NCBI GenBank assembly: GCA_944372795.1
Contig: CALWAF010000001.1
Location: 128,390 to 192,389 of the forward strand
Source of the DNA: an uncultured Clostridia bacterium
GTDB lineage: Bacteria > Bacillota > Clostridia > Christensenellales > CAG-917
Length of the DNA stretch: 64,000 nt
Direction: 5' to 3'
Of this stretch, positions 1 through 64,000 are shown piece after piece. The stretch's first letter is position 1, and every line of letters begins with the position of its first letter. The position numbers and the translations under genes were made by a program. The notes under the pieces were generated by a model that had not been told where the DNA came from, made no database searches, and saw only the letters and a program-made list of their open reading frames with translations.

Positions 1-618
1 CTGAAATCCCAGCCCCAGCGCCTCGGCATATCCGAGGACGGCGTCGCGCTGCGCGGCGTCCGCACCCGCGACTATGGCGCCCGAAAGAAACGCGGCTTTG
101 AAGAGAGCGCCCGTCTTCAAGGCGTACATCCCCCTGAACTCCTCTTCGGTGCGCATCCCCGCAAGGTCGAGCACCTGACCTCGCACCATGTCTTCGGCGG
201 CTTTGGTCATGACCTGCGCAGCCGCGGCGTAGCCTCCGCCGAACTGCACCGTGCCAGACGCCAGCACTCCTGCGGCACGGCTCAAAAGAGCGTCGCCAGC
301 GAGTATGCCCGTTGCCTCGCCGAACTTCTTGTGCACGGTGAGTCGTCCTCTGCGGTAGTCGTCGTTGTCCATGGCGGGAAGGTCGTCGTGGACGAGGGAG
401 TAGCTGTGGATGAGCTCGATGGCGCAGGCGAGGCTCAACACCTCGTCCACGGGAGGCGCGGGCGAAACGGAGGACGCCCCCAGCCACACGCCCACGGGAC
501 GCACGCGCTTTCCGCCGCCGAAACAGGCGTAACGCAGAACGTCGTCGAACTCGCTCTCCCCGTCGAAGAGAGTGGCGAAGCACTTCTCGAAAAGCTCTAC
601 GAATCCCGTCCGCGTCAT
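1..618 (-). CDS. ispA: Polyprenyl (farnesyl/geranyl) diphosphate synthase, 3' end cut by window edge
   Basis: Trans-prenyltransferase that condenses IPP with allylic diphosphates to make isoprenoid precursors in the cytosol. The 206 visible residues hold the first aspartate-rich motif, DDLPAMD at residues 78-84, preceded by the GGGKRVRP segment near residue 34; both are hallmarks of the IspA/GGPPS family. The second aspartate-rich motif lies outside the window. The ATG overlaps the xseB stop as ATGA, so the gene is translationally coupled as the last visible gene of the asp23-nusB-xseA-xseB operon. The xseB-ispA adjacency is common in Firmicutes. Chain length specificity cannot be judged from this part. 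Confidence 0.93.
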   Translation of the reverse strand, partial: MTRTGFVELFEKCFATLFDGESEFDDVLRYACFGGGKRVRPVGVWLGASSVSPAPPVDEVLSLACAIELIHSYSLVHDDLPAMDNDDYRRGRLTVHKKFGEATGILAGDALLSRAAGVLASGTVQFGGGYAAAAQVMTKAAEDMVRGQVLDLAGMRTEEEFRGMYALKTGALFKAAFLSGAIVAGADAAQRDAVLGYAEALGLGFQ

Positions 619-842
619 TTTTCGAGGTCGAACTCTTCGGTGATCTTATTAAGATCGTCCGTGAGCAGGGCGAGCTTGCCCTTCTCCGCTTTCAGCTCTT
701 CGAGGCAGACCTTGGTGAGCGCGATGCCCTTCTCGAAGGCGGCGATCGCCTGATCGAGGGGAAGATCGCTCTCCAGCTTCTGCACGAGAGCGGTGAGCTC
801 GGCAAGATTGTCTTCGAACTTATTGTTTTTGTTTTCAGCCAT
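615..842 (-). CDS. xseB: Exodeoxyribonuclease VII small subunit
   Basis: Small subunit of ExoVII, which with XseA degrades single-stranded DNA. The 75-aa product starts MAENKNNKFEDNLAEL and has the short helical-hairpin character of the family (usual length 60-80). A longer frame reaches an ATG at 929 that overlaps the xseA stop, but the ATG at 842 has GGAGG five bases upstream, and the extra N-terminal residues do not resemble the family. The start at 842 is therefore preferred. It sits between xseA and ispA, as in many Firmicutes. Confidence 0.93.
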   Translation of the reverse strand: MAENKNNKFEDNLAELTALVQKLESDLPLDQAIAAFEKGIALTKVCLEELKAEKGKLALLTDDLNKITEEFDLEK

Positions 843-925
843 GAAGCCTCCGTATATACGCCCGCCGCGTGATGACGGCTGCGCTCCCCGCCGTGGCGAC
901 ATCACCGCACGCGGCAGCATATCAT

Positions 926-2131
926 TCATTCTCCGTCCGGGTGCACCTCGGCGACCGATGCGGCAAAAGTGCCGTCCGCACCCCGCGCCGTCACCCTGTC
1001 GCCTACGGCGAGGCTGCGCACCGAGGTCACGCTCTTTCCCGCCGCCTGCACATTGAAATAACCTCGGGACAGCACCTTCAACGGGCTCAACGCGTCCAGC
1101 TTGCCCGCAAGCGTGTTGATGAGTCCTTCCGCGCCCAGCACTTTGCGTTCCGTGCCCGCCGCGAGCCGCGAAGCGAGCGCGCGCACGCGCTGTTCCCTTG
1201 CGGTGTGGAACGCCGCCATACGCCTGCCTAGGCTGTCCCCAGCAAAACGCAGTTTCGACGTCTTACGCTCGAACATCCGTCCCGTGGACCTTTTCAGGCT
1301 CTCGGCGCGGCTCTTCACCTCGTCAACCAGAGCGTAGTAGTCATATGCGACCAACTCCGCCGCGGCGGTGGGCGTCGCTGCCCTCGCGTCGGCGACGAAG
1401 TCTACCAGCGAAAAGTCCGTCTCGTGACCGACTGCGGACACCACGGGCGTCTTCATCGCGAACACGGCACGCACGAGTTCCTCGTCATAGAACGGCGCAA
1501 GATCCTCCAATGATCCGCCGCCCCTCGCGATGATCACGACGTCGTAACCCAGCCTGTCCACGCGGGCGAGCACTCCCGCGATCTCGTGCGCGGCTCCCTC
1601 GCCCTGCACCCTGACGTCACGCACGACGATGTCGATGACGGGGTTCTTGCGCCTGACCGTGGTGACGATGTCGCGTATGACCGCGCCCGTGCGCGAGGTG
1701 ACCACCAGCACCGTCCGCGGGAACTTGGGGATGGGCACCTTATACTTCTCGTCGAAGAGCCCCTCCGCCTGCAGCTTGGCTTTCATCCGCTCGAACTCGA
1801 GCGCGAGCAGACCTTTGCCTGCGGGAGTGATGTCCGAAGCTGCGAAGGTGAGCCTGCCGCCCTGCGTCCAGAAATTGACGCTGCCGCGCAGCACCACGCT
1901 CTCCCCGTCCTTGGGGATATAGCTGCCCGCGCAACGGAACCTGACGCACGAGATTTGTGAGTCCTTATCTTTCAGGGTAAAATAAAAATGCGCGCCGCTG
2001 ACTCTGCCTCCGCTCACTTCCCCGAAGACTTCCATCCCGCGGACGAGGGAGGCGTCAAGACACGCCTTGATGCTCGCATTCAGTTCGGTGACCGAAAGAG
2101 CTTTTTCCGAAACAATGTTTCCACCGATCAT
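926..2131 (-). CDS. xseA: Exodeoxyribonuclease VII large subunit
   Basis: Catalytic subunit of ExoVII (bidirectional ssDNA exonuclease). An N-terminal OB-fold covers about residues 12-105. The catalytic domain follows, with the family motif RGGGSLEDL at 203-211 and GHETDF at 235-240, then a long helical arm of about residues 265-345. The length of 401 aa is within the family range. It begins 10 bases after nusB stops and is followed by xseB. The start ATG has only a weak upstream GGA signal, as expected for coupling within an operon. Confidence 0.97.
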   Translation of the reverse strand: MIGGNIVSEKALSVTELNASIKACLDASLVRGMEVFGEVSGGRVSGAHFYFTLKDKDSQISCVRFRCAGSYIPKDGESVVLRGSVNFWTQGGRLTFAASDITPAGKGLLALEFERMKAKLQAEGLFDEKYKVPIPKFPRTVLVVTSRTGAVIRDIVTTVRRKNPVIDIVVRDVRVQGEGAAHEIAGVLARVDRLGYDVVIIARGGGSLEDLAPFYDEELVRAVFAMKTPVVSAVGHETDFSLVDFVADARAATPTAAAELVAYDYYALVDEVKSRAESLKRSTGRMFERKTSKLRFAGDSLGRRMAAFHTAREQRVRALASRLAAGTERKVLGAEGLINTLAGKLDALSPLKVLSRGYFNVQAAGKSVTSVRSLAVGDRVTARGADGTFAASVAEVHPDGE

Positions 2132-2140
2132 TTTGATGAC

Positions 2141-2566
2141 TTAAACGTCCTTTTTTGCCGAATCATCGGACGCGGGATCGCGGCGGACGAACTTGGCGAG
2201 CACGCCGTTGACGAAGCCGCCCGACTTCTCCGTGCCGTACTTTTTGGCAAGATCCACCGCCTCGTTGACCACCACTTTCGCCGGGGTGTCCCCCCTCTCC
2301 AGCTCATACAGCGCGATGAGCAGCACCACCATATCCGGGCGGTAAAGCCTGTCCACGGTGAAACGCTCCAGACGGGAACCCAACTTGGCTTTGAGGCGAT
2401 CCATGCCGGAGATGACGCCGTAGTAACACTCGCGGATGTATTCCCTGTCCTCATCGGTGAGGTCCGCGTCGGTGAGGAAAAGCTCCAGCGTATCGTCGTT
2501 CACGCCGTCATAGAAGGTGTACTCGAACACCAGCTTGAAGACATATTCTCTGCTTACTCTTCTCAT
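2141..2566 (-). CDS. nusB: Transcription antitermination factor NusB
   Basis: RNA-binding antitermination factor that works with NusE (S10) on boxA of rRNA operons. The 141 aa begin MRRVSREYVFKLVFEY and contain the conserved helical core with the family-typical VVVNEAVDLAKKYG and FVNGVLAKF segments near residues 97-127. The start overlaps the stop of the upstream Asp23 gene by four bases (ATGA). The asp23-nusB-xseA order is characteristic of Clostridia and Bacilli. Confidence 0.95.
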   Translation of the reverse strand: MRRVSREYVFKLVFEYTFYDGVNDDTLELFLTDADLTDEDREYIRECYYGVISGMDRLKAKLGSRLERFTVDRLYRPDMVVLLIALYELERGDTPAKVVVNEAVDLAKKYGTEKSGGFVNGVLAKFVRRDPASDDSAKKDV

Positions 2567-2907
2567 GTATCGCTCTGGGCGGGAAAGATGACGCTCATGA
2601 CCTGCACGTTGACACTGTGCACGCGGAAGCGCGTCGCGCCCTCGATCTCCTCTTTGACTCTCTGCTGCACCGCCGCCACAGCCTCGGGCACGCGGCAGGG
2701 AAAACTTACATTGACGAAAATGTCCACCGCCACCTTCTCGTTGGGAAGGAAGTAGACCGACACTCCGCCGCCGCGTATGGCGCGCTTGGAGGCGTCGCGG
2801 GAGCGCAGCACTTCCACGCCCTCCACCTCCGCCGCCGCATCGGACGCGAGCGACATGATGACGTCGGAAAACACCGACAGATTTTTGGCATTCATTTCCT
2901 TTGGCAT
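2563..2907 (-). CDS. Asp23/Gls24 family envelope stress response protein
   Basis: Small protein (114 aa) of the Asp23/Gls24 family, first gene of the nusB-xse operon. The central GGVSVYF segment and the VAVDIFVNVSFPCRVPEA stretch match the family's beta-alpha core. Members are linked to envelope homeostasis in Firmicutes, but no biochemical activity is established. An AAAGGTG ribosome-binding sequence precedes the ATG and a sigma-A promoter lies 18-46 bases upstream. No membrane anchor is visible. Confidence 0.9.
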   Translation of the reverse strand: MPKEMNAKNLSVFSDVIMSLASDAAAEVEGVEVLRSRDASKRAIRGGGVSVYFLPNEKVAVDIFVNVSFPCRVPEAVAAVQQRVKEEIEGATRFRVHSVNVQVMSVIFPAQSDT

Positions 2908-2924
2908 ATCACACCTTTCGGCTG

Positions 2925-2953
2925 ATTATATCACATATCGCCCGCCCGCGCAA
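2925..2953 (-). promoter_or_regulatory. Sigma-A promoter of the asp23-nusB-xseAB-ispA operon
   Basis: Read on the minus strand: -35 TTGCGC, a 17-bp spacer, -10 TATAAT. The -10 ends 18 bases before the start codon of the Asp23-family gene, leaving a short leader with its AAAGGTG site. Confidence 0.72.
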
Positions 2954-3063
2954 GCTACGCACGCAACAAAAAGCGGGCGCGCGAGCAAACTCCCCTCCGC
3001 CCGCACGAGGCGTGAGAATAAATCGACTCACTTCTCCCGCGCGTCGGAGTGTCTGCGTGCATA

Positions 3064-3091
3064 CAAAAAAAGGGCACGCCTCGCGTGCCCC
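3064..3091 (-). terminator. Rho-independent terminator after the aldo/keto reductase
   Basis: Minus-strand hairpin GGGGCACGCG/CGTGCCC followed by seven Ts, about 30 bases beyond the aldo/keto reductase stop codon. It ends the CMD-AKR unit. Confidence 0.85.
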
Positions 3092-3123
3092 GTACCGAAC
3101 ATATCGTCGGTTGAACGCAAACA

Positions 3124-4086
3124 TCAGACCGCACCGACGATCTTGTGCGGGACGTAGTACTCATCAATGGCGGCAATATCCTCGTCGGAGAGTTTGAGGT
3201 CAAACGCGCACACCGCGTCGTCGAGATACTTCGCCTTCGTGGCTCCGATGACGGGAGACGCCACGCCCTTTGCAAAATGCCACGCGAAGGTCACTTGCGA
3301 CATCGTCGCGGAGTGCTTTTCCGCGACATCGTGTATGCGTGCGGCAATGGCTTTATCCTGCTCCTCGGTGGAGTCATACTTTCCGTGCGCGACCTTATCC
3401 GTCCTGCTGCGCATGGTGTCCGCCTCCCAATTCGGCCTCGCCGCCCTGCCCGCGGCAAGAGGGCTGTACGGCGTGAGAGCGACGTTCATCTGTTTGCAGA
3501 TAGGGATGAGTTCCCTCTCGTCCTCGCGGTAGAGCGGATTGTAATGGTTCTGCATGGATACGAAAGGCGTCCAACCGTTGTCGCGTGCGGCGATCTGCAT
3601 ATTATAAAACTGATAGCCGTACATGGCGGAAGCACCGAGCGCGCGCACTTTGCCTTCCTTCACCAGCTCGTCCAGCGTCTGCATCGTCTCCTCGATGGGG
3701 GTATCGTAGTCGAAGCGATGGATGATGTAAAGGTCGAGGTAGTCCGTGTCGAGCCTCTTCAGGGTGCCTTCTATCTCGCGGCGGATCGCTTCGCGGGAAA
3801 GGTGTCCCTCGTTGAAATAGACCTTTGAGGCAAGCACCACTTTATCCCTTGCGACATTGCGCTTTATCGCTCTGCCGAGATACTCTTCGCTCGTACCCGC
3901 CGAATAACAGTTGGCGGTGTCGAAAAAATTGATGCCGAGATCGAGCGCGTGTTTTATGATGGTCTCGCTCGCGTCGGGATCGAGCGTCCACGCGTGCATA
4001 TTGCTTGCAGGATCGCCGAAACTCATACAGCCGAGGCAGAACCTCGACACTTTGATTCCGCTGTTTCCAAGTTGCGTATATTCCAT
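3124..4086 (-). CDS. Aldo/keto reductase
   Basis: NAD(P)H-dependent oxidoreductase of 320 aa with the (beta/alpha)8 fold of the AKR superfamily. The catalytic tetrad is visible: Asp56 and Tyr61 in FFDTANCYS, Lys88 in VLASKVYF, His123 in YIIHRFDY. The C-terminal SPVIGATK segment binds the cofactor phosphate in this family. AAGGAGG lies five bases before the ATG. The gene is the second of a two-gene unit after a carboxymuconolactone-decarboxylase-like gene, with a 111-base gap holding no other gene. The substrate is unknown; the pairing suggests detoxification of reactive carbonyls or quinones. Confidence 0.95.
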   Translation of the reverse strand: MEYTQLGNSGIKVSRFCLGCMSFGDPASNMHAWTLDPDASETIIKHALDLGINFFDTANCYSAGTSEEYLGRAIKRNVARDKVVLASKVYFNEGHLSREAIRREIEGTLKRLDTDYLDLYIIHRFDYDTPIEETMQTLDELVKEGKVRALGASAMYGYQFYNMQIAARDNGWTPFVSMQNHYNPLYREDERELIPICKQMNVALTPYSPLAAGRAARPNWEADTMRSRTDKVAHGKYDSTEEQDKAIAARIHDVAEKHSATMSQVTFAWHFAKGVASPVIGATKAKYLDDAVCAFDLKLSDEDIAAIDEYYVPHKIVGAV

Positions 4087-4197
4087 GTTAAACCTCCTTT
4101 TTCGGCTTATAAAACCATGTTTTGCGCGATCGGCTTACCTTTCTCTCGCTGCGCTCTCATCGTCGCCGACGGGCTCGACGCACTTCGTGAGCCGCCT

Positions 4198-4962
4198 TCA
4201 CTGCTGTCTTCGGTCGAGGATCTCCTTTGCACGGTTCAATGCGTTGAAGAGACGAGGGACGCCCATATACGGCATGGCGTGGGCGAGCGCGCAAACTATC
4301 TCTTCCGCGGTGTTCCCCGCCTTCAATGCGCCCTCGACATGGGAGCGCACCTGAACCTCCGCCCCGCCCATCGCCGCAAGAATGACGACGGTCAGAAGTT
4401 CGCGCGTCTTGCCGTCCAAACCCTTGCGCGTCATAAAGTCGGAAAAACAAAGTTCGGTGAGCCAGCGCGGCACCGCCTCGGCAAATTCCCCGGGCAGCCA
4501 CGCATATCTGTCTTTGATCTCGGTGCCGTAGAGGGCTTCTTGCAGGGCAAGCCCCTTCTTAACGCGGTCCTCTTCCGTCACGGTCGCCGCGTCGGGAAGA
4601 GGGAGAGAGATGCCCCGCTCCGAAAAGACTTCGTTCATCGCCGCGATGGCGTTAAGGGTCTTGGGAAATCCGACGAAGGGCGCGCACTGATAGACCGCCT
4701 CACGGATCTCTTCGGGAGTGCATCCGACGTTGAGGCTTGCCCCGACGTGCGCTTTTAATTGCGGCAGCGTCTGATTGACGACGAGCACCGTGACCGTGAT
4801 CAGCTCGCGCATCTTGTCGTCGAGCGAACCCGTATAGCTCACTTCGCCGAAGATGAAACGCTGCAATATGCGCATGAATCCGGGGTCACTGCCCTCGTTC
4901 ACGGTCGGCTTGCCGCCGAAGAGCTCGGCGAACTTTTTCTCGCATCTTTCCACTCTGTCCAT
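4198..4962 (-). CDS. Carboxymuconolactone decarboxylase (AhpD-like) family protein, two tandem CMD domains
   Basis: Protein of 254 aa built from two CMD helical repeats: about residues 30-115 (with REAVYQCAPFVGFPKTLNA) and 150-245 (with EEIVCALAHAMPYMGVPRL). Neither repeat has the AhpD CxxC pair; the cysteines are single, so peroxidase activity of the AhpD type is not supported. The start at 4962 has GGAGG upstream; an upstream in-frame ATG at 5037 would place the promoter inside the gene and is rejected. It is transcribed with the downstream aldo/keto reductase from a MerR-type promoter, so induction by a small molecule or oxidative or carbonyl stress is plausible. Confidence 0.9.
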   Translation of the reverse strand: MDRVERCEKKFAELFGGKPTVNEGSDPGFMRILQRFIFGEVSYTGSLDDKMRELITVTVLVVNQTLPQLKAHVGASLNVGCTPEEIREAVYQCAPFVGFPKTLNAIAAMNEVFSERGISLPLPDAATVTEEDRVKKGLALQEALYGTEIKDRYAWLPGEFAEAVPRWLTELCFSDFMTRKGLDGKTRELLTVVILAAMGGAEVQVRSHVEGALKAGNTAEEIVCALAHAMPYMGVPRLFNALNRAKEILDRRQQ

Positions 4963-5006
4963 ACATCCTCCGTATGCGCGGGAAGCTCTCCGCACCCTTA
5001 CCGACC

Positions 5007-5037
5007 ATATTATGCTCCTATTCTGACACCGTGTCAA
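5007..5037 (-). promoter_or_regulatory. MerR-type promoter with long spacer and 13-bp dyad, upstream of the CMD/AKR pair
   Basis: On the minus strand -35 TTGACA (5032-5037) and -10 TAATAT (5007-5012) are separated by 19 bp instead of 17. The palindrome TGACACGGTGTCA (5024-5036) overlaps the -35 and the start of the spacer. An over-long spacer with a dyad is the signature of promoters activated by MerR-family regulators. No merR gene lies in the window, so the regulator is inferred to be elsewhere. Confidence 0.6.
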
Positions 5038-5153
5038 TATAAATTTTCGCTTTTTTCGAATTCACCCGACGCATGACGCCGCCTATGGGGGCAAAGCAGG
5101 CCTGCGCGCCCTCCCCCCCCCCAGCAATTTGAGAAAACTCACTTTTTTGAACA

Positions 5154-5206
5154 TTGGGGACGTGTTTATTTTGTTCAATTTTTGAACAAAACAAGCCCGT
5201 CCCCAA
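5154..5206. repeat. 53-nt imperfect inverted repeat with GGGGACG ends
   Basis: Ends TTGGGGACG and CCGTCCCCAA flank an inner palindrome TTTTGTTCAA/TTGAACAAAA. It lies in the 348-base gap between the divergent CMD and ABC transporter promoters. The gap also holds two C-runs (around 5109-5122 and 5264-5277) and no ORF. Elements with GGGGACG ends are dispersed through many clostridial genomes; a second structure with similar ends occurs at 55815-55917. Confidence 0.75.
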
Positions 5207-5308
5207 GTGTAAAGTGCTGTCGTAAGTGCATAAAAATCGGACAAAACGCGCTAATATGATGGCTCCCCCTCCCCCCGAGAAAAACGACACAAACCTCTCA
5301 TCCGTCTC

Positions 5309-5337
5309 TTGAAAACGACCGAAAGATTAGTTATAAT
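5309..5337 (+). promoter_or_regulatory. Sigma-A promoter of the ABC transporter operon
   Basis: TTGAAA, a 17-bp spacer and a perfect TATAAT on the plus strand, 48 bases before the ATPase start codon; GGGGGAG acts as the ribosome-binding site. Confidence 0.85.
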
Positions 5338-5385
5338 TTATCTATAAAAGATATTGCCGCGTTTTCGGCGCTCGGGGGAGATAAT

Positions 5386-6063
5386 ATGACAGCTATCCAT
5401 GCCGTCGGCATAACGCACACCTACAACGGAAAAGACATCATCCTGAACGGCATCGACCTCGATGTCGAAAAGGGAGAATTCCTCTCCATCCTCGGAGCTT
5501 CGGGGAGCGGCAAGACCACCCTGCTCTCCGTCATCGGCGGCATCGAGACGCCCACATCCGGGCACGTGTACATCGACGGAGAGGACATCTCCGCCGCCAA
5601 GGAAAAGCGCAGGGCGATCCTGCGTCGCACGAAGATCGGCTTCGTTTTTCAATTTTTCAATCTCGCGCCCTATCTCAACGTGGAACAGAACATCCTCGTC
5701 CCCGTGCTTCTGAACGGCAAGGGCAAAAAGTCGGTGGAGAAGGAGCTGGACGCTCTGCTCTCATTTGTCGGTCTTGAGGACAAGCGCACCGCGATGCCCG
5801 GCAAACTTTCGGGCGGCGAGCAGCAGCGCGTGGCGATCGCGCGCGGGCTCATCTTCCACCCGGACATCATCCTTCTGGACGAGCCGACGGGCAACCTCGA
5901 CTCCGCCAATTCCGAGGGGATCATGCAGCTTCTGAAGCGCGTCAATTCCGAGTTCGGCACCACGGTCATCCAAGTCACGCACAACGAACACAACGCCGAA
6001 TACGGCTCCCGCATCATCCGCATCCGCGACGGCAAGATCGTGGACGAGACCGAAAACCTCTAA
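5386..6063 (+). CDS. ABC transporter ATP-binding protein, LolD/MacB type
   Basis: ATPase subunit (225 aa) of a type VII (MacB/FtsX-like) ABC system. Walker A GASGSGKT near residue 37, Q-loop FQFF near 89, signature LSGGEQQR near 142, and Walker B ILLDEPTGNLDS near 161 are intact, followed by the H-loop VTHN. It is followed within seven bases by the first of two FtsX-type permeases, so the three genes form one exporter operon. In Firmicutes such modules export or sense antimicrobial peptides or act on lipids; no histidine-kinase/response-regulator pair is next to it to suggest bacitracin-type sensing. Confidence 0.97.
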   Translation: MTAIHAVGITHTYNGKDIILNGIDLDVEKGEFLSILGASGSGKTTLLSVIGGIETPTSGHVYIDGEDISAAKEKRRAILRRTKIGFVFQFFNLAPYLNVEQNILVPVLLNGKGKKSVEKELDALLSFVGLEDKRTAMPGKLSGGEQQRVAIARGLIFHPDIILLDEPTGNLDSANSEGIMQLLKRVNSEFGTTVIQVTHNEHNAEYGSRIIRIRDGKIVDETENL

Positions 6064-6069
6064 TCATCC

Positions 6070-8619
6070 GTGAACATACTCCTGCGACACACCTTATCCA
6101 GCATCACGCGCAACCCCGTGCAATCCGTCATCGTGGTGGTGTCCACCGCGATGATAACGGCGTGCGTGCTGCTCTGTCTTTGCGTGTCGTCGCTGTTCGA
6201 GTTCACCACACGGCTTTGGGCAGACCACCTCTACGGCGGGTCGCAGATGATCGTCAACACTTCCCCGCAGCACCAAGACGAAGTCAGGGAATGGCTTGAG
6301 GCGCACGACGACGTCGCAGCTTACATCATGACATACGACGTTTCCGCCACCGTCATGAGCGAAGACGCCACCGTCCGCGCTTTCGGCAGCGCCAACGAAT
6401 TCGGTGCCCTCGACACCTACGACCGCCTCATATCCGCCGTCGTTCTGGACCGCACCGAAAACACCACTTCCCTCCCCTCCGCGCACATATCGGCGGACTT
6501 TGCCGAGGTGCTGGGACTTTCTGTGGGAGACACCTTCACCGTGAAAGGAAACGGCGAATTCTTCGTGGAAGCGGTGTGCGCCGCAACCTCCCGCTATTAC
6601 AGCAATCCCCTGCCCGCCTATGCCTACGAGACGGACGGACTCCCTAGCGTCACCGCCCGCTTCTCCGTATGGTTCACCGACGCGGAGGCAGCGCTGAAAG
6701 AGGACAACGCCACCATCGCCACCTACCGCGAGGAACTGTGCGCCATCACACAGGATAAAAGCAGCGTCAACACCGCCATCGCCTCAAACCTTGCCGAAGC
6801 GGACGCTTCCGTCGAAGGCAGCATGCGCCTTATGAACATCGCGGCATCCATCATCTCCGTGGTGATGGCGTGTCTCCTGCTCGCTTCCTTCTCCGTCATC
6901 GTACGCGGCAGGGTGAACGAGCTCATCAAATTCAAAGCGGCGGGAGCCACTCCCGCGCAGTCTGCCTTCATCCTCATCGTTGAGGCGGCGCTCTACGCCG
7001 TCGTCGGCGGGCTGATAGGGCTGGGCATAGGCGAAGGACTCATCCTATATCTCAACGGCACCCTTCCCGCAGGCATCGAGGCTGCCATAGTCCCCAACGC
7101 GGGAGACTACTTTGCCGCCTTGGCGATAGGCGCGGCTTGCGGGCTTGCCGCCTGCGCGCTGCCTGCCGTGCGGATGAGCTTCCGCTCCATTCATCACCTT
7201 CTGGGCGGCGCCGAACGCATGACCGCACGCACCCCCGTGTGGTCCGCCGTCGTCATGACCCTGCTCACCTTCCCGTGCTGCATCGCCACTTTCTTCGTGC
7301 CCACGGAGATGCTCCTTCCCTTCGCCGTCGCATCCGTCGCGCTCTCCTTCGTGTGGTTCTTCACCGTGCTCCCCCACGTGCTCGCGCTGCTGTGCGCCGC
7401 AGCCCGCAGACTGACACGACCCGGAGCGGGCTACATCGCGGAATGCGCCTGCCCGCGTACGCAGTCGGTGTCCACATCCTTTTCCGTGCTCACGGCGCTC
7501 ATCGCCTTCATCACGCTGGGCGCGGGCATCATCGACACCGTCATCCTGACGGGCGTACCCTCGCAGACGCGCTATACAAACGACTTTGTCGCCACCGTTG
7601 TCGTGGACGGGACTGTGTCGCCGGAGGACGAGCTGGAGCGCTGTCTTGCGGTGGACGGCATCACGGACGGCGCCTTGTACAAGGAGTACTCCAACTGTTC
7701 CCTCGCCTACGCCGACGGCACGCCCATAAGCGAAAACTCCCTCATTTCCGCGGTGAATCTCATGGCGGTGCAAAAGGGCTCCGATCTGCGGTTCGCATCC
7801 GCCGCCGGCATCCCCGACGATGTGATACGCCGCTTCGACGAGCTTGTCGCGGCAGGCGGACATCCCGCCGTCATCACCTACTACACCGCCGAACGCTACG
7901 GCTTCGAGATAGGCGACAGCATCGCCGTGCTTACCAAGACCTCGGACGGCATACTGCCTCTGAACAACACCTACACCATCGTCGGCATCGACGAGACCTT
8001 GACCGCGTGGGACCAATTCATCTTCGTCTGCGACGACGACATCGCGGTGGGAGACTACGTCCTCTATTACGGCGCCGCCATCCGCCTTGATGGCGACACC
8101 ACGCGCTTTTCGGAGCTGCGCAGCGCGATAGACACCGACCGCGTCACCCTCTTCACAAACGAGGGGTACACCCCCGTCGCCTCGTCCGGCGACGACACGA
8201 CGCGCATGCTCTCCGTGTTCTCCTACATCATCTACATCATCGCCGCGCTGGGGCTCGTCAACCTCATCGTCATCACGGCGAGGGAGCGCATGAAGGAATT
8301 CGACATCTTCCGCCTTGCGGGCATGAACTCGGGCGACGCCGCGCGCTATATCTTCACCGAGACCGCCGTACTCACTCTGGGCGGAGCGGCGCTCGGTATG
8401 CTCTTTGCTTCGTTCATGGGAGCAGCCGTCCGCGGTATCGCGCAGGTGGTGGACAAATATATCCCGCTTGACCCCCTCCCCGCCTCCACCGCAGTCACCG
8501 TCGCGGTCGGGGTCGGGCTGTTTGCTCTGCTGTGGGCGCTTGCCCACCTCGCCGCCTTTGCAGGGGTGAACTCTCCCCTCCGCAGGAGGCGTGACGACAG
8601 GATGCTGCGCTCCGGTTGA
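6070..8619 (+). CDS. FtsX/MacB-family ABC transporter permease, first tandem copy
   Basis: Membrane subunit of 849 aa with a GTG start and no clear Shine-Dalgarno, consistent with coupling to the ATPase gene seven bases upstream. Layout: TM1 at about 17-40, an extracellular MacB-like domain of about 200 residues, three TM segments at about 255-370 forming the first FtsX domain, a TM cluster at about 395-490, a second extracellular domain to about 710, then a second FtsX domain with three TM segments to the C-terminus. The first 33 codons and a block around residues 273-330 are nearly identical in DNA to the downstream paralogue, while the extracellular domains have diverged. Confidence 0.93.
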   Translation: MNILLRHTLSSITRNPVQSVIVVVSTAMITACVLLCLCVSSLFEFTTRLWADHLYGGSQMIVNTSPQHQDEVREWLEAHDDVAAYIMTYDVSATVMSEDATVRAFGSANEFGALDTYDRLISAVVLDRTENTTSLPSAHISADFAEVLGLSVGDTFTVKGNGEFFVEAVCAATSRYYSNPLPAYAYETDGLPSVTARFSVWFTDAEAALKEDNATIATYREELCAITQDKSSVNTAIASNLAEADASVEGSMRLMNIAASIISVVMACLLLASFSVIVRGRVNELIKFKAAGATPAQSAFILIVEAALYAVVGGLIGLGIGEGLILYLNGTLPAGIEAAIVPNAGDYFAALAIGAACGLAACALPAVRMSFRSIHHLLGGAERMTARTPVWSAVVMTLLTFPCCIATFFVPTEMLLPFAVASVALSFVWFFTVLPHVLALLCAAARRLTRPGAGYIAECACPRTQSVSTSFSVLTALIAFITLGAGIIDTVILTGVPSQTRYTNDFVATVVVDGTVSPEDELERCLAVDGITDGALYKEYSNCSLAYADGTPISENSLISAVNLMAVQKGSDLRFASAAGIPDDVIRRFDELVAAGGHPAVITYYTAERYGFEIGDSIAVLTKTSDGILPLNNTYTIVGIDETLTAWDQFIFVCDDDIAVGDYVLYYGAAIRLDGDTTRFSELRSAIDTDRVTLFTNEGYTPVASSGDDTTRMLSVFSYIIYIIAALGLVNLIVITARERMKEFDIFRLAGMNSGDAARYIFTETAVLTLGGAALGMLFASFMGAAVRGIAQVVDKYIPLDPLPASTAVTVAVGVGLFALLWALAHLAAFAGVNSPLRRRRDDRMLRSG
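6071..6167 (+). repeat. 97-bp exact direct repeat shared by the two permease genes (second copy 8678-8774)
   Basis: The 5' coding ends of both permease genes are identical over 97 bases apart from the first base of the start codon (GTG versus ATG). A second near-identical block (6887 to about 7054 against 9488 to about 9654) covers the first FtsX domain. The rest is much more diverged, a pattern that fits gene conversion or selective sweep of blocks rather than simple recent duplication. Confidence 0.95.
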
Positions 8620-8676
8620 TAACGCACAATAAATAGTTTGCATGCACAAAACGATTAGATAAACCGCCGAAACGAT

Positions 8677-11229
8677 ATGAACATACTCCTGCGACACACC
8701 TTATCCAGCATCACGCGCAACCCCGTGCAATCCGTCATCGTGGTGGTGTCCACCGCGATGATAACGGCGTGCGTTTTGATGTGTCTGTGCATATCGTCCA
8801 TGTTCGAACAGATCGCCACCCAGTGGGCGGGCAGGTCTTTTGCCGGCGCAGATATATATGTACACACGGACGATAACACCCGTGATGCGGTCCTAGCTTT
8901 CATGGACGAAAACATGGGCGACGTCGAGAACTACTTTTATGCCTCGGAAAGCAACTTCGTCGTCACCACCGACACCCAATCCATCCGCGGCGCCGGCATG
9001 GGAGTGTATGACCTCGACGAGTTCGACTCCGTCACATCCACCAACGTCATCGCCCGCACCGGAAACACTTCCTCCCTTCCCTCCGCGCACGTCTCCACCG
9101 TCTTCGCGGATGCGGCGGACGTTTGGCTCGGGGACACTTTCACACTCAACAGCGGCAGGGAATTCTTTGTGGAGGCGATCACCGCGGCGACGGGAAGATA
9201 CTTCGACCAGCTGGTCGCATGTTTCGCCTATGAGCTCGCCCCCGACGCCGATCCGCACACAATATTCATTTATCTCAAAGACCCCGACGGCTTACGGGAT
9301 GACGGCGTGACTACCGACGGCAAGTTCTGGGCGGATAAGCTGCGCACGATAAACGGCTACGGCACCACCCAAGTCGACATCGGTTATGTGGACTCGCTGG
9401 TCGAAGATTCCGTCGGCGGCAGTATGCAGCTTATGACCGTTGCCGCCGTCATCATCTCCGCCGTCATGGCGTGTCTGCTCTTCTCATCCTTCTCCGTCAT
9501 CGTACGCGGCAGGGTGAACGAGCTCATCAAATTCAAAGCGGCGGGAGCCACTCCTGCGCAATCTGCCTTCATCCTCATCGTCGAGGCGGCGCTCTACGCC
9601 GTCGTCGGCGGGCTGATAGGGCTCGGCATAGGCGAAGGGCTGATACAATATCTCAACACCCTCCTTGACGAGCTCATCGTGGGCGCGACTCTCGCAGCTC
9701 CCGCTTACAAATATTTCACCGCGCTTGCAGTGGGCATCCTCTGCGGCATAGCCGCCTGCGCCCTTCCTGCCGTGAGGATGAGCTCGAAACCCATCCATGC
9801 TCTCATAGGCGGCGACGAACGCATGACGCGCAAGCCGCCCCTCCTCGTCGCCGTCTTCTTCACTCTCACGGCTCTCGCCCTCGGCGTCGCGCAGTTCTTT
9901 GTGGAAGATATGACACTGAACGTCATCGGCGTGCTGCTCATCGCGGTGGCGTTTGTCTGGATCGTCACCTCCGCACCTCACTTCCTGCGCTTTGCGGCTC
10001 TCGGAGCAAGGGGACTCTCGCGTCACGGACCCGCCTACGTCGCCATGTGCGCGGCTCCGAGGAACGCCTCGGTCAATTCCTCCCTCACCATGCTCGCAGC
10101 GCTCATCGCCTTCATAACGCTGGGCACCGGCATCATCGACGTGGTAGGTCTGACCGCCGTCCCGTCTTCTGTGCGCTACGACTGCGACTACATCATCTCA
10201 CTCCCCACTCCGTATAACGGCACCACGGAAGAGTCTGCGTTCTCGATGCTGGAAAAAGTGCGGGCTGTCGAGGGCATAGAACGCGCAAACGTCCGCACCT
10301 ATCACGCAGGCTACTCCGCCATCTCGACGGGAGACGAGGACAAACTCGAACTCGACACGCTCGAGCCTTTGGTCATGGTCGGTATGGACGAGGCGCAGTC
10401 TCTCCGCTATATGTGTCCGAACCTTGACGAGGAAGCCATACGCCTCTTTGCCGAGACGGAGCATCCCATCGTACTCACGCGCACGGCAGCGGGACGGTAC
10501 GGCGTCGGCATCGGCGACACCGTGTATCTTTACACCGGAGATCCCGCAACTCCCGCCGTTTTGTCATCTCCGTTCACCGTCGTCGGCATCGACGAGACCA
10601 TCACCTCTTTCGACGACTTCTTCTTCGTCACGATAGACGATATGATAGCCACCGTGGGCTGGAACCAAGGCGCCGCCGAGACGCTCATCCTCGCCGACGG
10701 CGATCCCTCCGCCCTCGCACCGCTCACCGAGCTTATGGACAGCGATCCCGTCAAAGTCTACACCCGCGACGGCTTTTTCTCGGCAGAAGGCAAGGACAAG
10801 CTGGACACCTCCCGCCTCATCGGGATGTTCACCTTCATCATCTACGGCATCGCGGGGCTGGGGCTCGTCAACCTCATCGTCCTCACCGCGGGCAGCAGAA
10901 TGAAAGAGTTCGACGTCCTGCGCCTTGCAGGGCTCACTCCCCACGGCGCCTGCGACTATATTTTCACCGAGACGGGTATGCTCTCCGCCATCGGTTTCGC
11001 ACTCGGTCTGCTCTCCGCCTTCTTCGTCAACCGAGCCTCCGCCGCCATCGTGCAACTCATCGGCAAATACATCACCACGGAAGCCTTCCCCGTCCGCATG
11101 ATCGTCATCGCGGCTGTGCTCACGGGCATCTTCGCCCTGCTTTGGGCGCTCTCGCACGTCATCGCCTTCGTCCGCACCACCTCCCGCCGCTACAGATCCC
11201 GCGACGACCGCCTCCTGCGCTCCGACTAG
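8677..11229 (+). CDS. FtsX/MacB-family ABC transporter permease, second tandem copy
   Basis: 850-aa paralogue of the preceding permease with the same architecture (TM1, extracellular domain, FtsX domain, TM pair, extracellular domain, FtsX domain) and an ATG start. The intergenic 57 bases contain no terminator, so it is probably co-transcribed. Conserved segments include the N-terminal 33 residues and the block with RGRVNELIKFKAAGATPAQS at about 273-292. The extracellular loops differ, which suggests a heterodimeric permease with the shared ATPase or two exporters with different ligands. Confidence 0.93.
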   Translation: MNILLRHTLSSITRNPVQSVIVVVSTAMITACVLMCLCISSMFEQIATQWAGRSFAGADIYVHTDDNTRDAVLAFMDENMGDVENYFYASESNFVVTTDTQSIRGAGMGVYDLDEFDSVTSTNVIARTGNTSSLPSAHVSTVFADAADVWLGDTFTLNSGREFFVEAITAATGRYFDQLVACFAYELAPDADPHTIFIYLKDPDGLRDDGVTTDGKFWADKLRTINGYGTTQVDIGYVDSLVEDSVGGSMQLMTVAAVIISAVMACLLFSSFSVIVRGRVNELIKFKAAGATPAQSAFILIVEAALYAVVGGLIGLGIGEGLIQYLNTLLDELIVGATLAAPAYKYFTALAVGILCGIAACALPAVRMSSKPIHALIGGDERMTRKPPLLVAVFFTLTALALGVAQFFVEDMTLNVIGVLLIAVAFVWIVTSAPHFLRFAALGARGLSRHGPAYVAMCAAPRNASVNSSLTMLAALIAFITLGTGIIDVVGLTAVPSSVRYDCDYIISLPTPYNGTTEESAFSMLEKVRAVEGIERANVRTYHAGYSAISTGDEDKLELDTLEPLVMVGMDEAQSLRYMCPNLDEEAIRLFAETEHPIVLTRTAAGRYGVGIGDTVYLYTGDPATPAVLSSPFTVVGIDETITSFDDFFFVTIDDMIATVGWNQGAAETLILADGDPSALAPLTELMDSDPVKVYTRDGFFSAEGKDKLDTSRLIGMFTFIIYGIAGLGLVNLIVLTAGSRMKEFDVLRLAGLTPHGACDYIFTETGMLSAIGFALGLLSAFFVNRASAAIVQLIGKYITTEAFPVRMIVIAAVLTGIFALLWALSHVIAFVRTTSRRYRSRDDRLLRSD

Positions 11230-11281
11230 CCTCCCCTCTCCCCGCTCCCCTCACCCCTCGAGGGTCACCCATCCCACCGCC

Positions 11282-11398
11282 TTACGCGCCCCGCGCCGCG
11301 AGTTTTTTGCGCATTTCGGCATTCTTTTTTTTGCCGAGAGGATAGGCGAACATGAGCATGAGTGCGAACACGATGATGAGCACCACGGTGACGAGCAG
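11282..11398 (-). pseudogene. Possible C-terminal remnant of a membrane transporter
   Basis: A 38-codon open frame with no start codon that suits it and a stop directly upstream encodes one hydrophobic helix (LLVTVVLIIVFALMLMFAYP) followed by a basic tail ending KKLAARGA. This resembles the last helix and cytoplasmic tail of sugar-cation symporters of the MFS/GPH type, but upstream sequence gives no match in any frame. The remaining bases between the permease stop (11229) and the tRNA promoter (11568) show no gene or terminator. A chance hydrophobic frame cannot be excluded. Confidence 0.33.
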
Positions 11399-11567
11399 CT
11401 AAATGCCGTCCGCCGCCTCCGCGCTATGCGCGTCGCTTCGCCTGTCTCTCCCGTCCTCCCCCATCGTCTTCCGCACCACGCGCCTCTTCGCTCTCCGCTT
11501 GCGCTCTCATTCTCCCTGCCGCTCCCGCCCTCACCGCAAATTTCCGCCCGCCGCACCGCAAAATCGT

Positions 11568-11596
11568 TTGACATACGCCCCCGCTTGTCATATAAT
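11568..11596 (+). promoter_or_regulatory. Consensus sigma-A promoter of tRNA-Leu
   Basis: Perfect TTGACA, 17-bp spacer and TATAAT, ending 18 bases before the mature tRNA 5' end, as expected for a strong stable-RNA promoter. Confidence 0.9.
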
Positions 11597-11614
11597 CTAC
11601 AAGCGATCACCCGT

Positions 11615-11702
11615 GCGTGGGTGGCGAAATTGGCAGACGCGCTAGATTCAGGTTCTAGTGAACAATACGTTCATGTGGGTTCAAGTCCCGTCCCGCGCAC
11701 CA
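11615..11702 (+). tRNA. tRNA-Leu, anticodon CAG
   Basis: An 88-base class II tRNA with encoded CCA. The acceptor stem is GCGTGGG/CCCGCGC (one G-T pair), the anticodon stem CTAGA/TCTAG encloses loop TTCAGGT giving anticodon CAG, a long variable arm follows, and the T-loop is TTCAAGT. It reads CUG codons, frequent in this high-GC genome. Its last 21 bases and the next base form one copy of the island's att repeat, and integration has left the tRNA complete. Confidence 0.97.
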
Positions 11703-11703
11703 G
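11682..11703 (+). repeat. Left attachment repeat (attL) within tRNA-Leu
   Basis: 22 bp ending CCCGCGCACCAG, covering the 3' half of the T-arm and acceptor stem plus CCA and one base. Identical to 25391-25412. Confidence 0.87.
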
Positions 11704-11708
11704 ATCGG

Positions 11709-11753
11709 AATAATACGAACCGCGACTTATCGTCTTGGTTCGTATTATTTTTT
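11709..11753 (+). terminator. Terminator after tRNA-Leu, supplied by the island
   Basis: 13-bp perfect stem AATAATACGAACC/GGTTCGTATTATT with a 15-base loop and a T-run, starting six bases inside the island. It replaces the host terminator that now lies beyond the right repeat. Confidence 0.85.
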
Positions 11754-12058
11754 ACCCGCGATTTCTTCGGTATAAAGTTTTCTCTTTGTAAATCTCCGAA
11801 TTTGTCAGCCCTTTCGCCCGCCGAGTGTGGCACGGAGAGACGGCTGTCAACGCCGTAAGTGTACGTGAAAAGTTTTTGACAAAAACCTTGACATTTATCT
11901 GTAAACTGGGACACAGCGAAATCACCTACTATCTCAACGTAAACCGCACCACGTTCGTAGGAGCAACAAAAAACTTCACTTAAACTACTGAACCACAAAT
12001 ACAAGTTGAATTGTCTGTGTTTTAATAAGACATTGGAAATTCAAAATATGAGTGATTT
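11754..12058. other. Left-end intergenic region of the island
   Basis: About 305 AT-rich bases with no supported ORF. TTGACA-like hexamers occur near 11876 and 11889 on the plus strand but without a convincing -10. Nothing else recognised. Confidence 0.5.
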
Positions 12059-12086
12059 AAAACGGCGCTAACCGTAGCGCCGTTTT
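12059..12086 (-). terminator. Terminator of the island's restriction-modification operon
   Basis: Perfect 12-bp stem AAAACGGCGCTA/TAGCGCCGTTTT, 22 bases beyond the stop of the last operon gene; A/T runs on both sides make it bidirectional. Confidence 0.85.
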
Positions 12087-12108
12087 GACCAATTTGCACA
12101 AATTTCTA

Positions 12109-13536
12109 CTAAAAAAACTTTTTACAGACATCTATTTTTTTTGATATATCTGAAAAACAGTTGTCAACACTTCGGTGATCGCTTGGCGTATTAGACAAAA
12201 CAAAAATATACTTGTCATCGTGGAAAATGATTTTATCATGTTTCCCTTCGATGACGGTAAATCCACATGAGCGCAAAAGTTTTCTCCGTTGTGATAAAGA
12301 TGTTTCTAGAAGCGCCTTTTTCAATTCTGTCATTATTCTCTGTCCATGTCCAGTTGGTTTATTCAGTTCCAACATGCGATCTATGATATCTGCAGGACGA
12401 GAACCGTCTAACATATGTTTTTTTGCACAAGACAATATATTTGCTAGCAGGTCGTTACACTCATCACTATAAAACTCTTCCAAATCGAATTTTAATTTTA
12501 TCACGCCTCCGCTATATTTTTGTTTAAGATTTTCCAATTGTGCGTTTTTCATGTCAAGCTGCGATTGCAATTCCGAAACCTTTTCTCTCAATTGGCCATT
12601 CTCCGCATCAAATAATTGCAAAAATGCATTAAGTTCTGCAGATGATTTTTCTGCCAAGTCTGTTTGATACAAAACCTTCCTTTTTTGATACGCAAGGTAA
12701 ACGCCGTCCCACGACCAATCATTGATGTTTGAATGAATTAATGCTGCCCGCTGAACAGCTAACAATATGTTTTGTGCAGCAGCTTTTTCGTTTAAATTAC
12801 CATCCATATAATACTCGTTAGGGCCAATGATTTCCCTATAACATGTACCAGGAAAATAAACGCCTACATACCCATGATATGCATTGTTGTATTTTGCAAG
12901 CTCACGAAGCTTTATGGCAAAATCCTTGTTGGGTTCTACTAAAACATGAGCCATTCCAGAAAGCCTAATTGCAAGGCGTTTGGGGTTTACCAAATAATGT
13001 TTATCGTCGAAAGCATTATAACTCAGATAGACTATTGGCATATTGACCGATGGACTACCTGACATTATTTTTGCGCATAAATTCAAATCGTCGGGCGAGT
13101 CAGTGATTTCTATTGGATAATCAACCACAGGTAATGCTCCATCCAATGATGTCATCTTGTTATCGAACAACAATTTGATTAAATGCGGCTTATGCAGCCT
13201 AGGCAACCTAGTCGAGTATGCGTTTGTCTCGCATGATAATCTTATTGATAAACTATTGTTCATTTCGGAAAACACGCAATCCGTACGCCATGTATTATTC
13301 TGTTCTTTATTGATGAAGCGCAACGCAAATATATTATCGCCGTTTGCTTCAATCGCCAAAATATGAACCGACGTTGAATCAGAAGTATTTTGGAAAAACT
13401 CTTCTTCGCCAAGATTATAATTAATTTTTTTTATTTTGTAGTGCGGACTATTTTCGAGCCATTGTTTTATAACCGAATACACTTCAGCACTTGTAACCGA
13501 CGAACTCAATTGTACCTTTGTTGCAAACAAATCCAT
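12109..13536 (-). CDS. Unrecognised 475-aa protein, last gene of the type I R-M operon; coiled coil plus possible HicA-like C-terminus
   Basis: I do not recognise a named family. Visible parts: an N-terminal mixed region of about 125 residues; a middle block (about 130-245) with MPIVYLSY, RLSGMAHVLVE and GYVGVYFPG, which looks like an alternating alpha/beta domain; a coiled coil at about 296-342; and a C-terminal segment (about 412-470) reading RRKLLRSCGFTVIEGKHDK, then a beta strand and SDISKKI. That order resembles the small dsRBD-like fold of HicA toxins, with His433 where HicA keeps its catalytic His; this is inference from pattern. No TM segment or signal peptide. It starts 45 bases after hsdR in the same operon, so a role linked to restriction or defence is likely. 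Confidence 0.85.
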   Translation of the reverse strand: MDLFATKVQLSSSVTSAEVYSVIKQWLENSPHYKIKKINYNLGEEEFFQNTSDSTSVHILAIEANGDNIFALRFINKEQNNTWRTDCVFSEMNNSLSIRLSCETNAYSTRLPRLHKPHLIKLLFDNKMTSLDGALPVVDYPIEITDSPDDLNLCAKIMSGSPSVNMPIVYLSYNAFDDKHYLVNPKRLAIRLSGMAHVLVEPNKDFAIKLRELAKYNNAYHGYVGVYFPGTCYREIIGPNEYYMDGNLNEKAAAQNILLAVQRAALIHSNINDWSWDGVYLAYQKRKVLYQTDLAEKSSAELNAFLQLFDAENGQLREKVSELQSQLDMKNAQLENLKQKYSGGVIKLKFDLEEFYSDECNDLLANILSCAKKHMLDGSRPADIIDRMLELNKPTGHGQRIMTELKKALLETSLSQRRKLLRSCGFTVIEGKHDKIIFHDDKYIFVLSNTPSDHRSVDNCFSDISKKIDVCKKFF

Positions 13537-13581
13537 AAATTTTCTCCTTTAGCTAATTTGCATCTCTTCTTGCAGAGCAGA

Positions 13582-16500
13582 TTAATCATGCTTTTTTCTA
13601 TAAGACAGATACAAGGCGTGAGCCATTTGCATCATGACTTCTTTGTAAAATTCCTTGTTTTCGAAAAGTTTCGAAAAACCGTCGACGGAGTCGGCATAAC
13701 AATCTTGCGCGACTTTTTCGAACTCATCCGGGAATATGCTTTGGACGAACATCTCCTCATCGCTGTTCAAGGCATGCTTTTTCAACCTTCTGCCGCTTGA
13801 ATACATACGATCGAATATGGTTTCTACAATAATACGATCGGCGCCGGTAAACTGTCCCCTGTACATCAGATTGATTTTGTCTATGATGTTCTGCAACAAA
13901 TCGCGTTTTTCGGTGCGAAGTGCCGATTTTTTCGGCTTTTCGGGAGCAAGAGTTTTGTCTTTATCCGAGGGATGTAATTCAATACAGCCGCTGAACGTTT
14001 CCGTTAAGCTACTGTTCAAAAGTACCACTTCATCGTCAAGATTGACCGTATCAACATGGCGTTTTGGCAACAATCTGAACAAGTACTCGCAGAACAGATA
14101 TGTTTTATGCAAGTCTTCGTCGAACATTCTGGCAACCTGAGTAATGTAGGCATAGAATCGAATGAAATTCTTTAACGCCGTACGGAACGCGTACTGGTTT
14201 TCTTCCGAAAGCGCTATATATCCTTGCAACGCGGGGCGCAATGTCGCTGTGATTTTTCCCAAGTCTTTCGCCGACTGTCTGTTGACGCTTGAATAAACCG
14301 CCATAAATTTTGCTATGTCGTCTTCATTCCATAGGCGGAATTTCAGCAGCCTGTCGTGATAGCCGTAAACCACGTTGACATCGAGTGCACATTCGAGTTG
14401 CGTTTCCTCGTAAAATGTTTTGAACGCCTTTTCGATGTCCTCCGCTTTGTTTTCAAAGTCGAGAATGTATGTGTCCACTTTCCCCGCGCTCTTGCAAGTG
14501 CGATTGAGACGCGAGAGCGTTTGCACCGCTTTTACGCCGCGAAGCTTTTTATCTACGAACATCGTATGCAACTTCGGTTCGTCGAAACCCGTTTGATATT
14601 TGTCCGCGACCACAAGCAGATTAAACGCGTCGCTGGCAAAGAAATCCGGCAGCTGAGCTTCGCTGATTTTCACGCCGCCTGCGGAATTTATTTTTGTCTC
14701 GGTGTATTCTTCGCCGTCAATCTCTATACTGCCCGAAAAGGCAATCATCGGAAGAACATCGGTATAACCGTTTTTATCGCAGTACTTCTTTATTGCCTGA
14801 TAGTATCTCACGGCATGCATACGCGAAGGCGAAACGAGCATTGCTTTTGCCTTGCCATGCATTTTGGACAAGGTAACTTGCCTGAACTGCTCAACGATGA
14901 TTTCCACCTTCTGTTGCAATACGAGCTCGTGATTGCGTTTGAATTCTAGAATTGCCTTTGTCGCAGGCGTTTCCTCGTATTCCGGGTTCTCCTTTATGGT
15001 CTTTGCAATCTCCCACGAACTTTCCATGGTGCTGTAATTGCGAAGAACGTCGAGAATGAAGCCTTCGGCAATGGCCTGACGCATGGAATAATGATGGAAT
15101 GCGTCGAATCTGCCGTCGGGAAGTTGTTCGCCGAACATTTCCAAAGTCTTGGGCTTGGGCGTGGCGGTAAACGCGAAGAATGATAGGTTTTCATGTCTGC
15201 CCTGTGTCAGCATCTCTCCTATGAGTTCGTCCTCTTCGTCGATGTCGTCGATATCGATCTCGTTTGCTTCGGCGTATTCTTTGAGCGAGATGGAAGTGTC
15301 GGCGAGCACAGCTTTGAGTTTCTGTGCCGAGTCGCCTGTCTGTGAAGAATGTGCTTCATCGACTATGACTGCAAACCGCTTGCCCTTCTGCGAGCCTACT
15401 GCATTGTAGATGATAGGAAAGCGGTGAAGCGTTGTAATGATAATCTTCTTGCCGTCGTCGATTGCCTGACGCAACACATCGGAACTGTCCTTGTCGGTAA
15501 CGACGGCAATCTGCCCAGCGGGGTGGTCGAAGCCTATCACGGTATTTTGCAACTGACGGTTCAAAACACGCCTGTCCGTGACCACAAATACGGAGTCGAA
15601 AATCGCCTCGTCGAACTTGTCGTGTACGGAAGCAAGACGGTATGTAAGCCATGCTATGCTGTTGGATTTGCCGCTGCCCGCGCTGTGTTGAATGAGATAA
15701 TTTTTCCCTGCGCCGCGCTCGCAAACGTCGTCCACCAGTTTTTCTACCACGTCAAGCTGATGATACCGCGGGAAAATGATTTTCGGTGCCGCTTTGCGTG
15801 TGACGCGCCTGCCGTCGACAATCTCGGCGAACTCGTCCACCTGCACGCTGATATAGCGTTGCAAAAGCGACATCAGCATATCTTTTTCCAAAACGTATTT
15901 CCAAAGATACGACGTAATGTAATCGTCCTCGCAAGCGGGATTGCCCGCGTCGCCGACTTTCCCTGCCCCGTTGGAACCTTGGTTGAAAGGCAAAAACACG
16001 GTCTTGTCCCCTTGCAAGCGCGTGGTCATCCACACCTCGTAAAGGTCAACCGCAAAACACACCAAAACTCGCCTGTTGAATCCGAATATCGGCTCGCGCG
16101 GGTCGCGGTTGGTCATAAACTGCAACTTTGCGTCTTCCACACTCTGTCCTGTGAGCTGGTCTTTGAGTTCTATGGCGACAACGGGTATTCCGTTGAGCGA
16201 CAGCACCATATCGATGCTGTTGCTGTTCTGAGTGCTGTAACGGAACTGCCTTGTGCAAGTGAGAATGTTTTGATTGTATCTTTCCGTCACCTCTTCGTTG
16301 AGGTCGGAAGCGGGCTTGAAATAACAGAACCGAAGCTCCACGCCGCGGTCCTTGACGCCCTTGCGTAATACATCGATAAGCCCGCGTGACTCAACCTCTT
16401 CGTTGAACCGCTTATACAACTGCTTATCCGTGTCCTCACCGTATATCTTGCAAAACCTCTCCCACGCCTTGGGCTGTGTGTTGGCGATAAATGTGCGCAT

Positions 16501-16629
16501 AAGCAGAAGGTCAACCGCCTTGTCCTTATCATAGGTGGCCTGATTGCCTTTTATATAACCGCCTTCGCTCAGCAAATATTCTTCGATGTCGCTCTCAAAC
16601 CTCTTCTCACTTCTGTCCAACGCAGCCAT
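13582..16629 (-). CDS. hsdR: Type I restriction endonuclease subunit R
   Basis: Motor and nuclease subunit of a type I restriction-modification complex (1015 aa). The N-terminal PD-(D/E)xK nuclease shows Asp140 followed by AIELK with Glu154 and Lys156. The SF2 translocase follows with Walker A HSAGSGKSNS at 315-324, DEAH at 424-427 and the later FTATPKP motif. The C-terminal helical region binds the HsdM-HsdS core in known enzymes. The ATG lies inside the end of the upstream membrane-protein gene (23-base overlap), with GGAGGAG as ribosome-binding site. All key motifs are intact, so restriction is probably active. Confidence 0.97.
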   Translation of the reverse strand: MAALDRSEKRFESDIEEYLLSEGGYIKGNQATYDKDKAVDLLLMRTFIANTQPKAWERFCKIYGEDTDKQLYKRFNEEVESRGLIDVLRKGVKDRGVELRFCYFKPASDLNEEVTERYNQNILTCTRQFRYSTQNSNSIDMVLSLNGIPVVAIELKDQLTGQSVEDAKLQFMTNRDPREPIFGFNRRVLVCFAVDLYEVWMTTRLQGDKTVFLPFNQGSNGAGKVGDAGNPACEDDYITSYLWKYVLEKDMLMSLLQRYISVQVDEFAEIVDGRRVTRKAAPKIIFPRYHQLDVVEKLVDDVCERGAGKNYLIQHSAGSGKSNSIAWLTYRLASVHDKFDEAIFDSVFVVTDRRVLNRQLQNTVIGFDHPAGQIAVVTDKDSSDVLRQAIDDGKKIIITTLHRFPIIYNAVGSQKGKRFAVIVDEAHSSQTGDSAQKLKAVLADTSISLKEYAEANEIDIDDIDEEDELIGEMLTQGRHENLSFFAFTATPKPKTLEMFGEQLPDGRFDAFHHYSMRQAIAEGFILDVLRNYSTMESSWEIAKTIKENPEYEETPATKAILEFKRNHELVLQQKVEIIVEQFRQVTLSKMHGKAKAMLVSPSRMHAVRYYQAIKKYCDKNGYTDVLPMIAFSGSIEIDGEEYTETKINSAGGVKISEAQLPDFFASDAFNLLVVADKYQTGFDEPKLHTMFVDKKLRGVKAVQTLSRLNRTCKSAGKVDTYILDFENKAEDIEKAFKTFYEETQLECALDVNVVYGYHDRLLKFRLWNEDDIAKFMAVYSSVNRQSAKDLGKITATLRPALQGYIALSEENQYAFRTALKNFIRFYAYITQVARMFDEDLHKTYLFCEYLFRLLPKRHVDTVNLDDEVVLLNSSLTETFSGCIELHPSDKDKTLAPEKPKKSALRTEKRDLLQNIIDKINLMYRGQFTGADRIIVETIFDRMYSSGRRLKKHALNSDEEMFVQSIFPDEFEKVAQDCYADSVDGFSKLFENKEFYKEVMMQMAHALYLSYRKKHD

Positions 16630-17653
16630 TTTGCTCCTCCTTCACAATCCCGCCTTCAATCAGGGTTTGTTTGCATATCTCTTGCAGGTCATTTACGGTG
16701 TGCAAATACTCCTGCACATAAGGATTATGATCAACTAACAAAACTCGCATTTTATAATAATAATCATTCTGCAATCCGTCCACAATCTTCATATAAACAT
16801 CATCCAACTCGTTGAAACGGAAATCAACATACACTTTCCCGTGCGGTAAAACAACTTTATTCCCGCCCATCTTGCACCATTTATTGTCGTGATAAATTCC
16901 TTCTATGCTAAATACCGAGTGATTGGAATTTTCAAACAGAACAAAACACCTAAACGCGAAATCATTGGGTTCCTCATCTGACAAACAAACCTTTTTGCCT
17001 GTCATGTCCGCATTGCCATCACATTGCATTTCAAATGTGAAAATTGGCTTTGCCTTTTGAATTTCTTCTTCTTTTTTCAATTTGTCGGAACGGTGAATCG
17101 TCCACGCAACGCCCGAGAGAGTCAGCAAACCACCGTAAACTGCGGCAACTATCGCTGTCACTATCGTGCGCAATGAGTCGATAGGGATTATGTATATCAG
17201 ATATATTGTCAGACCCAGCCCAATCACTAATTCGAGCGCAAGGAAAAATGCGGTGGCGTTTCCTTCCTTCACGAACACTTTGGCAAGGTTGATGAAAATG
17301 ACAATGATGGAAAGCACGCCGAAAACGAATTTGCAAATCAACCAATCGTTGAAGATTGCCATATAAAGCAAATCAAACAACCAGAACATGATTATGTTTG
17401 TGATTGCGGCTGAAATCAACTTTATTTCGTCCAGTTGTTGATAAGGACATCTGTCTTTATATACTCTTATATACCAGTAGCAAAAAGCAATCGGACAAAA
17501 CACGGCAAAGAAACCGAAGAAAAACCAGTACACCGAAAAGGCGTCCACACAGCAAACGAGCGGAACTGCAATCACAAGATATATGGCGATGATTACCAGC
17601 GCCACTTTAGATGATGTGGAAAGATGCTTTTTCTTTGGTTCTTTCTCGTTCAT
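16607..17653 (-). CDS. Six-helix membrane protein with soluble C-terminal domain, inside the hsd operon
   Basis: 348 aa of unknown family. Six hydrophobic segments (about 14-32, 36-58, 79-101, 105-125, 132-153, 160-180) are followed by a charged soluble domain of about 165 residues with no recognised motif. The gene is squeezed between hsdS (ATGA overlap) and hsdR (23-base overlap), so its expression is locked to the restriction enzyme. A membrane protein is not a standard part of type I systems. Possible roles are membrane tethering of restriction or a separate abortive-infection effector; neither is shown by the sequence. Confidence 0.85.
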   Translation of the reverse strand: MNEKEPKKKHLSTSSKVALVIIAIYLVIAVPLVCCVDAFSVYWFFFGFFAVFCPIAFCYWYIRVYKDRCPYQQLDEIKLISAAITNIIMFWLFDLLYMAIFNDWLICKFVFGVLSIIVIFINLAKVFVKEGNATAFFLALELVIGLGLTIYLIYIIPIDSLRTIVTAIVAAVYGGLLTLSGVAWTIHRSDKLKKEEEIQKAKPIFTFEMQCDGNADMTGKKVCLSDEEPNDFAFRCFVLFENSNHSVFSIEGIYHDNKWCKMGGNKVVLPHGKVYVDFRFNELDDVYMKIVDGLQNDYYYKMRVLLVDHNPYVQEYLHTVNDLQEICKQTLIEGGIVKEEQNGCVGQK

Positions 17654-18930
17654 ACGACCTCTTTTTTGCCTGTCACATACTCATAAATCAAAGACTTTTT
17701 GTATTCTTTGAGTTGGTCTATCTGTTCATTGCGAATTGCAATCATTTCGTCAATCTTTGCGCACTTATCGTCAAGATAATCGGCTATTTTTTGTTGCTCC
17801 GAAGCACTCGGAAATAGCACGGTAACTCTCGACAAAATATTTTTTGAAATGCTGAATACTTTAATTCCAGACACACGCGACCGTAGTTGACTTCTCCAAC
17901 AATCCGATAAAAACAGATACGCAAGATATTTGTTTGAAGTAGTCATTCTACTTTTTAAAATAATCGAGTGATAGCCCGCAAAAATTACATCATTATCGTT
18001 GATATAAACAAAATCACCAACGCCTGATAAATCTTCAGATGTATCAGCGAAAATAAAATCACCAACTTTTACTATAGAATTTGAGTGACTATCAACATAC
18101 ACACTATCTACAAATCTATACATATCGTTGACTATGCGAGTGGAGATATTGAATTTTGCATGTATTTGTCCATAACTGATAACTTTTTCCCCACTGACTC
18201 TCAAATCTTCTTTTGTAATAGGCAGCCCTTTGCCGAAGTCGAACAATGATTTTAAAGTCATTATCTCCCAACATTCTGGGATTTTGCCTATCCACTCTAT
18301 TCCGCTGTCTTTCATGGGGGCGGAGGGGTCAAGACCTTTGGTGACGGCTTCGGTGATGACGGACTGCTTGTACGCCTTCAACTCCTCAATCATCTTCTCT
18401 TCCGTCTGCACCAGCTCGTCAATCTCCGCGCACTTCCCGTCCAAAAAATCCGCTATCTTCTTCTGCTCCGCAATAGGGGGTACAGGAACATTTATTCTTC
18501 TCATCAAGTCCCACTTGGTTGACCACAAATCAGCAACAATTCCGGTGCCCCATCTATAAAACTCTTCCGCAAATCCATAATTGTTGAACAAATAAGACGA
18601 ATACAAGCTATCTATTTCACCGTGTGGCACCAAAACCAAATTTATCAACGAAACGGAACCGTCATATGATGAAAGTCCACAAGACTGCTTGCGGTCAGAA
18701 CGCGAATTTATCACAAAATCCCCGCGACGTACGAGTTTTCTGCCCTCGTGGGCATTTGACTTGGCAACTTCATCCAACTGCGGAACAACCCCTGATTTTG
18801 TTACAGACAAAGGGGCATAATCATAATCACTTACTTTTTCATTTCTGTTTTCGAAATGTCTGCCAATAGATTCAATTCCCCATTTTTCAGGGATTTCACC
18901 TATCCACTCTATTCCGCTCTCTTTCATCAT
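17650..18930 (-). CDS. hsdS: Type I restriction-modification specificity subunit S
   Basis: DNA-recognition subunit of about 426 aa with two target-recognition domains separated by conserved helices. The repeated entry motif KESGIEWIGEIP near residue 3 and KDSGIEWIGKIP near residue 209 marks the start of each half, and each half ends in a QQKIADYLD-type spacer helix. The start at 18930 overlaps the stop of the HEPN gene (ATGA); an upstream ATG at 18954 is possible. The bipartite target cannot be read from the sequence. Confidence 0.95.
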   Translation of the reverse strand: MMKESGIEWIGEIPEKWGIESIGRHFENRNEKVSDYDYAPLSVTKSGVVPQLDEVAKSNAHEGRKLVRRGDFVINSRSDRKQSCGLSSYDGSVSLINLVLVPHGEIDSLYSSYLFNNYGFAEEFYRWGTGIVADLWSTKWDLMRRINVPVPPIAEQKKIADFLDGKCAEIDELVQTEEKMIEELKAYKQSVITEAVTKGLDPSAPMKDSGIEWIGKIPECWEIMTLKSLFDFGKGLPITKEDLRVSGEKVISYGQIHAKFNISTRIVNDMYRFVDSVYVDSHSNSIVKVGDFIFADTSEDLSGVGDFVYINDNDVIFAGYHSIILKSRMTTSNKYLAYLFLSDCWRSQLRSRVSGIKVFSISKNILSRVTVLFPSASEQQKIADYLDDKCAKIDEMIAIRNEQIDQLKEYKKSLIYEYVTGKKEVV

Positions 18931-19661
18931 TCGCATTTCGTCGCAATATCCCAAGTTATTTTATCGTAAATTTCTCTGTGGTTCTTTTTCAGCTCATTAT
19001 GCACCTTTATATCAAAACACAAATTGCTGACATCACCTTTGTTTATCGGCTCTAAACTGCTCAGCACACCGTCAAATAAGACCTCAATTTTATTCAGTAT
19101 TTTTTTCATCACTTTGAACAATTTCATCAAATCTTCCAGTTGAAGGGTGAAGCCTTTCATTGTTCTGTCCGTATCGGTAAAATGTGCAAAATAGTTGTCT
19201 CGCCAATGTTTCAGATTCGTTATCTCATTACTGTGTTTTGCACATTCCCCCTCATATACAGCACATGCATCGGCAACATTCTCAAAAGTTATTGATTCGG
19301 TTTTTTGTTCTCTTGTGCCATCGGGCAAAACTTGTTCTCTGACAAATTTTTCCGTAAAAATCAAGTTCCAGTTTGCCTTAACATAATCAAAAAATTTTTT
19401 GAATGATCTTTCATCCGATTCGTAAAAAAATGACGACAAATCTATTGACGCTTTCGTCCACAAACTTTCGATAACCGTATTGGCAAAACTCGGCGATACC
19501 AACTGAAATGCCGTCCACTCTGCTTCATGGCTTGTAAGATAATCCAAAGAAGCAATAGCAATGCTGATTCTATACGCCTTATTGCGATAAAATTCATGGA
19601 ATGACAAATATTTCTTCTGTTGAGAAGACAGAATTTTTTTGTTGTCTTCCTTTTTTATCAT
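18927..19661 (-). CDS. HEPN-type (AbiU2-like) protein
   Basis: Mostly helical 244-aa protein with the motif NLKHWRDNYFAHFTDTD at about 149-165. Arg154 and His160 fit the R-x(4-6)-H signature of HEPN domains, and the surrounding pattern resembles the AbiU2 group linked to abortive infection. HEPN proteins are often RNases activated by infection or paired with an antitoxin. AAGGAG stands upstream of the ATG, inside a duplicated fragment of the hsdM tail. It sits between the HEXXH gene and hsdS. Assignment rests on the motif and context only. Confidence 0.8.
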   Translation of the reverse strand: MIKKEDNKKILSSQQKKYLSFHEFYRNKAYRISIAIASLDYLTSHEAEWTAFQLVSPSFANTVIESLWTKASIDLSSFFYESDERSFKKFFDYVKANWNLIFTEKFVREQVLPDGTREQKTESITFENVADACAVYEGECAKHSNEITNLKHWRDNYFAHFTDTDRTMKGFTLQLEDLMKLFKVMKKILNKIEVLFDGVLSSLEPINKGDVSNLCFDIKVHNELKKNHREIYDKITWDIATKCE

Positions 19662-19666
19662 TGCGC

Positions 19667-19756
19667 TTACTCCTTTATAAGCAACTCCTTCATAAGTTTC
19701 TGTTCACGTGCACCCAGTTCGACTAGGCGAGCGAAGATTTCTTCGCTGGGGCGCGG
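19667..19756 (-). pseudogene. Duplicated 3' end of hsdM (tail fragment)
   Basis: About 78 bases match the 3' end of the intact hsdM gene (20549 to about 20628), with a few mostly silent differences, and encode PRPSEEIFARLVELGARE and the following MKELL before a TAA stop. The fragment has no start of its own. It lies directly upstream of the HEPN gene and carries that gene's ribosome-binding site. The layout hsdM - peptidase - hsdM tail shows that the peptidase gene was inserted at the end of hsdM together with a copy of the tail. Confidence 0.82.
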
Positions 19757-19774
19757 CATTTGATTATTAAATCA

Positions 19775-20548
19775 TCAGCCAGTTTTCTTCCTGTCTGCTT
19801 CGCGTGCCATTATGTTATCTTGCAGTGCACACAGATAAGAGACTGCATTGTTATTCGGAAATGCCGTCCTATACGCCTCTGTATCCAACAGTCTTTTATT
19901 CGCCAATGCATAATCTCGATATTTTATCAATCCCGCAATGTCATTCTTTTTGATTAACTCATACAATTTTACAGTCTCATCGTGTCTGTATTCACGGTTA
20001 GATTGGCTAGTCATTTCTATATGAAGCAGTTCATCATAGCTTGCGCATGCCCCAAGTTTATCCGCGCCAGCATCTTTTTCAATCTCATTTTCCATATACG
20101 GTATTATAAACTGTCTTGCATATTTGGGATTTATTTTATAGAGTGGGAGTCTGCTCCAATTCTGAGATGACAATTTCAAAAAAAATAATGACATAGCCTC
20201 ACAGATTGTTTCTTCCACCCAAGATATGCTGTGCGCATCGGACTGATTGTTGCAAAATATAAAGCAATGTGTTATCTCATGCGCAAGCTGAAACAACATC
20301 TGATTCCATTTATTAAAATGATCTACCGTCAACTCTATGAGATGGACGCCACGCAGCTGGACAGAATCAGTGTAATGCGGTGCACCCAAAGATGGATTTA
20401 TCTGTATATGACAAGGTTTGCAATCGAAATATATCCCTATTGCCTCATAGTAATCGACTACAAACTTACAAAGGCATGCCGCATTTTGCCAGCCATATGT
20501 CTGACTTAATCTGAAATATGAAGAATACAACTTTCCTCTATTATCCAT
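19775..20548 (-). CDS. HEXXH zinc-metallopeptidase-like protein (ImmA/IrrE-like)
   Basis: 257-aa protein with the zinc-binding motif HEITH at residues 90-94 and the downstream glutamates in WVEETICEAMS (about 110-120) that fit a third zinc ligand. ImmA/IrrE-type peptidases of mobile elements cleave repressors, but the flanking sequence is not typical enough to claim that subfamily. The ATG at 20548 lies inside the last codons of hsdM, with AAGGAG seven bases upstream; a TTG one codon earlier is also possible. It is an insertion between hsdM and the rest of the operon. Confidence 0.8.
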   Translation of the reverse strand: MDNRGKLYSSYFRLSQTYGWQNAACLCKFVVDYYEAIGIYFDCKPCHIQINPSLGAPHYTDSVQLRGVHLIELTVDHFNKWNQMLFQLAHEITHCFIFCNNQSDAHSISWVEETICEAMSLFFLKLSSQNWSRLPLYKINPKYARQFIIPYMENEIEKDAGADKLGACASYDELLHIEMTSQSNREYRHDETVKLYELIKKNDIAGLIKYRDYALANKRLLDTEAYRTAFPNNNAVSYLCALQDNIMAREADRKKTG

Positions 20549-22307
20549 CAAGCAACTCCTTCATAAGTTCCTGTTCACGTGCGCCCAGTTCGACTAGGCG
20601 GGCGAAGATTTCTTCGCTGGGGCGCGGAGGAATGTATTTGTAGAACTGCCGCGTGAACGGGATTTCGTAACCGATTTTCGTCTTGCTTTCGTCAATCCAC
20701 GCGTCGGGGGCATAGGGCAAGACATTCTTTGCCATATACTCGTCAAAAGGCGTGCCCCAAGGGATGACCTCGGTGTCGCGCAAGGCCGTGTCGGGCTGTT
20801 TTGCTCCCTTTTTCAACACGAGTTCCCCTTTCTCGTCACGCAGGGGGCGTTCCACCACAACTTTGCTGTACTTGAAGAAGTCGTCGTCGAAGATTTTGCA
20901 CTCGACGCGTTTGCCGTCCCTTTCCCACACGCCGTCCTCGAAGGCGAGGTAACACTCCTTGATGAGTGTGATACACGCGCTTGTGAACTCGTTGCGTTTG
21001 TTGCCGAGCGACTTGCGGCGTTTTTCGGAACAGGCGCTTGCGTCTATCAACTGCACTTTGCCGGCGCGTTTGGTGTACGGTTTGTTTTTGCTGACCAGCC
21101 ATATATAGGTGGCAATGCCTGTGTTGTAGAACATATCGTTGGGCAACTGCACTATGGCTTCCAGCCAATCGTTTTCAAGCAGATAGCCGCGTATGTTGCT
21201 CTGCCCGCTGCCCGCGTCGCCGCTGAAAAGCGGAGAACCGTTCTGAATGATTGCCATTCTGCCCGTGTCTTTGAGTTTCGCCACGCCGTTGAGCATAAAA
21301 AGCTGTTGTCCGTCCGACACGGGAGGAAGCCCGACGGAGAACCGCCCGCCCGCTTTCTTGCTCTCTGCCTCGACTGCCGCTTTTTCTTTCTTCCACTCGA
21401 TGCCAAATGGCGGATTGGAAATGATGTAGTCAAAGGTGAAGCCCGCAAACGCGTCTTTGGACAGCGTGTCGCCGTGTTTCATATTCTCGGCGTTTCCGCC
21501 TTTTATCAGCATATCAGATTTCGCTATTGCAAAAGTCTCTTCGTTGAGTTCCTGCCCGAAACATTTCACGCTGGCGTCGGGGTCTATATCTTCCAAGCGT
21601 TCCGTCATACAGCCGAGCATTTGGCTCGTTCCCATTGCCATATCGTAGACGGTGGTAGTTATGCCCTCTTTGCGCAGTCTTTCTTCGTCCTCGCCGATGA
21701 GCAAGTCGGTCATAAGGTAAATGACGTCACGCGCCGTAAAGTGCGCTCCCGCCTGCTCGTCGTACGATTCGCTGAACTTCCGCACAAGCTCCTCGAATAT
21801 GTAGCCCATATCCGTGCTGGTGACCTTTTCGGGATTGAGGTCGGCTTTTTGCGAGCAGAACTCCGAAATCACGAGATAAAGCAGGTCGTTGTCCTCCATC
21901 TTCTTTATCTCGTCTTCGAATTTGAAATTGTTGATTATGTCGATGACGTTGTCGCTGAAACCTTGAAGATACGACCTAAAGTTGTCCGCTATGTTGAACT
22001 CGTCGGAAAGCAGTTTTTCAAGCGTAAATCTGCTGGTGTTGTAAAACAGGTATCCCGACGCCCTTCTCAAAAAACCATCCTTGACTTCTATGCCCTTGGA
22101 TTTCAGTTCTTCGTTTTTCGAAATTACGGCCTCTTTTGTCGGCGCCAGCGCATCGCTGAAACGCTTTATAACGCACATTGGCAATATAACTTTTCCGTAT
22201 TCGTGCGGTTTGTAAACGCCCACCAGTTTGTCGGCTATCGCCCAAATAAGGTTGGCTTTTTCCTGTACGTTTATCGTTGTCTGCTTTTCTCTTTTGTCCT
22301 GTGTCAT
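20541..22307 (-). CDS. hsdM: Type I restriction-modification DNA methyltransferase subunit M
   Basis: N6-adenine methyltransferase (589 aa from the ATG at 22307). The N-terminal helical domain (about 20-160) precedes the catalytic domain, with a degenerate SAM-binding motif I DMAMGTSQM at 222-230, FGQELN at 250-255, and the catalytic NPPF at 298-301. Motif I usually reads D-P-x-x-G-T-G-x, so DMAMGTSQM is unusual. The C-terminal tail ending MKELLDG is duplicated downstream. It is the first gene of the operon and has its own promoter. An in-frame start at 22379 is rejected because the promoter lies inside that extension. Confidence 0.97.
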   Translation of the reverse strand: MTQDKREKQTTINVQEKANLIWAIADKLVGVYKPHEYGKVILPMCVIKRFSDALAPTKEAVISKNEELKSKGIEVKDGFLRRASGYLFYNTSRFTLEKLLSDEFNIADNFRSYLQGFSDNVIDIINNFKFEDEIKKMEDNDLLYLVISEFCSQKADLNPEKVTSTDMGYIFEELVRKFSESYDEQAGAHFTARDVIYLMTDLLIGEDEERLRKEGITTTVYDMAMGTSQMLGCMTERLEDIDPDASVKCFGQELNEETFAIAKSDMLIKGGNAENMKHGDTLSKDAFAGFTFDYIISNPPFGIEWKKEKAAVEAESKKAGGRFSVGLPPVSDGQQLFMLNGVAKLKDTGRMAIIQNGSPLFSGDAGSGQSNIRGYLLENDWLEAIVQLPNDMFYNTGIATYIWLVSKNKPYTKRAGKVQLIDASACSEKRRKSLGNKRNEFTSACITLIKECYLAFEDGVWERDGKRVECKIFDDDFFKYSKVVVERPLRDEKGELVLKKGAKQPDTALRDTEVIPWGTPFDEYMAKNVLPYAPDAWIDESKTKIGYEIPFTRQFYKYIPPRPSEEIFARLVELGAREQELMKELLDG

Positions 22308-22350
22308 GTCTCGCTCGTGCGCGTAGCGCGTTAATATGTTTAACAAAGAA

Positions 22351-22379
22351 ATATTATCACATTTCGCGCGACAAAACAA
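22351..22379 (-). promoter_or_regulatory. Promoter of the hsd operon
   Basis: Minus strand -35 TTGTTT, 17-bp spacer, -10 TAATAT, 43 bases before the hsdM start. Confidence 0.72.
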
Positions 22380-22475
22380 TATGCACGTTCATAAAAACTT
22401 TTTTTATCTTATATCCGCAGTTTTGCAATCGTAACATCGTTACTTCAGACAATACGGCTATGCAATGACGATGAG

Positions 22476-22536
22476 ACGTGTGCTTGTCTTATACAAGTGG
22501 CGGCGCGCTGGCGCGCTCCGCCAGACAAGCACACGT
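22476..22536. repeat. 61-nt two-level inverted repeat in the island's regulatory region
   Basis: Outer arms ACGTGTGCTTGTC (22476-22488) and GACAAGCACACGT (22524-22536) pair perfectly; inner arms TGGCGG/CCGCCA with GCGC/GCGC lie at 22498-22523. A 22-base near-copy of the left arm region (two mismatches) recurs at about 22753-22774. The rest of 22308-22736 holds only the hsd promoter. It could be a transfer, replication or regulator-binding site. Confidence 0.8.
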
Positions 22537-22736
22537 AAACCGACAGTTACGCAAGCCGCAAAGAAATGCTGCGGTTGCGGAGCCGTCCCCGCTGAACCGC
22601 TCGGGATCCGGCATCCGCTTATCCCGCCGTCATGAATTTCCGGTTTTCGGTTTTGATTTTTACTCAATTCCTTCATATTGTCCATTGAGTTTTCGGTTGA
22701 AGTGCTGTCCGAAGATATAAGCCTTTCACAATTCCG

Positions 22737-22970
22737 TTATCCGCCCATGCAACCCTTACGTGCGCTTGTCTTATACGAGTAAGGCGATACATCGGCATTT
22801 TGAAAGGACCGTTTCTTTTCTTTCGGCGCGTTGAAATATTCATTTATCCGCAATTCGAGCGAAGACGCGAAGAGGTCGTATTCCTCATCGGGCATATTCT
22901 CAATATCAGGGCTTCCTACGGCATAGACGGTTATACCCAAAGGATTTCTCGGGACCTCTATTCTTTCCAA
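22737..22970 (-). CDS. Small 77-aa protein of unknown function
   Basis: Not recognised. TTG start with AAGGAGGTG seven bases upstream, which strongly supports translation. The N-terminal half is regular (GITVYAVGSPD, then EEYDLFASSLELRINEYF as a likely amphipathic helix) and the last 25 residues look disordered. It lies downstream of the sigma-like gene on the same strand, separated by 32 bases. Small ORFs in this position near serine recombinases are often excision or regulatory factors, but nothing here proves that. Confidence 0.65.
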   Translation of the reverse strand: MERIEVPRNPLGITVYAVGSPDIENMPDEEYDLFASSLELRINEYFNAPKEKKRSFQNADVSPYSYKTSARKGCMGG

Positions 22971-23002
22971 TGTTTCACCTCCTTCTCAAAATGTCGTTTA
23001 TG

Positions 23003-23269
23003 TCAGTCGCTCAATGCGGCTTGAAAGTATTGCAGAATACTTTTGTTTTTTTGTCGTATATATTCGACGCTGAAATGCGTATATTCCGCGGTGGCTTCCT
23101 GCGTGAGTCCTTGAACATACAGGCAGAAATAAATCCGATACAAATCCAACGGCGCGTCGCTTATCATATCCGCGTACTTTTTTACAAGGGTTATCGCCTT
23201 ATGCGGAAGAACGGAAAAAGCCGCATCGAAATCCGTCTTGTTTGCGTAGTACAGACGGACTGTTTTCAA
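23003..23269 (-). CDS. Sigma-70 region 4-like helix-turn-helix protein
   Basis: 88-aa protein, TTG start with AGGTGA just upstream. The C-terminal half (YFCLYVQGLTQEATAEY, then VEYIRQKNKSIL) reads as a helix-turn-helix of the sigma factor region 4 kind found in small ORFs of clostridial mobile elements. Such proteins usually regulate element genes. It is transcribed away from the recombinase, with the large inverted repeat in between. Confidence 0.75.
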   Translation of the reverse strand: MKTVRLYYANKTDFDAAFSVLPHKAITLVKKYADMISDAPLDLYRIYFCLYVQGLTQEATAEYTHFSVEYIRQKNKSILQYFQAALSD

Positions 23270-23422
23270 TTCTCACCTAATTTTTTCGAGCGTCATTGCC
23301 TTCCTCCCTTTTGCGTGCTTGAAGTTTAACGGTTAAATTCGCAAACTTTTTTGCGACATTTACGATTTTCGGGAAAAGATTACATGCCGAATATGCAGAT
23401 TTTTTGCACATTGGAAAAAGTT

Positions 23423-23611
23423 GTGTAAAAACAGCGGCTTTCGGCACCGAATTTTGGGGAGAGCGCTGTGCCTGTCAAAGGCGCACAACAATTTTGTCTT
23501 AATTCGTAGAAACAACACTGCAAATTTTTGTGCGTCCCTTCGGGCAAACCTTTGACAGTCCGCGTTTCTCTCTCCCCGTTTCGGTTGTTGCCGAAAGGCG
23601 CTGTTTCACAC
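23423..23611. repeat. Long (189-nt) imperfect inverted repeat upstream of the recombinase
   Basis: Consecutive paired blocks fold the whole segment into one hairpin: AAACAGCG/CGCTGTTT, CTTTCGGCA/TGCCGAAAG, ACCGAA/TTCGGT, GGGGAGAG/CTCTCCCC and CTGTCAAAGG/CCTTTGACAG, with a loop of about 65 bases. It fills most of the 480-base gap 23270-23749. No convincing ORF spans it. It could be a MITE-like remnant or a control region for the recombinase. Confidence 0.75.
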
Positions 23612-23749
23612 GGTACGGCAATTGCATCGGTTCGTTGGGTTTCCATACGGCTGACTTGCGTTTTATCCTCGGAGTTCTACGCACTGTATGCCTGTTTGCC
23701 TTTGCCGTAAAAAGGTATTCTAAAAGAAAAAATCAGGAGGTATCCGAAA

Positions 23750-25738
23750 TTGAAAACAGCAGTAATTTACGCCCGTTATTCAAGCGACAGCCAGACGGAA
23801 CAGTCCATAGAAGGACAAATCCGCGTGTGCAAGCAATATGCGGAAAGGAACGGACTGCTCGTGGTGGACAGTTACATCGACAGGGCCACAACGGGAACGA
23901 ACGACAATCGTGCGGCATTTCAGCAAATGCTCAAGGACAGCAAACGCAGGCAATGGAGTGTGGTTATCGTTTACAAACTCGATAGATTTGCCCGCAACAA
24001 GTACGAATCCGTCGTGAACAGAAAGAAACTCACGGATAACGGAGTGGAGCTTGTGTCGGCTATGGAAAACATCCCGGACACTCCCGAAGGGAAGCTCTTT
24101 CTTGCCGTCATCGAGGGATTTAACGAATATTTTTCCGAAGACCTGAAACAGAAGGTCAACCGCGGACTGAAAGAAAGTTGGCTGAAAGGCAACGCCACGG
24201 GAGGGCTCCCTCCCTACGGATATGTCATCAAAGACAAAAAGTATGTCATAGACGAGACGGAAGCCGAAGTCGTGCGCGAGATTTTCAGAAAATACGCGCA
24301 AGGATATAGAGCGGTAAGCATTGCAGAAGACCTGAAAGCGCGAAACGTGCGCAGAAAATGCGGCAAACATATCAATCACAAGTACGTTTACGTCATCTTG
24401 CACGACAGACGTTATACAGGGGTTGTCGAACATCAGGGAACGGAATACAGCAACATCTTTCCGCCGATTATTACAAACCAGCTGTGGCTGCAAGTGAATA
24501 CTATCAACGAGGAAAACAAAATCGCGCCCGGTCGCAAAAAAGAAATATATGATTACATACTTTCCGGAAAGCTTGTTTGCGGAAATTGCAAACGGAGAAT
24601 GAGCGGGGAAAGCGGTACAAGCAAAAGCGGCGAAATCCATTATTACTATGTGTGCCTTTCCAAAAGAAAGAAAAAAGCGGACTGTGAGTGTAAAGCCGTA
24701 AAAAAGCAAGTGCTTGAAGATTACGTCATTGACGCCACCGTCGCCATGCTTCGAAAAAACAGCCTGATTGCGAAAATTGCCGAGACCATAGTCGAGGTGC
24801 ACGAAAAAATGATGAGAGACGACAACGGACTTCAAATCCTTATCAAAAAACGAGACGAAACCAAACGCGCCGCAGACAACGTTGTAAAAGCCATCGAGCA
24901 AGGCATAATCATGGAATTTACGAAAGACAGGCTGGCTGCGTTACAGGACGAACTGAACAGACTGGAAATAGAAATCAACAAGGAAGCGCAAAAAAGTTAT
25001 GCCCATTTGACCGTCCAAGAAGTGGAGAAATATCTTTTGACCAAAGTGTTTGAAAACCCCGACGACATAAAAACGCGCAAACTCCTCGTAAACACGTTTA
25101 TCCGCGAGATAATATGGTACGGCGACAGGCTTGTAATCACATACCATTTTCAGGAAAACGTCATTCCCGAACGACTTACCAAATCGCATATAGAAGAAGT
25201 GGAAAAGCAGATTGAGGAAGCAACGCAGTCTGCTTTTTCTTTCTCCCTGTGTTCGTCCAAATTCCGACACTCGGCACCAAAGTCCCGTGACACTTCACGG
25301 GACTTTCTTTTCGCAGACGTGACTTTCTACCCGTGGCTGACGCGATCGGCACTATGTGCAGCGATCGCTATTCCGTCGCTCCGCTCCTTACAAGTCCCGT
25401 CCCGCGCACCAGCAAAAAGCACCCGATATGCTCGGGTGCTTTTCTTGTTCCTTTCGTTTTCTCTTCGTTGTCGCTGCGCGCCGCAGCGCTCTCACTCGCG
25501 TGTCACGTTTTCGTTTCCGCGGAGCGCGCTCGGCTGCTCCGCCTCTGACTTGTCGCAAACTGCCGCTCCCTCGACGGTACACACTCGCTCCCACACGGAA
25601 TATCATAACGTATGTGGGAACGCCCTGCCGAGCTCAATGCCCTCGCCGCTCTTATTGCCGAGACGCTCTGTCGCGGCAGATCGCCGGGCGAAAACGCGGA
25701 ATTATTGCGGTTCCTCACCCTGCTATGCTCCCTCGTAA
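23750..25738 (+). CDS. Large serine recombinase (site-specific integrase) of the island
   Basis: Integrase of the large serine recombinase family. The N-terminal resolvase domain shows YARYSSDSQ with the nucleophilic Ser at 11 or 12 and YKLDRFARN near 75-83; a recombinase domain, a zinc ribbon (CGNCKRRM, then C-x-C near 280-315) and a coiled coil (about 350-420) follow. TTG start with AGGAGG nine bases upstream. Recognisable family sequence ends near residue 505. The frame then has no stop: it passes a terminator hairpin (25279-25311), crosses the right att repeat at residue 547 and ends 115 codons into host DNA. The functional 3' end is uncertain; a lost stop codon or an att-dependent tail are both possible. 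Confidence 0.93.
   Translation: MKTAVIYARYSSDSQTEQSIEGQIRVCKQYAERNGLLVVDSYIDRATTGTNDNRAAFQQMLKDSKRRQWSVVIVYKLDRFARNKYESVVNRKKLTDNGVELVSAMENIPDTPEGKLFLAVIEGFNEYFSEDLKQKVNRGLKESWLKGNATGGLPPYGYVIKDKKYVIDETEAEVVREIFRKYAQGYRAVSIAEDLKARNVRRKCGKHINHKYVYVILHDRRYTGVVEHQGTEYSNIFPPIITNQLWLQVNTINEENKIAPGRKKEIYDYILSGKLVCGNCKRRMSGESGTSKSGEIHYYYVCLSKRKKKADCECKAVKKQVLEDYVIDATVAMLRKNSLIAKIAETIVEVHEKMMRDDNGLQILIKKRDETKRAADNVVKAIEQGIIMEFTKDRLAALQDELNRLEIEINKEAQKSYAHLTVQEVEKYLLTKVFENPDDIKTRKLLVNTFIREIIWYGDRLVITYHFQENVIPERLTKSHIEEVEKQIEEATQSAFSFSLCSSKFRHSAPKSRDTSRDFLFADVTFYPWLTRSALCAAIAIPSLRSLQVPSRAPAKSTRYARVLFLFLSFSLRCRCAPQRSHSRVTFSFPRSALGCSASDLSQTAAPSTVHTRSHTEYHNVCGNALPSSMPSPLLLPRRSVAADRRAKTRNYCGSSPCYAPS
25279..25311 (+). 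terminator. Terminator inside the 3' part of the recombinase frame
   Basis: Perfect 12-bp stem AAAGTCCCGTGA/TCACGGGACTTT with a 4-base loop followed by CTTTT. Its position suggests the recombinase gene originally ended just before it. Confidence 0.75.
25391..25412 (+). repeat. Right attachment repeat (attR)
   Basis: Identical 22-bp copy of the tRNA-Leu 3' end; marks the right boundary of the island. Confidence 0.87.
25415..25446 (+). terminator. Displaced original terminator of tRNA-Leu
   Basis: Perfect 12-bp stem AAAAGCACCCGA/TCGGGTGCTTTT with a 5-base loop and T-rich tail, beginning two bases after attR. Before integration this hairpin would have directly followed the tRNA. Confidence 0.85.
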
Positions 25739-25822
25739 AAAGCTATTTGTGAGAGAGTTCGGCGGCGAGAAAAGGTGAATGTGCGACTTGTCATTGCGGT
25801 CGCTCTCATTGGCGTTTTCAAA
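25447..25822. other. Intergenic region right of the island
   Basis: About 376 bases of host-like GC-rich sequence. Apart from the out-of-frame tail of the recombinase ORF, no gene, promoter or strong repeat is seen. Confidence 0.5.
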
Positions 25823-25838
25823 GGCGGCACATGCCGCC
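25823..25838 (-). terminator. Possible terminator of the alr-to-coiled-coil operon
   Basis: Minus-strand stem GGCGGCA/TGCCGCC followed by TTTGAAAA, 15 bases after the last gene of the operon. The T-run is weak. Confidence 0.42.
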
Positions 25839-25852
25839 GAAAGACGGCATAA

Positions 25853-26302
25853 TCAGGTTTCAATGAGCTTGCGCTTGCGATCGGCGATGGTGTTCAATCC
25901 TTCCTTGATCGTCTTCTCCGCGCTGTCGAGGATGTTGAAAGCGAGCGCACGCGCCTGATACTCCGTCTTGCGGTAGTTCTCTTCCGCCTCGGCGCGCATG
26001 GCTTCCGCCTCTTCCGTCGCTTTCTTGAGCACCTCGGTCTCGGACATGAGAGAGCGCGCCTGTTCCTCTGCGGCGTCCATGGTCTTGTTGGCGTAGTTCT
26101 CCGCCTTGGAGAGGATCTCGTCACGCTCCTTCTTGATCTGCTCCGCCTCTTTGAGCACGATGGGATAGCTGGCGCGGAGCCTTGTCACGAGGTCGAGCAT
26201 GACCTGACGGTTGATGACGATGTCGGTGTTGCTGAATGTGGCTCTTTTGGCTTTGAGGATCTCGCTTTCGATCTCGCCGATGAGCATATCTATCGTTTCC
26301 AT
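25853..26302 (-). CDS. Coiled-coil protein of unknown function
   Basis: 149 aa, almost entirely charged helix. Heptad-like Glu/Lys/Ala-rich sequence covers about residues 50-130, reminiscent of ATP synthase subunit b or DivIVA-like stalks, but there is no TM segment and no motif that fixes a function. It begins two bases after the RsmD-CoaD fusion stops and closes that operon. Small proteins of this kind commonly follow coaD in clostridial genomes. Confidence 0.82.
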   Translation of the reverse strand: METIDMLIGEIESEILKAKRATFSNTDIVINRQVMLDLVTRLRASYPIVLKEAEQIKKERDEILSKAENYANKTMDAAEEQARSLMSETEVLKKATEEAEAMRAEAEENYRKTEYQARALAFNILDSAEKTIKEGLNTIADRKRKLIET

Positions 26303-26304
26303 AG

Positions 26305-27321
26305 CTAGTCGCGCCTCTGCGCTTCCCTCCTCTTTTTCATAAGTTCTTCCGCAACCATGATAGCACGGTCGGGCAGCAAACGGAAGTCCCCTTTTGCAAT
26401 TTGTTCTCTCGCGCGTGTTGAAGAGACGTCCGCATATCTCTCGGGCGTGACGATAACGGTGTCGAATCCGTGCTCGCGGTTGAAGCGCGCCATCTCGTTC
26501 TCGTAGGCTTCGTCCTCCTTCCCGCGCACACCGCGCACCAGCTTGTCCGCGCCGACGCGGCGCGCCACGTCAACGGCGTAATCTTCCGAAAACAGCGTTT
26601 TCACGCGCGTTTTGTCACTTAAAGCTGCGTTTATGAACTCAAGCCTCTCTTCGGGCGTGAACATACATTCCTTTTCAGGGTTGACCAGCACCGCGACCAC
26701 CACCTCGTCGAAAAGGCGGAGAGCCTCGTCGATGACCTCGAGGTGTCCTTTTGTTATCGGGTCGAAAGTGCCCGTCACCAATCCCACTTTCTTTTTGCGA
26801 ACGAAGTCCACGGTGACGCTGCCCATGACTTTGGTGCGGGTGACGACGTCCTCCCTCTTCGGAGAATAAGCGAGCTCCGAGGAATGCTCGTAGACGACGG
26901 TGCCGTCTTCGGCAAGCCGTCCGAGGTCGAAGACGGCATCCACGGCAAGCTCACCGAGCCCGCTCTTGTAAGGCGGGTCGACGAAGACGAGGTCGAATTT
27001 GCTCTCCCCCGAACGCAGCACGCCCATGAAATCGGCGGCGACGACGCGGAAGTTGCCATCCATCCCTTTGAGGTTCTGCCTCACCAGTGCGACGGAAGCG
27101 GGGTTTCTGTCGACAAACACCACCTCTTCCGCACCGCGCGACAGACACTCGATGCCAAGGGCTCCGCTGCCCGCGAAGAGGTCGAGCACGCGCGCGCCTT
27201 CCACCTGCCATTGCAGAATGTTGAAGATGGTTTCCTTGATCCTGTCCGTGGTGGGACGCACGCTGTCGTCGGCGGGAGACGCGAGCTTTCTGCCACGGTA
27301 CTTTCCGCTGATGACTCTCAT
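26305..27321 (-). CDS. Fused 16S rRNA (guanine966-N2)-methyltransferase RsmD and phosphopantetheine adenylyltransferase CoaD
   Basis: One uninterrupted 338-aa frame from an ATG with GGAGGAG upstream. Residues 1-175 are RsmD: SAM motif LDLFAGSGALGIE at 47-59 and catalytic DPPY at 115-118. Residues about 178-338 are CoaD: nucleotidyltransferase motif TGTFDPITKGH at 183-193, LVRGVRGKED at 261-270 and VSSTRAREQ at 299-307. CoaD makes dephospho-CoA from 4'-phosphopantetheine. These genes are neighbours but separate in most Firmicutes; here the rsmD stop is absent and the joint has no linker. The ATG overlaps the cyclo-ligase stop (ATGA). An internal GTG near the joint might also give free CoaD. 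Confidence 0.92.
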   Translation of the reverse strand: MRVISGKYRGRKLASPADDSVRPTTDRIKETIFNILQWQVEGARVLDLFAGSGALGIECLSRGAEEVVFVDRNPASVALVRQNLKGMDGNFRVVAADFMGVLRSGESKFDLVFVDPPYKSGLGELAVDAVFDLGRLAEDGTVVYEHSSELAYSPKREDVVTRTKVMGSVTVDFVRKKKVGLVTGTFDPITKGHLEVIDEALRLFDEVVVAVLVNPEKECMFTPEERLEFINAALSDKTRVKTLFSEDYAVDVARRVGADKLVRGVRGKEDEAYENEMARFNREHGFDTVIVTPERYADVSSTRAREQIAKGDFRLLPDRAIMVAEELMKKRREAQRRD

Positions 27322-27899
27322 CTCTCTCCTCCGAATTCGTTGTAGACCGCGACGCCGGGCGCCGTATATATCTCTTTTTCCGTGATGACAAAATCGAGGG
27401 GGATGTCGTGAGGTTCGCTCTCCGCCCCGTGCACTCTGCGGCAGGAGAAGGCGATGCCCACCTTGACACAGTCGGGATGACGGGCGAGGAAACGGTCGTA
27501 GTAGCCGCCGCCGTGTCCCACGCGGTGGGTGCCGTCGAAGGCGACAAGGGGGACGACGGCGAGGTCGCACTCCTCGGTGACCCTGCCGCCGCGGGGTTCG
27601 GGTATACCCCACCTGTTCCTGCCGAAATCGGTGTACGGCGTGATGCGCACGGCGTCCATATCCCTGCCTTTGACGCGCGGCACCGCGACCTCGCGCTCGA
27701 GGGCGAGCAAGAGCCCTATGACGGGCTCGGTGTCCGGCTCGCCGTCCACGGACATAAAGACGAAAGGTTTGCGGCATTTTCTGAACACGTCAAGGGAGAT
27801 GAGCGCGTCCGTTATGGCTCCCGACGCCCACTCCTTTTCCGCATCGCTCATGCGTGCCGCGGCGGCATCAGCCGCCCTTCTCGCTTCCTCTTTGGTCAA
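27318..27899 (-). CDS. 5-formyltetrahydrofolate cyclo-ligase
   Basis: ATP-dependent conversion of 5-formyl-THF to 5,10-methenyl-THF (193 aa). The family signature GHGGGYYDRF lies at 128-137, and RWGIPEP near 96-102 is typical. The start lies within the last 32 bases of alr, so translation is probably coupled; the stop overlaps the rsmD-coaD start. Confidence 0.93.
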   Translation of the reverse strand: MTKEEARRAADAAAARMSDAEKEWASGAITDALISLDVFRKCRKPFVFMSVDGEPDTEPVIGLLLALEREVAVPRVKGRDMDAVRITPYTDFGRNRWGIPEPRGGRVTEECDLAVVPLVAFDGTHRVGHGGGYYDRFLARHPDCVKVGIAFSCRRVHGAESEPHDIPLDFVITEKEIYTAPGVAVYNEFGGER

Positions 27900-28887
27900 T
27901 GTAGCACCTCTTTATCCTGCCCTTCCAGCAGGTCATGACTTCATAGGGTGTGGCGGACCATGCCTCCGCCACTCTTTCGGCGGTGAGCGCGCCGCCGAGC
28001 AAGACGACTTCGTCACCCGTGCGCACTTCGTTAGTGCCCGTCTCGACGGCGAACATATCCATGCATACGCTGCCGCACACGGGACACAACATATCTCCGA
28101 TGTACACGGGCGAAGGGTTCTCCCTGCGCACTCCGTCGAAATAACCCCCGAAGACGACGGCAACGGACGTGTCGTGATCGAGGACGAAATGCCCGTAGCC
28201 CACGCATTCGCCCGCACGCACCCTGCGCACCGCGATGACGCGGCTTTTCACCGTCATCGCGCCCGAATAGGCGGCGATGCCTATACGCACCATATCCAGC
28301 GCCGCTCCCCTTATGCCGAGGGAGGACGAAGACGCCATGTGCACGAGCGCGGAGGGAAAGGAGTCCCTCACTCTTCCCGCCGCAGAGAGAAAGACGTCCA
28401 GCTGGCGCGCGTCGGGTTCGCGGAAATGGGAATAGGCTCCCTCGGGCACGACGCCGTGCTCCGCAAGGAGGTCTGTCACCTCCCCCGCATTCTCTGCGGG
28501 CAGACCCAGACGGTGCATACCCGTGTCGAATTTGAGATGGAATGCGGGGCGCATACACTGCGGCACGGCGACCAGCGCGCGCAGCGTTTCCTCGTCCGCG
28601 ACTGCCGCCGTAAGCCCAGCCGCCTTCGCCCGCGCCAAACCGCCGGGCGGGCATATCGCGACCAAAACAGGGGTTTTAACTCCGTTTTTGCGCAGTTCTT
28701 CCCCCTCTTCGAGCGTAGCGACCCCCAAATAGTCCGCCTCGTCCGCAAGCGAACGGGCGACTTCGGTCATGCCGTGCCCGTAGGCGTCGGCTTTGACCAT
28801 GACCAGCACGCGCGTGCGCGTCTTTGAGCGCACGGCACGCACGTTGCGGCGTATCGCGCCGAGATCCACCGTTTGTATGAGACGCAT
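27868..28887 (-). CDS. alr: Alanine racemase
   Basis: PLP-dependent racemase producing D-alanine for peptidoglycan. The PLP lysine is Lys32 in VKADAYGHG and the opposing catalytic tyrosine is Tyr231 in CVGYGHF. Start chosen at 28887 because GGGAGGAG precedes it; the longer frame to 29058 runs into the ACT gene and is not credible. At 339 aa it is somewhat shorter than the usual 360-380. First gene of the alr/cyclo-ligase/rsmD-coaD/coiled-coil operon. Confidence 0.95.
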   Translation of the reverse strand: MRLIQTVDLGAIRRNVRAVRSKTRTRVLVMVKADAYGHGMTEVARSLADEADYLGVATLEEGEELRKNGVKTPVLVAICPPGGLARAKAAGLTAAVADEETLRALVAVPQCMRPAFHLKFDTGMHRLGLPAENAGEVTDLLAEHGVVPEGAYSHFREPDARQLDVFLSAAGRVRDSFPSALVHMASSSSLGIRGAALDMVRIGIAAYSGAMTVKSRVIAVRRVRAGECVGYGHFVLDHDTSVAVVFGGYFDGVRRENPSPVYIGDMLCPVCGSVCMDMFAVETGTNEVRTGDEVVLLGGALTAERVAEAWSATPYEVMTCWKGRIKRCYIDQRGSEKGG

Positions 28888-28937
28888 CCTCTCCTCCCGT
28901 TCCGCCATCATATGCGGAGGAAGGGCGGAAGTTGCGC

Positions 28938-28963
28938 GTGCGGCAGGGATCACCCTGCCGCAC
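28938..28963. terminator. Hairpin between the ACT-protein gene and alr
   Basis: Perfect 11-bp stem GTGCGGCAGGG/CCCTGCCGCAC with a 4-base loop, just after the ACT gene stop. There is no T-run on the minus strand, so it may stabilise the 3' end or terminate weakly. Confidence 0.5.
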
Positions 28964-28969
28964 TTTCGA

Positions 28970-29353
28970 TCATTTGAGCAGCGCCTCCGCTCTTTCGACG
29001 TCGTCCGTCTTGAAGAGGATGAGCGCTTTGCCGCCGCTTCTCGAATAAGAATAAACATATTCGAGGTTGACGCCCTCTTCGCTGAGCTTGCCGAGCGTCG
29101 CGGTGAGGGAGCCGGGTTTGTCGGGCACTTCTATGCCGACGAGGTCTCCCCTCGCGGTGGTGAATCCCGCCGCCGTGAGCGCCAGCTGCGCCTTGTCGTT
29201 GTCGTCGGTGACGAGTCTCACGATGCCGAAGTCGCGGGTGTCTGCGATGTTCAGGCTCTCGACGTTGACTCTCGCGTCCGACAGCGCGCCGAGCAGGGCG
29301 TGAAGTCTGCCCTTTCTGTTCTCCAAAAACACTGCGATCTGATTTACGCGCAT
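28970..29353 (-). CDS. Tandem ACT-domain protein
   Basis: 127 aa made of two ACT domains (about 1-65 and 68-127), with the repeated pattern of a ligand-binding regulatory module (VFLENRKGRLHALLGAL and VPDKPGSLTATLGKL). Such double-ACT proteins sit next to phenylacetate-CoA ligase/indolepyruvate oxidoreductase genes and probably sense an amino acid. It is the last gene of the hydratase-to-ACT operon, 15 bases after paaK. No catalytic domain. Confidence 0.9.
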   Translation of the reverse strand: MRVNQIAVFLENRKGRLHALLGALSDARVNVESLNIADTRDFGIVRLVTDDNDKAQLALTAAGFTTARGDLVGIEVPDKPGSLTATLGKLSEEGVNLEYVYSYSRSGGKALILFKTDDVERAEALLK

Positions 29354-29368
29354 GGTATCCTCCTTATC

Positions 29369-30673
29369 TTATATCTTACGTTTGTCTATTATGCGGACGG
29401 TCTTGCCCTCCGAAAGAGGCAGGCTGTCCGGCGAGACGAGGGTTATCTTCGCGCCGACGCCGAGGTTGCCCATCATGTCGTGCTCTATCCTCTTGCGGAT
29501 GGCTTCCACATCCTTGACCTCGTCCGAGAAGGCGTGAGGCGCGAGCTCCACCTGTATCTCCATGGTGTCGAGGTTGCCCACGCGGTCGACGACGATCTGA
29601 TAGTGCGACCCCACGATCTCCTTGATGTTCATCAGCACGGACTCTATCTGCGACGGGAAGACGTTGACGCCGCGGATGATGAGCATATCGTCCGTCCTGC
29701 CGCTGACGCGCTTCATCCTGACCAGCGTCCTTCCGCACTCGCACTTGTCGTGCCACAGCGCGCTGATGTCGCGGGTGCGGTAGCGGATGAGGGGCATACC
29801 CTGCTTGTTGAGCGTGGTGAAGACCAGCTCGCCGCTCACTCCGTCGGGGACGGGCTGCAGGGTGACGGGGTCGACGATCTCGGGATAGAAGAAGTCCTCC
29901 ATGACGTGCAGCCCGCAGGCGTGCTCGCAGCTCATGGACACGCCGGGACCGCTGATCTCGCTGAGACCGTAGATGTCGTAGGCGGTGATGTTGAGCTTGC
30001 GCTCGATCTCCTTCTTCATGTTCTCCGACCAAGGCTCCGCGCCGAAGATGCCCACGCGCAGTTTGAAGTCCTTGATGTCATATCCCGCCTTCTCGATGCC
30101 CTCGCCGATGACCATGGCGTAAGAGGGCGTGCACGCGAGCGCGGTGGCGCCGAAGTCCTTGAGAAGGGTGATCTGACGCATGGTGTTGCCGGCGGACGCG
30201 GGCACGGTGACGGAACCCAGCTTCTCGGAGCCGTAGTGCAGCCCGAGACCGCCCGTGAACAACCCGTAGCCGTAAGAGACGTGGACGATGTCGTTCTTGT
30301 CGCATCCCGCCATCACGAGGGCGCGGGCGGCGCATTCCGCCCAATCGTCGATGTCGCGGTTGGTGAGACCGACGACGGTGAGTTTGCCCGTCGTGCCGCT
30401 GGACGCGTGCACTCGCGCGATCTCGCTTATCGGCAGCGCGAAGCAGCCGAAGGGATAGTTCGCGCGAAGGTCCGCCTTGGTGGTGAAAGGCAGCTTCGCG
30501 ATGTCCTCTATGCCCTTGATATCCTCGGGTTTCAGGCCTGCGGCGTCCATCTTGGCGCGGAAATAGGGCGCGCCTTCGTAAGTCCTCTTCACCACATCCA
30601 CAAGACGCGCGGACTGCAACGCAGTCATCTCGTCGCGGGACATGGTCTCGATCTTTTCGTTGTAATATCTCAT
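29369..30673 (-). CDS. paaK: Phenylacetate-CoA ligase (PaaK-type)
   Basis: AMP-forming aryl-CoA ligase of 434 aa. The ATP motif SSGTTGK is at 91-97; YGLSEISGPG and RYRTRDIS are the later adenylate-binding motifs, and the C-terminal domain ends with a Lys-rich segment. The ATG overlaps the iorB stop (ATGA). Together with IorAB it can turn arylpyruvates or aryl acids into CoA esters, in either direction depending on energy state. Confidence 0.95.
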   Translation of the reverse strand: MRYYNEKIETMSRDEMTALQSARLVDVVKRTYEGAPYFRAKMDAAGLKPEDIKGIEDIAKLPFTTKADLRANYPFGCFALPISEIARVHASSGTTGKLTVVGLTNRDIDDWAECAARALVMAGCDKNDIVHVSYGYGLFTGGLGLHYGSEKLGSVTVPASAGNTMRQITLLKDFGATALACTPSYAMVIGEGIEKAGYDIKDFKLRVGIFGAEPWSENMKKEIERKLNITAYDIYGLSEISGPGVSMSCEHACGLHVMEDFFYPEIVDPVTLQPVPDGVSGELVFTTLNKQGMPLIRYRTRDISALWHDKCECGRTLVRMKRVSGRTDDMLIIRGVNVFPSQIESVLMNIKEIVGSHYQIVVDRVGNLDTMEIQVELAPHAFSDEVKDVEAIRKRIEHDMMGNLGVGAKITLVSPDSLPLSEGKTVRIIDKRKI

Positions 30674-31251
30674 ATATCCTCCCGTGCATTATAGCCGCAT
30701 TCGAGAGCGCGGCGGTTGATGTCGTAAAGTTTGGGTTTGACCGCGGCTTTGAGCGCCGCGTCGATCTTTTCGAAAGGCACTCCGAGGTGAGCCGCCAGCG
30801 CGCCCAGCATGACCACGTTGACGGAGCGCAGCTCGCCCACTTTCTCCGCGATGGCAAGGGCGTCCAGCGCGATCACCTTGCCCGCCGCGCCGTTAAGCTC
30901 GTCGAGGATGTCCTCGGGATAGCTCCTTGCGCCCGTGATGACGGGCATGGGCAGGATACGCTGGGTGTTGACCACCACCGTGCCTCCCTTTTTGAGATAG
31001 TTGATGTAGCGCAGAGCTTCCAGCTCCTCAAACGCGAGGATGACGTCCGCGTCGCCCACGCCCACGATGGGGCTCATCACTTCGGGAGCGATCTTGACGT
31101 GCGTCACCACGCTGCCGCCGCGCTGGGACATCCCGTGCACTTCGGAGAGTTTGCAGTCGCTGCCTTCGATCTCCGCAAGCGCGCCGAGCACTCTGGATGC
31201 AAGCAGGGTCCCCTGCCCGCCGACTCCGACTATGAGTATGTTCGCTTTCAT
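30670..31251 (-). CDS. iorB: Indolepyruvate:ferredoxin oxidoreductase, beta subunit
   Basis: 193-aa gamma/alpha-type POR domain starting MKANILIVGVGGQGTLLASR, the characteristic opening of IorB. It pairs with IorA to decarboxylate aryl-2-oxoacids oxidatively with CoA and ferredoxin. The start overlaps the iorA stop by four bases. The frame open upstream to 31416 is out-of-register iorA DNA. Confidence 0.95.
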   Translation of the reverse strand: MKANILIVGVGGQGTLLASRVLGALAEIEGSDCKLSEVHGMSQRGGSVVTHVKIAPEVMSPIVGVGDADVILAFEELEALRYINYLKKGGTVVVNTQRILPMPVITGARSYPEDILDELNGAAGKVIALDALAIAEKVGELRSVNVVMLGALAAHLGVPFEKIDAALKAAVKPKLYDINRRALECGYNAREDI

Positions 31252-32969
31252 CTCTTTCCCTCCTTGATCGCACCGAAACGGCAAACTTTCGCGCACAGAC
31301 CGCAGCCTACGCACAGCGACGCGTTGATGCGCGCACTGCCGTCCGCCTGCTTCTCTATCGCGGGGCAGCCGAGGCGGAAGCACATGCCGCACTTCCTGCA
31401 ATCCTCCACCGTGCATGCGGGAGGATAATGTCTGTCGAGCAGTGCGCAGGGACGCTTCGCCACTATGACGGACACTCCGTCGCGCGCCACTTCCTCTTTC
31501 ACCGCCTTCTCGACCTCTGCAAGGTCATAGCTGTCCACCACTCTCACGCTGTCGCAGCCCACAGTCTTGCACAACGCCACGATGTCGAGGATCTTTGCGG
31601 GCTCCTGCTTCAGGGTGAGCCCTGTTGCGGGATGCTGCTGATGTCCGGTCATGCCCGTGGTGGAGTTGTCCAGAATGATGAGGGTGATGTTGCTCTTGTT
31701 GTACACCGCGTTGATGATGCCCGTGATCCCGCTGTGGATGAACGTGCTGTCGCCGATGACCGCAACGGTATGCTCGGACTGTTCTCTCCCTCTCGCCTTC
31801 TCGAAACCGTGCGCGATGCCGACGCTTGCGCCCATGCACAGCACGGTGTCGACGGCGGCAAGGGGCGGCTGCGCACCGAGGGTGTAGCACCCGATGTCCG
31901 CGGACACGGTAAGTTTGAGTTTGCCCAGGATGTAGAACACCCCCCTGTGCGGGCACCCCGCGCACATGACGGGGGGACGTACGGGAAGATCGAGTTTTCT
32001 CTCTTCCGCCTTCACACCGAGCAGTTTCTCTCTGATGAGTGCGACGGAGAGCTCGCCCTGCTTGGAGAATATCGACTTGCCTTCGCAGGGGATGCCGTGC
32101 GCCTTCAGTTGATTCTCTATGAAGGGCTCGAGCTCCTCGACGACGATGAGACGCTTCACTTTCTTCGCGAACGCGCGCGCCTTCTCGAGAGCGAGAGGAT
32201 AGACGATGCCGAGCTTGAGCACGGAGGCATCGGGCAGCGCCTCGCGCACGTACTGATAAACGACGCCGCTGCAAATGATGCCCGTCTCCGTCCCGCGCAT
32301 CTCTTCGCGGTTGATGTCGAAGCCGTTGACGTCGGCGGCGAGCCTGTCCTCGCGCGCCTCGACGGCGACGTGCCTGCCTATGGCGGAGGAAGGCATCATC
32401 GTATATTTGCTCACGTCCTTGACATAGGGGCGGAGGGGCACTTCCTCCCTCGGCGCCTCTTCCACGAAACTCTGCGAATGCGCGAGTCTGGTCGTGGTGC
32501 GCACGAACACGGGGGTGTCATATTCCTCCGAAAGAGCGAACGCGAGCTTCGTGAACTCCTTCGCCTCGGCGCTGTCCGCGGGCTCGAGCATGGGGATGTG
32601 AGCGCTGCGCGCGTAAAAACGAGTGTCCTGCTCGTTCTGGGAGCTGTGCATACCGGGGTCGTCCGCAGCGAGGATGACCATGCCGCCGTTTACGCCCGTG
32701 TACGCCGCCGTGAAAATGGGATCCGCCGCCACATTGACGCCGACGTGCTTCATGCACACCATACTGCGCGCGCCCGCATACGACGCGCCCACCGCGACCT
32801 CACAGGCGACCTTCTCGTTGGGCGCCCACTCGGCGTAGACTTCGTCGTACTTCGCTATGCACTCGCTGACCTCCGTGGACGGGGTGCCGGGGTAGGCAGA
32901 GACCACCCTCACTCCCGCCTCGTACGCGCCGCGTGCGATTGCTTCGTTGCCAAGCATAAGTTTCTTCAT
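31248..32969 (-). CDS. iorA: Indolepyruvate:ferredoxin oxidoreductase, alpha subunit
   Basis: TPP-dependent 2-oxoacid oxidoreductase (573 aa). The N-terminal pyrimidine-binding domain begins GNEAIARGAYEAGVRVVSAY; the TPP core contains CAGCPHRG near 340 and GDSTFIHSG near 416; the C-terminus carries two 4Fe-4S ferredoxin clusters (CTVEDCRKCGMC and CVGCGLCAKVC). It oxidises indole- and phenylpyruvate from aromatic amino acid transamination, reducing ferredoxin in the cytosol. First of the tight iorA-iorB-paaK-ACT set. Confidence 0.97.
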   Translation of the reverse strand: MKKLMLGNEAIARGAYEAGVRVVSAYPGTPSTEVSECIAKYDEVYAEWAPNEKVACEVAVGASYAGARSMVCMKHVGVNVAADPIFTAAYTGVNGGMVILAADDPGMHSSQNEQDTRFYARSAHIPMLEPADSAEAKEFTKLAFALSEEYDTPVFVRTTTRLAHSQSFVEEAPREEVPLRPYVKDVSKYTMMPSSAIGRHVAVEAREDRLAADVNGFDINREEMRGTETGIICSGVVYQYVREALPDASVLKLGIVYPLALEKARAFAKKVKRLIVVEELEPFIENQLKAHGIPCEGKSIFSKQGELSVALIREKLLGVKAEERKLDLPVRPPVMCAGCPHRGVFYILGKLKLTVSADIGCYTLGAQPPLAAVDTVLCMGASVGIAHGFEKARGREQSEHTVAVIGDSTFIHSGITGIINAVYNKSNITLIILDNSTTGMTGHQQHPATGLTLKQEPAKILDIVALCKTVGCDSVRVVDSYDLAEVEKAVKEEVARDGVSVIVAKRPCALLDRHYPPACTVEDCRKCGMCFRLGCPAIEKQADGSARINASLCVGCGLCAKVCRFGAIKEGKR

Positions 32970-33059
32970 ATTTCCGTCCTTAAAACGTATTTCCTTGTTC
33001 GATCCGTTATATCGCCGAAAACGTGGTTCACGCCGCGTTTTCGGAAGATAAACGCATTG

Positions 33060-34700
33060 TCAGCGCGTCACCTGCACTTCGACTAGGCTTTCCTCTCCGC
33101 AATATTTCTCGCGGAGTTTGGGTTTTTCTATCTTGCCGGTGGGGTTGCGCGGCACCTTGTCGAAGATGATCTTGCGCGGACGCTTATAGCGCGGCAGCGC
33201 CGCACAGAAGGAGTTGATCCTCTCTTCCGTCCAATCCGAGCACTCGGGTTTGAGCTCGATGATGGCAGCCGCGATCTCTCCGAGCCTCGCGTCGGGGAGC
33301 CCGATGACCGCCACGTCGCGCACGGCATCGCAGGAGCGGATGAAATCCTCGATCTGCACGGGATAAAGATTCTCCCCTCCCGTGATGATGACGTCCTTCT
33401 TCCTGTCCACGAGATAGATGAATCCGTCCTCGTCCTCGCGCGCCATGTCGCCCGTGAAGAGCCAGCCGTCCGAGAGCACCGCCGCCGTCGCCTTTTCGTC
33501 GTGATAGTAGCACACCATCACGCCGTCGCCCTTGACCGCGAGCTCGCCCACCTCGCCGCGTTTCACGTCATCGCGGGCGTCGTTCACTATGCGGGTCTGC
33601 CATCCGTAGCCCGCCTTGCCTATCGCGCCCACTTTGTCGATGTTCTCCACCCCGAGGTGCACGCAGCCGGGACCTATGCTCTCGCTGAGCCCGTAGTTGG
33701 TGTCGTACTGATGCGCGGGGAAGACCTTCTTCCAACGCTGTATGAGGGAGGGAGGCACGGGCTGTGCGCCGATGTGCATCAGCCTCCAACGAGAGAGGTC
33801 GTAGTCCTCAAGGCGTATGGCGCCGCTGTCTATGGCGTCGAGGATGTCCTGCGCCCACGGGACGAGCAGCCATACGATGGACACCTTTTCGTCGGAGACC
33901 GTCTGCATGATCCACTTGGGGCTGACGCCCTTTAACAGCACCGCGCGGCTGCCAGAAACGAGGGAGCCGAACCAATGCATCTTCGCGCCCGTGTGATAGA
34001 GGGGCGGGATGCAGAGGAAGACGTCGTCGCGGGTCTGCGAGTGGTGATTCTGCTCCGTAAGAGCCGCGCGCATGAGCGCCTTATGGCGGTGCAGGATGGC
34101 TTTGGGGAACCCCGTCGTGCCGCTGGAGAAGTATATCGCGGCATAGTCCTCGTCCGTGAGCGGGATGTCGGGACGCTCGGAAGACGAGTCTTCGATGAGT
34201 TCGTCGTAGCTTTCGGCGAACGTCGGGCATTCCTCGCCCACGAAGAGCATTCCCTCTATCTTGTCCAGCTCGCCGAAGACGGACTCCACTCGCCCTATGA
34301 ATTCCTTGCCGAAGACCAGCACGCTGACGTCGGCAAGATCCAGACAATATTTGATCTCTTCCGCGGTGTAGCGGTAATTGAGAGGGACGGCGAGCCCGCC
34401 CGCTTTCAGGATGCCGAAGTATACGGGCAGCCACTCGAGGCAGTTCATGAGCAGCACGCCCACCTTCTCCCCCCTACGTAGTCCGCGCGAAAGGAGAAGA
34501 TTGGCAAACTTGTTGGCAAGGTCGTCAAACTCCTTCCACGTCATCTCTCTGCGGTGTTCCTCGTGAGGGGTGACCTCGACGAGGGCGTAATCCTTCCACG
34601 TGAGCTGATGCTTCTCTTTCAGCTCCGGGTTTATCTCCACTAGGCACGTTTCATCCCCGTAAAGGTCGGCGTTCCTCTCCAAAAACCGTGTTATCGGCAT
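33060..34700 (-). CDS. AMP-dependent acyl-CoA synthetase/ligase
   Basis: Class I adenylate-forming ligase of 546 aa. The P-loop motif SSGTTGFPK at 192-200, YGLSES near 348 and GDMAREDEDGFIYLVDRKKD near 425-445 define the family; GKIEKPKLR near the C-terminus holds the catalytic Lys. The ATG at 34700 has AAGGA upstream. The substrate is unknown; a carboxylic acid from the same pathway as the adjacent hydratase is likely. It lies 42 bases after the hydratase and 90 bases before iorA. Confidence 0.92.
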   Translation of the reverse strand: MPITRFLERNADLYGDETCLVEINPELKEKHQLTWKDYALVEVTPHEEHRREMTWKEFDDLANKFANLLLSRGLRRGEKVGVLLMNCLEWLPVYFGILKAGGLAVPLNYRYTAEEIKYCLDLADVSVLVFGKEFIGRVESVFGELDKIEGMLFVGEECPTFAESYDELIEDSSSERPDIPLTDEDYAAIYFSSGTTGFPKAILHRHKALMRAALTEQNHHSQTRDDVFLCIPPLYHTGAKMHWFGSLVSGSRAVLLKGVSPKWIMQTVSDEKVSIVWLLVPWAQDILDAIDSGAIRLEDYDLSRWRLMHIGAQPVPPSLIQRWKKVFPAHQYDTNYGLSESIGPGCVHLGVENIDKVGAIGKAGYGWQTRIVNDARDDVKRGEVGELAVKGDGVMVCYYHDEKATAAVLSDGWLFTGDMAREDEDGFIYLVDRKKDVIITGGENLYPVQIEDFIRSCDAVRDVAVIGLPDARLGEIAAAIIELKPECSDWTEERINSFCAALPRYKRPRKIIFDKVPRNPTGKIEKPKLREKYCGEESLVEVQVTR

Positions 34701-34742
34701 ATCTTCAAGTCCTTTTCGCTGCCCGCGCAAAGCGCGTGGCGG

Positions 34743-36938
34743 TCATTTCCTGTCGTATTTGTAGTAGTTGATGAGGCACCCGTCCAGCACGATGCGCTTC
34801 TCGGTGTCGGTGAGCGCGTCCATCTTGAGCACGATGTCGCGCACCTTGCCCGCACGCACCAGCTTCGCGGCAAACTCCTTTTCTCCCCTCTCGACGCCCT
34901 CTTTCACGCCGGGGATGACGACTATGTCGCCCATCTCGAAGTCGGTGTCGTCGTTGAGGAAGGGCAGCATGCCCCAGTTGATGAGATTGGAGCGGTAACG
35001 CTTGGTGGCGTACTCACGGGCTATGTTCGCGCTGCCGCCGAGGAAACGCTGACAGCTCGCCGCCTGTTCGCGCGCGCTGCCGTCGCCGGGCTTCACCGCG
35101 AATATCGCGCTGCCCACCGTGAGGTCGCCGCCGACGCCGCACATCTCCGCCGCCGCTTTCACGTCCGCATTGTCACCGTCGCGCACCTCCGTAGAGCGTC
35201 CGACGTAGGCGGGATCCTTCCTGCTCAACGCGAACTGCGCAAGACGCAGAGGATTGCTGCGGTAAGACGACGTCTCTCCCGAAGGGATGAGCTCGTCCGT
35301 CGTGGTGACGGGGTCGTTGATGACGCTGCACAGTTTGAGTGCGAGGTTTTTCTTCAGCGGCTCGCTCGCGGGGATGTCCGTGATGTTGGGTCCGTAGACG
35401 AGCTCCGTGGCGGGATCGGCTTTGCCGAAACCGTTGTAGACGCGGGAGGAGTACACCGAAGGCTCATAGGAGAAGGGCGCGATGTCCTCGTCGAAGCCGA
35501 TGCCGAGCGCGGAGGTGAGCACTCCCCCGTTCGCCGCCGTTGCGGCAATGGACCTCGCATCCATGAGCGCGACGGACGCCACCTGTCCTTCGGCGGGCTT
35601 GGAGCCCTCCCTGCGCTCGAAATTGCGCGTGGTGTGGCGTATGGAGAACCCGTTGTTGCACGGCACGTCGCCAGCGCCGAAGCAGGGCCCGCAAAAGCAG
35701 GGTTTTAGCACGGCGCCGCTCTCGATGAGGGAGGCGACGTACCCGTTCCTGACCAGCGCGAGATTGGTGGGCTGGCTGCCGGGATAGACGGCGAGGTTGA
35801 ACGCGCCCGTGCCCACGCATTTGCCTTTGAGGATGTTGGCTGCCACGGCGATGTTGTCGTAAGTGCCGCCCGCGCAGCCCGCGATGACGCCCTGTGAAAC
35901 GAGGATGCCGTCGTCAGTGATCTTGTCGGTGAGGCGGAACTCTCCCGCCTTCAGCCCCAACAGTTTGCAGCCCGCCTCTTCCGTCTCCTCGAGGATCTCG
36001 CGGGGACGGGCGATGAGCTCGGCGAGGGGGACGACGTTGGAAGGATGGAAGGGAAGCGCGATCATGGGCTCCGCTTTGTCGAGGTCTATGACCACGGCGC
36101 CGTCGTAGAGCGCGCCCTCCGCGGGCGCCATCTCGCGGAATTCCCCGTCCCTGCCGTAGGCGGCGAGATAATCCTTCACCTTGCCGTCCGTCATCCACAC
36201 GGAGGAAAGACAGGTGCTCTCCGTCGTCATGACGTCTATGCCGTTGCGATACTCCACGGGAAGGGAAGATATGCCCTCGCCCACGAATTCAAGCACCGCG
36301 TTCTTGACAAAACCGCTCTTGAAGGTGGCTCCGATGAGCGCGAGAGCGATGTCCTGCGGACCGACGCCCTTTCTGACCTTGCCCTTGAGCTCCACCGCGA
36401 TCACCTTCGGATAAGCGATGTCGTAGGTCCTGCCCAGCAGCTGTTTGACAAGCTCCGGACCGCCCTCGCCCACCGCCATGGTGCCCAGCGCGCCGTAGCG
36501 GGTGTGGCTGTCGCTGCCGAGGATCATCTTGCCGGGAGCAGCGAACATCTCTCGCATATAGCTGTGTATGACCGCCGCATTCGCGGGGACATAGATGCCG
36601 CCGTACTTCTTTGCCGCGGACAGACCGAAGACGTGGTCGTCCTCGTTGATGGTGCCGCCCACCGCGCACAGACTGTTGTGGCAGTTGGTCAGCACGTACG
36701 GGACGGGGAAACGCTCCAGCCCGCTCGCTCTTGCGGACTGTATTATGCCCACATAAGTGATGTCGTGGGATGCCATGGCATCGAAACGGACCTTGAGGGC
36801 GCCGTCGTCCGCGGAGGTGTTGTGCGCAGACAGCACGCCGTACGCCATGGTGCGCTTGAAAGAGGCGTCCTTGACCTCTGAAGCGGGCACCAGCGTACCG
36901 TGCGAGAAACACATTTTTTTGTCGAATAAAGTGATCAT
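34743..36938 (-). CDS. Aconitase-family hydratase (YbhJ-like)
   Basis: 731-aa protein of the aconitase superfamily, with SDSHTRYGALGTMAVGEGG near 140-160, the Cys-rich PCFCGPCFGAG segment in the middle that would bind a 4Fe-4S cluster, and a C-terminal swivel domain with RYRSNLINWGMLPF. The domain order and length match the YbhJ-type hydratases, whose substrate is not established, rather than housekeeping aconitase. First gene of the operon with its own sigma-A promoter; AGAGG precedes the ATG. Confidence 0.9.
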   Translation of the reverse strand: MITLFDKKMCFSHGTLVPASEVKDASFKRTMAYGVLSAHNTSADDGALKVRFDAMASHDITYVGIIQSARASGLERFPVPYVLTNCHNSLCAVGGTINEDDHVFGLSAAKKYGGIYVPANAAVIHSYMREMFAAPGKMILGSDSHTRYGALGTMAVGEGGPELVKQLLGRTYDIAYPKVIAVELKGKVRKGVGPQDIALALIGATFKSGFVKNAVLEFVGEGISSLPVEYRNGIDVMTTESTCLSSVWMTDGKVKDYLAAYGRDGEFREMAPAEGALYDGAVVIDLDKAEPMIALPFHPSNVVPLAELIARPREILEETEEAGCKLLGLKAGEFRLTDKITDDGILVSQGVIAGCAGGTYDNIAVAANILKGKCVGTGAFNLAVYPGSQPTNLALVRNGYVASLIESGAVLKPCFCGPCFGAGDVPCNNGFSIRHTTRNFERREGSKPAEGQVASVALMDARSIAATAANGGVLTSALGIGFDEDIAPFSYEPSVYSSRVYNGFGKADPATELVYGPNITDIPASEPLKKNLALKLCSVINDPVTTTDELIPSGETSSYRSNPLRLAQFALSRKDPAYVGRSTEVRDGDNADVKAAAEMCGVGGDLTVGSAIFAVKPGDGSAREQAASCQRFLGGSANIAREYATKRYRSNLINWGMLPFLNDDTDFEMGDIVVIPGVKEGVERGEKEFAAKLVRAGKVRDIVLKMDALTDTEKRIVLDGCLINYYKYDRK

Positions 36939-36959
36939 AAAATTACCTCTATGAGGGAA

Positions 36960-36988
36960 ATTATATTACACGCGCGCGCATTAGTCAA
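36960..36988 (-). promoter_or_regulatory. Sigma-A promoter of the hydratase/acyl-CoA operon
   Basis: Minus strand TTGACT, 17-bp spacer, TATAAT, 21 bases before the start codon. Confidence 0.85.
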
Positions 36989-37161
36989 ACAAAAATTCGG
37001 TGCGCGCACGCGCGCTGCACCCACTCCGCCGTCCGCAGACGGCGTACACCGCACCTAGGCGGCGTCAAAGTCCGTCACGCGGCGGGAGAGCGCACCTCCG
37101 CCTCCCTCCGCAAAAGGGGAAAAGAGGCTCCGGTCGGGCAAAGGCAAAAATAAACGAAATA

Positions 37162-37192
37162 ATCAAAAAGCGGTGTTCACACACCGCTTTTG
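37162..37192 (-). terminator. Terminator of the valS-to-GNAT operon
   Basis: Perfect stem AAAGCGGTGT/ACACCGCTTT with a 4-base loop and T-run on the minus strand, about 45 bases after the DUF2156-GNAT stop. The rest of the gap to the hydratase promoter is GC-rich without a gene. Confidence 0.85.
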
Positions 37193-37233
37193 ACGCAATA
37201 AACATTGCTTTTTGACTTATTCTCTTTTGCTCG

Positions 37234-38691
37234 TCACACGTCGAGAGTGAGATAGACAAAGTCGTATTCCCCGCACGCTTTCTTCGCCACGGCGGAGAAT
37301 CCCATCGCTTTCAGATTGTTGAGAGAGGGCTCGTTGTTGTACTGCACGACGGCGCACAGCGTGCATGGAGAAAGCTCCCTTTTCGCATATGCGATGACGT
37401 CGCGGCAGAGGGTGGCGGACACCCCCTTCCCGCGTCTGTCCTCCGCGGTCATTATGCCGCTGAACTCGAAGAACCTCCTGCCCTGCGCACCTCCGCATAT
37501 CTCGCGCAGCGCCTCGCCGTATTCCTCGTCGCGGTCCACGGCGCAGGTGGAGATGAGCCTCTCCCCCTCGAATGCTCCGAACATGGTGCCGTGTTCCAGC
37601 ACTCCGCGAAGCTCTTCGTGGGTGTAGTTGAGGAAGAACAGTTTGTCCGCGAGTTTGTCGCGCTCCCCTTCCAGAAAGCCGTAGACGAGGTCGAAGTCGG
37701 ATGGTCCCAGCTCCTTCACCTCGAAGCGGGCGCCCGGAGTGCCCACCCTATCTATGGCGCGGGAGAAGAGTTTGCTCCTGCGCTCGGCGTAGCAGTCGGA
37801 ATAGTTCTCTGCGGGTTTCAGGACATACTTCTCGAGGAGGAAGGCGGGATAGTAGCTCATCTTGGACTTGCGCAGCCCCTCAAGCCCCATGTCCTCCTGA
37901 CGGTTGATGTATTCGCATCCCGTGAAATTGCGGGCGGCGAACTCACGGGCGAGATAGGTATAGACGCCGTCGTAGGCGGTGTCCGCCTTCTCGTACATCT
38001 CGATGGCGGTGCCCGTGGGCGTTATCTCGCCTATGGCGATGCCCGCCATTTTCCCGTCCACGCGGAGTATGTCGCAGACGAGCTCCCCGCGAAGTGCCGC
38101 CATTATCCAGCCTTTGACGATGGCACTCTCGCGAGCGGCGCTCTCCCCCGCGCCTCCGTCGAAATCGCGCTTTTTCAGCCACTCGCGCTCGAACTCGATG
38201 ATGTCGGGGATGTCGCTCTCGCGGATGCGTTCCATGGTGGCGTTGTAGTTTTTTGAAAACTTCGCGGCATGATTGCGTTTGGCGTGATAGCGTTTGCCCG
38301 CCATCGCGACGAAATCGGAGGTTTTGTAGATGTATTCCGCCCAATCACGGTGGGTATAGATATAATAGCCGCCGTAAGTGGCGTTGACGAACCCTTCGGT
38401 GCAGAATGCGAATTGCGCACCTTCCGGCAGCCTCGCCGCCGCCTCTTCGAGGGTGAGCCCGCTCCCCTCTTTGATAAGGGGAGGCCAATAGTAAAGCTCG
38501 CCGTCCATGTGCGCGCGCAGATACAGCGCGTCGCCCGCATCCAGATACTCTCCCTCGTCGAACCATTGCACGAAGGCGTAGTAGGAATAGTCGCTGCCAA
38601 GATAACTCTTGCCCGCAAGGTAGTCGGCAAGAAGAGGCCTCAAAGCCTCGTCAAAGGGACGGAACTCGTTTTCGTTCAGTTTCGCGATCAT
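37234..38691 (-). CDS. DUF2156-type acyltransferase domain fused to a GNAT acetyltransferase
   Basis: 485-aa two-domain protein. Residues about 1-300 match the DUF2156/LPG-synthase C-terminal-like GNAT fold (KRNHAAKFSKNY near 150; YLAREFAARNFTGCEYINRQEDMG split across 255-280 with KMSYYPAFLLEKY after it). Residues about 330-485 form a second GNAT domain with the acetyl-CoA loop EDRRGKGVSATL near 425-436. No TM segment. Last gene of the operon. DUF2156 proteins include phosphatidylglycerol aminoacyltransferase catalytic parts, so tRNA- or acyl-CoA-dependent modification is possible; the substrate is unknown. Confidence 0.88.
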   Translation of the reverse strand: MIAKLNENEFRPFDEALRPLLADYLAGKSYLGSDYSYYAFVQWFDEGEYLDAGDALYLRAHMDGELYYWPPLIKEGSGLTLEEAAARLPEGAQFAFCTEGFVNATYGGYYIYTHRDWAEYIYKTSDFVAMAGKRYHAKRNHAAKFSKNYNATMERIRESDIPDIIEFEREWLKKRDFDGGAGESAARESAIVKGWIMAALRGELVCDILRVDGKMAGIAIGEITPTGTAIEMYEKADTAYDGVYTYLAREFAARNFTGCEYINRQEDMGLEGLRKSKMSYYPAFLLEKYVLKPAENYSDCYAERRSKLFSRAIDRVGTPGARFEVKELGPSDFDLVYGFLEGERDKLADKLFFLNYTHEELRGVLEHGTMFGAFEGERLISTCAVDRDEEYGEALREICGGAQGRRFFEFSGIMTAEDRRGKGVSATLCRDVIAYAKRELSPCTLCAVVQYNNEPSLNNLKAMGFSAVAKKACGEYDFVYLTLDV

Positions 38692-38712
38692 AAAAAACTG
38701 CCGCAGTCGGCA

Positions 38713-39189
38713 TCAATCCTTTTTCTTTTTTTGGGGAGGCGTGAAGTAGTCCACCGTGGCGACGGGGCACTTCCTCTCAAGCTCGGTGAGCATGGTCTTC
38801 GCGTCCTTTTCGGTGAGGTTGAGGCGGGAAACGGTGTCCACCCCCTCCCCGCTCTTGCGCCACGCGACAAACATCTCGCCCGTTGCGGCGTTGACGGAAA
38901 TGCGGCTTATGCCCTCATACGGCACGAGGTCGCAAAAGACTGCCATGCGCGCGTAGAGCCCGTCCTCGCGCAGTTTGTAGACACTGCCGAACAGCAACAT
39001 CAGCGCGAACGCGTCGATGAGCACGGCGGCGACGAGGGACACGGCGGCGACGGTCACGTTCGCCGTCTCGAAGGCGGGCACCGCGCCCGAGATCATGATG
39101 GCGTCAAGCACGATTATCGCCGCGCCCGCAACCGCGATGAGCGCGATGAGCGCGGTCTTGACTATGCCGAAAAACATCCTGAATTTCAT
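38713..39189 (-). CDS. Small membrane protein with PH-like tail
   Basis: 158 aa: two TM helices (about 11-33 and 43-68), then a short domain with EGISRISVN and a Lys-rich C-terminus (PPQKKKKD). The layout resembles bacterial PH-domain membrane proteins; no enzymatic motif. Co-transcribed with the two flanking membrane proteins and valS. Confidence 0.8.
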   Translation of the reverse strand: MKFRMFFGIVKTALIALIAVAGAAIIVLDAIMISGAVPAFETANVTVAAVSLVAAVLIDAFALMLLFGSVYKLREDGLYARMAVFCDLVPYEGISRISVNAATGEMFVAWRKSGEGVDTVSRLNLTEKDAKTMLTELERKCPVATVDYFTPPQKKKKD

Positions 39190-39215
39190 TTTACACTCCG
39201 CGCGGGATGTCCGCG

Positions 39216-40181
39216 TCAGTCATTCTCGCCCTCGCTCTTCCTCTGGTTTTCGGCGCGGTAGCCGAACTCCACGGTGTCCACGACGTTGGCGGCATCGGTG
39301 TAGAAGCTCATGCCCGCGAACTTATAGTAACCCACCAGCTCGATGGCTCTGAACAGGAAGTAGTCTATGGAAGGCACCACCACGGCGACGAGCCCGAACG
39401 TGGGCAGGGACAGCCCCGCCATCAGCGCGTATGCTGCGAAAAAGGTGATGACGAACGCCTTCATCAGCCCTTTGAGGTTGAGTTTGACGGCGCGAAGACT
39501 GCGTCCGAAAGAGGTGTACATGCTCTCCCCCTCCACAAAGAGAAGACGGGGGAGCCATCCGCCGAAGAAGGCGCTGCGCAGCGACACGACTATGACGCCG
39601 AGCAACAGCATGACGGGGAAGGTGAAGACGCCTATCGCCGTAAACAGCCCCCACGAAAGCAGGATGGCGATGGCGATCATGGCAACGTCGATGGGCACCG
39701 CGATGGATATCCTGCACGCGGCGTATTTCACGGACTGCTTGAAGTTGAGCGCCATGGAAGACGCCATGCCCATGCGCATGTTGGAGGACATCAGTTGCTT
39801 GATGACATAGGACGTGGGATAGTAGCTGAACGCGACGAGGAAGGAATAGAGCGCATAAAGGAATATCCCCGCGAAGACGAGCCCCGCGAAGAGTCCGCTC
39901 TCCCCCGCGACGGCGGAGGCGAGATCGCCGAGCGCCGTCGGCATACTCTCGATAAAAGTCCTGATGCTCATGCCGTCGTCGAGGAACTCGTTTATCTCGG
40001 ACATGAAGGCGGAAGCCGCTTCGGCGACTTCGGGAGCTTCGGCAAACGCGTCGAAAACGGGCACCAGAATGGCGGCGCCTATGCACGCGGTGACCAACAT
40101 GGCAAAGAGCACCCACAGGAATATCCTGATGACGTATCCCATGTTGGAAAACAGCAGCGAGAGCGAGTATTTGAATTCCAT
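39216..40181 (-). CDS. Polytopic membrane protein of unknown function
   Basis: 321 aa with about six hydrophobic helices: one near the N-terminus (15-40), one at 98-122, a pair at 155-205, and one or two at 240-275. No catalytic motif recognised. The next upstream gene encodes a similar polytopic protein, so the two may form a complex. Separated from neighbours by 26 and 48 bases. Confidence 0.82.
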   Translation of the reverse strand: MEFKYSLSLLFSNMGYVIRIFLWVLFAMLVTACIGAAILVPVFDAFAEAPEVAEAASAFMSEINEFLDDGMSIRTFIESMPTALGDLASAVAGESGLFAGLVFAGIFLYALYSFLVAFSYYPTSYVIKQLMSSNMRMGMASSMALNFKQSVKYAACRISIAVPIDVAMIAIAILLSWGLFTAIGVFTFPVMLLLGVIVVSLRSAFFGGWLPRLLFVEGESMYTSFGRSLRAVKLNLKGLMKAFVITFFAAYALMAGLSLPTFGLVAVVVPSIDYFLFRAIELVGYYKFAGMSFYTDAANVVDTVEFGYRAENQRKSEGEND

Positions 40182-40229
40182 ATTCCCTCACGATCGGCAC
40201 TTTAAGCGCCGAATTGCAACATTAAACCC

Positions 40230-41099
40230 TTATTTTTTGTCGCGCAGCGTCTTTTTGTCTTTGCGCACGACTCTCTTGGACCAAAGGTCCGTCTTGTTCA
40301 GATCCATACGTTCGGCACCCGTCACGTCGTAGAATTGGACGTACATCAAGGTGACGTAATATGGGATGCCGACGGCGACGGCAAGGCCGTCCAATACGAC
40401 TCGGGCGACCGTGGACGAGGTGACCGCTCCCACCACCGTCATCACGACGATGAAGGGAAGCATTCCCACAAGCAGCGTGACGAGGGACGGGAACACCCTC
40501 CCCGACATCTGCCGCCAACCCATCTTGAAGGCGTCGCGGGTGCGCAGTCCCGTGTGCAGCATGAAGGGCGACCAAAGGAGGATCGCCGACATCACGAAGA
40601 GCAGGAGCAGCCCCACCGCGATCAGGGAGAAGAGGGCGAACACCAACCACACGGCTCCGGAGCCGAACAGCCGCGCCCACGCGTAGTAAAGCAGGGTGAG
40701 CAGGACGTCGCACAGCTCGAACACCACGCCCGCCGTTATGCCGAATTTGAGCGCGGTGAGGATGTTGTAGTTGAGCCTCGTCTTGGCGCGTCGGAAGGAG
40801 ACCGTGAACTCCCCTATCCTCATGTGCCTGTCCACGATGCCGAAGAGCAGCGCGAGCACGATAAAGCACAGCACCAGCCCGATGATGCCCACCCAGAAGA
40901 AGTCGTAGGAGAGGAAGTGCATCTGCTTGTACAGCGACGCGAAGCTGTCCGCGTTGAGATCCTCGAAACACATGAGGAAATACAGCCCTGCCGACGGCGA
41001 GAATACCAGCGCCGAAAGCAGAGCGGGCACGACGGAGAGCAGCACCATCTGGGCGCCCTTGTCGAAGAAGTAGGACAGCGTGGCTTTAAGACACTTCAT
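40230..41099 (-). CDS. Polytopic membrane protein of unknown function
   Basis: 289 aa starting MKCLKATLSYFFDKG, with about six TM helices (about 13-36, 54-80, 106-125, 135-165, 185-212, 220-245) and a basic tail (SKRVVRKDKKTLRDKK). The start at 41099 directly follows the valS stop; the open frame beyond it is antisense-register valS sequence. The architecture resembles DUF975-like membrane proteins but I cannot confirm the family. Confidence 0.82.
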   Translation of the reverse strand: MKCLKATLSYFFDKGAQMVLLSVVPALLSALVFSPSAGLYFLMCFEDLNADSFASLYKQMHFLSYDFFWVGIIGLVLCFIVLALLFGIVDRHMRIGEFTVSFRRAKTRLNYNILTALKFGITAGVVFELCDVLLTLLYYAWARLFGSGAVWLVFALFSLIAVGLLLLFVMSAILLWSPFMLHTGLRTRDAFKMGWRQMSGRVFPSLVTLLVGMLPFIVVMTVVGAVTSSTVARVVLDGLAVAVGIPYYVTLMYVQFYDVTGAERMDLNKTDLWSKRVVRKDKKTLRDKK

Positions 41100-41100
41100 A

Positions 41101-43722
41101 TCACTCCAACGCGTGCAGTTTTTCCTTGAGTTTTGCGGCTCTCTCTTCCGCCTGCGCGAGCTTTTCGCGCTCACCGTCCACCAGCTTCTGGGGAGCTTTT
41201 GACACAAAGGCTTTGTTGGACAGCAGCTGTTTCAGCCTTTTCACCTCCGCCTCCGCCTTTGCGATCTCTTTCGAGAGCCTGTCTTTTTCCTTTTCGGTGT
41301 CCACCATATCTCCGAGGGGCACCAGCACCTCGGCGGCTGCGGTGACGACAGCCACGGTCTTTTCGGCGATCTCGCTCTTGTCCGCGACGAAGACGACTTC
41401 GCCCACGCCCGCGAGTTTCTCGAGATAGACAGCCGCCTGACGCATGAATTTCTCGTCGGCGGGGATGAGATACGCCTTGACCTTCTTGCCCACGGGCACA
41501 TTCATCTCGGCGCGCATATTGCGCACGGCGACGATGGTCTCGCGCAAAGCCTCGAAGCTCTTCTCTTCCTTTCTGAACACCGTCTTCTTATTGTATGCGG
41601 GCCATTCCGACACCATAAGCACACTGCCCTTCGGCGCGTATTTGGAGTAGATCTCCTCCGTGATGAAGGGCATGAAGGGGTGCAGCAGCTTGAGTATGGC
41701 GGTGAGGACGTAGGTCAGCATCGCGACGGCGTGGGAGTGCGCCTTTTTGTCCCCGCTGTACAGCATGGGCTTGGACATCTCGATGTACCAGTCGCAGAAC
41801 TCCGACCACGTGAAGTCGTACAGTTTCGCCGCGGCAAGACCTATCTCGTATTTGTTAAGGTTGATGGTGACGTCCTTCACGACGTCGTTGAGACGGGTGA
41901 GGATCCACTTGTCCGCACCGTTGAGGCGGGTGGGGAAAGAGAGGTCGTCATCGTCGTTCACGTTCATGATGACGAAGCGGCTGGCATTCCACAGCTTGTT
42001 GATGAAGTTGCGGCAGCTCTCTATCTTGCCCACCGTAAAGCGGGTGTCGCTGCCGGGAGCGATGCCCGTGGCGAGGGAGAAACGCAGAGCATCCGCGCCG
42101 TAGGTGTCGATGAGCTCGAGGGGGTCTATGCCGTTGCCCGCGCTCTTGGACATCTTCTTGCCGTTCGCGTCGCGCACGAGCCCGTGGATGAGCACCTCGG
42201 AGAAAGGCACTTCGTGCATCATCTCTATGCCGCTGAAGATCATCCTCGCCACCCAGAAGAAGATGATGTCGTACGCCGTCACCAGCACGCTGGTGGGATA
42301 GAAGTAAGACAGATTCTTGTTCTTTCTGGGATAACCGAGGGTGCTGAACGGCCAGAGCGCGGAGCTGAACCACGTGTCCAACACGTCCTCGTCCTGATGC
42401 ATATGCCCGCCGCACTTGGGGCAGCACTCGGGCGCCGTCTTCGCCACCACGGTCTCGCCGCAGTCGTCGCAGTACCACGCGGGGATGCGGTGTCCCCACC
42501 ACAGCTGACGGGAGATGCACCAGTCCTTGATGTTCTCCATCCAATTGAAATAAGTCTTCTCGAAGCGGGCGGGGATGAACTCCACCTTCTTGCTTCTCAC
42601 CGCCTTGATTGCGGGCTCCGCAAGGGGCTTCATCTTGACGAACCACTGTTTGGACACGATGGCTTCCACCGTCTCGCCGCAGCGGTAGCACTCGCCTACG
42701 TTGTGGGCGTAGGGTTCTATCTTTTCGAGATAACCCTGTTTTTCCAGATCCTCGACCACCGCCTTCCTGCACTCGAGCCTGTCCATGCCGCAGTACTTGC
42801 CGGCATTCTCGTTCATCCTGCCCTCGTCGTCGATGACTCGGATGACGGGAAGGTCATGCCTGAGCCCGAGCTCGAAGTCGTTGGGATCGTGCGCGGGAGT
42901 GATCTTGACCGCGCCCGTGCCGAAGCCGATCTCGACATAGTCGTCGGCGACGACGGGGATGATCCTGTCGGTGAGAGGCAGACGGAGCATACGTCCGACG
43001 TATGCCTGCATTCGCTCGTCCTTGGGGTTGACCGCGACCGCCGTGTCGCCCAGCATCGTCTCGGGACGCGTAGTCGCGATGGTGATGTAGCCGTCGCCGT
43101 CCGCAAAGGGATAGCGGTAATACCACAGATTGGACTGCTGCTCGTTATAGACGACCTCGGCGTCCGAGAGCGCCGTCTTGCAGTGAGGGCACCAATTGAT
43201 GATGCGGTCGCCGCGGTAAATGAGACCTTTCTTGTAATAGCGCACGAAGGCGTCCACAACAGCGGCGGACAGATTCTTGTCCATCGTGAAGGCTTCCTTG
43301 GACCAGTCGCATGAGGTGCCCAGACGTTTGAGCTGCTCGACGATCCTGCCGCCGTACTTCTCTTTCCACGCCCACGCGCGCTCGAGGAACTCTTCCCTGC
43401 CCACGTCGGCTTTGGTGAGCCCTTCCTGCTCCTTCATCTGCTCGACGATCTTGACCTCTGTCGCGATGGATGCGTGGTCGGTGCCGGGCAGCCACAGCGT
43501 CTCGAATCCGCTCATGCGCTTGAAGCGGATGATGATGTCTTGGATGGTGTGATTGAGGGCATGACCCATGTGCAACTGTCCCGTGATGTTGGGAGGGGGC
43601 ATCATGATCGTGAAAGGCTCCTTCTCGTCGTTGGGATGAGCCTCGAAGTACTTGCCCTTCATCCAGAAGTCGTAGATCCTCTTCTCGAAAGAGGGATCAT
43701 AGGTCTTTTCCATTTTGTCCAT
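41101..43722 (-). CDS. valS: Valyl-tRNA synthetase
   Basis: Class I synthetase of 873 aa. HIGH-type motif HMGH at 51-54, KMSKS in KKMSKSAGNGIDPL near 521, an editing domain between them, a zinc site (CDDCGETV, CCPKCGG) near 420-440, and a C-terminal coiled-coil arm (about 800-873) that grips tRNA-Val. Two possible ATGs (43722 and 43713). Second gene after the PgsA-like gene; the 35-base gap leaves no room for a T-box. Confidence 0.98.
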   Translation of the reverse strand: MDKMEKTYDPSFEKRIYDFWMKGKYFEAHPNDEKEPFTIMMPPPNITGQLHMGHALNHTIQDIIIRFKRMSGFETLWLPGTDHASIATEVKIVEQMKEQEGLTKADVGREEFLERAWAWKEKYGGRIVEQLKRLGTSCDWSKEAFTMDKNLSAAVVDAFVRYYKKGLIYRGDRIINWCPHCKTALSDAEVVYNEQQSNLWYYRYPFADGDGYITIATTRPETMLGDTAVAVNPKDERMQAYVGRMLRLPLTDRIIPVVADDYVEIGFGTGAVKITPAHDPNDFELGLRHDLPVIRVIDDEGRMNENAGKYCGMDRLECRKAVVEDLEKQGYLEKIEPYAHNVGECYRCGETVEAIVSKQWFVKMKPLAEPAIKAVRSKKVEFIPARFEKTYFNWMENIKDWCISRQLWWGHRIPAWYCDDCGETVVAKTAPECCPKCGGHMHQDEDVLDTWFSSALWPFSTLGYPRKNKNLSYFYPTSVLVTAYDIIFFWVARMIFSGIEMMHEVPFSEVLIHGLVRDANGKKMSKSAGNGIDPLELIDTYGADALRFSLATGIAPGSDTRFTVGKIESCRNFINKLWNASRFVIMNVNDDDDLSFPTRLNGADKWILTRLNDVVKDVTINLNKYEIGLAAAKLYDFTWSEFCDWYIEMSKPMLYSGDKKAHSHAVAMLTYVLTAILKLLHPFMPFITEEIYSKYAPKGSVLMVSEWPAYNKKTVFRKEEKSFEALRETIVAVRNMRAEMNVPVGKKVKAYLIPADEKFMRQAAVYLEKLAGVGEVVFVADKSEIAEKTVAVVTAAAEVLVPLGDMVDTEKEKDRLSKEIAKAEAEVKRLKQLLSNKAFVSKAPQKLVDGEREKLAQAEERAAKLKEKLHALE

Positions 43723-43757
43723 AAAATTTATCCTCTCGTGTCCGAAAACTTATATCC

Positions 43758-44558
43758 TCATTCTTTGTCTGCGCCGTCAGTGCTCTCTTCCACGGAATAC
43801 GCCACCGTCTTTTCTTCGCCCGCATTCTTGCCCGCGAGGGGGTTATTGCTGCTGTCCGTGGTCTTGGCGCTCTCCGCCGTGACCTTCTCCATCTCGCCGC
43901 GGTTGATCTTCCTTATCTGTTTGATGATGTCCACAAGATAGCCTATCGCGGCGGCATAGCTCATGCAGATGCCCCACGCGAGGATACCCCAATCCGCAAA
44001 CGCGACATAGGGGTGGAAGAAGGCGAGCAGCACGCCCATCGACACCGTGAACGACGCCACTTTGCCCATCCAATTCGCCTGTACTTTCGCGCCCTTCTTC
44101 ATCACGAGGGGAGCGGCGCACACCATGATCGCCTCCTTGAGCAGGAGAAGGATGACGAATGCGTAGTGGACATACCAGCCGCCGCTCGCTTCCATGGTCG
44201 CGGCGCCGAGGACGGACAGTCCTTCGGTGGCTTCGCCGAGGGGGGTGAGCCCCGTGCACAGCGATAGACAGAAAAGCACGGAGATGTGCATCAGTTTGTC
44301 CGCCAGCGGGTCGAGTGCCATGCCGATGCCGGAGGTCATGTTGAACCTTCTTGCGATCCAGCCGTCAACGAGGTCGCTGCCCGCCGCCACCGCGAATACG
44401 CCGAGTGCGACGTAAAGGAGCACGGGATTCGCCCTGACGCCCGCAAGCGCCATCAGCACGATGTACGCCGGGATGCAGAGGATGCGGAAATAGGTGATGA
44501 GATTGGGGATGGTCCAAAGCTCTTTTTTGTCGATCTGCGCCATGCCTTTGTATGCCAT
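43758..44558 (-). CDS. CDP-alcohol phosphatidyltransferase (PgsA-like)
   Basis: Integral membrane enzyme of 266 aa. The CAP motif DG-x2-AR-x8-G-x3-D-x3-D is complete: Asp65, Gly66, Ala69, Arg70, Gly79, Asp83, Asp87. About five to six TM helices follow and a hydrophilic C-terminal tail of about 50 residues is longer than usual. Likely phosphatidylglycerophosphate or cardiolipin synthesis. Start at 44558 with GGTGG upstream; promoter immediately ahead. Confidence 0.92.
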   Translation of the reverse strand: MAYKGMAQIDKKELWTIPNLITYFRILCIPAYIVLMALAGVRANPVLLYVALGVFAVAAGSDLVDGWIARRFNMTSGIGMALDPLADKLMHISVLFCLSLCTGLTPLGEATEGLSVLGAATMEASGGWYVHYAFVILLLLKEAIMVCAAPLVMKKGAKVQANWMGKVASFTVSMGVLLAFFHPYVAFADWGILAWGICMSYAAAIGYLVDIIKQIRKINRGEMEKVTAESAKTTDSSNNPLAGKNAGEEKTVAYSVEESTDGADKE

Positions 44559-44593
44559 GTAGATTCCACCGCCTTGATGCAAATTGTTTGTTT

Positions 44594-44622
44594 ATTATAT
44601 CACGCTCACACACGCGTGTAAA
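44594..44622 (-). promoter_or_regulatory. Sigma-A promoter of the pgsA-valS operon
   Basis: Minus strand TTTACA, 17-bp spacer, TATAAT, about 35 bases before the start codon. Confidence 0.82.
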
Positions 44623-44699
44623 GAACTTTGGGGTGCAGTGACGAAATAAAAGCGCGCTCACCTCTCCCGCGCGACTCGGGGACGCACTCCCCCGCTCTC

Positions 44700-44727
44700 A
44701 AAAAAAAACGCCGTCCAAAGGACGGCG
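44700..44727 (-). terminator. Terminator after the HAD phosphatase
   Basis: Perfect stem CGCCGTCC/GGACGGCG with 3-base loop followed by nine Ts on the minus strand; ends the ddh-HAD unit. Confidence 0.9.
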
Positions 44728-44732
44728 CCCGA

Positions 44733-45395
44733 TCATTTTTCCTCTTGCAACAGGAAGTCTCCCAGCTCCTTCGGAGTCCGGAAGAGATAATCCGCACCGT
44801 GCGCTGCGAGCTCCTCCCTTCCGCCGTATCCCCACAGCACGCCCGCACTGTCCATGCCCGCGAGCTTCGCGCCGTCGATGTCGTAGAGCCTGTCCCCCAC
44901 CATGAGCGCGCCCGAGGCGTCCTTCATGCCGAGGTTCTCCATCACATAGCGGATGACTTCTATCTTGCTGTCGCGGGAACTGTCGCTCTCCGCTCCGCCT
45001 ATGAAGTCGAAGTACGGCGAGAGTTCCAGCGCGTCCAGCATCATCACCGTGAATTTGAGTGGTTTGGACGTCGCGACGGCAAGCCGCAGTCCCCCCTCTT
45101 TCAGGCGTGCGAAAAGCTCGCGCATACCGGCGTACACCGTGCAGTCCCGCCATCCCGACACCTCGTAGTCGGCGCGGTAAAGGCGGATCATATCCTCGAT
45201 GAGCTCGGTGTCGTACACCCCTAGAATGTCACGCATCGACACTCGGAAGGGCGGCCCCACCATGAGGTCAAGCTGCGCCTCGGTGTACGGCACGCCCTTG
45301 ACGTCGAGAGCCGCACGGATGCACTTCAAAATGCCCGGCTTGCTGTCGGTGATGGTGCCGTCGAGATCGAAAAATACCGTGTGGTAGCTTCTCAT
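44733..45395 (-). CDS. HAD-family hydrolase, phosphoglycolate-phosphatase-like
   Basis: 220-aa haloacid-dehalogenase phosphatase. Motif I FFDLDGTITD with Asp10 and Asp12, motif II Ser in VATSKP near 107-112, Lys in motif III, and motif IV VGDRLYDIDGAK near 168-179. A helical cap lies between motifs I and II. Start at the ATG that overlaps the ddh stop. Likely a Gph/PpaX-type housekeeping phosphatase. Confidence 0.92.
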   Translation of the reverse strand: MRSYHTVFFDLDGTITDSKPGILKCIRAALDVKGVPYTEAQLDLMVGPPFRVSMRDILGVYDTELIEDMIRLYRADYEVSGWRDCTVYAGMRELFARLKEGGLRLAVATSKPLKFTVMMLDALELSPYFDFIGGAESDSSRDSKIEVIRYVMENLGMKDASGALMVGDRLYDIDGAKLAGMDSAGVLWGYGGREELAAHGADYLFRTPKELGDFLLQEEK

Positions 45396-46366
45396 CACAG
45401 GGTGTGGGCGATGAAGTCTATCCTGTCCTCGTCCGTGAGGGTGATGACGGGGATGTCGAGGATGGTCTTTGCGCCGCGCTCGCCCGCCGCGTACAGTTTG
45501 GCGTTGACCTTGGCGTACGCCATTAGCACGCTCGCGGTGAAGTCGGGGTTGCTGTCGAGTGCGAGAGAGAACTCCACGCGCTCCTTCATTCCGTTGACGT
45601 CGCCGCTGCGCAGCACGAATCCGCCGTGAGGCATGGCGGTGTGGTCGCGGTCGAATTCCTCCGCGCTTATGAAATGCACTACGGTGTCGTATTCATCGAA
45701 ATAGTTGGGCATGGTGACGATCTCGCGCTCGATCTCCGCCTTGTCGGCGTCGTCCGCCGCCACGACGAAGCACTCGCGCAGGTGCTTGTCACGGGTGGTG
45801 AGGGACGCGCCCTCGCCCCTCCTTGCCGCGTCCAGCGCCGCCTGCTTAGGCACGGTGTACTGCACGCCTTTCAGGACGCCCTTGATCTTGCGCACCGCCT
45901 CGCTGTGTCCCTGCGAGACGCCCTTGCCCCAAAACGTCTGGGTGTTGCCGTCCGCGAGCACGCCGCCGAACAGGGCGCGCATAAGAGAGAACAGACCCGG
46001 ATCCCAACCTATGCCGATGAAGGAGAGATGCCCGCTTTCGGACGCGATCTTCTCCATATCCGTGACGTAGCCGCGCATTTTGGCGTGGGTGTCGAAGCTG
46101 TCCACGGTGTTGAAATGCACAGCCGCCGCTTTGCCCAGATCCACGAGGTCGTTCGCCGAGCCCGTGCAGAGGGCGAGCACGTCTATCTTACCCTCAAACG
46201 AAGGAAGGTCGGACTGCCTGAAAAAGGGAGTGCCGAAGGGAGAGGTCATGACGGCGGGGTCGCGTCGCGTGAAAATGCCGACGAGCTCGAAGTCTTCCGA
46301 TGCCGCGGCGATCTTCTCGCACGCCCTGCCGAGGTTGCCGTAACCTACGATGCCGAACTTGATCAT
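45395..46366 (-). CDS. ddh: meso-Diaminopimelate D-dehydrogenase
   Basis: NADPH-dependent enzyme giving meso-DAP directly from tetrahydrodipicolinate (323 aa). The N-terminal Rossmann motif GIVGYGNLGR, CTGSANDL, and the central FIGIGWDPGLFSLMRALF segment are typical of the family. Start at 46366 with GGAGG upstream. It shows that this lineage makes lysine/peptidoglycan meso-DAP by the one-step dehydrogenase route. Confidence 0.96.
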   Translation of the reverse strand: MIKFGIVGYGNLGRACEKIAAASEDFELVGIFTRRDPAVMTSPFGTPFFRQSDLPSFEGKIDVLALCTGSANDLVDLGKAAAVHFNTVDSFDTHAKMRGYVTDMEKIASESGHLSFIGIGWDPGLFSLMRALFGGVLADGNTQTFWGKGVSQGHSEAVRKIKGVLKGVQYTVPKQAALDAARRGEGASLTTRDKHLRECFVVAADDADKAEIEREIVTMPNYFDEYDTVVHFISAEEFDRDHTAMPHGGFVLRSGDVNGMKERVEFSLALDSNPDFTASVLMAYAKVNAKLYAAGERGAKTILDIPVITLTDEDRIDFIAHTL

Positions 46367-46401
46367 ATTTGCCTCCGAAAACCGAATTTTATTCAACGAG
46401 G

Positions 46402-46430
46402 ATTTTACATCATTACGCGGCGTATGGCAA
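46402..46430 (-). promoter_or_regulatory. Sigma-A promoter of ddh
   Basis: Minus strand TTGCCA, 17-bp spacer, TAAAAT, 35 bases before the start. The rest of the 46367-46706 gap is GC-rich with no antitoxin or other gene. Confidence 0.78.
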
Positions 46431-46706
46431 GCAATTGAAACGCGCGCACGAAATAAACGACACCCGTCTTCTCGCGCCGCGCACGGGCGAAAAATCGACG
46501 AAGAGGGGGAAAACTCCGCCCGCCGCGTGCCGCGCGGGACGCACTAACCGTGCCGCACGGGACGCACGAACTGCGCGTCCGCCGCACCGCGCCTTATGCC
46601 CGCTAGGCCCTCACACTTCCCGCGGTGCAGACAAAAACCGCGCCGCTCTCATATGCTGTAATGTTATAAAAACCGTCACGCACGGCAATCATCCGGGAGT
46701 ATGGAA

Positions 46707-47054
46707 ATGGTCAAACGCGGCGAGATATATTACGCCGATCTGAGCCCCGTCGTGGGCAGCGAACAGGGCGGGGTGCGCCCCGTGCTCGTCGTGCAGAACG
46801 ACGTGGGCAACCGCTACAGTCCCACCGTGATCGCGGCGGCGATCACGTCCAAGCTGGACAAAGCGAGACTGCCCACCCACATCGCCGTCCCGGAAGGAAC
46901 GTGCGGACTGCCGCAGAACTCCGTCGTGCTGCTGGAGCAGATCCGCACCATAGACAAACAGCGCCTCAAAGAAAAGATAGGCGAACTGCCCGCACTCATG
47001 ATGGCGCGCGTCAACGAAGCGCTGCTCGTATCGCTGGGGTTTTTCGAGACCTGA
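46707..47054 (+). CDS. MazF/PemK-family mRNA interferase, apparently without adjacent antitoxin
   Basis: 115-aa toxin-family protein starting MVKRGEIYYADLSPVVGSEQ, with the conserved GGVRPVLVVQND strand and the TVIAAAITSK motif. Closest to Bacillus EndoA (NdoA). GGGAG is seven bases before the ATG at 46707; the ATG at 46701 is too close to it. No mazE-type ORF precedes or follows. In Bacilli EndoA follows alr and its antitoxin EndoAI; here alr is 18 kb away. Confidence 0.92.
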   Translation: MVKRGEIYYADLSPVVGSEQGGVRPVLVVQNDVGNRYSPTVIAAAITSKLDKARLPTHIAVPEGTCGLPQNSVVLLEQIRTIDKQRLKEKIGELPALMMARVNEALLVSLGFFET

Positions 47055-47184
47055 AGAGCCTTCGCCGGAGTCGTCGCCCTATTCCATTATCGTACATTGC
47101 GTCATACACCGACACACCGCATATACCATGTGCCCGCACCGCTCTCACCGACACCGTTCTCCGTCGCAAAATCGACTAAAACAC

Positions 47185-47209
47185 AAAACGCGCGTTCATC
47201 GCGCGTTTT
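47185..47209. terminator. Bidirectional terminator between mazF and nnrD
   Basis: Perfect 10-bp stem AAAACGCGCG/CGCGCGTTTT with a 5-base loop between two converging genes. Confidence 0.85.
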
Positions 47210-47233
47210 CAGCATTATAAACTGTCGTTCTTG

Positions 47234-48139
47234 TTAAAGCCGCATCACTCCCTGCAATTCGTCGAAAGCGAGAGGAAGGGTGGACATGATGTCGTCGGGG
47301 AGGTGCGAGATGGCGTTGGTGCGGCTGAACTCCGCACTGCGTCCCAGCGTGTACGCCCCGGTGCGCGCCGCAAGAAGAGCGGGCACTTTCCACGCGAGCA
47401 ATCCCGCGATGATACCCGCAAGCACATCTCCGCTCCCTCCCTTGGAGAGGCGGGAATTGCCCGTGGAATTTATCCATATCTCCCTGCCGTCGGTGATGAC
47501 ACTCTCGTGGCTTTTCAGCACGAGAACGCATTCGTGGCGCGCGGCGTAGCTTGCCGCGGCTCCCGCGGGGTCGCGGGCTATCTCGTCCGCGGTCATGCCC
47601 GTCATGCGGGCGAACTCCCCCGTGTGAGGCGTGAGCACCGCTCTGCCCGCGAAGCTGTCCACCTCTTTCGCGCACGCAAGCCCGTCGGCATCCAGCACGA
47701 ACGGCGCATCGGTCTTGTCGAGCAGGAAACGCACATATCCCAAGGCATCTCCCCTGCCCATGCCCATGCCTACGGCAAATGACGTAGCGCCCTTTGCGAG
47801 CTTCCTTGCCGTCTCCTCGTCGAACACGATGCCGCCGTCCTTTGACGGCAGCGGGAATACGGCGGAATATCTCACCGTTTTGTAAAGTGCGGAGGCAAGA
47901 AAATCGGGCACGGCGAGCACGGTCGTCCCCGCCCCGGAGCGCATTGCCGCCTCTCCCGCGAGCGCTAGCACTTCCGCCGCGCTTTCGGCGGCGAACTGCG
48001 GTGCGCCGACATAGTTGGCACACCCTCCGATGACGACGCATCTGCCGAAGCTGCCCTTGTTGCCCTCGTCCGTCCTGAACGGGAGCCCGAATTGCAGCGA
48101 GGCAAGGTCGTTTTTCATTATCGCGGGTTTATTGTCCAT
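47234..48139 (-). CDS. nnrD: ADP-dependent NAD(P)H-hydrate dehydratase
   Basis: Repairs hydrated NAD(P)H (301 aa). Ribokinase-like fold with the YjeF C-domain signatures: GRCVVIGG near the N-terminus, LTPHTGEFARM near 168, and GGSGDVLAGIIAG near 235 containing the catalytic Asp. The usual N-terminal epimerase domain (NnrE) is absent, so this is the stand-alone dehydratase. Confidence 0.94.
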   Translation of the reverse strand: MDNKPAIMKNDLASLQFGLPFRTDEGNKGSFGRCVVIGGCANYVGAPQFAAESAAEVLALAGEAAMRSGAGTTVLAVPDFLASALYKTVRYSAVFPLPSKDGGIVFDEETARKLAKGATSFAVGMGMGRGDALGYVRFLLDKTDAPFVLDADGLACAKEVDSFAGRAVLTPHTGEFARMTGMTADEIARDPAGAAASYAARHECVLVLKSHESVITDGREIWINSTGNSRLSKGGSGDVLAGIIAGLLAWKVPALLAARTGAYTLGRSAEFSRTNAISHLPDDIMSTLPLAFDELQGVMRL

Positions 48140-48200
48140 TTTGTATCACAAAACCGCCTTTTCTGTCATTATTCTGCCTTGTCAGACTCGTCGGCGACAT

Positions 48201-48749
48201 TTACGCGTCGGGGAACATCTCCCCGCCCAACTCGTCCGCAATGGTCGGGATCACTTCGTCGATGGTGCTCCGTCCGAAGCCGCGCTGCCACAGATACGCC
48301 CCCACCTTCCCTAGGTCTTTGCGCTCGGTGATGCGCCCCGCTACGACATACTTGCGGGCGATGCCGAGAGCCTTTTCCCTCTCGTCCTCGTCCGAGACGG
48401 CGTCGGCGATGCCGTTGAGCACGATCTCCCGCGCGACGCCCTTTTCCGTCACCAGCTTATATTCCATCTTTTTCCGTCCCAGCTTCCCGCCGTAGTACTC
48501 CACGAAGTCGGCGACATAGCGGACGTCGTCGATGTAGCCGTAATGCTTCGCGCGGGCGATGGCGTCTTCCACCTCGGACTTGTGATAGCCCTTCTTGTAC
48601 AGCCGCTCCCGCACCTCTTTCTCGGAGCGCGGCGACAGGGAGAGATATTTTGCAGCAGCATCGAACGCGGAGACTTTGGACTTCTCTCTCCCGCTCTCTC
48701 CGTCCGCAGACGCATTGGTTTTTTTCTTCTCGTTTTCCGTGTCCCGCAT
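48201..48749 (-). CDS. recX: Regulatory protein RecX
   Basis: 182-aa modulator of RecA filaments made of three-helix repeats. SEKEVRERLYKKGYHKSEVEDAI (split at about 43-66) and GYIDDVRYVADFV near 72 match the family. The Lys/Glu-rich N-terminal 25 residues are probably disordered. ATG at 48749 chosen over an upstream TTG. No recA in the window. Confidence 0.9.
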   Translation of the reverse strand: MRDTENEKKKTNASADGESGREKSKVSAFDAAAKYLSLSPRSEKEVRERLYKKGYHKSEVEDAIARAKHYGYIDDVRYVADFVEYYGGKLGRKKMEYKLVTEKGVAREIVLNGIADAVSDEDEREKALGIARKYVVAGRITERKDLGKVGAYLWQRGFGRSTIDEVIPTIADELGGEMFPDA

Positions 48750-48829
48750 ACTGCCCCGTCCTTTCCGCCACGGTTTCGTCAAACCGACCTTGATGCGCGT
48801 TTATCACACAAAAAGGTGTTTAAGCAAGC

Positions 48830-48856
48830 AAAAACGGCAGCCGAACTGCCGTTTTT
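48830..48856 (-). terminator. Terminator of ilvE
   Basis: Perfect 11-bp stem AAAAACGGCAG/CTGCCGTTTTT with a 5-base loop, 16 bases after the ilvE stop. Confidence 0.88.
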
Positions 48857-48871
48857 GCGCTTTTTGCATTC

Positions 48872-49933
48872 TTACTTGACTTTGTACACCCAGCCGAACT
48901 CGTCGGGATAACGTCCCGTCTGGATGCCGGTGATGCGGTCATACAGCCACTCGGTGATCTTGCCCATCTTGCCTCCGTTGATCTCCATATCGAGGTCCTT
49001 GTAGGTGATCATGCCCACGGGAGAGATGACTGCCGCCGTGCCGGTGCCGAATGCTTCGTCCAGCTTGCCGTTCTTGTACGCCTCCACCACTTCGTCGATG
49101 GGAAGGTGTCTCTCTTCCACCTTATAGCCGTACTTGCGCAGCACTGTGAGGGCGCTGTCACGAGTGATGCCGCGAAGGATGGAGCCGTCCAGCATCGGGG
49201 TGACCACGGTGCCGTCGATGACGAAGACCATGTTCATGGAACCGACTTCCTCGACATACTTCTTCTCCGCGCCGTCCAGCCAGAGCACCTGATCATAGCC
49301 CTTTTCCTTGGCGCGCTCGCCCGCGAGCAGACTGCACGCGTAGTTGCCCATGCACTTCGCTTCGCCCGTGCCGCCCTTGGACGCGCGGGTGAGCTCCGTT
49401 TCGACAATGAGCTTGGTGGGTTCGAGCCCGTGCTCGTAGTAGCTGCCCACGGGGGACAGGATGATGGTGAAGATGAACTTCTTGGAAGGATGCACGCCGA
49501 GGAACGCCTCCGACCCGAACATGAAGGGACGGATGTAAAGTGCGGTGCCGGGCGCGGTGGGGATCCACTCCTCTTCCAGCTTGACAAGCTCCGCCAGCGC
49601 ATTCACGACGACGTCGATGTCGACCTGTGCCATGCACAGTCTCTCCGCGCTCCTGTTCATACGCACGAAGTTGTCGCGGGGACGGAACATAGTGATCTCG
49701 CCCTTCGCGTTCTTGTAGGCTTTCAGCCCCTCAAAGATGCCCTGACCGTAATGCAGCGAGCAGCAGGCGGGATCCACCTTGAAGTCGTCATAGGGGACGA
49801 TCTCGGGCTCGCTCCAGCCGCCCTTTGCGTCATCGTATTCCATCACGAGCATATAGTCGGTGAAATACTTGCCGAAGCCGAGCTTGGAAAAGTCGGGCTT
49901 TTGCTTCCTTTCTTTGACAGGTGTGATTTTCAT
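48872..49933 (-). CDS. ilvE: Branched-chain amino acid aminotransferase
   Basis: Class IV PLP aminotransferase of 353 aa. CSLHYGQGIFEGLKAY at 58-73, the PLP lysine Lys193 in GEAKCMGNYA, and EVGSMNMVFV are typical of the type II BCAT group. Start at 49933 with AAGGAG upstream; the open extension upstream is non-coding. It can also transaminate substrates that feed IorAB. Confidence 0.96.
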   Translation of the reverse strand: MKITPVKERKQKPDFSKLGFGKYFTDYMLVMEYDDAKGGWSEPEIVPYDDFKVDPACCSLHYGQGIFEGLKAYKNAKGEITMFRPRDNFVRMNRSAERLCMAQVDIDVVVNALAELVKLEEEWIPTAPGTALYIRPFMFGSEAFLGVHPSKKFIFTIILSPVGSYYEHGLEPTKLIVETELTRASKGGTGEAKCMGNYACSLLAGERAKEKGYDQVLWLDGAEKKYVEEVGSMNMVFVIDGTVVTPMLDGSILRGITRDSALTVLRKYGYKVEERHLPIDEVVEAYKNGKLDEAFGTGTAAVISPVGMITYKDLDMEINGGKMGKITEWLYDRITGIQTGRYPDEFGWVYKVK

Positions 49934-50264
49934 ATTTATCTCCTTGGTGCCTGCGCACCGAAATGAATATTCTTTGTTTTTCCGCGCAGTCGGCGCGGTG
50001 TTCGCCCTCTCGGACGTCTGTTTTGCCGCAAAACGCACGTTTCGTGTTTTTATCTCACCTCATCGGACGCCGAGTCCGAATATGAGAAGGTCTGATAATA
50101 CACATCGGAACACGTATCGTATTTTACGTATTTTCCGCCCCTTCTTTTTGGGGACACGCATCGTGTTTTCGGAAGAACCCGACGCGTCTTGGCGGCTTTC
50201 CGGGCGGCTCCGAAGATGTCGCCTTATGATTTTTCGAGGAAGGCTCCGCGCGTCTTCTCGCGGC
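49934..50264. other. Intergenic region between the YigZ-family gene and ilvE
   Basis: About 330 bases without a supported ORF. A weak hairpin (CTCATCGGAC with GTCCG and ATATGAG) lies at about 50056-50091. No T-box or leader peptide for ilvE was found. Confidence 0.5.
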
Positions 50265-50891
50265 TCACAGCGCCTCGAACGATCTTCCCGTCACTTCTGC
50301 GCGCACCCTTCCGGAGCTTTGCGCCTCTACAAGCGTCAGCGCCTCGCTCTCCTTCTCGCACTCCACGCACCACTCCGACTCTATCCCTTCGCCGTATTCC
50401 GCCGCAAGTTTCTTTGCGCCGTATCTCGTGAGCGCCTGCTCGAGAGGCGGATGATCGGGATATGAACAGCGCACGACAAATCGCGCGCATTCCGTCATCG
50501 TGACTTTTTCGGCGCAGTCCACCGCCGTGACGACGCTGTCCGTGTACGCCGCGACCAGTCCTCCCGCGCCCAGCTTTATGCCGCCGAAGTATCTGGTGAC
50601 CACCACGGCGGTCTTGACGAGCCCCCGCTTTTTCAGCACTTCGAGCATGGGTTGACCCGCGGTGCCTCCGGGTTCGCCGTCGTCCGAAAAGCGGGCTTCG
50701 CTCCCGCGCTCGTCGGCGATGTAGGCGTAGCAGTTGTGCGTCGCGTCGGAATATCTCTTTCTCACTCCGCGCACGAAATTCTCGGCTTCTTCGCCGCCTT
50801 CCACGTGCGCAATGGTGGCGATGAACTTCGAGCGCTTTATCTCCGTCACGCTCTCGGTCTCGCCGCGTACCGTGAGATAACTCCTACTCAA
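50265..50891 (-). CDS. YigZ/IMPACT (UPF0029) family protein
   Basis: 208 aa with the N-terminal IMPACT domain: SKFIATIAHV near 20-29, HNCYAYI near 53, FSDDGEPGGTAGQPML near 70 and VTRYFGGIKLGAGGL near 98-112. A C-terminal DUF1949-like domain follows. Function in bacteria is unsettled (translation-related suggested). It overlaps the tyrS 3' end by eight bases, so it is expressed with tyrS. Confidence 0.93.
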   Translation of the reverse strand: MSRSYLTVRGETESVTEIKRSKFIATIAHVEGGEEAENFVRGVRKRYSDATHNCYAYIADERGSEARFSDDGEPGGTAGQPMLEVLKKRGLVKTAVVVTRYFGGIKLGAGGLVAAYTDSVVTAVDCAEKVTMTECARFVVRCSYPDHPPLEQALTRYGAKKLAAEYGEGIESEWCVECEKESEALTLVEAQSSGRVRAEVTGRSFEAL

Positions 50892-52098
50892 CGGTCACCT
50901 TGAAGAAGTTTTTCTTGCCCTTTTGCAGGACGAAGCCGTTCGCGCGCTGACTGTCGGTGAGCTCTGCGCCGATGTCCGTCACTTTTACGCCGTCCACGAG
51001 TACGCCGCCGCCTTGGATGAGTCTGCGGGCTTCGCTCTTGGACGGCACTTTCGCCACCGCGACGAGCACTTCGGCTATCTGCGTCATATCCTTCGGGATG
51101 ACGGCGGACGGCATATTGTCGCTGTCGCCCGAGAACGCCGCCTTCGCCTTCGCGAGAGCGTCCTCTGCGGCATCCTTGCCGTGCACCATGAGGGTGAGCT
51201 CGTATGCCAGCCTCTCCTTTGCCGCGTTCATGCGCTCGTCGTTGTAGCGCGTGAGCTCGTCTATCTCTTCGAGCGGCAGGAATGTGAGGAAGCGGAACAC
51301 TTTGTTGACGTCCGCATCGGGGATGTTGCGCCAATACTGGAAGAAGTCGTAGGGAGACGTCTTCGCGGGATCGAGCCACACCGCGCCCTTTGCGGTCTTG
51401 CCCATCTTGATGCCTTCGGATGTAGTGAGCAGCCCGAAAGTGATGGCGAACGCGTCCTTGCCTTCCTTTCTTCTGATGAGGTCGGCGCCCGCGAGGATGT
51501 TGGACCACTGGTCGTCGCCGCCGCATTGCAGCACGCAGCCGTACTTGCGGTTGAGCACGAGGAAGTCGTAAGACTGCATCAGCATATAGTTGAACTCAAG
51601 GAACGTGAGTCCCTTTTCCATGCGCGCCTTATAGCACTCCGCAGTCAGCATCTTGTTGACGGAGAAGCAGGAGCCTATCTCGCGCAGGAAGTCGATGTAA
51701 TTGAGCCCGAGCAGCCAATCGGCGTTGTCTACGACGATGGCGCCGTCTTTTTCGTCGAAGCGGATGAAACGCGCCATCTGCTTCTTGAAACAATCGACGT
51801 TGTGTTGTATGGTCTCGCGCGTCATCATGCTGCGAAGATCGGTGCGTCCGGAGGGATCGCCGATCATCGCCGTGCCGCCGCCGATGAGGATGATGGGACG
51901 GTGTCCCGCCTCCTGCAAACGCTTGGCAACGATGAGCTGCACGAAATGCCCCACGTGCAGGCTGTCCGCCGTGGGATCGAACCCGATGTAGAAGCACTGC
52001 GGACCGCTGTCCAGCAATTTTTTGAGGTCGTCTTCAAAGACGGTCTGCTTGACAAGACCGCGCGCTCGGAGTTCGTCTATGATGTTCATCTTGGGCAT
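50884..52098 (-). CDS. tyrS: Tyrosyl-tRNA synthetase
   Basis: Class I synthetase of 404 aa. HIGH motif HVGH at 48-51, KMSKS-type motif KMGKT near 235, and a C-terminal S4 RNA-binding domain (SEARRLIQGGGVLVDG). The KMGKT variant with the longer linker is the TyrZ-like/clade-2 type. Own sigma-A promoter; no T-box leader in the short upstream region. Confidence 0.97.
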   Translation of the reverse strand: MPKMNIIDELRARGLVKQTVFEDDLKKLLDSGPQCFYIGFDPTADSLHVGHFVQLIVAKRLQEAGHRPIILIGGGTAMIGDPSGRTDLRSMMTRETIQHNVDCFKKQMARFIRFDEKDGAIVVDNADWLLGLNYIDFLREIGSCFSVNKMLTAECYKARMEKGLTFLEFNYMLMQSYDFLVLNRKYGCVLQCGGDDQWSNILAGADLIRRKEGKDAFAITFGLLTTSEGIKMGKTAKGAVWLDPAKTSPYDFFQYWRNIPDADVNKVFRFLTFLPLEEIDELTRYNDERMNAAKERLAYELTLMVHGKDAAEDALAKAKAAFSGDSDNMPSAVIPKDMTQIAEVLVAVAKVPSKSEARRLIQGGGVLVDGVKVTDIGAELTDSQRANGFVLQKGKKNFFKVTVE

Positions 52099-52137
52099 TT
52101 ATCTGTCCGCCTTTCACTGTTTTGATAATCTTTTGAA

Positions 52138-52166
52138 ATTATAGCACCATTCACGCGCGCGGGCAA
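52138..52166 (-). promoter_or_regulatory. Sigma-A promoter of tyrS
   Basis: Minus strand TTGCCC, 17-bp spacer, TATAAT, about 40 bases upstream of the start. Confidence 0.8.
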
Positions 52167-52206
52167 CCGAAATCGAGCAGAATACGATTCCCGCCCGCCT
52201 CGCAAA

Positions 52207-52233
52207 TAAAAACGGCGGCTGCTTACGCCGCCG
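52207..52233 (-). terminator. Terminator after the GNAT gene
   Basis: Stem CGGCGGC/GCCGCCG with 7-base loop and TTTTTATTT tail on the minus strand. Confidence 0.85.
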
Positions 52234-52258
52234 CATACGATTCCGCCCCGAACGCGCC

Positions 52259-52675
52259 TTACAGTGCCCTCCGCATCCACACGTGCGGCACACCTTCATC
52301 CTCGTCGGGCTCGCCGAAAGGCTCATATCCGAGCTTTGCATAAAACCCGGACGCCCGCGTCTGCGCATGTACGAGTGCGACCCGTCCGCCCTCTGCGGCT
52401 ATCATCTTCTCCGCCGCACGCACCGCCGCCGCGCCCATGCCGCTCCCGCGATATTCTTTCAGCACAGCTATCCTGCCAATGGCATAGACGCCGTCGCCCT
52501 GCCCGAAAAACCTGCAAGTAGCAATGGGTTTTCCGCATTCTAACAGCACCAAATGCGTGGACGAGGCATCGACGTCGTCAAATTCCGCGGCATAGGAGAA
52601 ACCCTGTTCCTCCACGAAGACCGTGGTGCGGATGTTTCGTGCCGCATCCGGCAAAAAGCCGTACGTCTTGATCAC
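52259..52675 (-). CDS. GNAT family N-acetyltransferase
   Basis: 138-aa acetyltransferase (from GTG). IRTTVFVEEQGF near 17-28 and the acetyl-CoA loop EYRGSGMGAAAV near 79-90 are typical of ElaA-like members. GTG at 52675 is chosen because AAAGGGA stands six bases upstream; an in-frame ATG at 52699 would start almost exactly at the predicted transcription start. Confidence 0.88.
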   Translation of the reverse strand: MIKTYGFLPDAARNIRTTVFVEEQGFSYAAEFDDVDASSTHLVLLECGKPIATCRFFGQGDGVYAIGRIAVLKEYRGSGMGAAAVRAAEKMIAAEGGRVALVHAQTRASGFYAKLGYEPFGEPDEDEGVPHVWMRRAL

Positions 52676-52706
52676 GATGTCCCTTTCATTCCTTTCCATC
52701 ACCGCA

Positions 52707-52735
52707 ATTCTAGCAAAACCGCCACTCCCCGTCAA
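52707..52735 (-). promoter_or_regulatory. Sigma-A promoter of the GNAT gene
   Basis: Minus strand TTGACG, 17-bp spacer, TAGAAT; transcription would start near 52700, giving a leader of about 25 bases to the GTG. Confidence 0.8.
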
Positions 52736-52849
52736 CCGTCGGATGAAGACGAGCGGGGCGTACCACGCCTGTCCGATCGTCGGCGCTTTCCGAGCAGCAG
52801 CACATTCTGTCCGACACGCTCCTTTTTGCCGATGCTTACGACACTGCGC

Positions 52850-52894
52850 CTATTTTGCCGATGCCTCTTGCACTGCCACAGCACACGCAACGGA
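52850..52894 (-). pseudogene. Gene-tail fragment A of the GGGtGRT gene
   Basis: 15 codons reading S-V-A-C-A-V-A-V-Q-E-A-S-A-K-stop (TAG), matching the last codons of the intact gene except one Leu-to-Ser change. No start or upstream coding sequence. Confidence 0.8.
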
Positions 52895-52898
52895 AGTT

Positions 52899-52970
52899 AT
52901 TAGACCAAAAACACGCCGCATTTGGCGGCGTGTTTGATGTTCGGCGCTTACGCGCTTCACATTGGTCTAT
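52899..52970. terminator. Structured hairpin element 1 of the tail array
   Basis: Outer arms TAGACCAA/TTGGTCTA enclose a perfect terminator stem AAACACGCCGC/GCGGCGTGTTT, the conserved spacer TTGATGTTCGG and a small hairpin GCG-CTTA-CGC. T-run follows the stem on the minus strand. Confidence 0.75.
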
Positions 52971-52998
52971 TCCGTTGTCTTGCTTGTCGCCGAAGCGC

Positions 52999-53043
52999 TC
53001 ACTTCGCGAGCGCTTCCTGTACGGCGACTGCGCAAGCCACCGT
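52999..53043 (-). pseudogene. Gene-tail fragment B of the GGGtGRT gene
   Basis: 15 codons T-V-A-C-A-V-A-V-Q-E-A-L-A-K-stop. Every sense codon after the first keeps its amino acid yet differs from the intact gene, always at the third base; stop is TGA instead of TAA. Confidence 0.82.
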
Positions 53044-53045
53044 TT

Positions 53046-53120
53046 GATAAAACCAAAATGCGCCCTCCCTTGACGGGACGGCGCATTGATGTTCGGTGCT
53101 TCGCACCTCATGGTTTTATC
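53046..53120. terminator. Structured hairpin element 2 of the tail array
   Basis: Outer arms GATAAAACCA/TGGTTTTATC (10 bp) enclose stem ATGCGCC/GGCGCAT, the conserved TTGATGTTCGG spacer and small hairpin GGTGC-TTC-GCACC. The stems differ in sequence from elements 1 and 3 but keep pairing. Confidence 0.75.
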
Positions 53121-53132
53121 CGTTGCGTGCGC

Positions 53133-53177
53133 TTACTTTGCCAGTGCCTCTTGCACTGCCACAGCGCAAGCCACCGA
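53133..53177 (-). pseudogene. Gene-tail fragment C of the GGGtGRT gene
   Basis: 15 codons S-V-A-C-A-V-A-V-Q-E-A-L-A-K-stop (TAA), closest to the intact gene, with a few third-base changes. It lies 131 bases downstream of the real stop. Confidence 0.82.
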
Positions 53178-53181
53178 AGTT

Positions 53182-53251
53182 ATTAGACCAAAAACACGCC
53201 GCATTTGGCGGCGTGTTTGATGTTCGGCGCTTACGCCTCACTTTGTCTAAT
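53182..53251. terminator. Structured hairpin element 3, probable terminator of the GGGtGRT operon
   Basis: Outer arms ATTAGAC/GTCTAAT enclose stem AAACACGCCGC/GCGGCGTGTTT, spacer TTGATGTTCGG and small hairpin GGCG-CTTA-CGCC. It begins just after the stop of the intact gene in the direction of transcription. Confidence 0.8.
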
Positions 53252-53263
53252 GTGGCTTTGCGC

Positions 53264-54268
53264 TTATTTTGCCAGTGCCTCTTGCACTGCTACCGCACAC
53301 GCAACGGAAGCCCCGACCATGGGATTATTTCCCATGCCGATGAGGCCCATCATTTCGACGTGCGCGGGGACGGAGGAAGAGCCTGCGAACTGTGCGTCGG
53401 AGTGCATCCTGCCCATGGTGTCCGTCATGCCGTAAGACGCGGGACCCGCAGCCATATTGTCGGGATGCAGCGTCCTGCCCGTGCCGCCGCCGCTTGCGAC
53501 GGAGAAGTACTTCTTGCCGTGCTCGACCGCCCACTTCTTGTAGGTGCCGGCGACGGGGTGCTGGAAGCGGGTGGGGTTGGTGGAGTTGCCCGTGATGGAG
53601 ACGTCAACGTCCTCGAGACGCATGATGGCGACACCCTCGGTGACGTCGTCGGCGCCGTAGACGCGGACTGCCGCGCGCTCACCCTTGGAATATGCAGTCT
53701 CTTTCACGATCTTGACTTCACCGGTGTAGTAGTCCATCTTGGTCTGCACATAGGTGAAACCGTTGATGCGGCTGATGATGTACGCCGCGTCCTTTCCGAG
53801 CCCGTTGAGGATGACTTTGAGGGGCTGTTTGCGCACCTTGTTTGCCGTCTTGGCGATGCCGATGGCGCCCTCCGCCGCCGCGAAAGACTCGTGTCCGGCG
53901 AGGAATGCGAAGCACTTGGTCTCCTCACGCAGAAGCATTGCCGCTAGGTTGCCGTGACCGAGTCCGACGGCGCGCTGCTCCGCGACGGAGCCGGGGATGC
54001 AGAAGCTCTGCAGACCGATGCCGATGGCTTCGGCTGCATCGGCTGCGTTCTTGCAGCCCTTCTTGATGGCGATGGCGCAACCGACGGTGTACGCCCACAC
54101 CGCGTTCTCGAACGCGATGGGCTGCACGCCCTTGACGATGGCTTCGACGTCGATGCCCTTCTCGGTGCAGACTGCTTTCGCGTCCTCGAGGGAGGCAATG
54201 CCGTACTCTTTGAGCGCCTTGTTGATCTTGTCGATCCTTCTCTCGTAACCTTCGAATCTGATGCTCAT
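53264..54268 (-). CDS. GGGtGRT protein
   Basis: 334-aa protein of the family named for its motif, seen here as GGGTGRT at residues 260-266. Function is not established; the family almost always stands next to an IscU/NifU-like scaffold gene in anaerobic Clostridia and archaea, as here (12-base gap). Other conserved segments are GLGHGNLAAMLLREETKCFAF split at 102-122 and AGTYKKWAVEHGKKYFSVAS near 240-259. No TM segment. Its last 15 codons are repeated three times downstream. Confidence 0.93.
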   Translation of the reverse strand: MSIRFEGYERRIDKINKALKEYGIASLEDAKAVCTEKGIDVEAIVKGVQPIAFENAVWAYTVGCAIAIKKGCKNAADAAEAIGIGLQSFCIPGSVAEQRAVGLGHGNLAAMLLREETKCFAFLAGHESFAAAEGAIGIAKTANKVRKQPLKVILNGLGKDAAYIISRINGFTYVQTKMDYYTGEVKIVKETAYSKGERAAVRVYGADDVTEGVAIMRLEDVDVSITGNSTNPTRFQHPVAGTYKKWAVEHGKKYFSVASGGGTGRTLHPDNMAAGPASYGMTDTMGRMHSDAQFAGSSSVPAHVEMMGLIGMGNNPMVGASVACAVAVQEALAK

Positions 54269-54280
54269 AGCGATCTCTCC

Positions 54281-54973
54281 TTACTCATTGCGCGGGTCGA
54301 TATACTTGACCGCTTCGGCGAATCTGCCGTAGGTGCCCGTGCTCTTCTTGAGAGCTTCGGCGGGATCCACGCCCTTCTTGATCATATCCATCATGACGCC
54401 GAGCTTGACGAACTCATAGCCGATGATCTCGCTGTTCTCGTCCAGAGCGATTTTGGTGACATAGCCTTCCGCCATCTCGAGATAACGGGGACCCTTGACG
54501 ACGGTGGAATACATGGTGCCGATCTGGCTGCGCAGCCCCTTGCCGAGGTCTTCAAGACCCGCGCCGATGGGCAGACCGTCCTCGGAGAAGGCAGATTGCG
54601 TCCTTCCGTAAACGATTTGCAGGAAGAGCTCGCGCATGGCGGTGTTGATGGCGTCGCAGACAAGGTCGGTGTTGAGCGCTTCAAGGATGGTCTTGCCGGG
54701 CAGTATCTCCGCAGCCATAGCCGCCGAGTGCGTCATGCCGGAACAGCCGAGCGTCTCCACAAGTGCTTCCTGAATGATGCCGTCCTTGACGTTGAGGGTG
54801 AGCTTGCAGGCACCCTGCTGGGGCGCGCACCAACCGACACCGTGCGTAAGACCGCTGATGTCCTTGACTTCCTTCGCCTGCACCCACTTGCCCTCTTCGG
54901 GGATGGGAGCGGGACCGTGGTTGGGCCCCTTGGTGACAGGACACATCATTTCAACTTCGTGAGAATATTGCAT
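54281..54973 (-). CDS. IscU/NifU-like iron-sulfur scaffold family protein, partner of GGGtGRT
   Basis: 230-aa protein with an IscU-like core: GACKLTLNVKDGIIQEA near 54-70 and the cluster-ligand region ETLGCSGMTHSAA near 73-85. Cys49, Cys56, Cys77 and Cys106 are candidate ligands. Longer than IscU (about 130 aa) by a C-terminal extension. GGAGG precedes the ATG and a sigma-A promoter lies 37 bases upstream. It probably supplies or holds an Fe-S cluster for the GGGtGRT protein. Confidence 0.88.
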   Translation of the reverse strand: MQYSHEVEMMCPVTKGPNHGPAPIPEEGKWVQAKEVKDISGLTHGVGWCAPQQGACKLTLNVKDGIIQEALVETLGCSGMTHSAAMAAEILPGKTILEALNTDLVCDAINTAMRELFLQIVYGRTQSAFSEDGLPIGAGLEDLGKGLRSQIGTMYSTVVKGPRYLEMAEGYVTKIALDENSEIIGYEFVKLGVMMDMIKKGVDPAEALKKSTGTYGRFAEAVKYIDPRNE

Positions 54974-55009
54974 AAATGCCTCCTAAAGAGTTTAGATATA
55001 ACCGAAAGT

Positions 55010-55038
55010 ATTCTATCACTTAATACGTATATAGGCAA
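55010..55038 (-). promoter_or_regulatory. Sigma-A promoter of the IscU-like/GGGtGRT operon
   Basis: Minus strand TTGCCT, 17-bp spacer, TAGAAT, 37 bases before the ATG. Confidence 0.8.
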
Positions 55039-55083
55039 GCGAAAAATTTCCTCGCGCCCGACGCGTCGAGAAACAGCCATTGA

Positions 55084-55368
55084 CATTGAATTGTTCTTTA
55101 CCCCCTTACTGCGGGTTTCGTCGGGCTCGGAGGTAAAATAAACTGTCGTCCTCTGACATGGGAGTATTGTTCCCCCTCCTTCCCTTCGGGTATTCCTCCC
55201 CCACTCGTGAAGAGTTCAGTCCTCTATCATGGAAGTATTGATTGCCCCCTTCCTGCGGGGTTTCGTTGTGCTCGGAGGTAAAATAAACTGTCGCCCTCTG
55301 ACATGGGAGTATTGTTCCCCCTCCTTCCCTTCGGGTATTCCTCCCCCACTCGTGAAGAGTTCAGTCCT
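55084..55368. repeat. Tandem repeat: two 145-nt units, each of two related ~72-nt halves
   Basis: The motif CTCGGAGGTAAAATAAACTG recurs exactly 145 bases apart (from 55126 and 55271), and the block from TGACATGGGAGTATTG to GAAGAGTTCAG is repeated almost perfectly. The two halves of a unit also resemble each other (CATGGGAGTATTGTTCCCCC against CATGGAAGTATTGATTGCCC). No ORF with a ribosome-binding site spans it. Confidence 0.88.
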
Positions 55369-55814
55369 CCTAAAATGCGGGATATACTTTTCGTCCTTTT
55401 TGATAAAGTTTGAATCTCGCATAGAGATAATCAATCGGAGAACAGTACTCACTGAACATCGCTCGCGGGGAGAGGAAGGCGACTCGACGCGCACGAAGCC
55501 CGTGTCTATTTAATGTTTCATCTGGCTTGCGAGGTCGCATTTCGCGCCGCGGCGTTCAAGCGGCGGCTGCGCCGCCTGTGAACGCTTGGTGAGCGGCGCG
55601 TAGTTCCGCCTCCGAACATGTTAGCGTCGTGGTCAAATACACCCTGAACAAGTGCACGTCGGAGCGGCTCCACTCCGAAAGAGATAACGTCATGTTGGGA
55701 CGTCACGCTCAAGCGGCGCGTAAGACCGTCTTCGAAAGAGGTTTCATCGGGCTCAAATGCGATCTATCAAGCTGCTCGACAATACGCCCTTAAACAGGAA
55801 CGTGTTGAAACCAA
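55369..55814. other. Repeat-rich intergenic region
   Basis: About 450 bases without a supported gene. A short motif AAGCGGCGCGTA and similar GGTGAGCGGCGCGTAG occur twice (near 55591 and 55710) in loosely similar surroundings, suggesting an older duplication. Confidence 0.5.
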
Positions 55815-55917
55815 CGGGGACGGGGTCAAGCCGGGGTCCCCGCTCGCGGGGCTTGGGGGCGCAAATGTTCAACTCGGACGGGTACGCCCGAGTTTGAACA
55901 TTTTTACCCCGTCCCCG
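55815..55917. repeat. 103-nt nested inverted repeat with GGGGACG ends
   Basis: Outer arms CGGGGACGGGGT (55815-55826) and ACCCCGTCCCCG (55906-55917) enclose inner arms AAATGTTCAACTCGG (55863-55877) and CCGAGTTTGAACATTT (55888-55903). Ends resemble the element at 5154-5206. Confidence 0.8.
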
Positions 55918-56004
55918 TTTGTTTCGGAGTTATACGCACACTCATGCAACACCCGCGCGGAGAGTGCGTCACGCTCGGGGACGCCTTGTCCAACGCTTGT
56001 CGGA

Positions 56005-56157
56005 CTGACGCTCTCATTTAGATGAAGTGCAAGGAAAAGGCACCCGCTCAAGGAGCCAGCGTACTAATGCGTACGTGCTCCGCCGAGTTGCCCCACGAGA
56101 AAATCTGCGATTTTCCCGCGGGGACCCCGAGCGGGTGCCTTTGACACAGCAATTCGC
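56005..56157. repeat. MITE-like element, partial copy
   Basis: Begins CTGACGCTCTCATTT like the complete copy next to it, contains the long stem GGCACCCGCTC/GAGCGGGTGCC with an inner GTACTAATGCGTAC hairpin, and ends CAGCAATTCGC. The right terminal repeat is missing. Confidence 0.7.
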
Positions 56158-56173
56158 AGACCCAACTCTAATT

Positions 56174-56299
56174 CGCTGACGCTCTCATTTGGATGAAGTG
56201 CGCGAAAGAGCCACTGCCGAGAGGCGGAGCTTACTGAAGTAAGTGAGCATCTACGGCAGTGGCTCTGACAAAGCAATTCGCCAAATGAGAGTGTCAGCG
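56174..56299. mobile_element. MITE-like element with 19-bp terminal inverted repeats
   Basis: Ends CGCTGACGCTCTCATTTGG and CCAAATGAGAGTGTCAGCG pair with one mismatch. Inside is a perfect 12-bp stem GAGCCACTGCCG/CGGCAGTGGCTC and a CTTACTGAAGTAAG hairpin, so all 126 bases fold into one structure. No ORF. The right repeat overlaps the end of the DUF1508 gene and contains its TGA stop. Confidence 0.75.
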
Positions 56300-57220
56300 G
56301 ACTACGTCGGTTTGGGCGTAATACTTCAGATCCCTCATACTCTTCTCCGCATCCACACGGACGGTCTTCTGGGGGCCGAGGTAGGTGTTGAGGTTGCGGA
56401 CGAGTTTGTAGTGATAGTCACCGGCTTCGCCTTCGATGGAGAAGGCGCCGACGAGGACGTGCTTTTTGAAACGTTTGATGGCGTCTACGCAATATTGACG
56501 GCTGGAGTAGTTCTCACTGGCATAGAGCAGATCGCCCTTGTTGGAGTAAAGGGTGAAATAGAACTCTTCTCCGTCGCTGCCGATGACGTACTGACCGTAG
56601 ATCTTGGCGATGTCGAAACCCGCCGCCTGTTTGAGCTCCGCACGCTTCGCCTTGGGCTTGGACGTGATGGGAGCGCAGGGGGGCATGACGCGCTTCACGA
56701 TGGGGGGAGGAGGTGCGGGAAGATAGGTCTTCTGCACATAGACGGGGGCGTTGCCTTTGAAATAGCAGCCCTCCAGCGGGTCGTAGTAATAGCCGACGTA
56801 CTCGCCGTCGTAGTTGTCCCAATTGCCCTGACGCTCATTGAGCGGACGGGTGTTGGCGGCAATGGGATGCTCCTCGGAAAGGACGTAACGCGTCTGATCG
56901 GAATAAGTCTCGGGCGCGGATCTGTCGGGCTCGGGAGAATCGTCTGCGAGCGCGGGCACCATATAGTTGGGACGCGCGACTTGCTGCGCGGCAGGGGCGG
57001 CATAGCTCTGAACGGGCGCAGCCGGCTGCTGCTGTGCCGCGGCGGTGGCTGCGGCGACGGCTTTCTCGTCAAGTTCGATGTGATAGCCTGCAAGAGGATC
57101 CACGTCGGGATCGCGATGCCTTTTGGCAAAAACGGCGCTGATGATGAGGATGACCACGACAAACAGGGCAACGACCGCCAGCGCGACATACAGGATGAGT
57201 TCAATCATTGAAAGTCCCAT
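56294..57220 (-). CDS. Membrane-anchored DUF1508 protein
   Basis: 308 aa: N-terminal TM helix (about 5-30), a Pro/Ala/Gln-rich linker (about 50-115), a short Tyr-rich stretch (GEYVGYYYDPLEG), and a C-terminal DUF1508/YegP-like domain (about 200-290) with YGQYVIGSDGEEFYFTLYSN, then RQYCVDAIKRF. Start at 57220 with GGGAG upstream. Function unknown. The stop codon lies inside the MITE-like terminal repeat, so the C-terminus may have been cut or changed by the insertion. Confidence 0.88.
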   Translation of the reverse strand: MGLSMIELILYVALAVVALFVVVILIISAVFAKRHRDPDVDPLAGYHIELDEKAVAAATAAAQQQPAAPVQSYAAPAAQQVARPNYMVPALADDSPEPDRSAPETYSDQTRYVLSEEHPIAANTRPLNERQGNWDNYDGEYVGYYYDPLEGCYFKGNAPVYVQKTYLPAPPPPIVKRVMPPCAPITSKPKAKRAELKQAAGFDIAKIYGQYVIGSDGEEFYFTLYSNKGDLLYASENYSSRQYCVDAIKRFKKHVLVGAFSIEGEAGDYHYKLVRNLNTYLGPQKTVRVDAEKSMRDLKYYAQTDVVR

Positions 57221-57357
57221 AATTTCCACTCCCGTGATCCCGAATTACATTCGGGTCAACGTCATTTTAGCATACACTTGCCGACATAGCAAGATTTTTT
57301 AATAAATTAAACGTATCTTAAATGCACACCCGCACGTTTGGCGATACAGCCGCCCTC

Positions 57358-59079
57358 TCAACCGACCGCGAGAGCCACGGAAGTGACGAGGAGGAAGATC
57401 ACGGCAAGAGCAATGACGCCCACCGCCCTCTCCGTCCTTTTGAGGAAGACGAAACGGGAGAGGATGACCTCGGCGGAAAGGGTGCAGACCACGCCCGTGA
57501 CCGAGGCGGAGAAAGGCACCGAGGCGAACGAGATGCCGCCCACGGCACGCACGAAAGCGGTGAACGGAAGCATAAGCACATCCGCGGCACCCACAAGCCC
57601 GTGCAGTCCCGTTATGAGCGCAAACGGCGTGATGATCAGCAAAAATAGGTAGATAAACATCGTGTACGGCAATATCACGATGTTGGAGAGAATGAACAAC
57701 GTCTGCACTTTCCCGAAGAAAAGAGCGGCGAGCGGAAGTGAGGTGAGATTTGCCGCGACCGCCACGGACGAGGATTCCGCAACATAAGTGAGGGAGCGCC
57801 GCAGCAGGCGTTCGCGTGGCTTTTTCGCGCGGCGGGGACGCTTCCCTTCCCGAGCTCTTTCTTCCGCCTCTTTCTCCGCCACGAGGCGCGCGAGCGGATC
57901 TTCCTCCGGGATGACGCCCGCCTGCACGGCTGCGGTGCCTTTGAGCTCTCCCGCGCGGGAGGAAACCGCAAGGCGGGGCGGCGCCACCCTGTCCACTCCC
58001 CTCATCAGGAACTTTTTGAAGGGATCGGCAAACAGCATTATGCCCAGCAGCGAGAAGACGGAGAGCAGGAAGCCCACGTGCATGAGCGAGAAGGGACTGA
58101 ACAGCATTATCACGGCTGCCGCCGCCGAAAGCGCGGAGAGCCCGTCGCGTTTGAAGCCGAACACGGAGCCGAAGTTGAACACCGCCGTCATGACCAGCGA
58201 GCGCACGGCGGGAGGGACGAAATCGCACAGCGCAACGTAGAAGAGGGAGAGCGCGAGCACGACCACGTAAGCTATCTTCGCGTTGATGCCGAGCTTGCGG
58301 AACACCCAATATACGGCGGTGGCGAGCGCGGTGATGTGCAGTCCGCTGACGGAAAGGACGTGAGCGAGACCGCTTGCCTGCACGTCCTCGTAAAGGAGGT
58401 CGTCGATGCCGCGTTTGTCGCCTATGACGAGGGCACGGGCGATGACGGAAGTGTCCTCGTCCATATGCTCGTAAAAGAGGCGGCTGACAGAAAGTTGCAC
58501 GGAGAGGATGAAGTCGGACTCGCCCTCGGCAAGCAGTTCCGCCCTGTCCGCATCCAGCGTGAACAGCGTATCGCTCAAGACGTCCGATGCGAAGAATGTG
58601 TCGAACGCTTCGTGACGCACAGAGGTCAGTTTCCCTTCAAGCAGCACGATGTCTCCCGCACCGAAGTCGGGCGTGTCGAGGGGCACATATACGACGCACT
58701 CCCCTTCGGTCACGCTGCCGTCTATGTAAAGGTCTTCCACGTAAAACTCCGCCATGCCGTCCTCGACGACTATCTCGCTCGCGACGCGGGCGGTGAAAGT
58801 TCCTCGGGTGTCCGGGACCAGACGGGAATCGACTATGTCCGCGGCGCCCGCGCAGGAGAGGAAACCGACGAGCAGCGCGAGCGGGAGATAGACCAGCCTG
58901 CGCGTTTTCGGCAGCACGCCGAAGAGAATGCAAACCGCTGCCGTAAGCAGCAGCGGTATGAGCCTGAAAAGGCGGTCGGTCGGATAAAACGCTTCGGCGA
59001 GAATTATGCCCGCCGCAAGAAAGAGGGCGAAGAAGCAGACGGGTCTGCGATTGAAGATCCGCCTGCCCTTCACCGTCAT
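57358..59079 (-). CDS. comEC: ComEC/Rec2-family DNA-uptake channel, without metallo-beta-lactamase domain
   Basis: 573-aa membrane protein. N-terminal TM pair and an OB-like DUF4131 region (about 85-200), then the competence domain with the family motif SGLAHVLSVSGLHI near 232-245 and about eight TM helices. A charged cytosolic insert of about 65 residues rich in Arg/Lys/Glu (about 370-440, EEDPLARLVAEKEAEERARE) splits it. The C-terminal nuclease-like MBL domain of classic ComEC is absent. The start overlaps the DUF1667 gene stop (ATGA), an unusual operon link. Confidence 0.9.
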   Translation of the reverse strand: MTVKGRRIFNRRPVCFFALFLAAGIILAEAFYPTDRLFRLIPLLLTAAVCILFGVLPKTRRLVYLPLALLVGFLSCAGAADIVDSRLVPDTRGTFTARVASEIVVEDGMAEFYVEDLYIDGSVTEGECVVYVPLDTPDFGAGDIVLLEGKLTSVRHEAFDTFFASDVLSDTLFTLDADRAELLAEGESDFILSVQLSVSRLFYEHMDEDTSVIARALVIGDKRGIDDLLYEDVQASGLAHVLSVSGLHITALATAVYWVFRKLGINAKIAYVVVLALSLFYVALCDFVPPAVRSLVMTAVFNFGSVFGFKRDGLSALSAAAAVIMLFSPFSLMHVGFLLSVFSLLGIMLFADPFKKFLMRGVDRVAPPRLAVSSRAGELKGTAAVQAGVIPEEDPLARLVAEKEAEERAREGKRPRRAKKPRERLLRRSLTYVAESSSVAVAANLTSLPLAALFFGKVQTLFILSNIVILPYTMFIYLFLLIITPFALITGLHGLVGAADVLMLPFTAFVRAVGGISFASVPFSASVTGVVCTLSAEVILSRFVFLKRTERAVGVIALAVIFLLVTSVALAVG

Positions 59080-59432
59080 TTGTTCGGATGGGGTGCGGGT
59101 CTGCCCGTGACGACGATGTCGGCGCCGAGAGCGAGGATGTCATGCTCGACTACGCAGCCGATGTCGGCATCCGCGGGCGCGATGAGGGTGCGTATCCTCT
59201 CCAGCACGTCGAACATCCTGTTCTTGGGCACGGGGCGGGAGGTCTTGACGGGCACCACTCCGCCGTCCGACGTGCGCATGAGCGTGGTGACGGTGCGGAC
59301 GGGAGCGGTGTACTCCGACACGCCGTAATCCAGCCCGCGCTTGCAGGTGTAGCCGCGCACCGTGATCTTGCCGTCCTCCTCCGTGATCTCGAGGGGACAG
59401 CCCATGGGACAATTTATGCAAATGGTCTTCAT
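59076..59432 (-). CDS. DUF1667 protein
   Basis: 118 aa starting MKTICINCPMGCPLEI. The cysteines CINCPMGC and the later CKRG fit a small Fe-S domain, and the family accompanies GlpA/GlpB-like oxidoreductases in Firmicutes, probably as an electron-transfer subunit. Start and stop overlap both neighbours (ATGA). The longer open frame upstream is out of register. Confidence 0.92.
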   Translation of the reverse strand: MKTICINCPMGCPLEITEEDGKITVRGYTCKRGLDYGVSEYTAPVRTVTTLMRTSDGGVVPVKTSRPVPKNRMFDVLERIRTLIAPADADIGCVVEHDILALGADIVVTGRPAPHPNK

Positions 59433-60667
59433 ATCTCCAGCCTCACAGTGACTTCTCCGTCGATGTCGCGCTTGTCCAGCACGATCTTTTCCATCTCGCC
59501 GGGGGCGACGATCATACGCTTCTTGCTCCACAGCGTCCTGCCGCCGCACTCCGCGACGACCTTGCAATTCTTGTAGACGTTGTCGGTGCGGAAGAATATC
59601 TCCACGCTCCCCTCTCCGCCGTGTATGCGCTGCGGGAGGGCGTAGCGCACTCCCCTGCCCACGCCGACGGCGTACACGTTGCCGTCCGTCACGGGCGCGC
59701 CGTGCAAAGCGTATTCGGCGGCTGCCGCTCCCGCGATCTCGGACTCGTGGGAGACGTTGTCCACAAGATCGTGCACGTGCAGCACGTTGCCGCAGGAAAA
59801 CACTCCGGGGACGGTGGTCATCCTGTTCTCGTCCACTTCCGCGCCCGAAGTCACGCGGCTCAACACGATGTCCGTGCCGGAAAGGATGTCATTTTCCGGG
59901 ATAAGACCTACGGAGAGCAAAAGACAGTCGCAGGGTATGAATTTTTCCTCCGAAAGCACGGGCTTCCTGTTCTCGTCTACGGGGGCATAATAGAGCCCTT
60001 CCATGCGAGGTTTGCCCACCACGCGCGTGACGGTGTGGCTGTAATCTATCGGGATGCCGAAATCTTCGAGGCACTGCACGATGTTGCGTTTCAGCCCTGC
60101 GGAGTAAGGCATGAGTTCGATGACCCTCTCGACGTGCGCGCCCTCGAGCGTCATCCTGCGCGCCATGATTAGACCGATGTCCCCGCTGCCCAGAATGACG
60201 ATGCGCCTGCCCACGAGATAGCCCTCGATGTTGCACATTTTCTGCGCCATACCCGCCGTATAAATGCCCGCGGGACGCGTGCCCGCAAGAGCGATGGCTC
60301 CCGCAGTGCGCTCTCTGCACCCCATCGCGAGCACGACGGCTCCCGCCTTGAGGTGAGTGAGCCCTTCCTCGGGAGAAAGCACGACCACTTCGCCCTCTCT
60401 TCCCACCGAGAGCGCCATGGCTCCCAGCATCACTTTGACACCCGTCTTCGCAAGCCTTTTCTCGAAACGGTCGGCGTACTCGGGACCCGTCAGTTCCTCG
60501 CCGAAATAGTGCAGACCGAAGCCCGCGTGTATGCATTGGTTGAGTATGCCGCCGAGGCGTACGTCGCGCTCGATGACGAGCACCTTCGCCCCCTTGGCGT
60601 CGGCGGCAAGAGCAGCCGCCATCCCTGCGGGACCGCCGCCTATCACGATCACGTCAAATCTCGTCAT
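59429..60667 (-). CDS. NAD(P)/FAD-dependent oxidoreductase, glycerol-3-phosphate dehydrogenase operon type
   Basis: 412-aa pyridine-nucleotide-disulfide-like flavoprotein. FAD motif VIVIGGGPAGMAAA near 6-19, second nucleotide motif VILGSGDIGLIMARR near 160-174 and the C-terminal TVPGVFSCGNVLHVHD FAD loop. No redox CxxC pair in the active-site position. The start overlaps the upstream FAD gene by 14 bases. With DUF1667 it forms the small subunits of a membrane-free anaerobic G3P dehydrogenase-like complex. Confidence 0.93.
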   Translation of the reverse strand: MTRFDVIVIGGGPAGMAAALAADAKGAKVLVIERDVRLGGILNQCIHAGFGLHYFGEELTGPEYADRFEKRLAKTGVKVMLGAMALSVGREGEVVVLSPEEGLTHLKAGAVVLAMGCRERTAGAIALAGTRPAGIYTAGMAQKMCNIEGYLVGRRIVILGSGDIGLIMARRMTLEGAHVERVIELMPYSAGLKRNIVQCLEDFGIPIDYSHTVTRVVGKPRMEGLYYAPVDENRKPVLSEEKFIPCDCLLLSVGLIPENDILSGTDIVLSRVTSGAEVDENRMTTVPGVFSCGNVLHVHDLVDNVSHESEIAGAAAAEYALHGAPVTDGNVYAVGVGRGVRYALPQRIHGGEGSVEIFFRTDNVYKNCKVVAECGGRTLWSKKRMIVAPGEMEKIVLDKRDIDGEVTVRLEI

Positions 60668-62093
60668 AGTCCGCCTCCTTCACCGCAAGCACGGCTATCT
60701 CGGAATGCCCTGCGCCCTTCCTTATCTCCCTCATCGGGATGCCCAGCTCCTCGGAAATGATCTCCATGACGCGGGTGGAACAGAACCCTCCCTGACACCT
60801 GCCCATCCCCGCCCTCACGCGGCGTTTGACGGCGTCCACGGTGCGCGCGGGCACGGGAGAGTGCACGGCGGCGACTATCTCCGCCTCCGTGACCTTCTCG
60901 CAGCGACAGACTATCCTGCCCCAGCGGGAGTCCTTCTTCACCAGCGCGTTGAGTTCGTCTTCCGAGAGCTCTTCCAGCCTAGGCGTGCGCGGCGGCGACG
61001 AGATGTAGTCCTCTTTGGGCAAAAGTTCCGTCCTCTGCCCGACAAGTTCCTCCACATACTCCGCGATGGCGGGAGCGGAGGTGAGCCCCGGGGAACATAT
61101 CCCCGCCGTGATGATGAGCCCGTCCACCTTTTCGGAGGGACGTACGATGAAATCGCCGCCCACTGCGGAGCGCACTCCGCAATAGACGCGTATGCACTTG
61201 TTGAATGCGGGACGCGCGTAGGTCAGCGGCACGCTGCGCCTTATCTCGTCCAACCCCTCCGCATCCACGGCGGTGTCGTCGGCGTCCGCGGGACGGGAAG
61301 TCGGGCCGTAGATGACGTTGCCGTCGGCGGTGGGCGCGACAAGGATGCCCTTGCCCGCCGCCGTGGGCAGCGGGAAGATAACGGTGGATACGTTCACCCT
61401 CTCGGTGTGATCCAGCACGAAATATTCGCCCTTGCGATACTCCGTGTCAAAGGTCTCTGCGCCGACCATCGCGTTGACTGCGGACGCTCCCGCACCCGCG
61501 CAGTTGACCACCGTCTTTGCGCGGTACTCACCTTTCGGAGTGGTGACGACAAAGACGCCGTCCTCCTTGCGCATTGCCGTGACGGGCGCCTCGGTGATCA
61601 CCTCGACGCCGTTGACCGCGGCTCTGTCCGCAAACGCTATTGCAAGCTGATAGGGCGATACGACGCCCGCGTCGGGAGCATACAGCGCGGATGCGATCCC
61701 TTGCGCAAGATTAGGCTCTATCTCAAGCGCCTGTTCGCGTGTGAGGATCTCCGCCCGCACGCCGTTGAGGTCCGCCCTGCGTTTGAGTTCGGCAAGTCCC
61801 GCCTCCCCTCCGACAGGCGCCGCGACCAGCGACCCGCACTTCAATGCGGGCACCCCGAGCTTATCGACAAGACTCCACAACATGGCGTTCCCGCGCACGT
61901 TGAAGCGCGCCTTCAAAGTGCCTGGCTCGCAGTCGTATCCCGCGTGCACGATGCCGCTGTTCGCCCTCGTGGCTCCCACGGCGACATCGTCGCCTCCTTC
62001 CAAAAGGCAGACGGAAACGCGGCTTGCCGCAAGCCTGTCAACGACTGCGCAGCCGACGATCCCGCCCCCTATCACTATTACGTCTTTTGTCAC
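60654..62093 (-). CDS. FAD-dependent glycerol-3-phosphate dehydrogenase-like oxidoreductase with BFD-type 2Fe-2S domain
   Basis: 479 aa from a GTG with AAGGTGG just upstream. DAO fold: FAD motif VIVIGGGIVGCAVV near the N-terminus, GATRANSGIVHAGYD near 40-54, and YCGVRSAVGGDFIVRP near 310. The C-terminal domain (about 400-479) is a bacterioferritin-associated-ferredoxin-like 2Fe-2S module: CRCEKVTEAEI then GRCQGGFC. Likely oxidises glycerol-3-phosphate or a similar 2-hydroxyacid and passes electrons to the next two proteins. Confidence 0.92.
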   Translation of the reverse strand: MTKDVIVIGGGIVGCAVVDRLAASRVSVCLLEGGDDVAVGATRANSGIVHAGYDCEPGTLKARFNVRGNAMLWSLVDKLGVPALKCGSLVAAPVGGEAGLAELKRRADLNGVRAEILTREQALEIEPNLAQGIASALYAPDAGVVSPYQLAIAFADRAAVNGVEVITEAPVTAMRKEDGVFVVTTPKGEYRAKTVVNCAGAGASAVNAMVGAETFDTEYRKGEYFVLDHTERVNVSTVIFPLPTAAGKGILVAPTADGNVIYGPTSRPADADDTAVDAEGLDEIRRSVPLTYARPAFNKCIRVYCGVRSAVGGDFIVRPSEKVDGLIITAGICSPGLTSAPAIAEYVEELVGQRTELLPKEDYISSPPRTPRLEELSEDELNALVKKDSRWGRIVCRCEKVTEAEIVAAVHSPVPARTVDAVKRRVRAGMGRCQGGFCSTRVMEIISEELGIPMREIRKGAGHSEIAVLAVKEADYDEI

Positions 62094-62130
62094 GATCCAC
62101 CTTTTACGCGCACAAATCGCGCGATAAAAC

Positions 62131-62661
62131 TCATTTCCCGAATTTCTTCTTGTACATTTTGATGTTGTCGCGGATGATGAGTTCCGCAAAAGCGCGGTCC
62201 TTCACCTGAAACACCGTCGTGTCCTTTCCTTCCAGCTGCTTATACACGCGGAAGAAGTGGGAGATCTCGTCCATGATGTGCGGAGGAAGCTCGTCCACCT
62301 CTTTGTATATGTTCCAGTTGGGATCCTTGAACGGGATGGCGATGATCTTATAGTCCATCTCACCGCCGTCCTGCATCATCACCACGCCAATGGGATAGCA
62401 CCTCACGGTGGCGAGGGGGACGATGTTCTCCGAACACAGCACCAGCACGTCCAGAGGGTCGTTGTCCTCGGAGAACGTGCGGGGGATGAACCCGTAGTTT
62501 GCCGGATAGTGCGTGGAGGTGTAAAGCACGCGGTCGAGGATGAGAAGCCCCGTGTCCTTGTCCAGCTCGTACTTATTTTTGCTGCCCTTGGGGATCTCGA
62601 TGACTGCCACAAAATCCGTCGGGGTGATGCGTGACGGATCGATGTCGTGCCATATGCTCAT
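62131..62661 (-). CDS. ppa: Inorganic pyrophosphatase, family I
   Basis: 176-aa soluble enzyme hydrolysing PPi. Catalytic signature DNDPLDVLVL near 65-74, NYGFIPRTF near 54 and the Lys/Tyr residues of KNKYELD near 28-34 are intact. Start at 62661 with AAGGAG upstream. Confidence 0.96.
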   Translation of the reverse strand: MSIWHDIDPSRITPTDFVAVIEIPKGSKNKYELDKDTGLLILDRVLYTSTHYPANYGFIPRTFSEDNDPLDVLVLCSENIVPLATVRCYPIGVVMMQDGGEMDYKIIAIPFKDPNWNIYKEVDELPPHIMDEISHFFRVYKQLEGKDTTVFQVKDRAFAELIIRDNIKMYKKKFGK

Positions 62662-62737
62662 GTTATCTCTCCTTTCTCTTCCGCCCCGCACGCGGCGCGC
62701 GGAGCGAGTGCCTCGGGTGCGGCGGAGCCGCTTTGTC

Positions 62738-64000
62738 CTATTTGTAACCTTTAAGATAAGTCTTGAAGAAGGTCACCCCGCCCACCACGGAGGAAATGTT
62801 GATGTTCTCGTCCGCAGCGTGCATGGCGGCAAGCTGCTCCGCCGACAGCTTGCAGGGGGTGCAGCGGATGGCGCAGGGGGTGATGGTCTGCATCGTCCTG
62901 CAATCCGTGCCGCCGAAGATGAGGTAAGGTGCGGCGCCGCAGTCCGGGAACACCTTCGCCACCGTGTCGACGAAGAGCTTGTAGCCCGCGCTCTCCATAT
63001 CTATCATGGGGGTGGCGTCCCTGCACTCCATGGGATGGGTCTCGATGTCGAACTTCGCCGCGATGCGACGCAGTTTCTCGATGCAGAGTTTGCTGTCATC
63101 GCCGGGCGCGAAACGCAGATTCGCCGTCATGCTTGCCGCCTGCGGGATGACGTTGGGGGCTGCGGAGCCCTCCGCCATGGTGAAGGTCATCGTGGTGCCT
63201 AGCAGCGCCGAACCGAAGGGCGTGAGTTTTGGCAGCACCTTCACGATGACGGGCTTGAAGATGTCCGCGTGCTTGGTGACGAACGCCAGCACTCCCGTGA
63301 GCCCGGAGGACAGCCCTTTGAGCATGGCGAGCGCGGCGGGCGTCATGTGCGGCTTGAACACCGTGTGGGTCTCGCAGTAGTTGACGAAAGCCGCCAGCCT
63401 CGCAAAAGGCGTGTTCTTGGGGGGAGATGATGAGTGCCCGCCCTTGGACCTTGCCACGAATTTGACATCGCAATATCCCTTTTCGAGGATGCCTATCATC
63501 GCAAAAGGCTTGGTCATACCAGGGAACGCCTTCTCGATGATGGCGCCGCCCTCGTCGATGGCGACTGCGGGTTTCACACCGTGCGCCGTGAGCCAGTCAC
63601 GGCAATAGGTCGCGCCGTGTCCCGAGGTCTCCTCGTTGTCGGAATAGCACAGATACACATCCTGCTCGGGCACAAAACCCTCCGCGATGAGCTCCTCTAC
63701 GCTGCGTATAGTGCAAAACAGGGTGTTCTTGCAGTCCATTGCGCCGCGTCCCCACACCTTGCCTTCCGCGATGGTGCCGGAGAATGCGGGATATTTCCAC
63801 TCCCCTTCTGCGGGCACGACGTCCTGATGCGCCATGAGCACCAGAGGGCGCGAAGACGCCTTGCCTTTCCACTTGAACATGATGGCATCGCTGCCGTCGC
63901 CGCCGGGCATGATGACTTCGCACGCGGAATAGACGTGCGGGAACTCTTCGGCAAGCACCTTGCGGAACGCCGCGAAACTCTTTCTGTCCACACCCGTGAC
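62738..64000 (-). CDS. M20 family metallopeptidase (carboxypeptidase/deacylase-like), 5' end beyond the window
   Basis: At least 420 residues; the frame stays open to the window edge and the N-terminus is missing. Zinc-binding segments VLMAHQDVVP near 52, GRGAMDCKN near 81 and the catalytic EETSGHG near 120 are visible, and the dimerisation domain begins with KGGHSSSPP near 188. The length and pattern fit the carboxypeptidase PM20D1/CPS1-like branch. Substrate unknown. Confidence 0.93.
   Translation of the reverse strand, partial: VTGVDRKSFAAFRKVLAEEFPHVYSACEVIMPGGDGSDAIMFKWKGKASSRPLVLMAHQDVVPAEGEWKYPAFSGTIAEGKVWGRGAMDCKNTLFCTIRSVEELIAEGFVPEQDVYLCYSDNEETSGHGATYCRDWLTAHGVKPAVAIDEGGAIIEKAFPGMTKPFAMIGILEKGYCDVKFVARSKGGHSSSPPKNTPFARLAAFVNYCETHTVFKPHMTPAALAMLKGLSSGLTGVLAFVTKHADIFKPVIVKVLPKLTPFGSALLGTTMTFTMAEGSAAPNVIPQAASMTANLRFAPGDDSKLCIEKLRRIAAKFDIETHPMECRDATPMIDMESAGYKLFVDTVAKVFPDCGAAPYLIFGGTDCRTMQTITPCAIRCTPCKLSAEQLAAMHAADENINISSVVGGVTFFKTYLKGYK

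Follow-up and report, generated by a model that had tools for sequence, protein, structure and literature searches.

Elements with a tyrosine integrase occupy the 3' ends of housekeeping genes; the gene is left undisrupted, and one of the flanking repeats includes the gene end (PMC5704250). Tabulated 3'-end targets are guaA, rplL, rpsI, trmE and yicC, and GGGtGRT is absent from the integration targets given in that source (PMC5704250). Decayed att-flanked pieces may accrete, and are then called CIMEs (PMC5704250). Integration at 3' ends that restores the gene is an established process (PMC5704250), so the principle of tail replacement is not unique to GGGtGRT. In literature mostly from outside subscription journals, we found no description of arrays of such att remnants and, in titles and abstracts, no treatment of the GGGtGRT 3' end. 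Furthermore, no description of a cargo-less, structured form of about 130 bases was found in the literature.

The window (the whole stretch of DNA analyzed, 64,000 nucleotides) comes from the genome of an uncultured Clostridia bacterium (G000). Its intact GGGtGRT gene, the insertion target, encodes 334 aa (53264..54268, minus strand; Pfam PF14057, E=3.8e-198) and is preceded by a NifU-like gene. Two 112-bp direct repeats (55113-55224 and 55258-55369; 97% identical, 145 bp apart) are located upstream of the NifU-like gene and have no relation to the tail units. Past the GGGtGRT stop codon, three extra copies of the gene tail, a GNAT acetyltransferase gene (52259..52735; Pfam PF13673/PF00583) and tyrS (50884..52098; Pfam PF00579, E=4e-81) follow in this order, all on the minus strand. 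The attached tail (tail 0; last codons SVACAVAVQEALAK plus stop; 53264..53308) begins a 131-bp unit 0 (53178..53308), which was delimited by sequence and folding. Next come the 134-bp unit C (53044..53177), with displaced tail C (53133-53177) and a structured end of its own, and the 149-bp unit B (52895..53043), whose displaced tail B (52999-53043) represents a second (type II) coding form. Tail A (52850..52894), displaced and decaying, is the oldest. A possible fifth tail scrap (52815..52840), suggested weakly by repeat family D8, repeats the end of tail A (GCATCGGCAAAA). The three displaced copies are real, with the predicted spacing of 149, 134 and 131 bases from A to B to C to the intact tail. 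An assembly artefact from mixed strains, a doubt that the original prediction had raised against itself, is unlikely, because the array lies within a 192-kb contig and similar arrays are present in other assemblies.

We compared the tails with each other. Tail B differs from tail 0 at 14 nucleotides, which affect 13 of 13 codons and the stop (TGA in tail B); the differences are of mixed types, nearly all at third positions, and all of them are synonymous, as are all six differences between tail C and the intact tail. Tail A was expected to be only slightly divergent. Indeed, it shows five differences, but not all are silent: three are synonymous, and the other two make up one Leu-to-Ser change. 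Tail A also ends with TAG and has lost its post-stop arm. That all three copies meet noncoding sequence at the same codon held to within about one codon and not exactly, because Ser precedes tails A and C, and Thr precedes tail B. Among 20 pairs of attached and detached tails from 14 loci, in which pairs from one genome are not fully independent, 142 nucleotide differences were counted, 126 synonymous and 16 nonsynonymous. A neutral simulation of these 142 differences gave 113.5 expected nonsynonymous changes, with a minimum of 97 in 2,000 runs. This confirmed that decay of junk alone cannot produce silent-only divergence. We conclude that the displaced tails are coding-constrained. Decay is seen at the distal ends, in tail A of the window, in partial tails past the G005 and G006 arrays, and in the last tails of G010 and G031.

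The original prediction offered two sources for such tails, diverged functional paralogues and tail exchange at a fixed point. The first is not supported: G000 contains a single GGGtGRT match, and no array lies beside a full-length paralogue. Paralogue bodies, full or partial, were not found, and almost all relatives with a match have one full copy. The second is a real possibility, since integrase-bearing elements do this at the GGGtGRT 3' end in related Clostridia.

In other Clostridia, integrative elements repeatedly use the 3' end of GGGtGRT as their attachment site and bring with them a recoded replacement tail, often with a terminator. When 291 genomes of the class were scanned for the gene end, several proved to contain two or three copies of it on the same strand and kilobases apart; at each of the six loci retrieved, one tail was joined to the gene body and the remaining tails were detached. 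Altogether, foreign DNA splits attached and displaced tails in eight other genomes (1.8 to 93 kb) and in one viral contig. It amounts to 15 kb in G434, 7 kb in G625, 9 kb in G433, 49 kb in G579 and 4.3 kb in G540, and G527 has three tails. In the window's own family, about 93 kb with phage tail-fibre-like and holin genes separate two tails with the same codons in G033, the second of which adjoins tyrS. In G012, a 3-kb holin-bearing remnant lies between two tails that are followed by the same sequence. The gene end forms direct repeats around foreign DNA in G012, G033, G434, G625, G433, G579, G540 and G527. The target protein is restored: attached and displaced tails differ silently or nearly so, and silent divergence was also detected across kilobases of foreign DNA (6/6 differences in G012 and 6/6 in L047). 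Phage likewise brings a terminator immediately after the tail. An element-borne replacement tail explains both silent-only divergence and the fixed joint.

In G625, G434, G433 and G579, the attached tail is soon followed by a tyrosine integrase gene (PF00589; E 8e-28 to 2e-32), and the same arrangement is present in G277 (E=7e-19). In the former four genomes, the hairpin TTAGACACATCATT...GATGTGTCTAA or a relative separates the tail from the integrase gene. A conserved hairpin, (T)TAGACACATCATT...GATGTGTCTAA or its relative GCACACATCAT.., was also observed behind the GGGtGRT stop in unrelated genomes (loci L181, L182, L184, L186, L180, L178, L179 and L140), mostly just before an integrase gene; it is a candidate terminator or integrase site. 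The 32-kb viral contig IMGVR_UViG_3300018878_002442 contains two modules of tail plus tyrosine integrase, with phage tail genes (tape measure, tail protein) upstream of one tail, and represents elements accreted in tandem. Two further observations concern single loci. At the G540 locus (L183, positions 1098 and 5395), attached and displaced tails encode different C-terminal extensions (AMRSKKFERVVPIKK versus AMRAKKVVITKPDLK), and here the integrating element alters the end of the protein. In an Oscillospiraceae genome, an IS200-like, RAYT-like Y1 transposase gene (PF01797; L047, 5908-6276) lies just past a displaced tail. Seven INPHARED matches to the tail proved to be unannotated contigs from human feces and were not used as evidence; the MT83xxxx records (L131 to L135) are unverified "Bacteriophage sp." entries of human-fecal origin that contain GGGtGRT tails, and L131 (H1) appears to be bacterial chromosome.

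Each array unit consists of a recoded tail, which forms a hairpin with bases behind the stop, and a stem that holds a terminator. In the window units, the tail codons and the stop are followed by GCGC, a stem around a small hairpin (GGCGTAAGCGCC or GGTGCGAAGCACC), then CGAACATCAA, which is conserved, and a terminator hairpin plus T run; the units end with ..GGTCTAATAAC. Unit 0, for example, reads tail 0, TAAGCGC, an outer stem (GCCAC-ATTAGAC / GTCTAAT), the inner hairpin and the terminator hairpin. The terminator-like hairpin of unit 0 (AAACACGCCGCC..GGCGTGTTT then a T run; 53192..53218) is identical to that of unit B (52909..52935), while that of unit C (53059..53085) has a different sequence with compensating changes. 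Three of the four terminators in G009 are identical as well. Such identical parts within arrays mean that duplication or gene conversion is also at work locally.

The joint in the arrays lies between S and V, 13 to 14 codons from the gene end, has the form TC(N)GTNGC / GCNAC, and coincides with the base of the tail hairpin. Tail B folds with the arm 3' of its stop. Type II units pair as TCGCCG...CTCTTAC gaa GTAAGAG...CGGCGA, and the unit of G004 pairs as GTGGCTTGTGC...GCATAAGCCAC. In most units the tail hairpin is stronger (z about -2 to -4) than those of synonymous recodings that keep the post-stop bases unchanged. The fold is not significant at 5% in five units (G000_0, G000_C, G024_1, G024_2 and G027_1), and pairing with the unit's own arm is not clearly superior to pairing with the arms of other units in G010, G031, G024_2, G000_0 and G000_C. 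Of the 19 consensus pairs, 7 show two-sided changes, most of them within the terminator stem. The strength of the tail hairpin and these two-sided changes would be expected if the repeated hairpins ending the GGGtGRT transcript regulated the gene, with copies kept for dosage. We regard such a functional RNA as highly improbable: untranslated copies need not keep first and second codon positions for the sake of structure, the tail hairpin is missing in most single-tail genomes, and the Rfam scan gave chance matches only and none of note.

A search for tails downstream of GGGtGRT in related genomes, as proposed in the original prediction, revealed stacks in 10 species from three genera of the family. 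Arrays are present in G000, G002, G005, G006 and G009 of the host genus, in G024, G027 and G031 of a second genus and in G010 of a third; in the host genus, G004 has one unit plus an original-looking tail, and G001, G003 and G007 have single tails. Across 396 genomes of the order, a pattern scan detected close multiple tails in this family only. In ten genomes of the host genus, the units occur at the GGGtGRT gene only, which ruled out a dispersed mobile repeat. No tail arrays were detected at other genes among 2,436 ORF ends in 464 kb of G000, where the remaining matches came from one short, spurious ORF and from reading frames antisense to the array. In the unit tree, types I and II each mix species within the host genus; between-genus relations are not settled by the tree.

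The unit length is nearly constant (126 to 151 bp across the three genera), and most units retain both halves of the outer stem. These data bear on whether the arrays could be full-size integrative elements or prophages, each stripped of its cargo by deletion so that just the replacement ending is left beside the displaced tail, as in a decayed CIME-like accretion. Such elements do occupy the site in the family (G012 and G033) and in the class, a similar sequence follows the tail in G028, G029 and G064, and a terminator directly after the tail is also phage-borne. Random deletions, however, would not give units of such uniform length with both stem halves, and we consider independent stripping improbable.

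A different, smaller form of stack exists in Treponema. In L054/G407, four tails encode DVSTALNK and a stop in units of 67 to 68 bp, and each tail pairs with an arm behind its own stop, in which silent tail changes are mirrored (GTTTCTACCGC/GCGGTAGAAAC versus GTTTCAACTGCC/GGCAGTTGAAAC). One of the four tails is out of frame through loss of one base. G408 has two tails, and in L053/L174 and L171 a single structured end precedes what appears to be a degenerate tail start. The Treponema stacks are a separate lineage with an independent origin at the same gene.

The main and serious rival explanation is tandem duplication with turnover. Here, slippage or recombination would copy the tail with its terminator, and unequal crossing-over would cycle tails through the attached position, where amino acid changes are purged. 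This would account for the coding constraint. G009 contains identical 277-bp dimers, the units of G010 are near-identical, and units 0 and B of the window share their terminator sequence; moreover, the joint common to g1, g2 and g4 could be inherited, and type I and type II units are intermixed along arrays. Duplication accounts less well for other data. The most distal tails of G004, G027 and G010 lack unit structure and carry their own terminator instead of the duplicated 3' sequence; in G027, tyrS is next. An array of three to four copies with turnover should lose one of the tail forms, yet both forms, which differ in nearly all codons, coexist in five species of the host genus. In addition, the Treponema stacks arose independently at the same gene, and the use of the same gene end by integrases elsewhere would be left unexplained. 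On this evidence, we consider duplication with turnover rather unlikely as the origin of the arrays.

On balance, we lean slightly toward the window array being a stack of cargo-less replacement ends at an attachment site of integrative elements. According to this proposal, an element would insert near the GGGtGRT end and supply a new ending made up of recoded final codons, a stop and a terminator; the protein would be kept intact, and the former ending would be displaced downstream. Repeated rounds would build a stack in which the youngest copies are gene-proximal and the distal ones decay, and duplication and conversion may later have reshaped it locally, as in the G009 dimers and the terminators of units 0 and B. 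The distal tails of G004, G027 and G010 fit best with an original ending displaced downstream, behind one or two structured units. The downstream neighbors point in the same direction. They vary between congeners, as expected of an integration hotspot: tyrS, the likely ancestral neighbor, directly follows a single tail in G007, G030 and G035, and a GNAT-like ORF occupies the same position in the array-bearing G006 and G009 as in the window (three array species) and is absent from G007. This gene behind the arrays (window 52259-52735, L136 and L145) is a possible hotspot passenger.

The preferred reading, a stack of replacement ends, implies a recombinase. We infer that the 131- to 149-bp units were themselves inserted by site-specific recombination, and their mobility, like the choice of recombinase, is part of this inference. 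No integrase or other cargo is present in or beside the window array, where tail repeats flank only about 86 to 104 bp. Among the family genomes examined, a nonexhaustive set, no full-size element found at the GGGtGRT gene had the same ends as the units. In full-size elements, homology begins about 25 to 32 codons from the gene end; the array joint is nearer to the end, and the recombinase would therefore differ. Family-wide searches, which covered tyrosine recombinases other than the IntI type, yielded no candidate tied to the arrays. Four distant matches all fell in array-bearing genomes, but they belonged to two unrelated types and none was at the locus; a second search showed no association.

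More tentatively, the units could be miniature integrative elements without cargo ("tail cassettes"; 67 to 150 bp) and form a class not described before, a view toward which we do not lean at present. Such cassettes would have at one end a hairpin with the recoded last GGGtGRT codons as its coding arm and at the other a hairpin-bearing stem; they would enter at a fixed codon, leave the protein restored and swap between species in at least two phyla. If units of about 130 bases are self-mobile, they would rank with the smallest known integrating elements, and integrase studies would gain ready-made minimal donors. Phages and other integrative elements dock repeatedly at the end of this widespread gut-bacterial gene, which is strongly conserved, and silent codon differences mark the foreign endings, so that a record of tail replacement remains visible. 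The integrases identified at the GGGtGRT end are testable.

Among known systems, diversity-generating retroelements also have the 3' end of a gene copied downstream of it. In the window, however, the differences are silent and not adenine specific, with the 14 differences between tails 0 and B being of mixed types, and the unchanged protein is the opposite outcome; this reading fails. Integron attC arrays are similarly tandem, and the outer stem arm of some units pairs with the beginning of the unit that follows. In contrast to integrons, the window has no cassette genes, the units belong to one specific gene, and the joints (TC(N)GTNGC / GCNAC) lack the GTTRRRY/RYYYAAC boxes; without these R'/R'' core boxes, the integron reading fails as well. 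CIME accretion, as in ICESt1-related elements of Streptococcus thermophilus, has a head-to-tail stack of recombinase-less, att-flanked pieces at a gene 3' end; the window units likewise lack a recombinase and are stacked, with a fixed joint, and their ends may be att ends. CIMEs are kilobases in size and, although decayed, still contain genes, whereas the window pieces hold little beyond a putative att end and a terminator. Finally, prophages, ICEs and IMEs integrated at 3' ends have a tyrosine integrase beside the restored gene end, as do the elements at GGGtGRT in other Clostridia; the window units differ by their length of 131 to 149 bp, their tail hairpin and the lack of integrase and cargo. 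With units that carry neither recombinase nor cargo, the window would belong to this class only in part, and the process at the window itself appears to resemble 3'-end integration.
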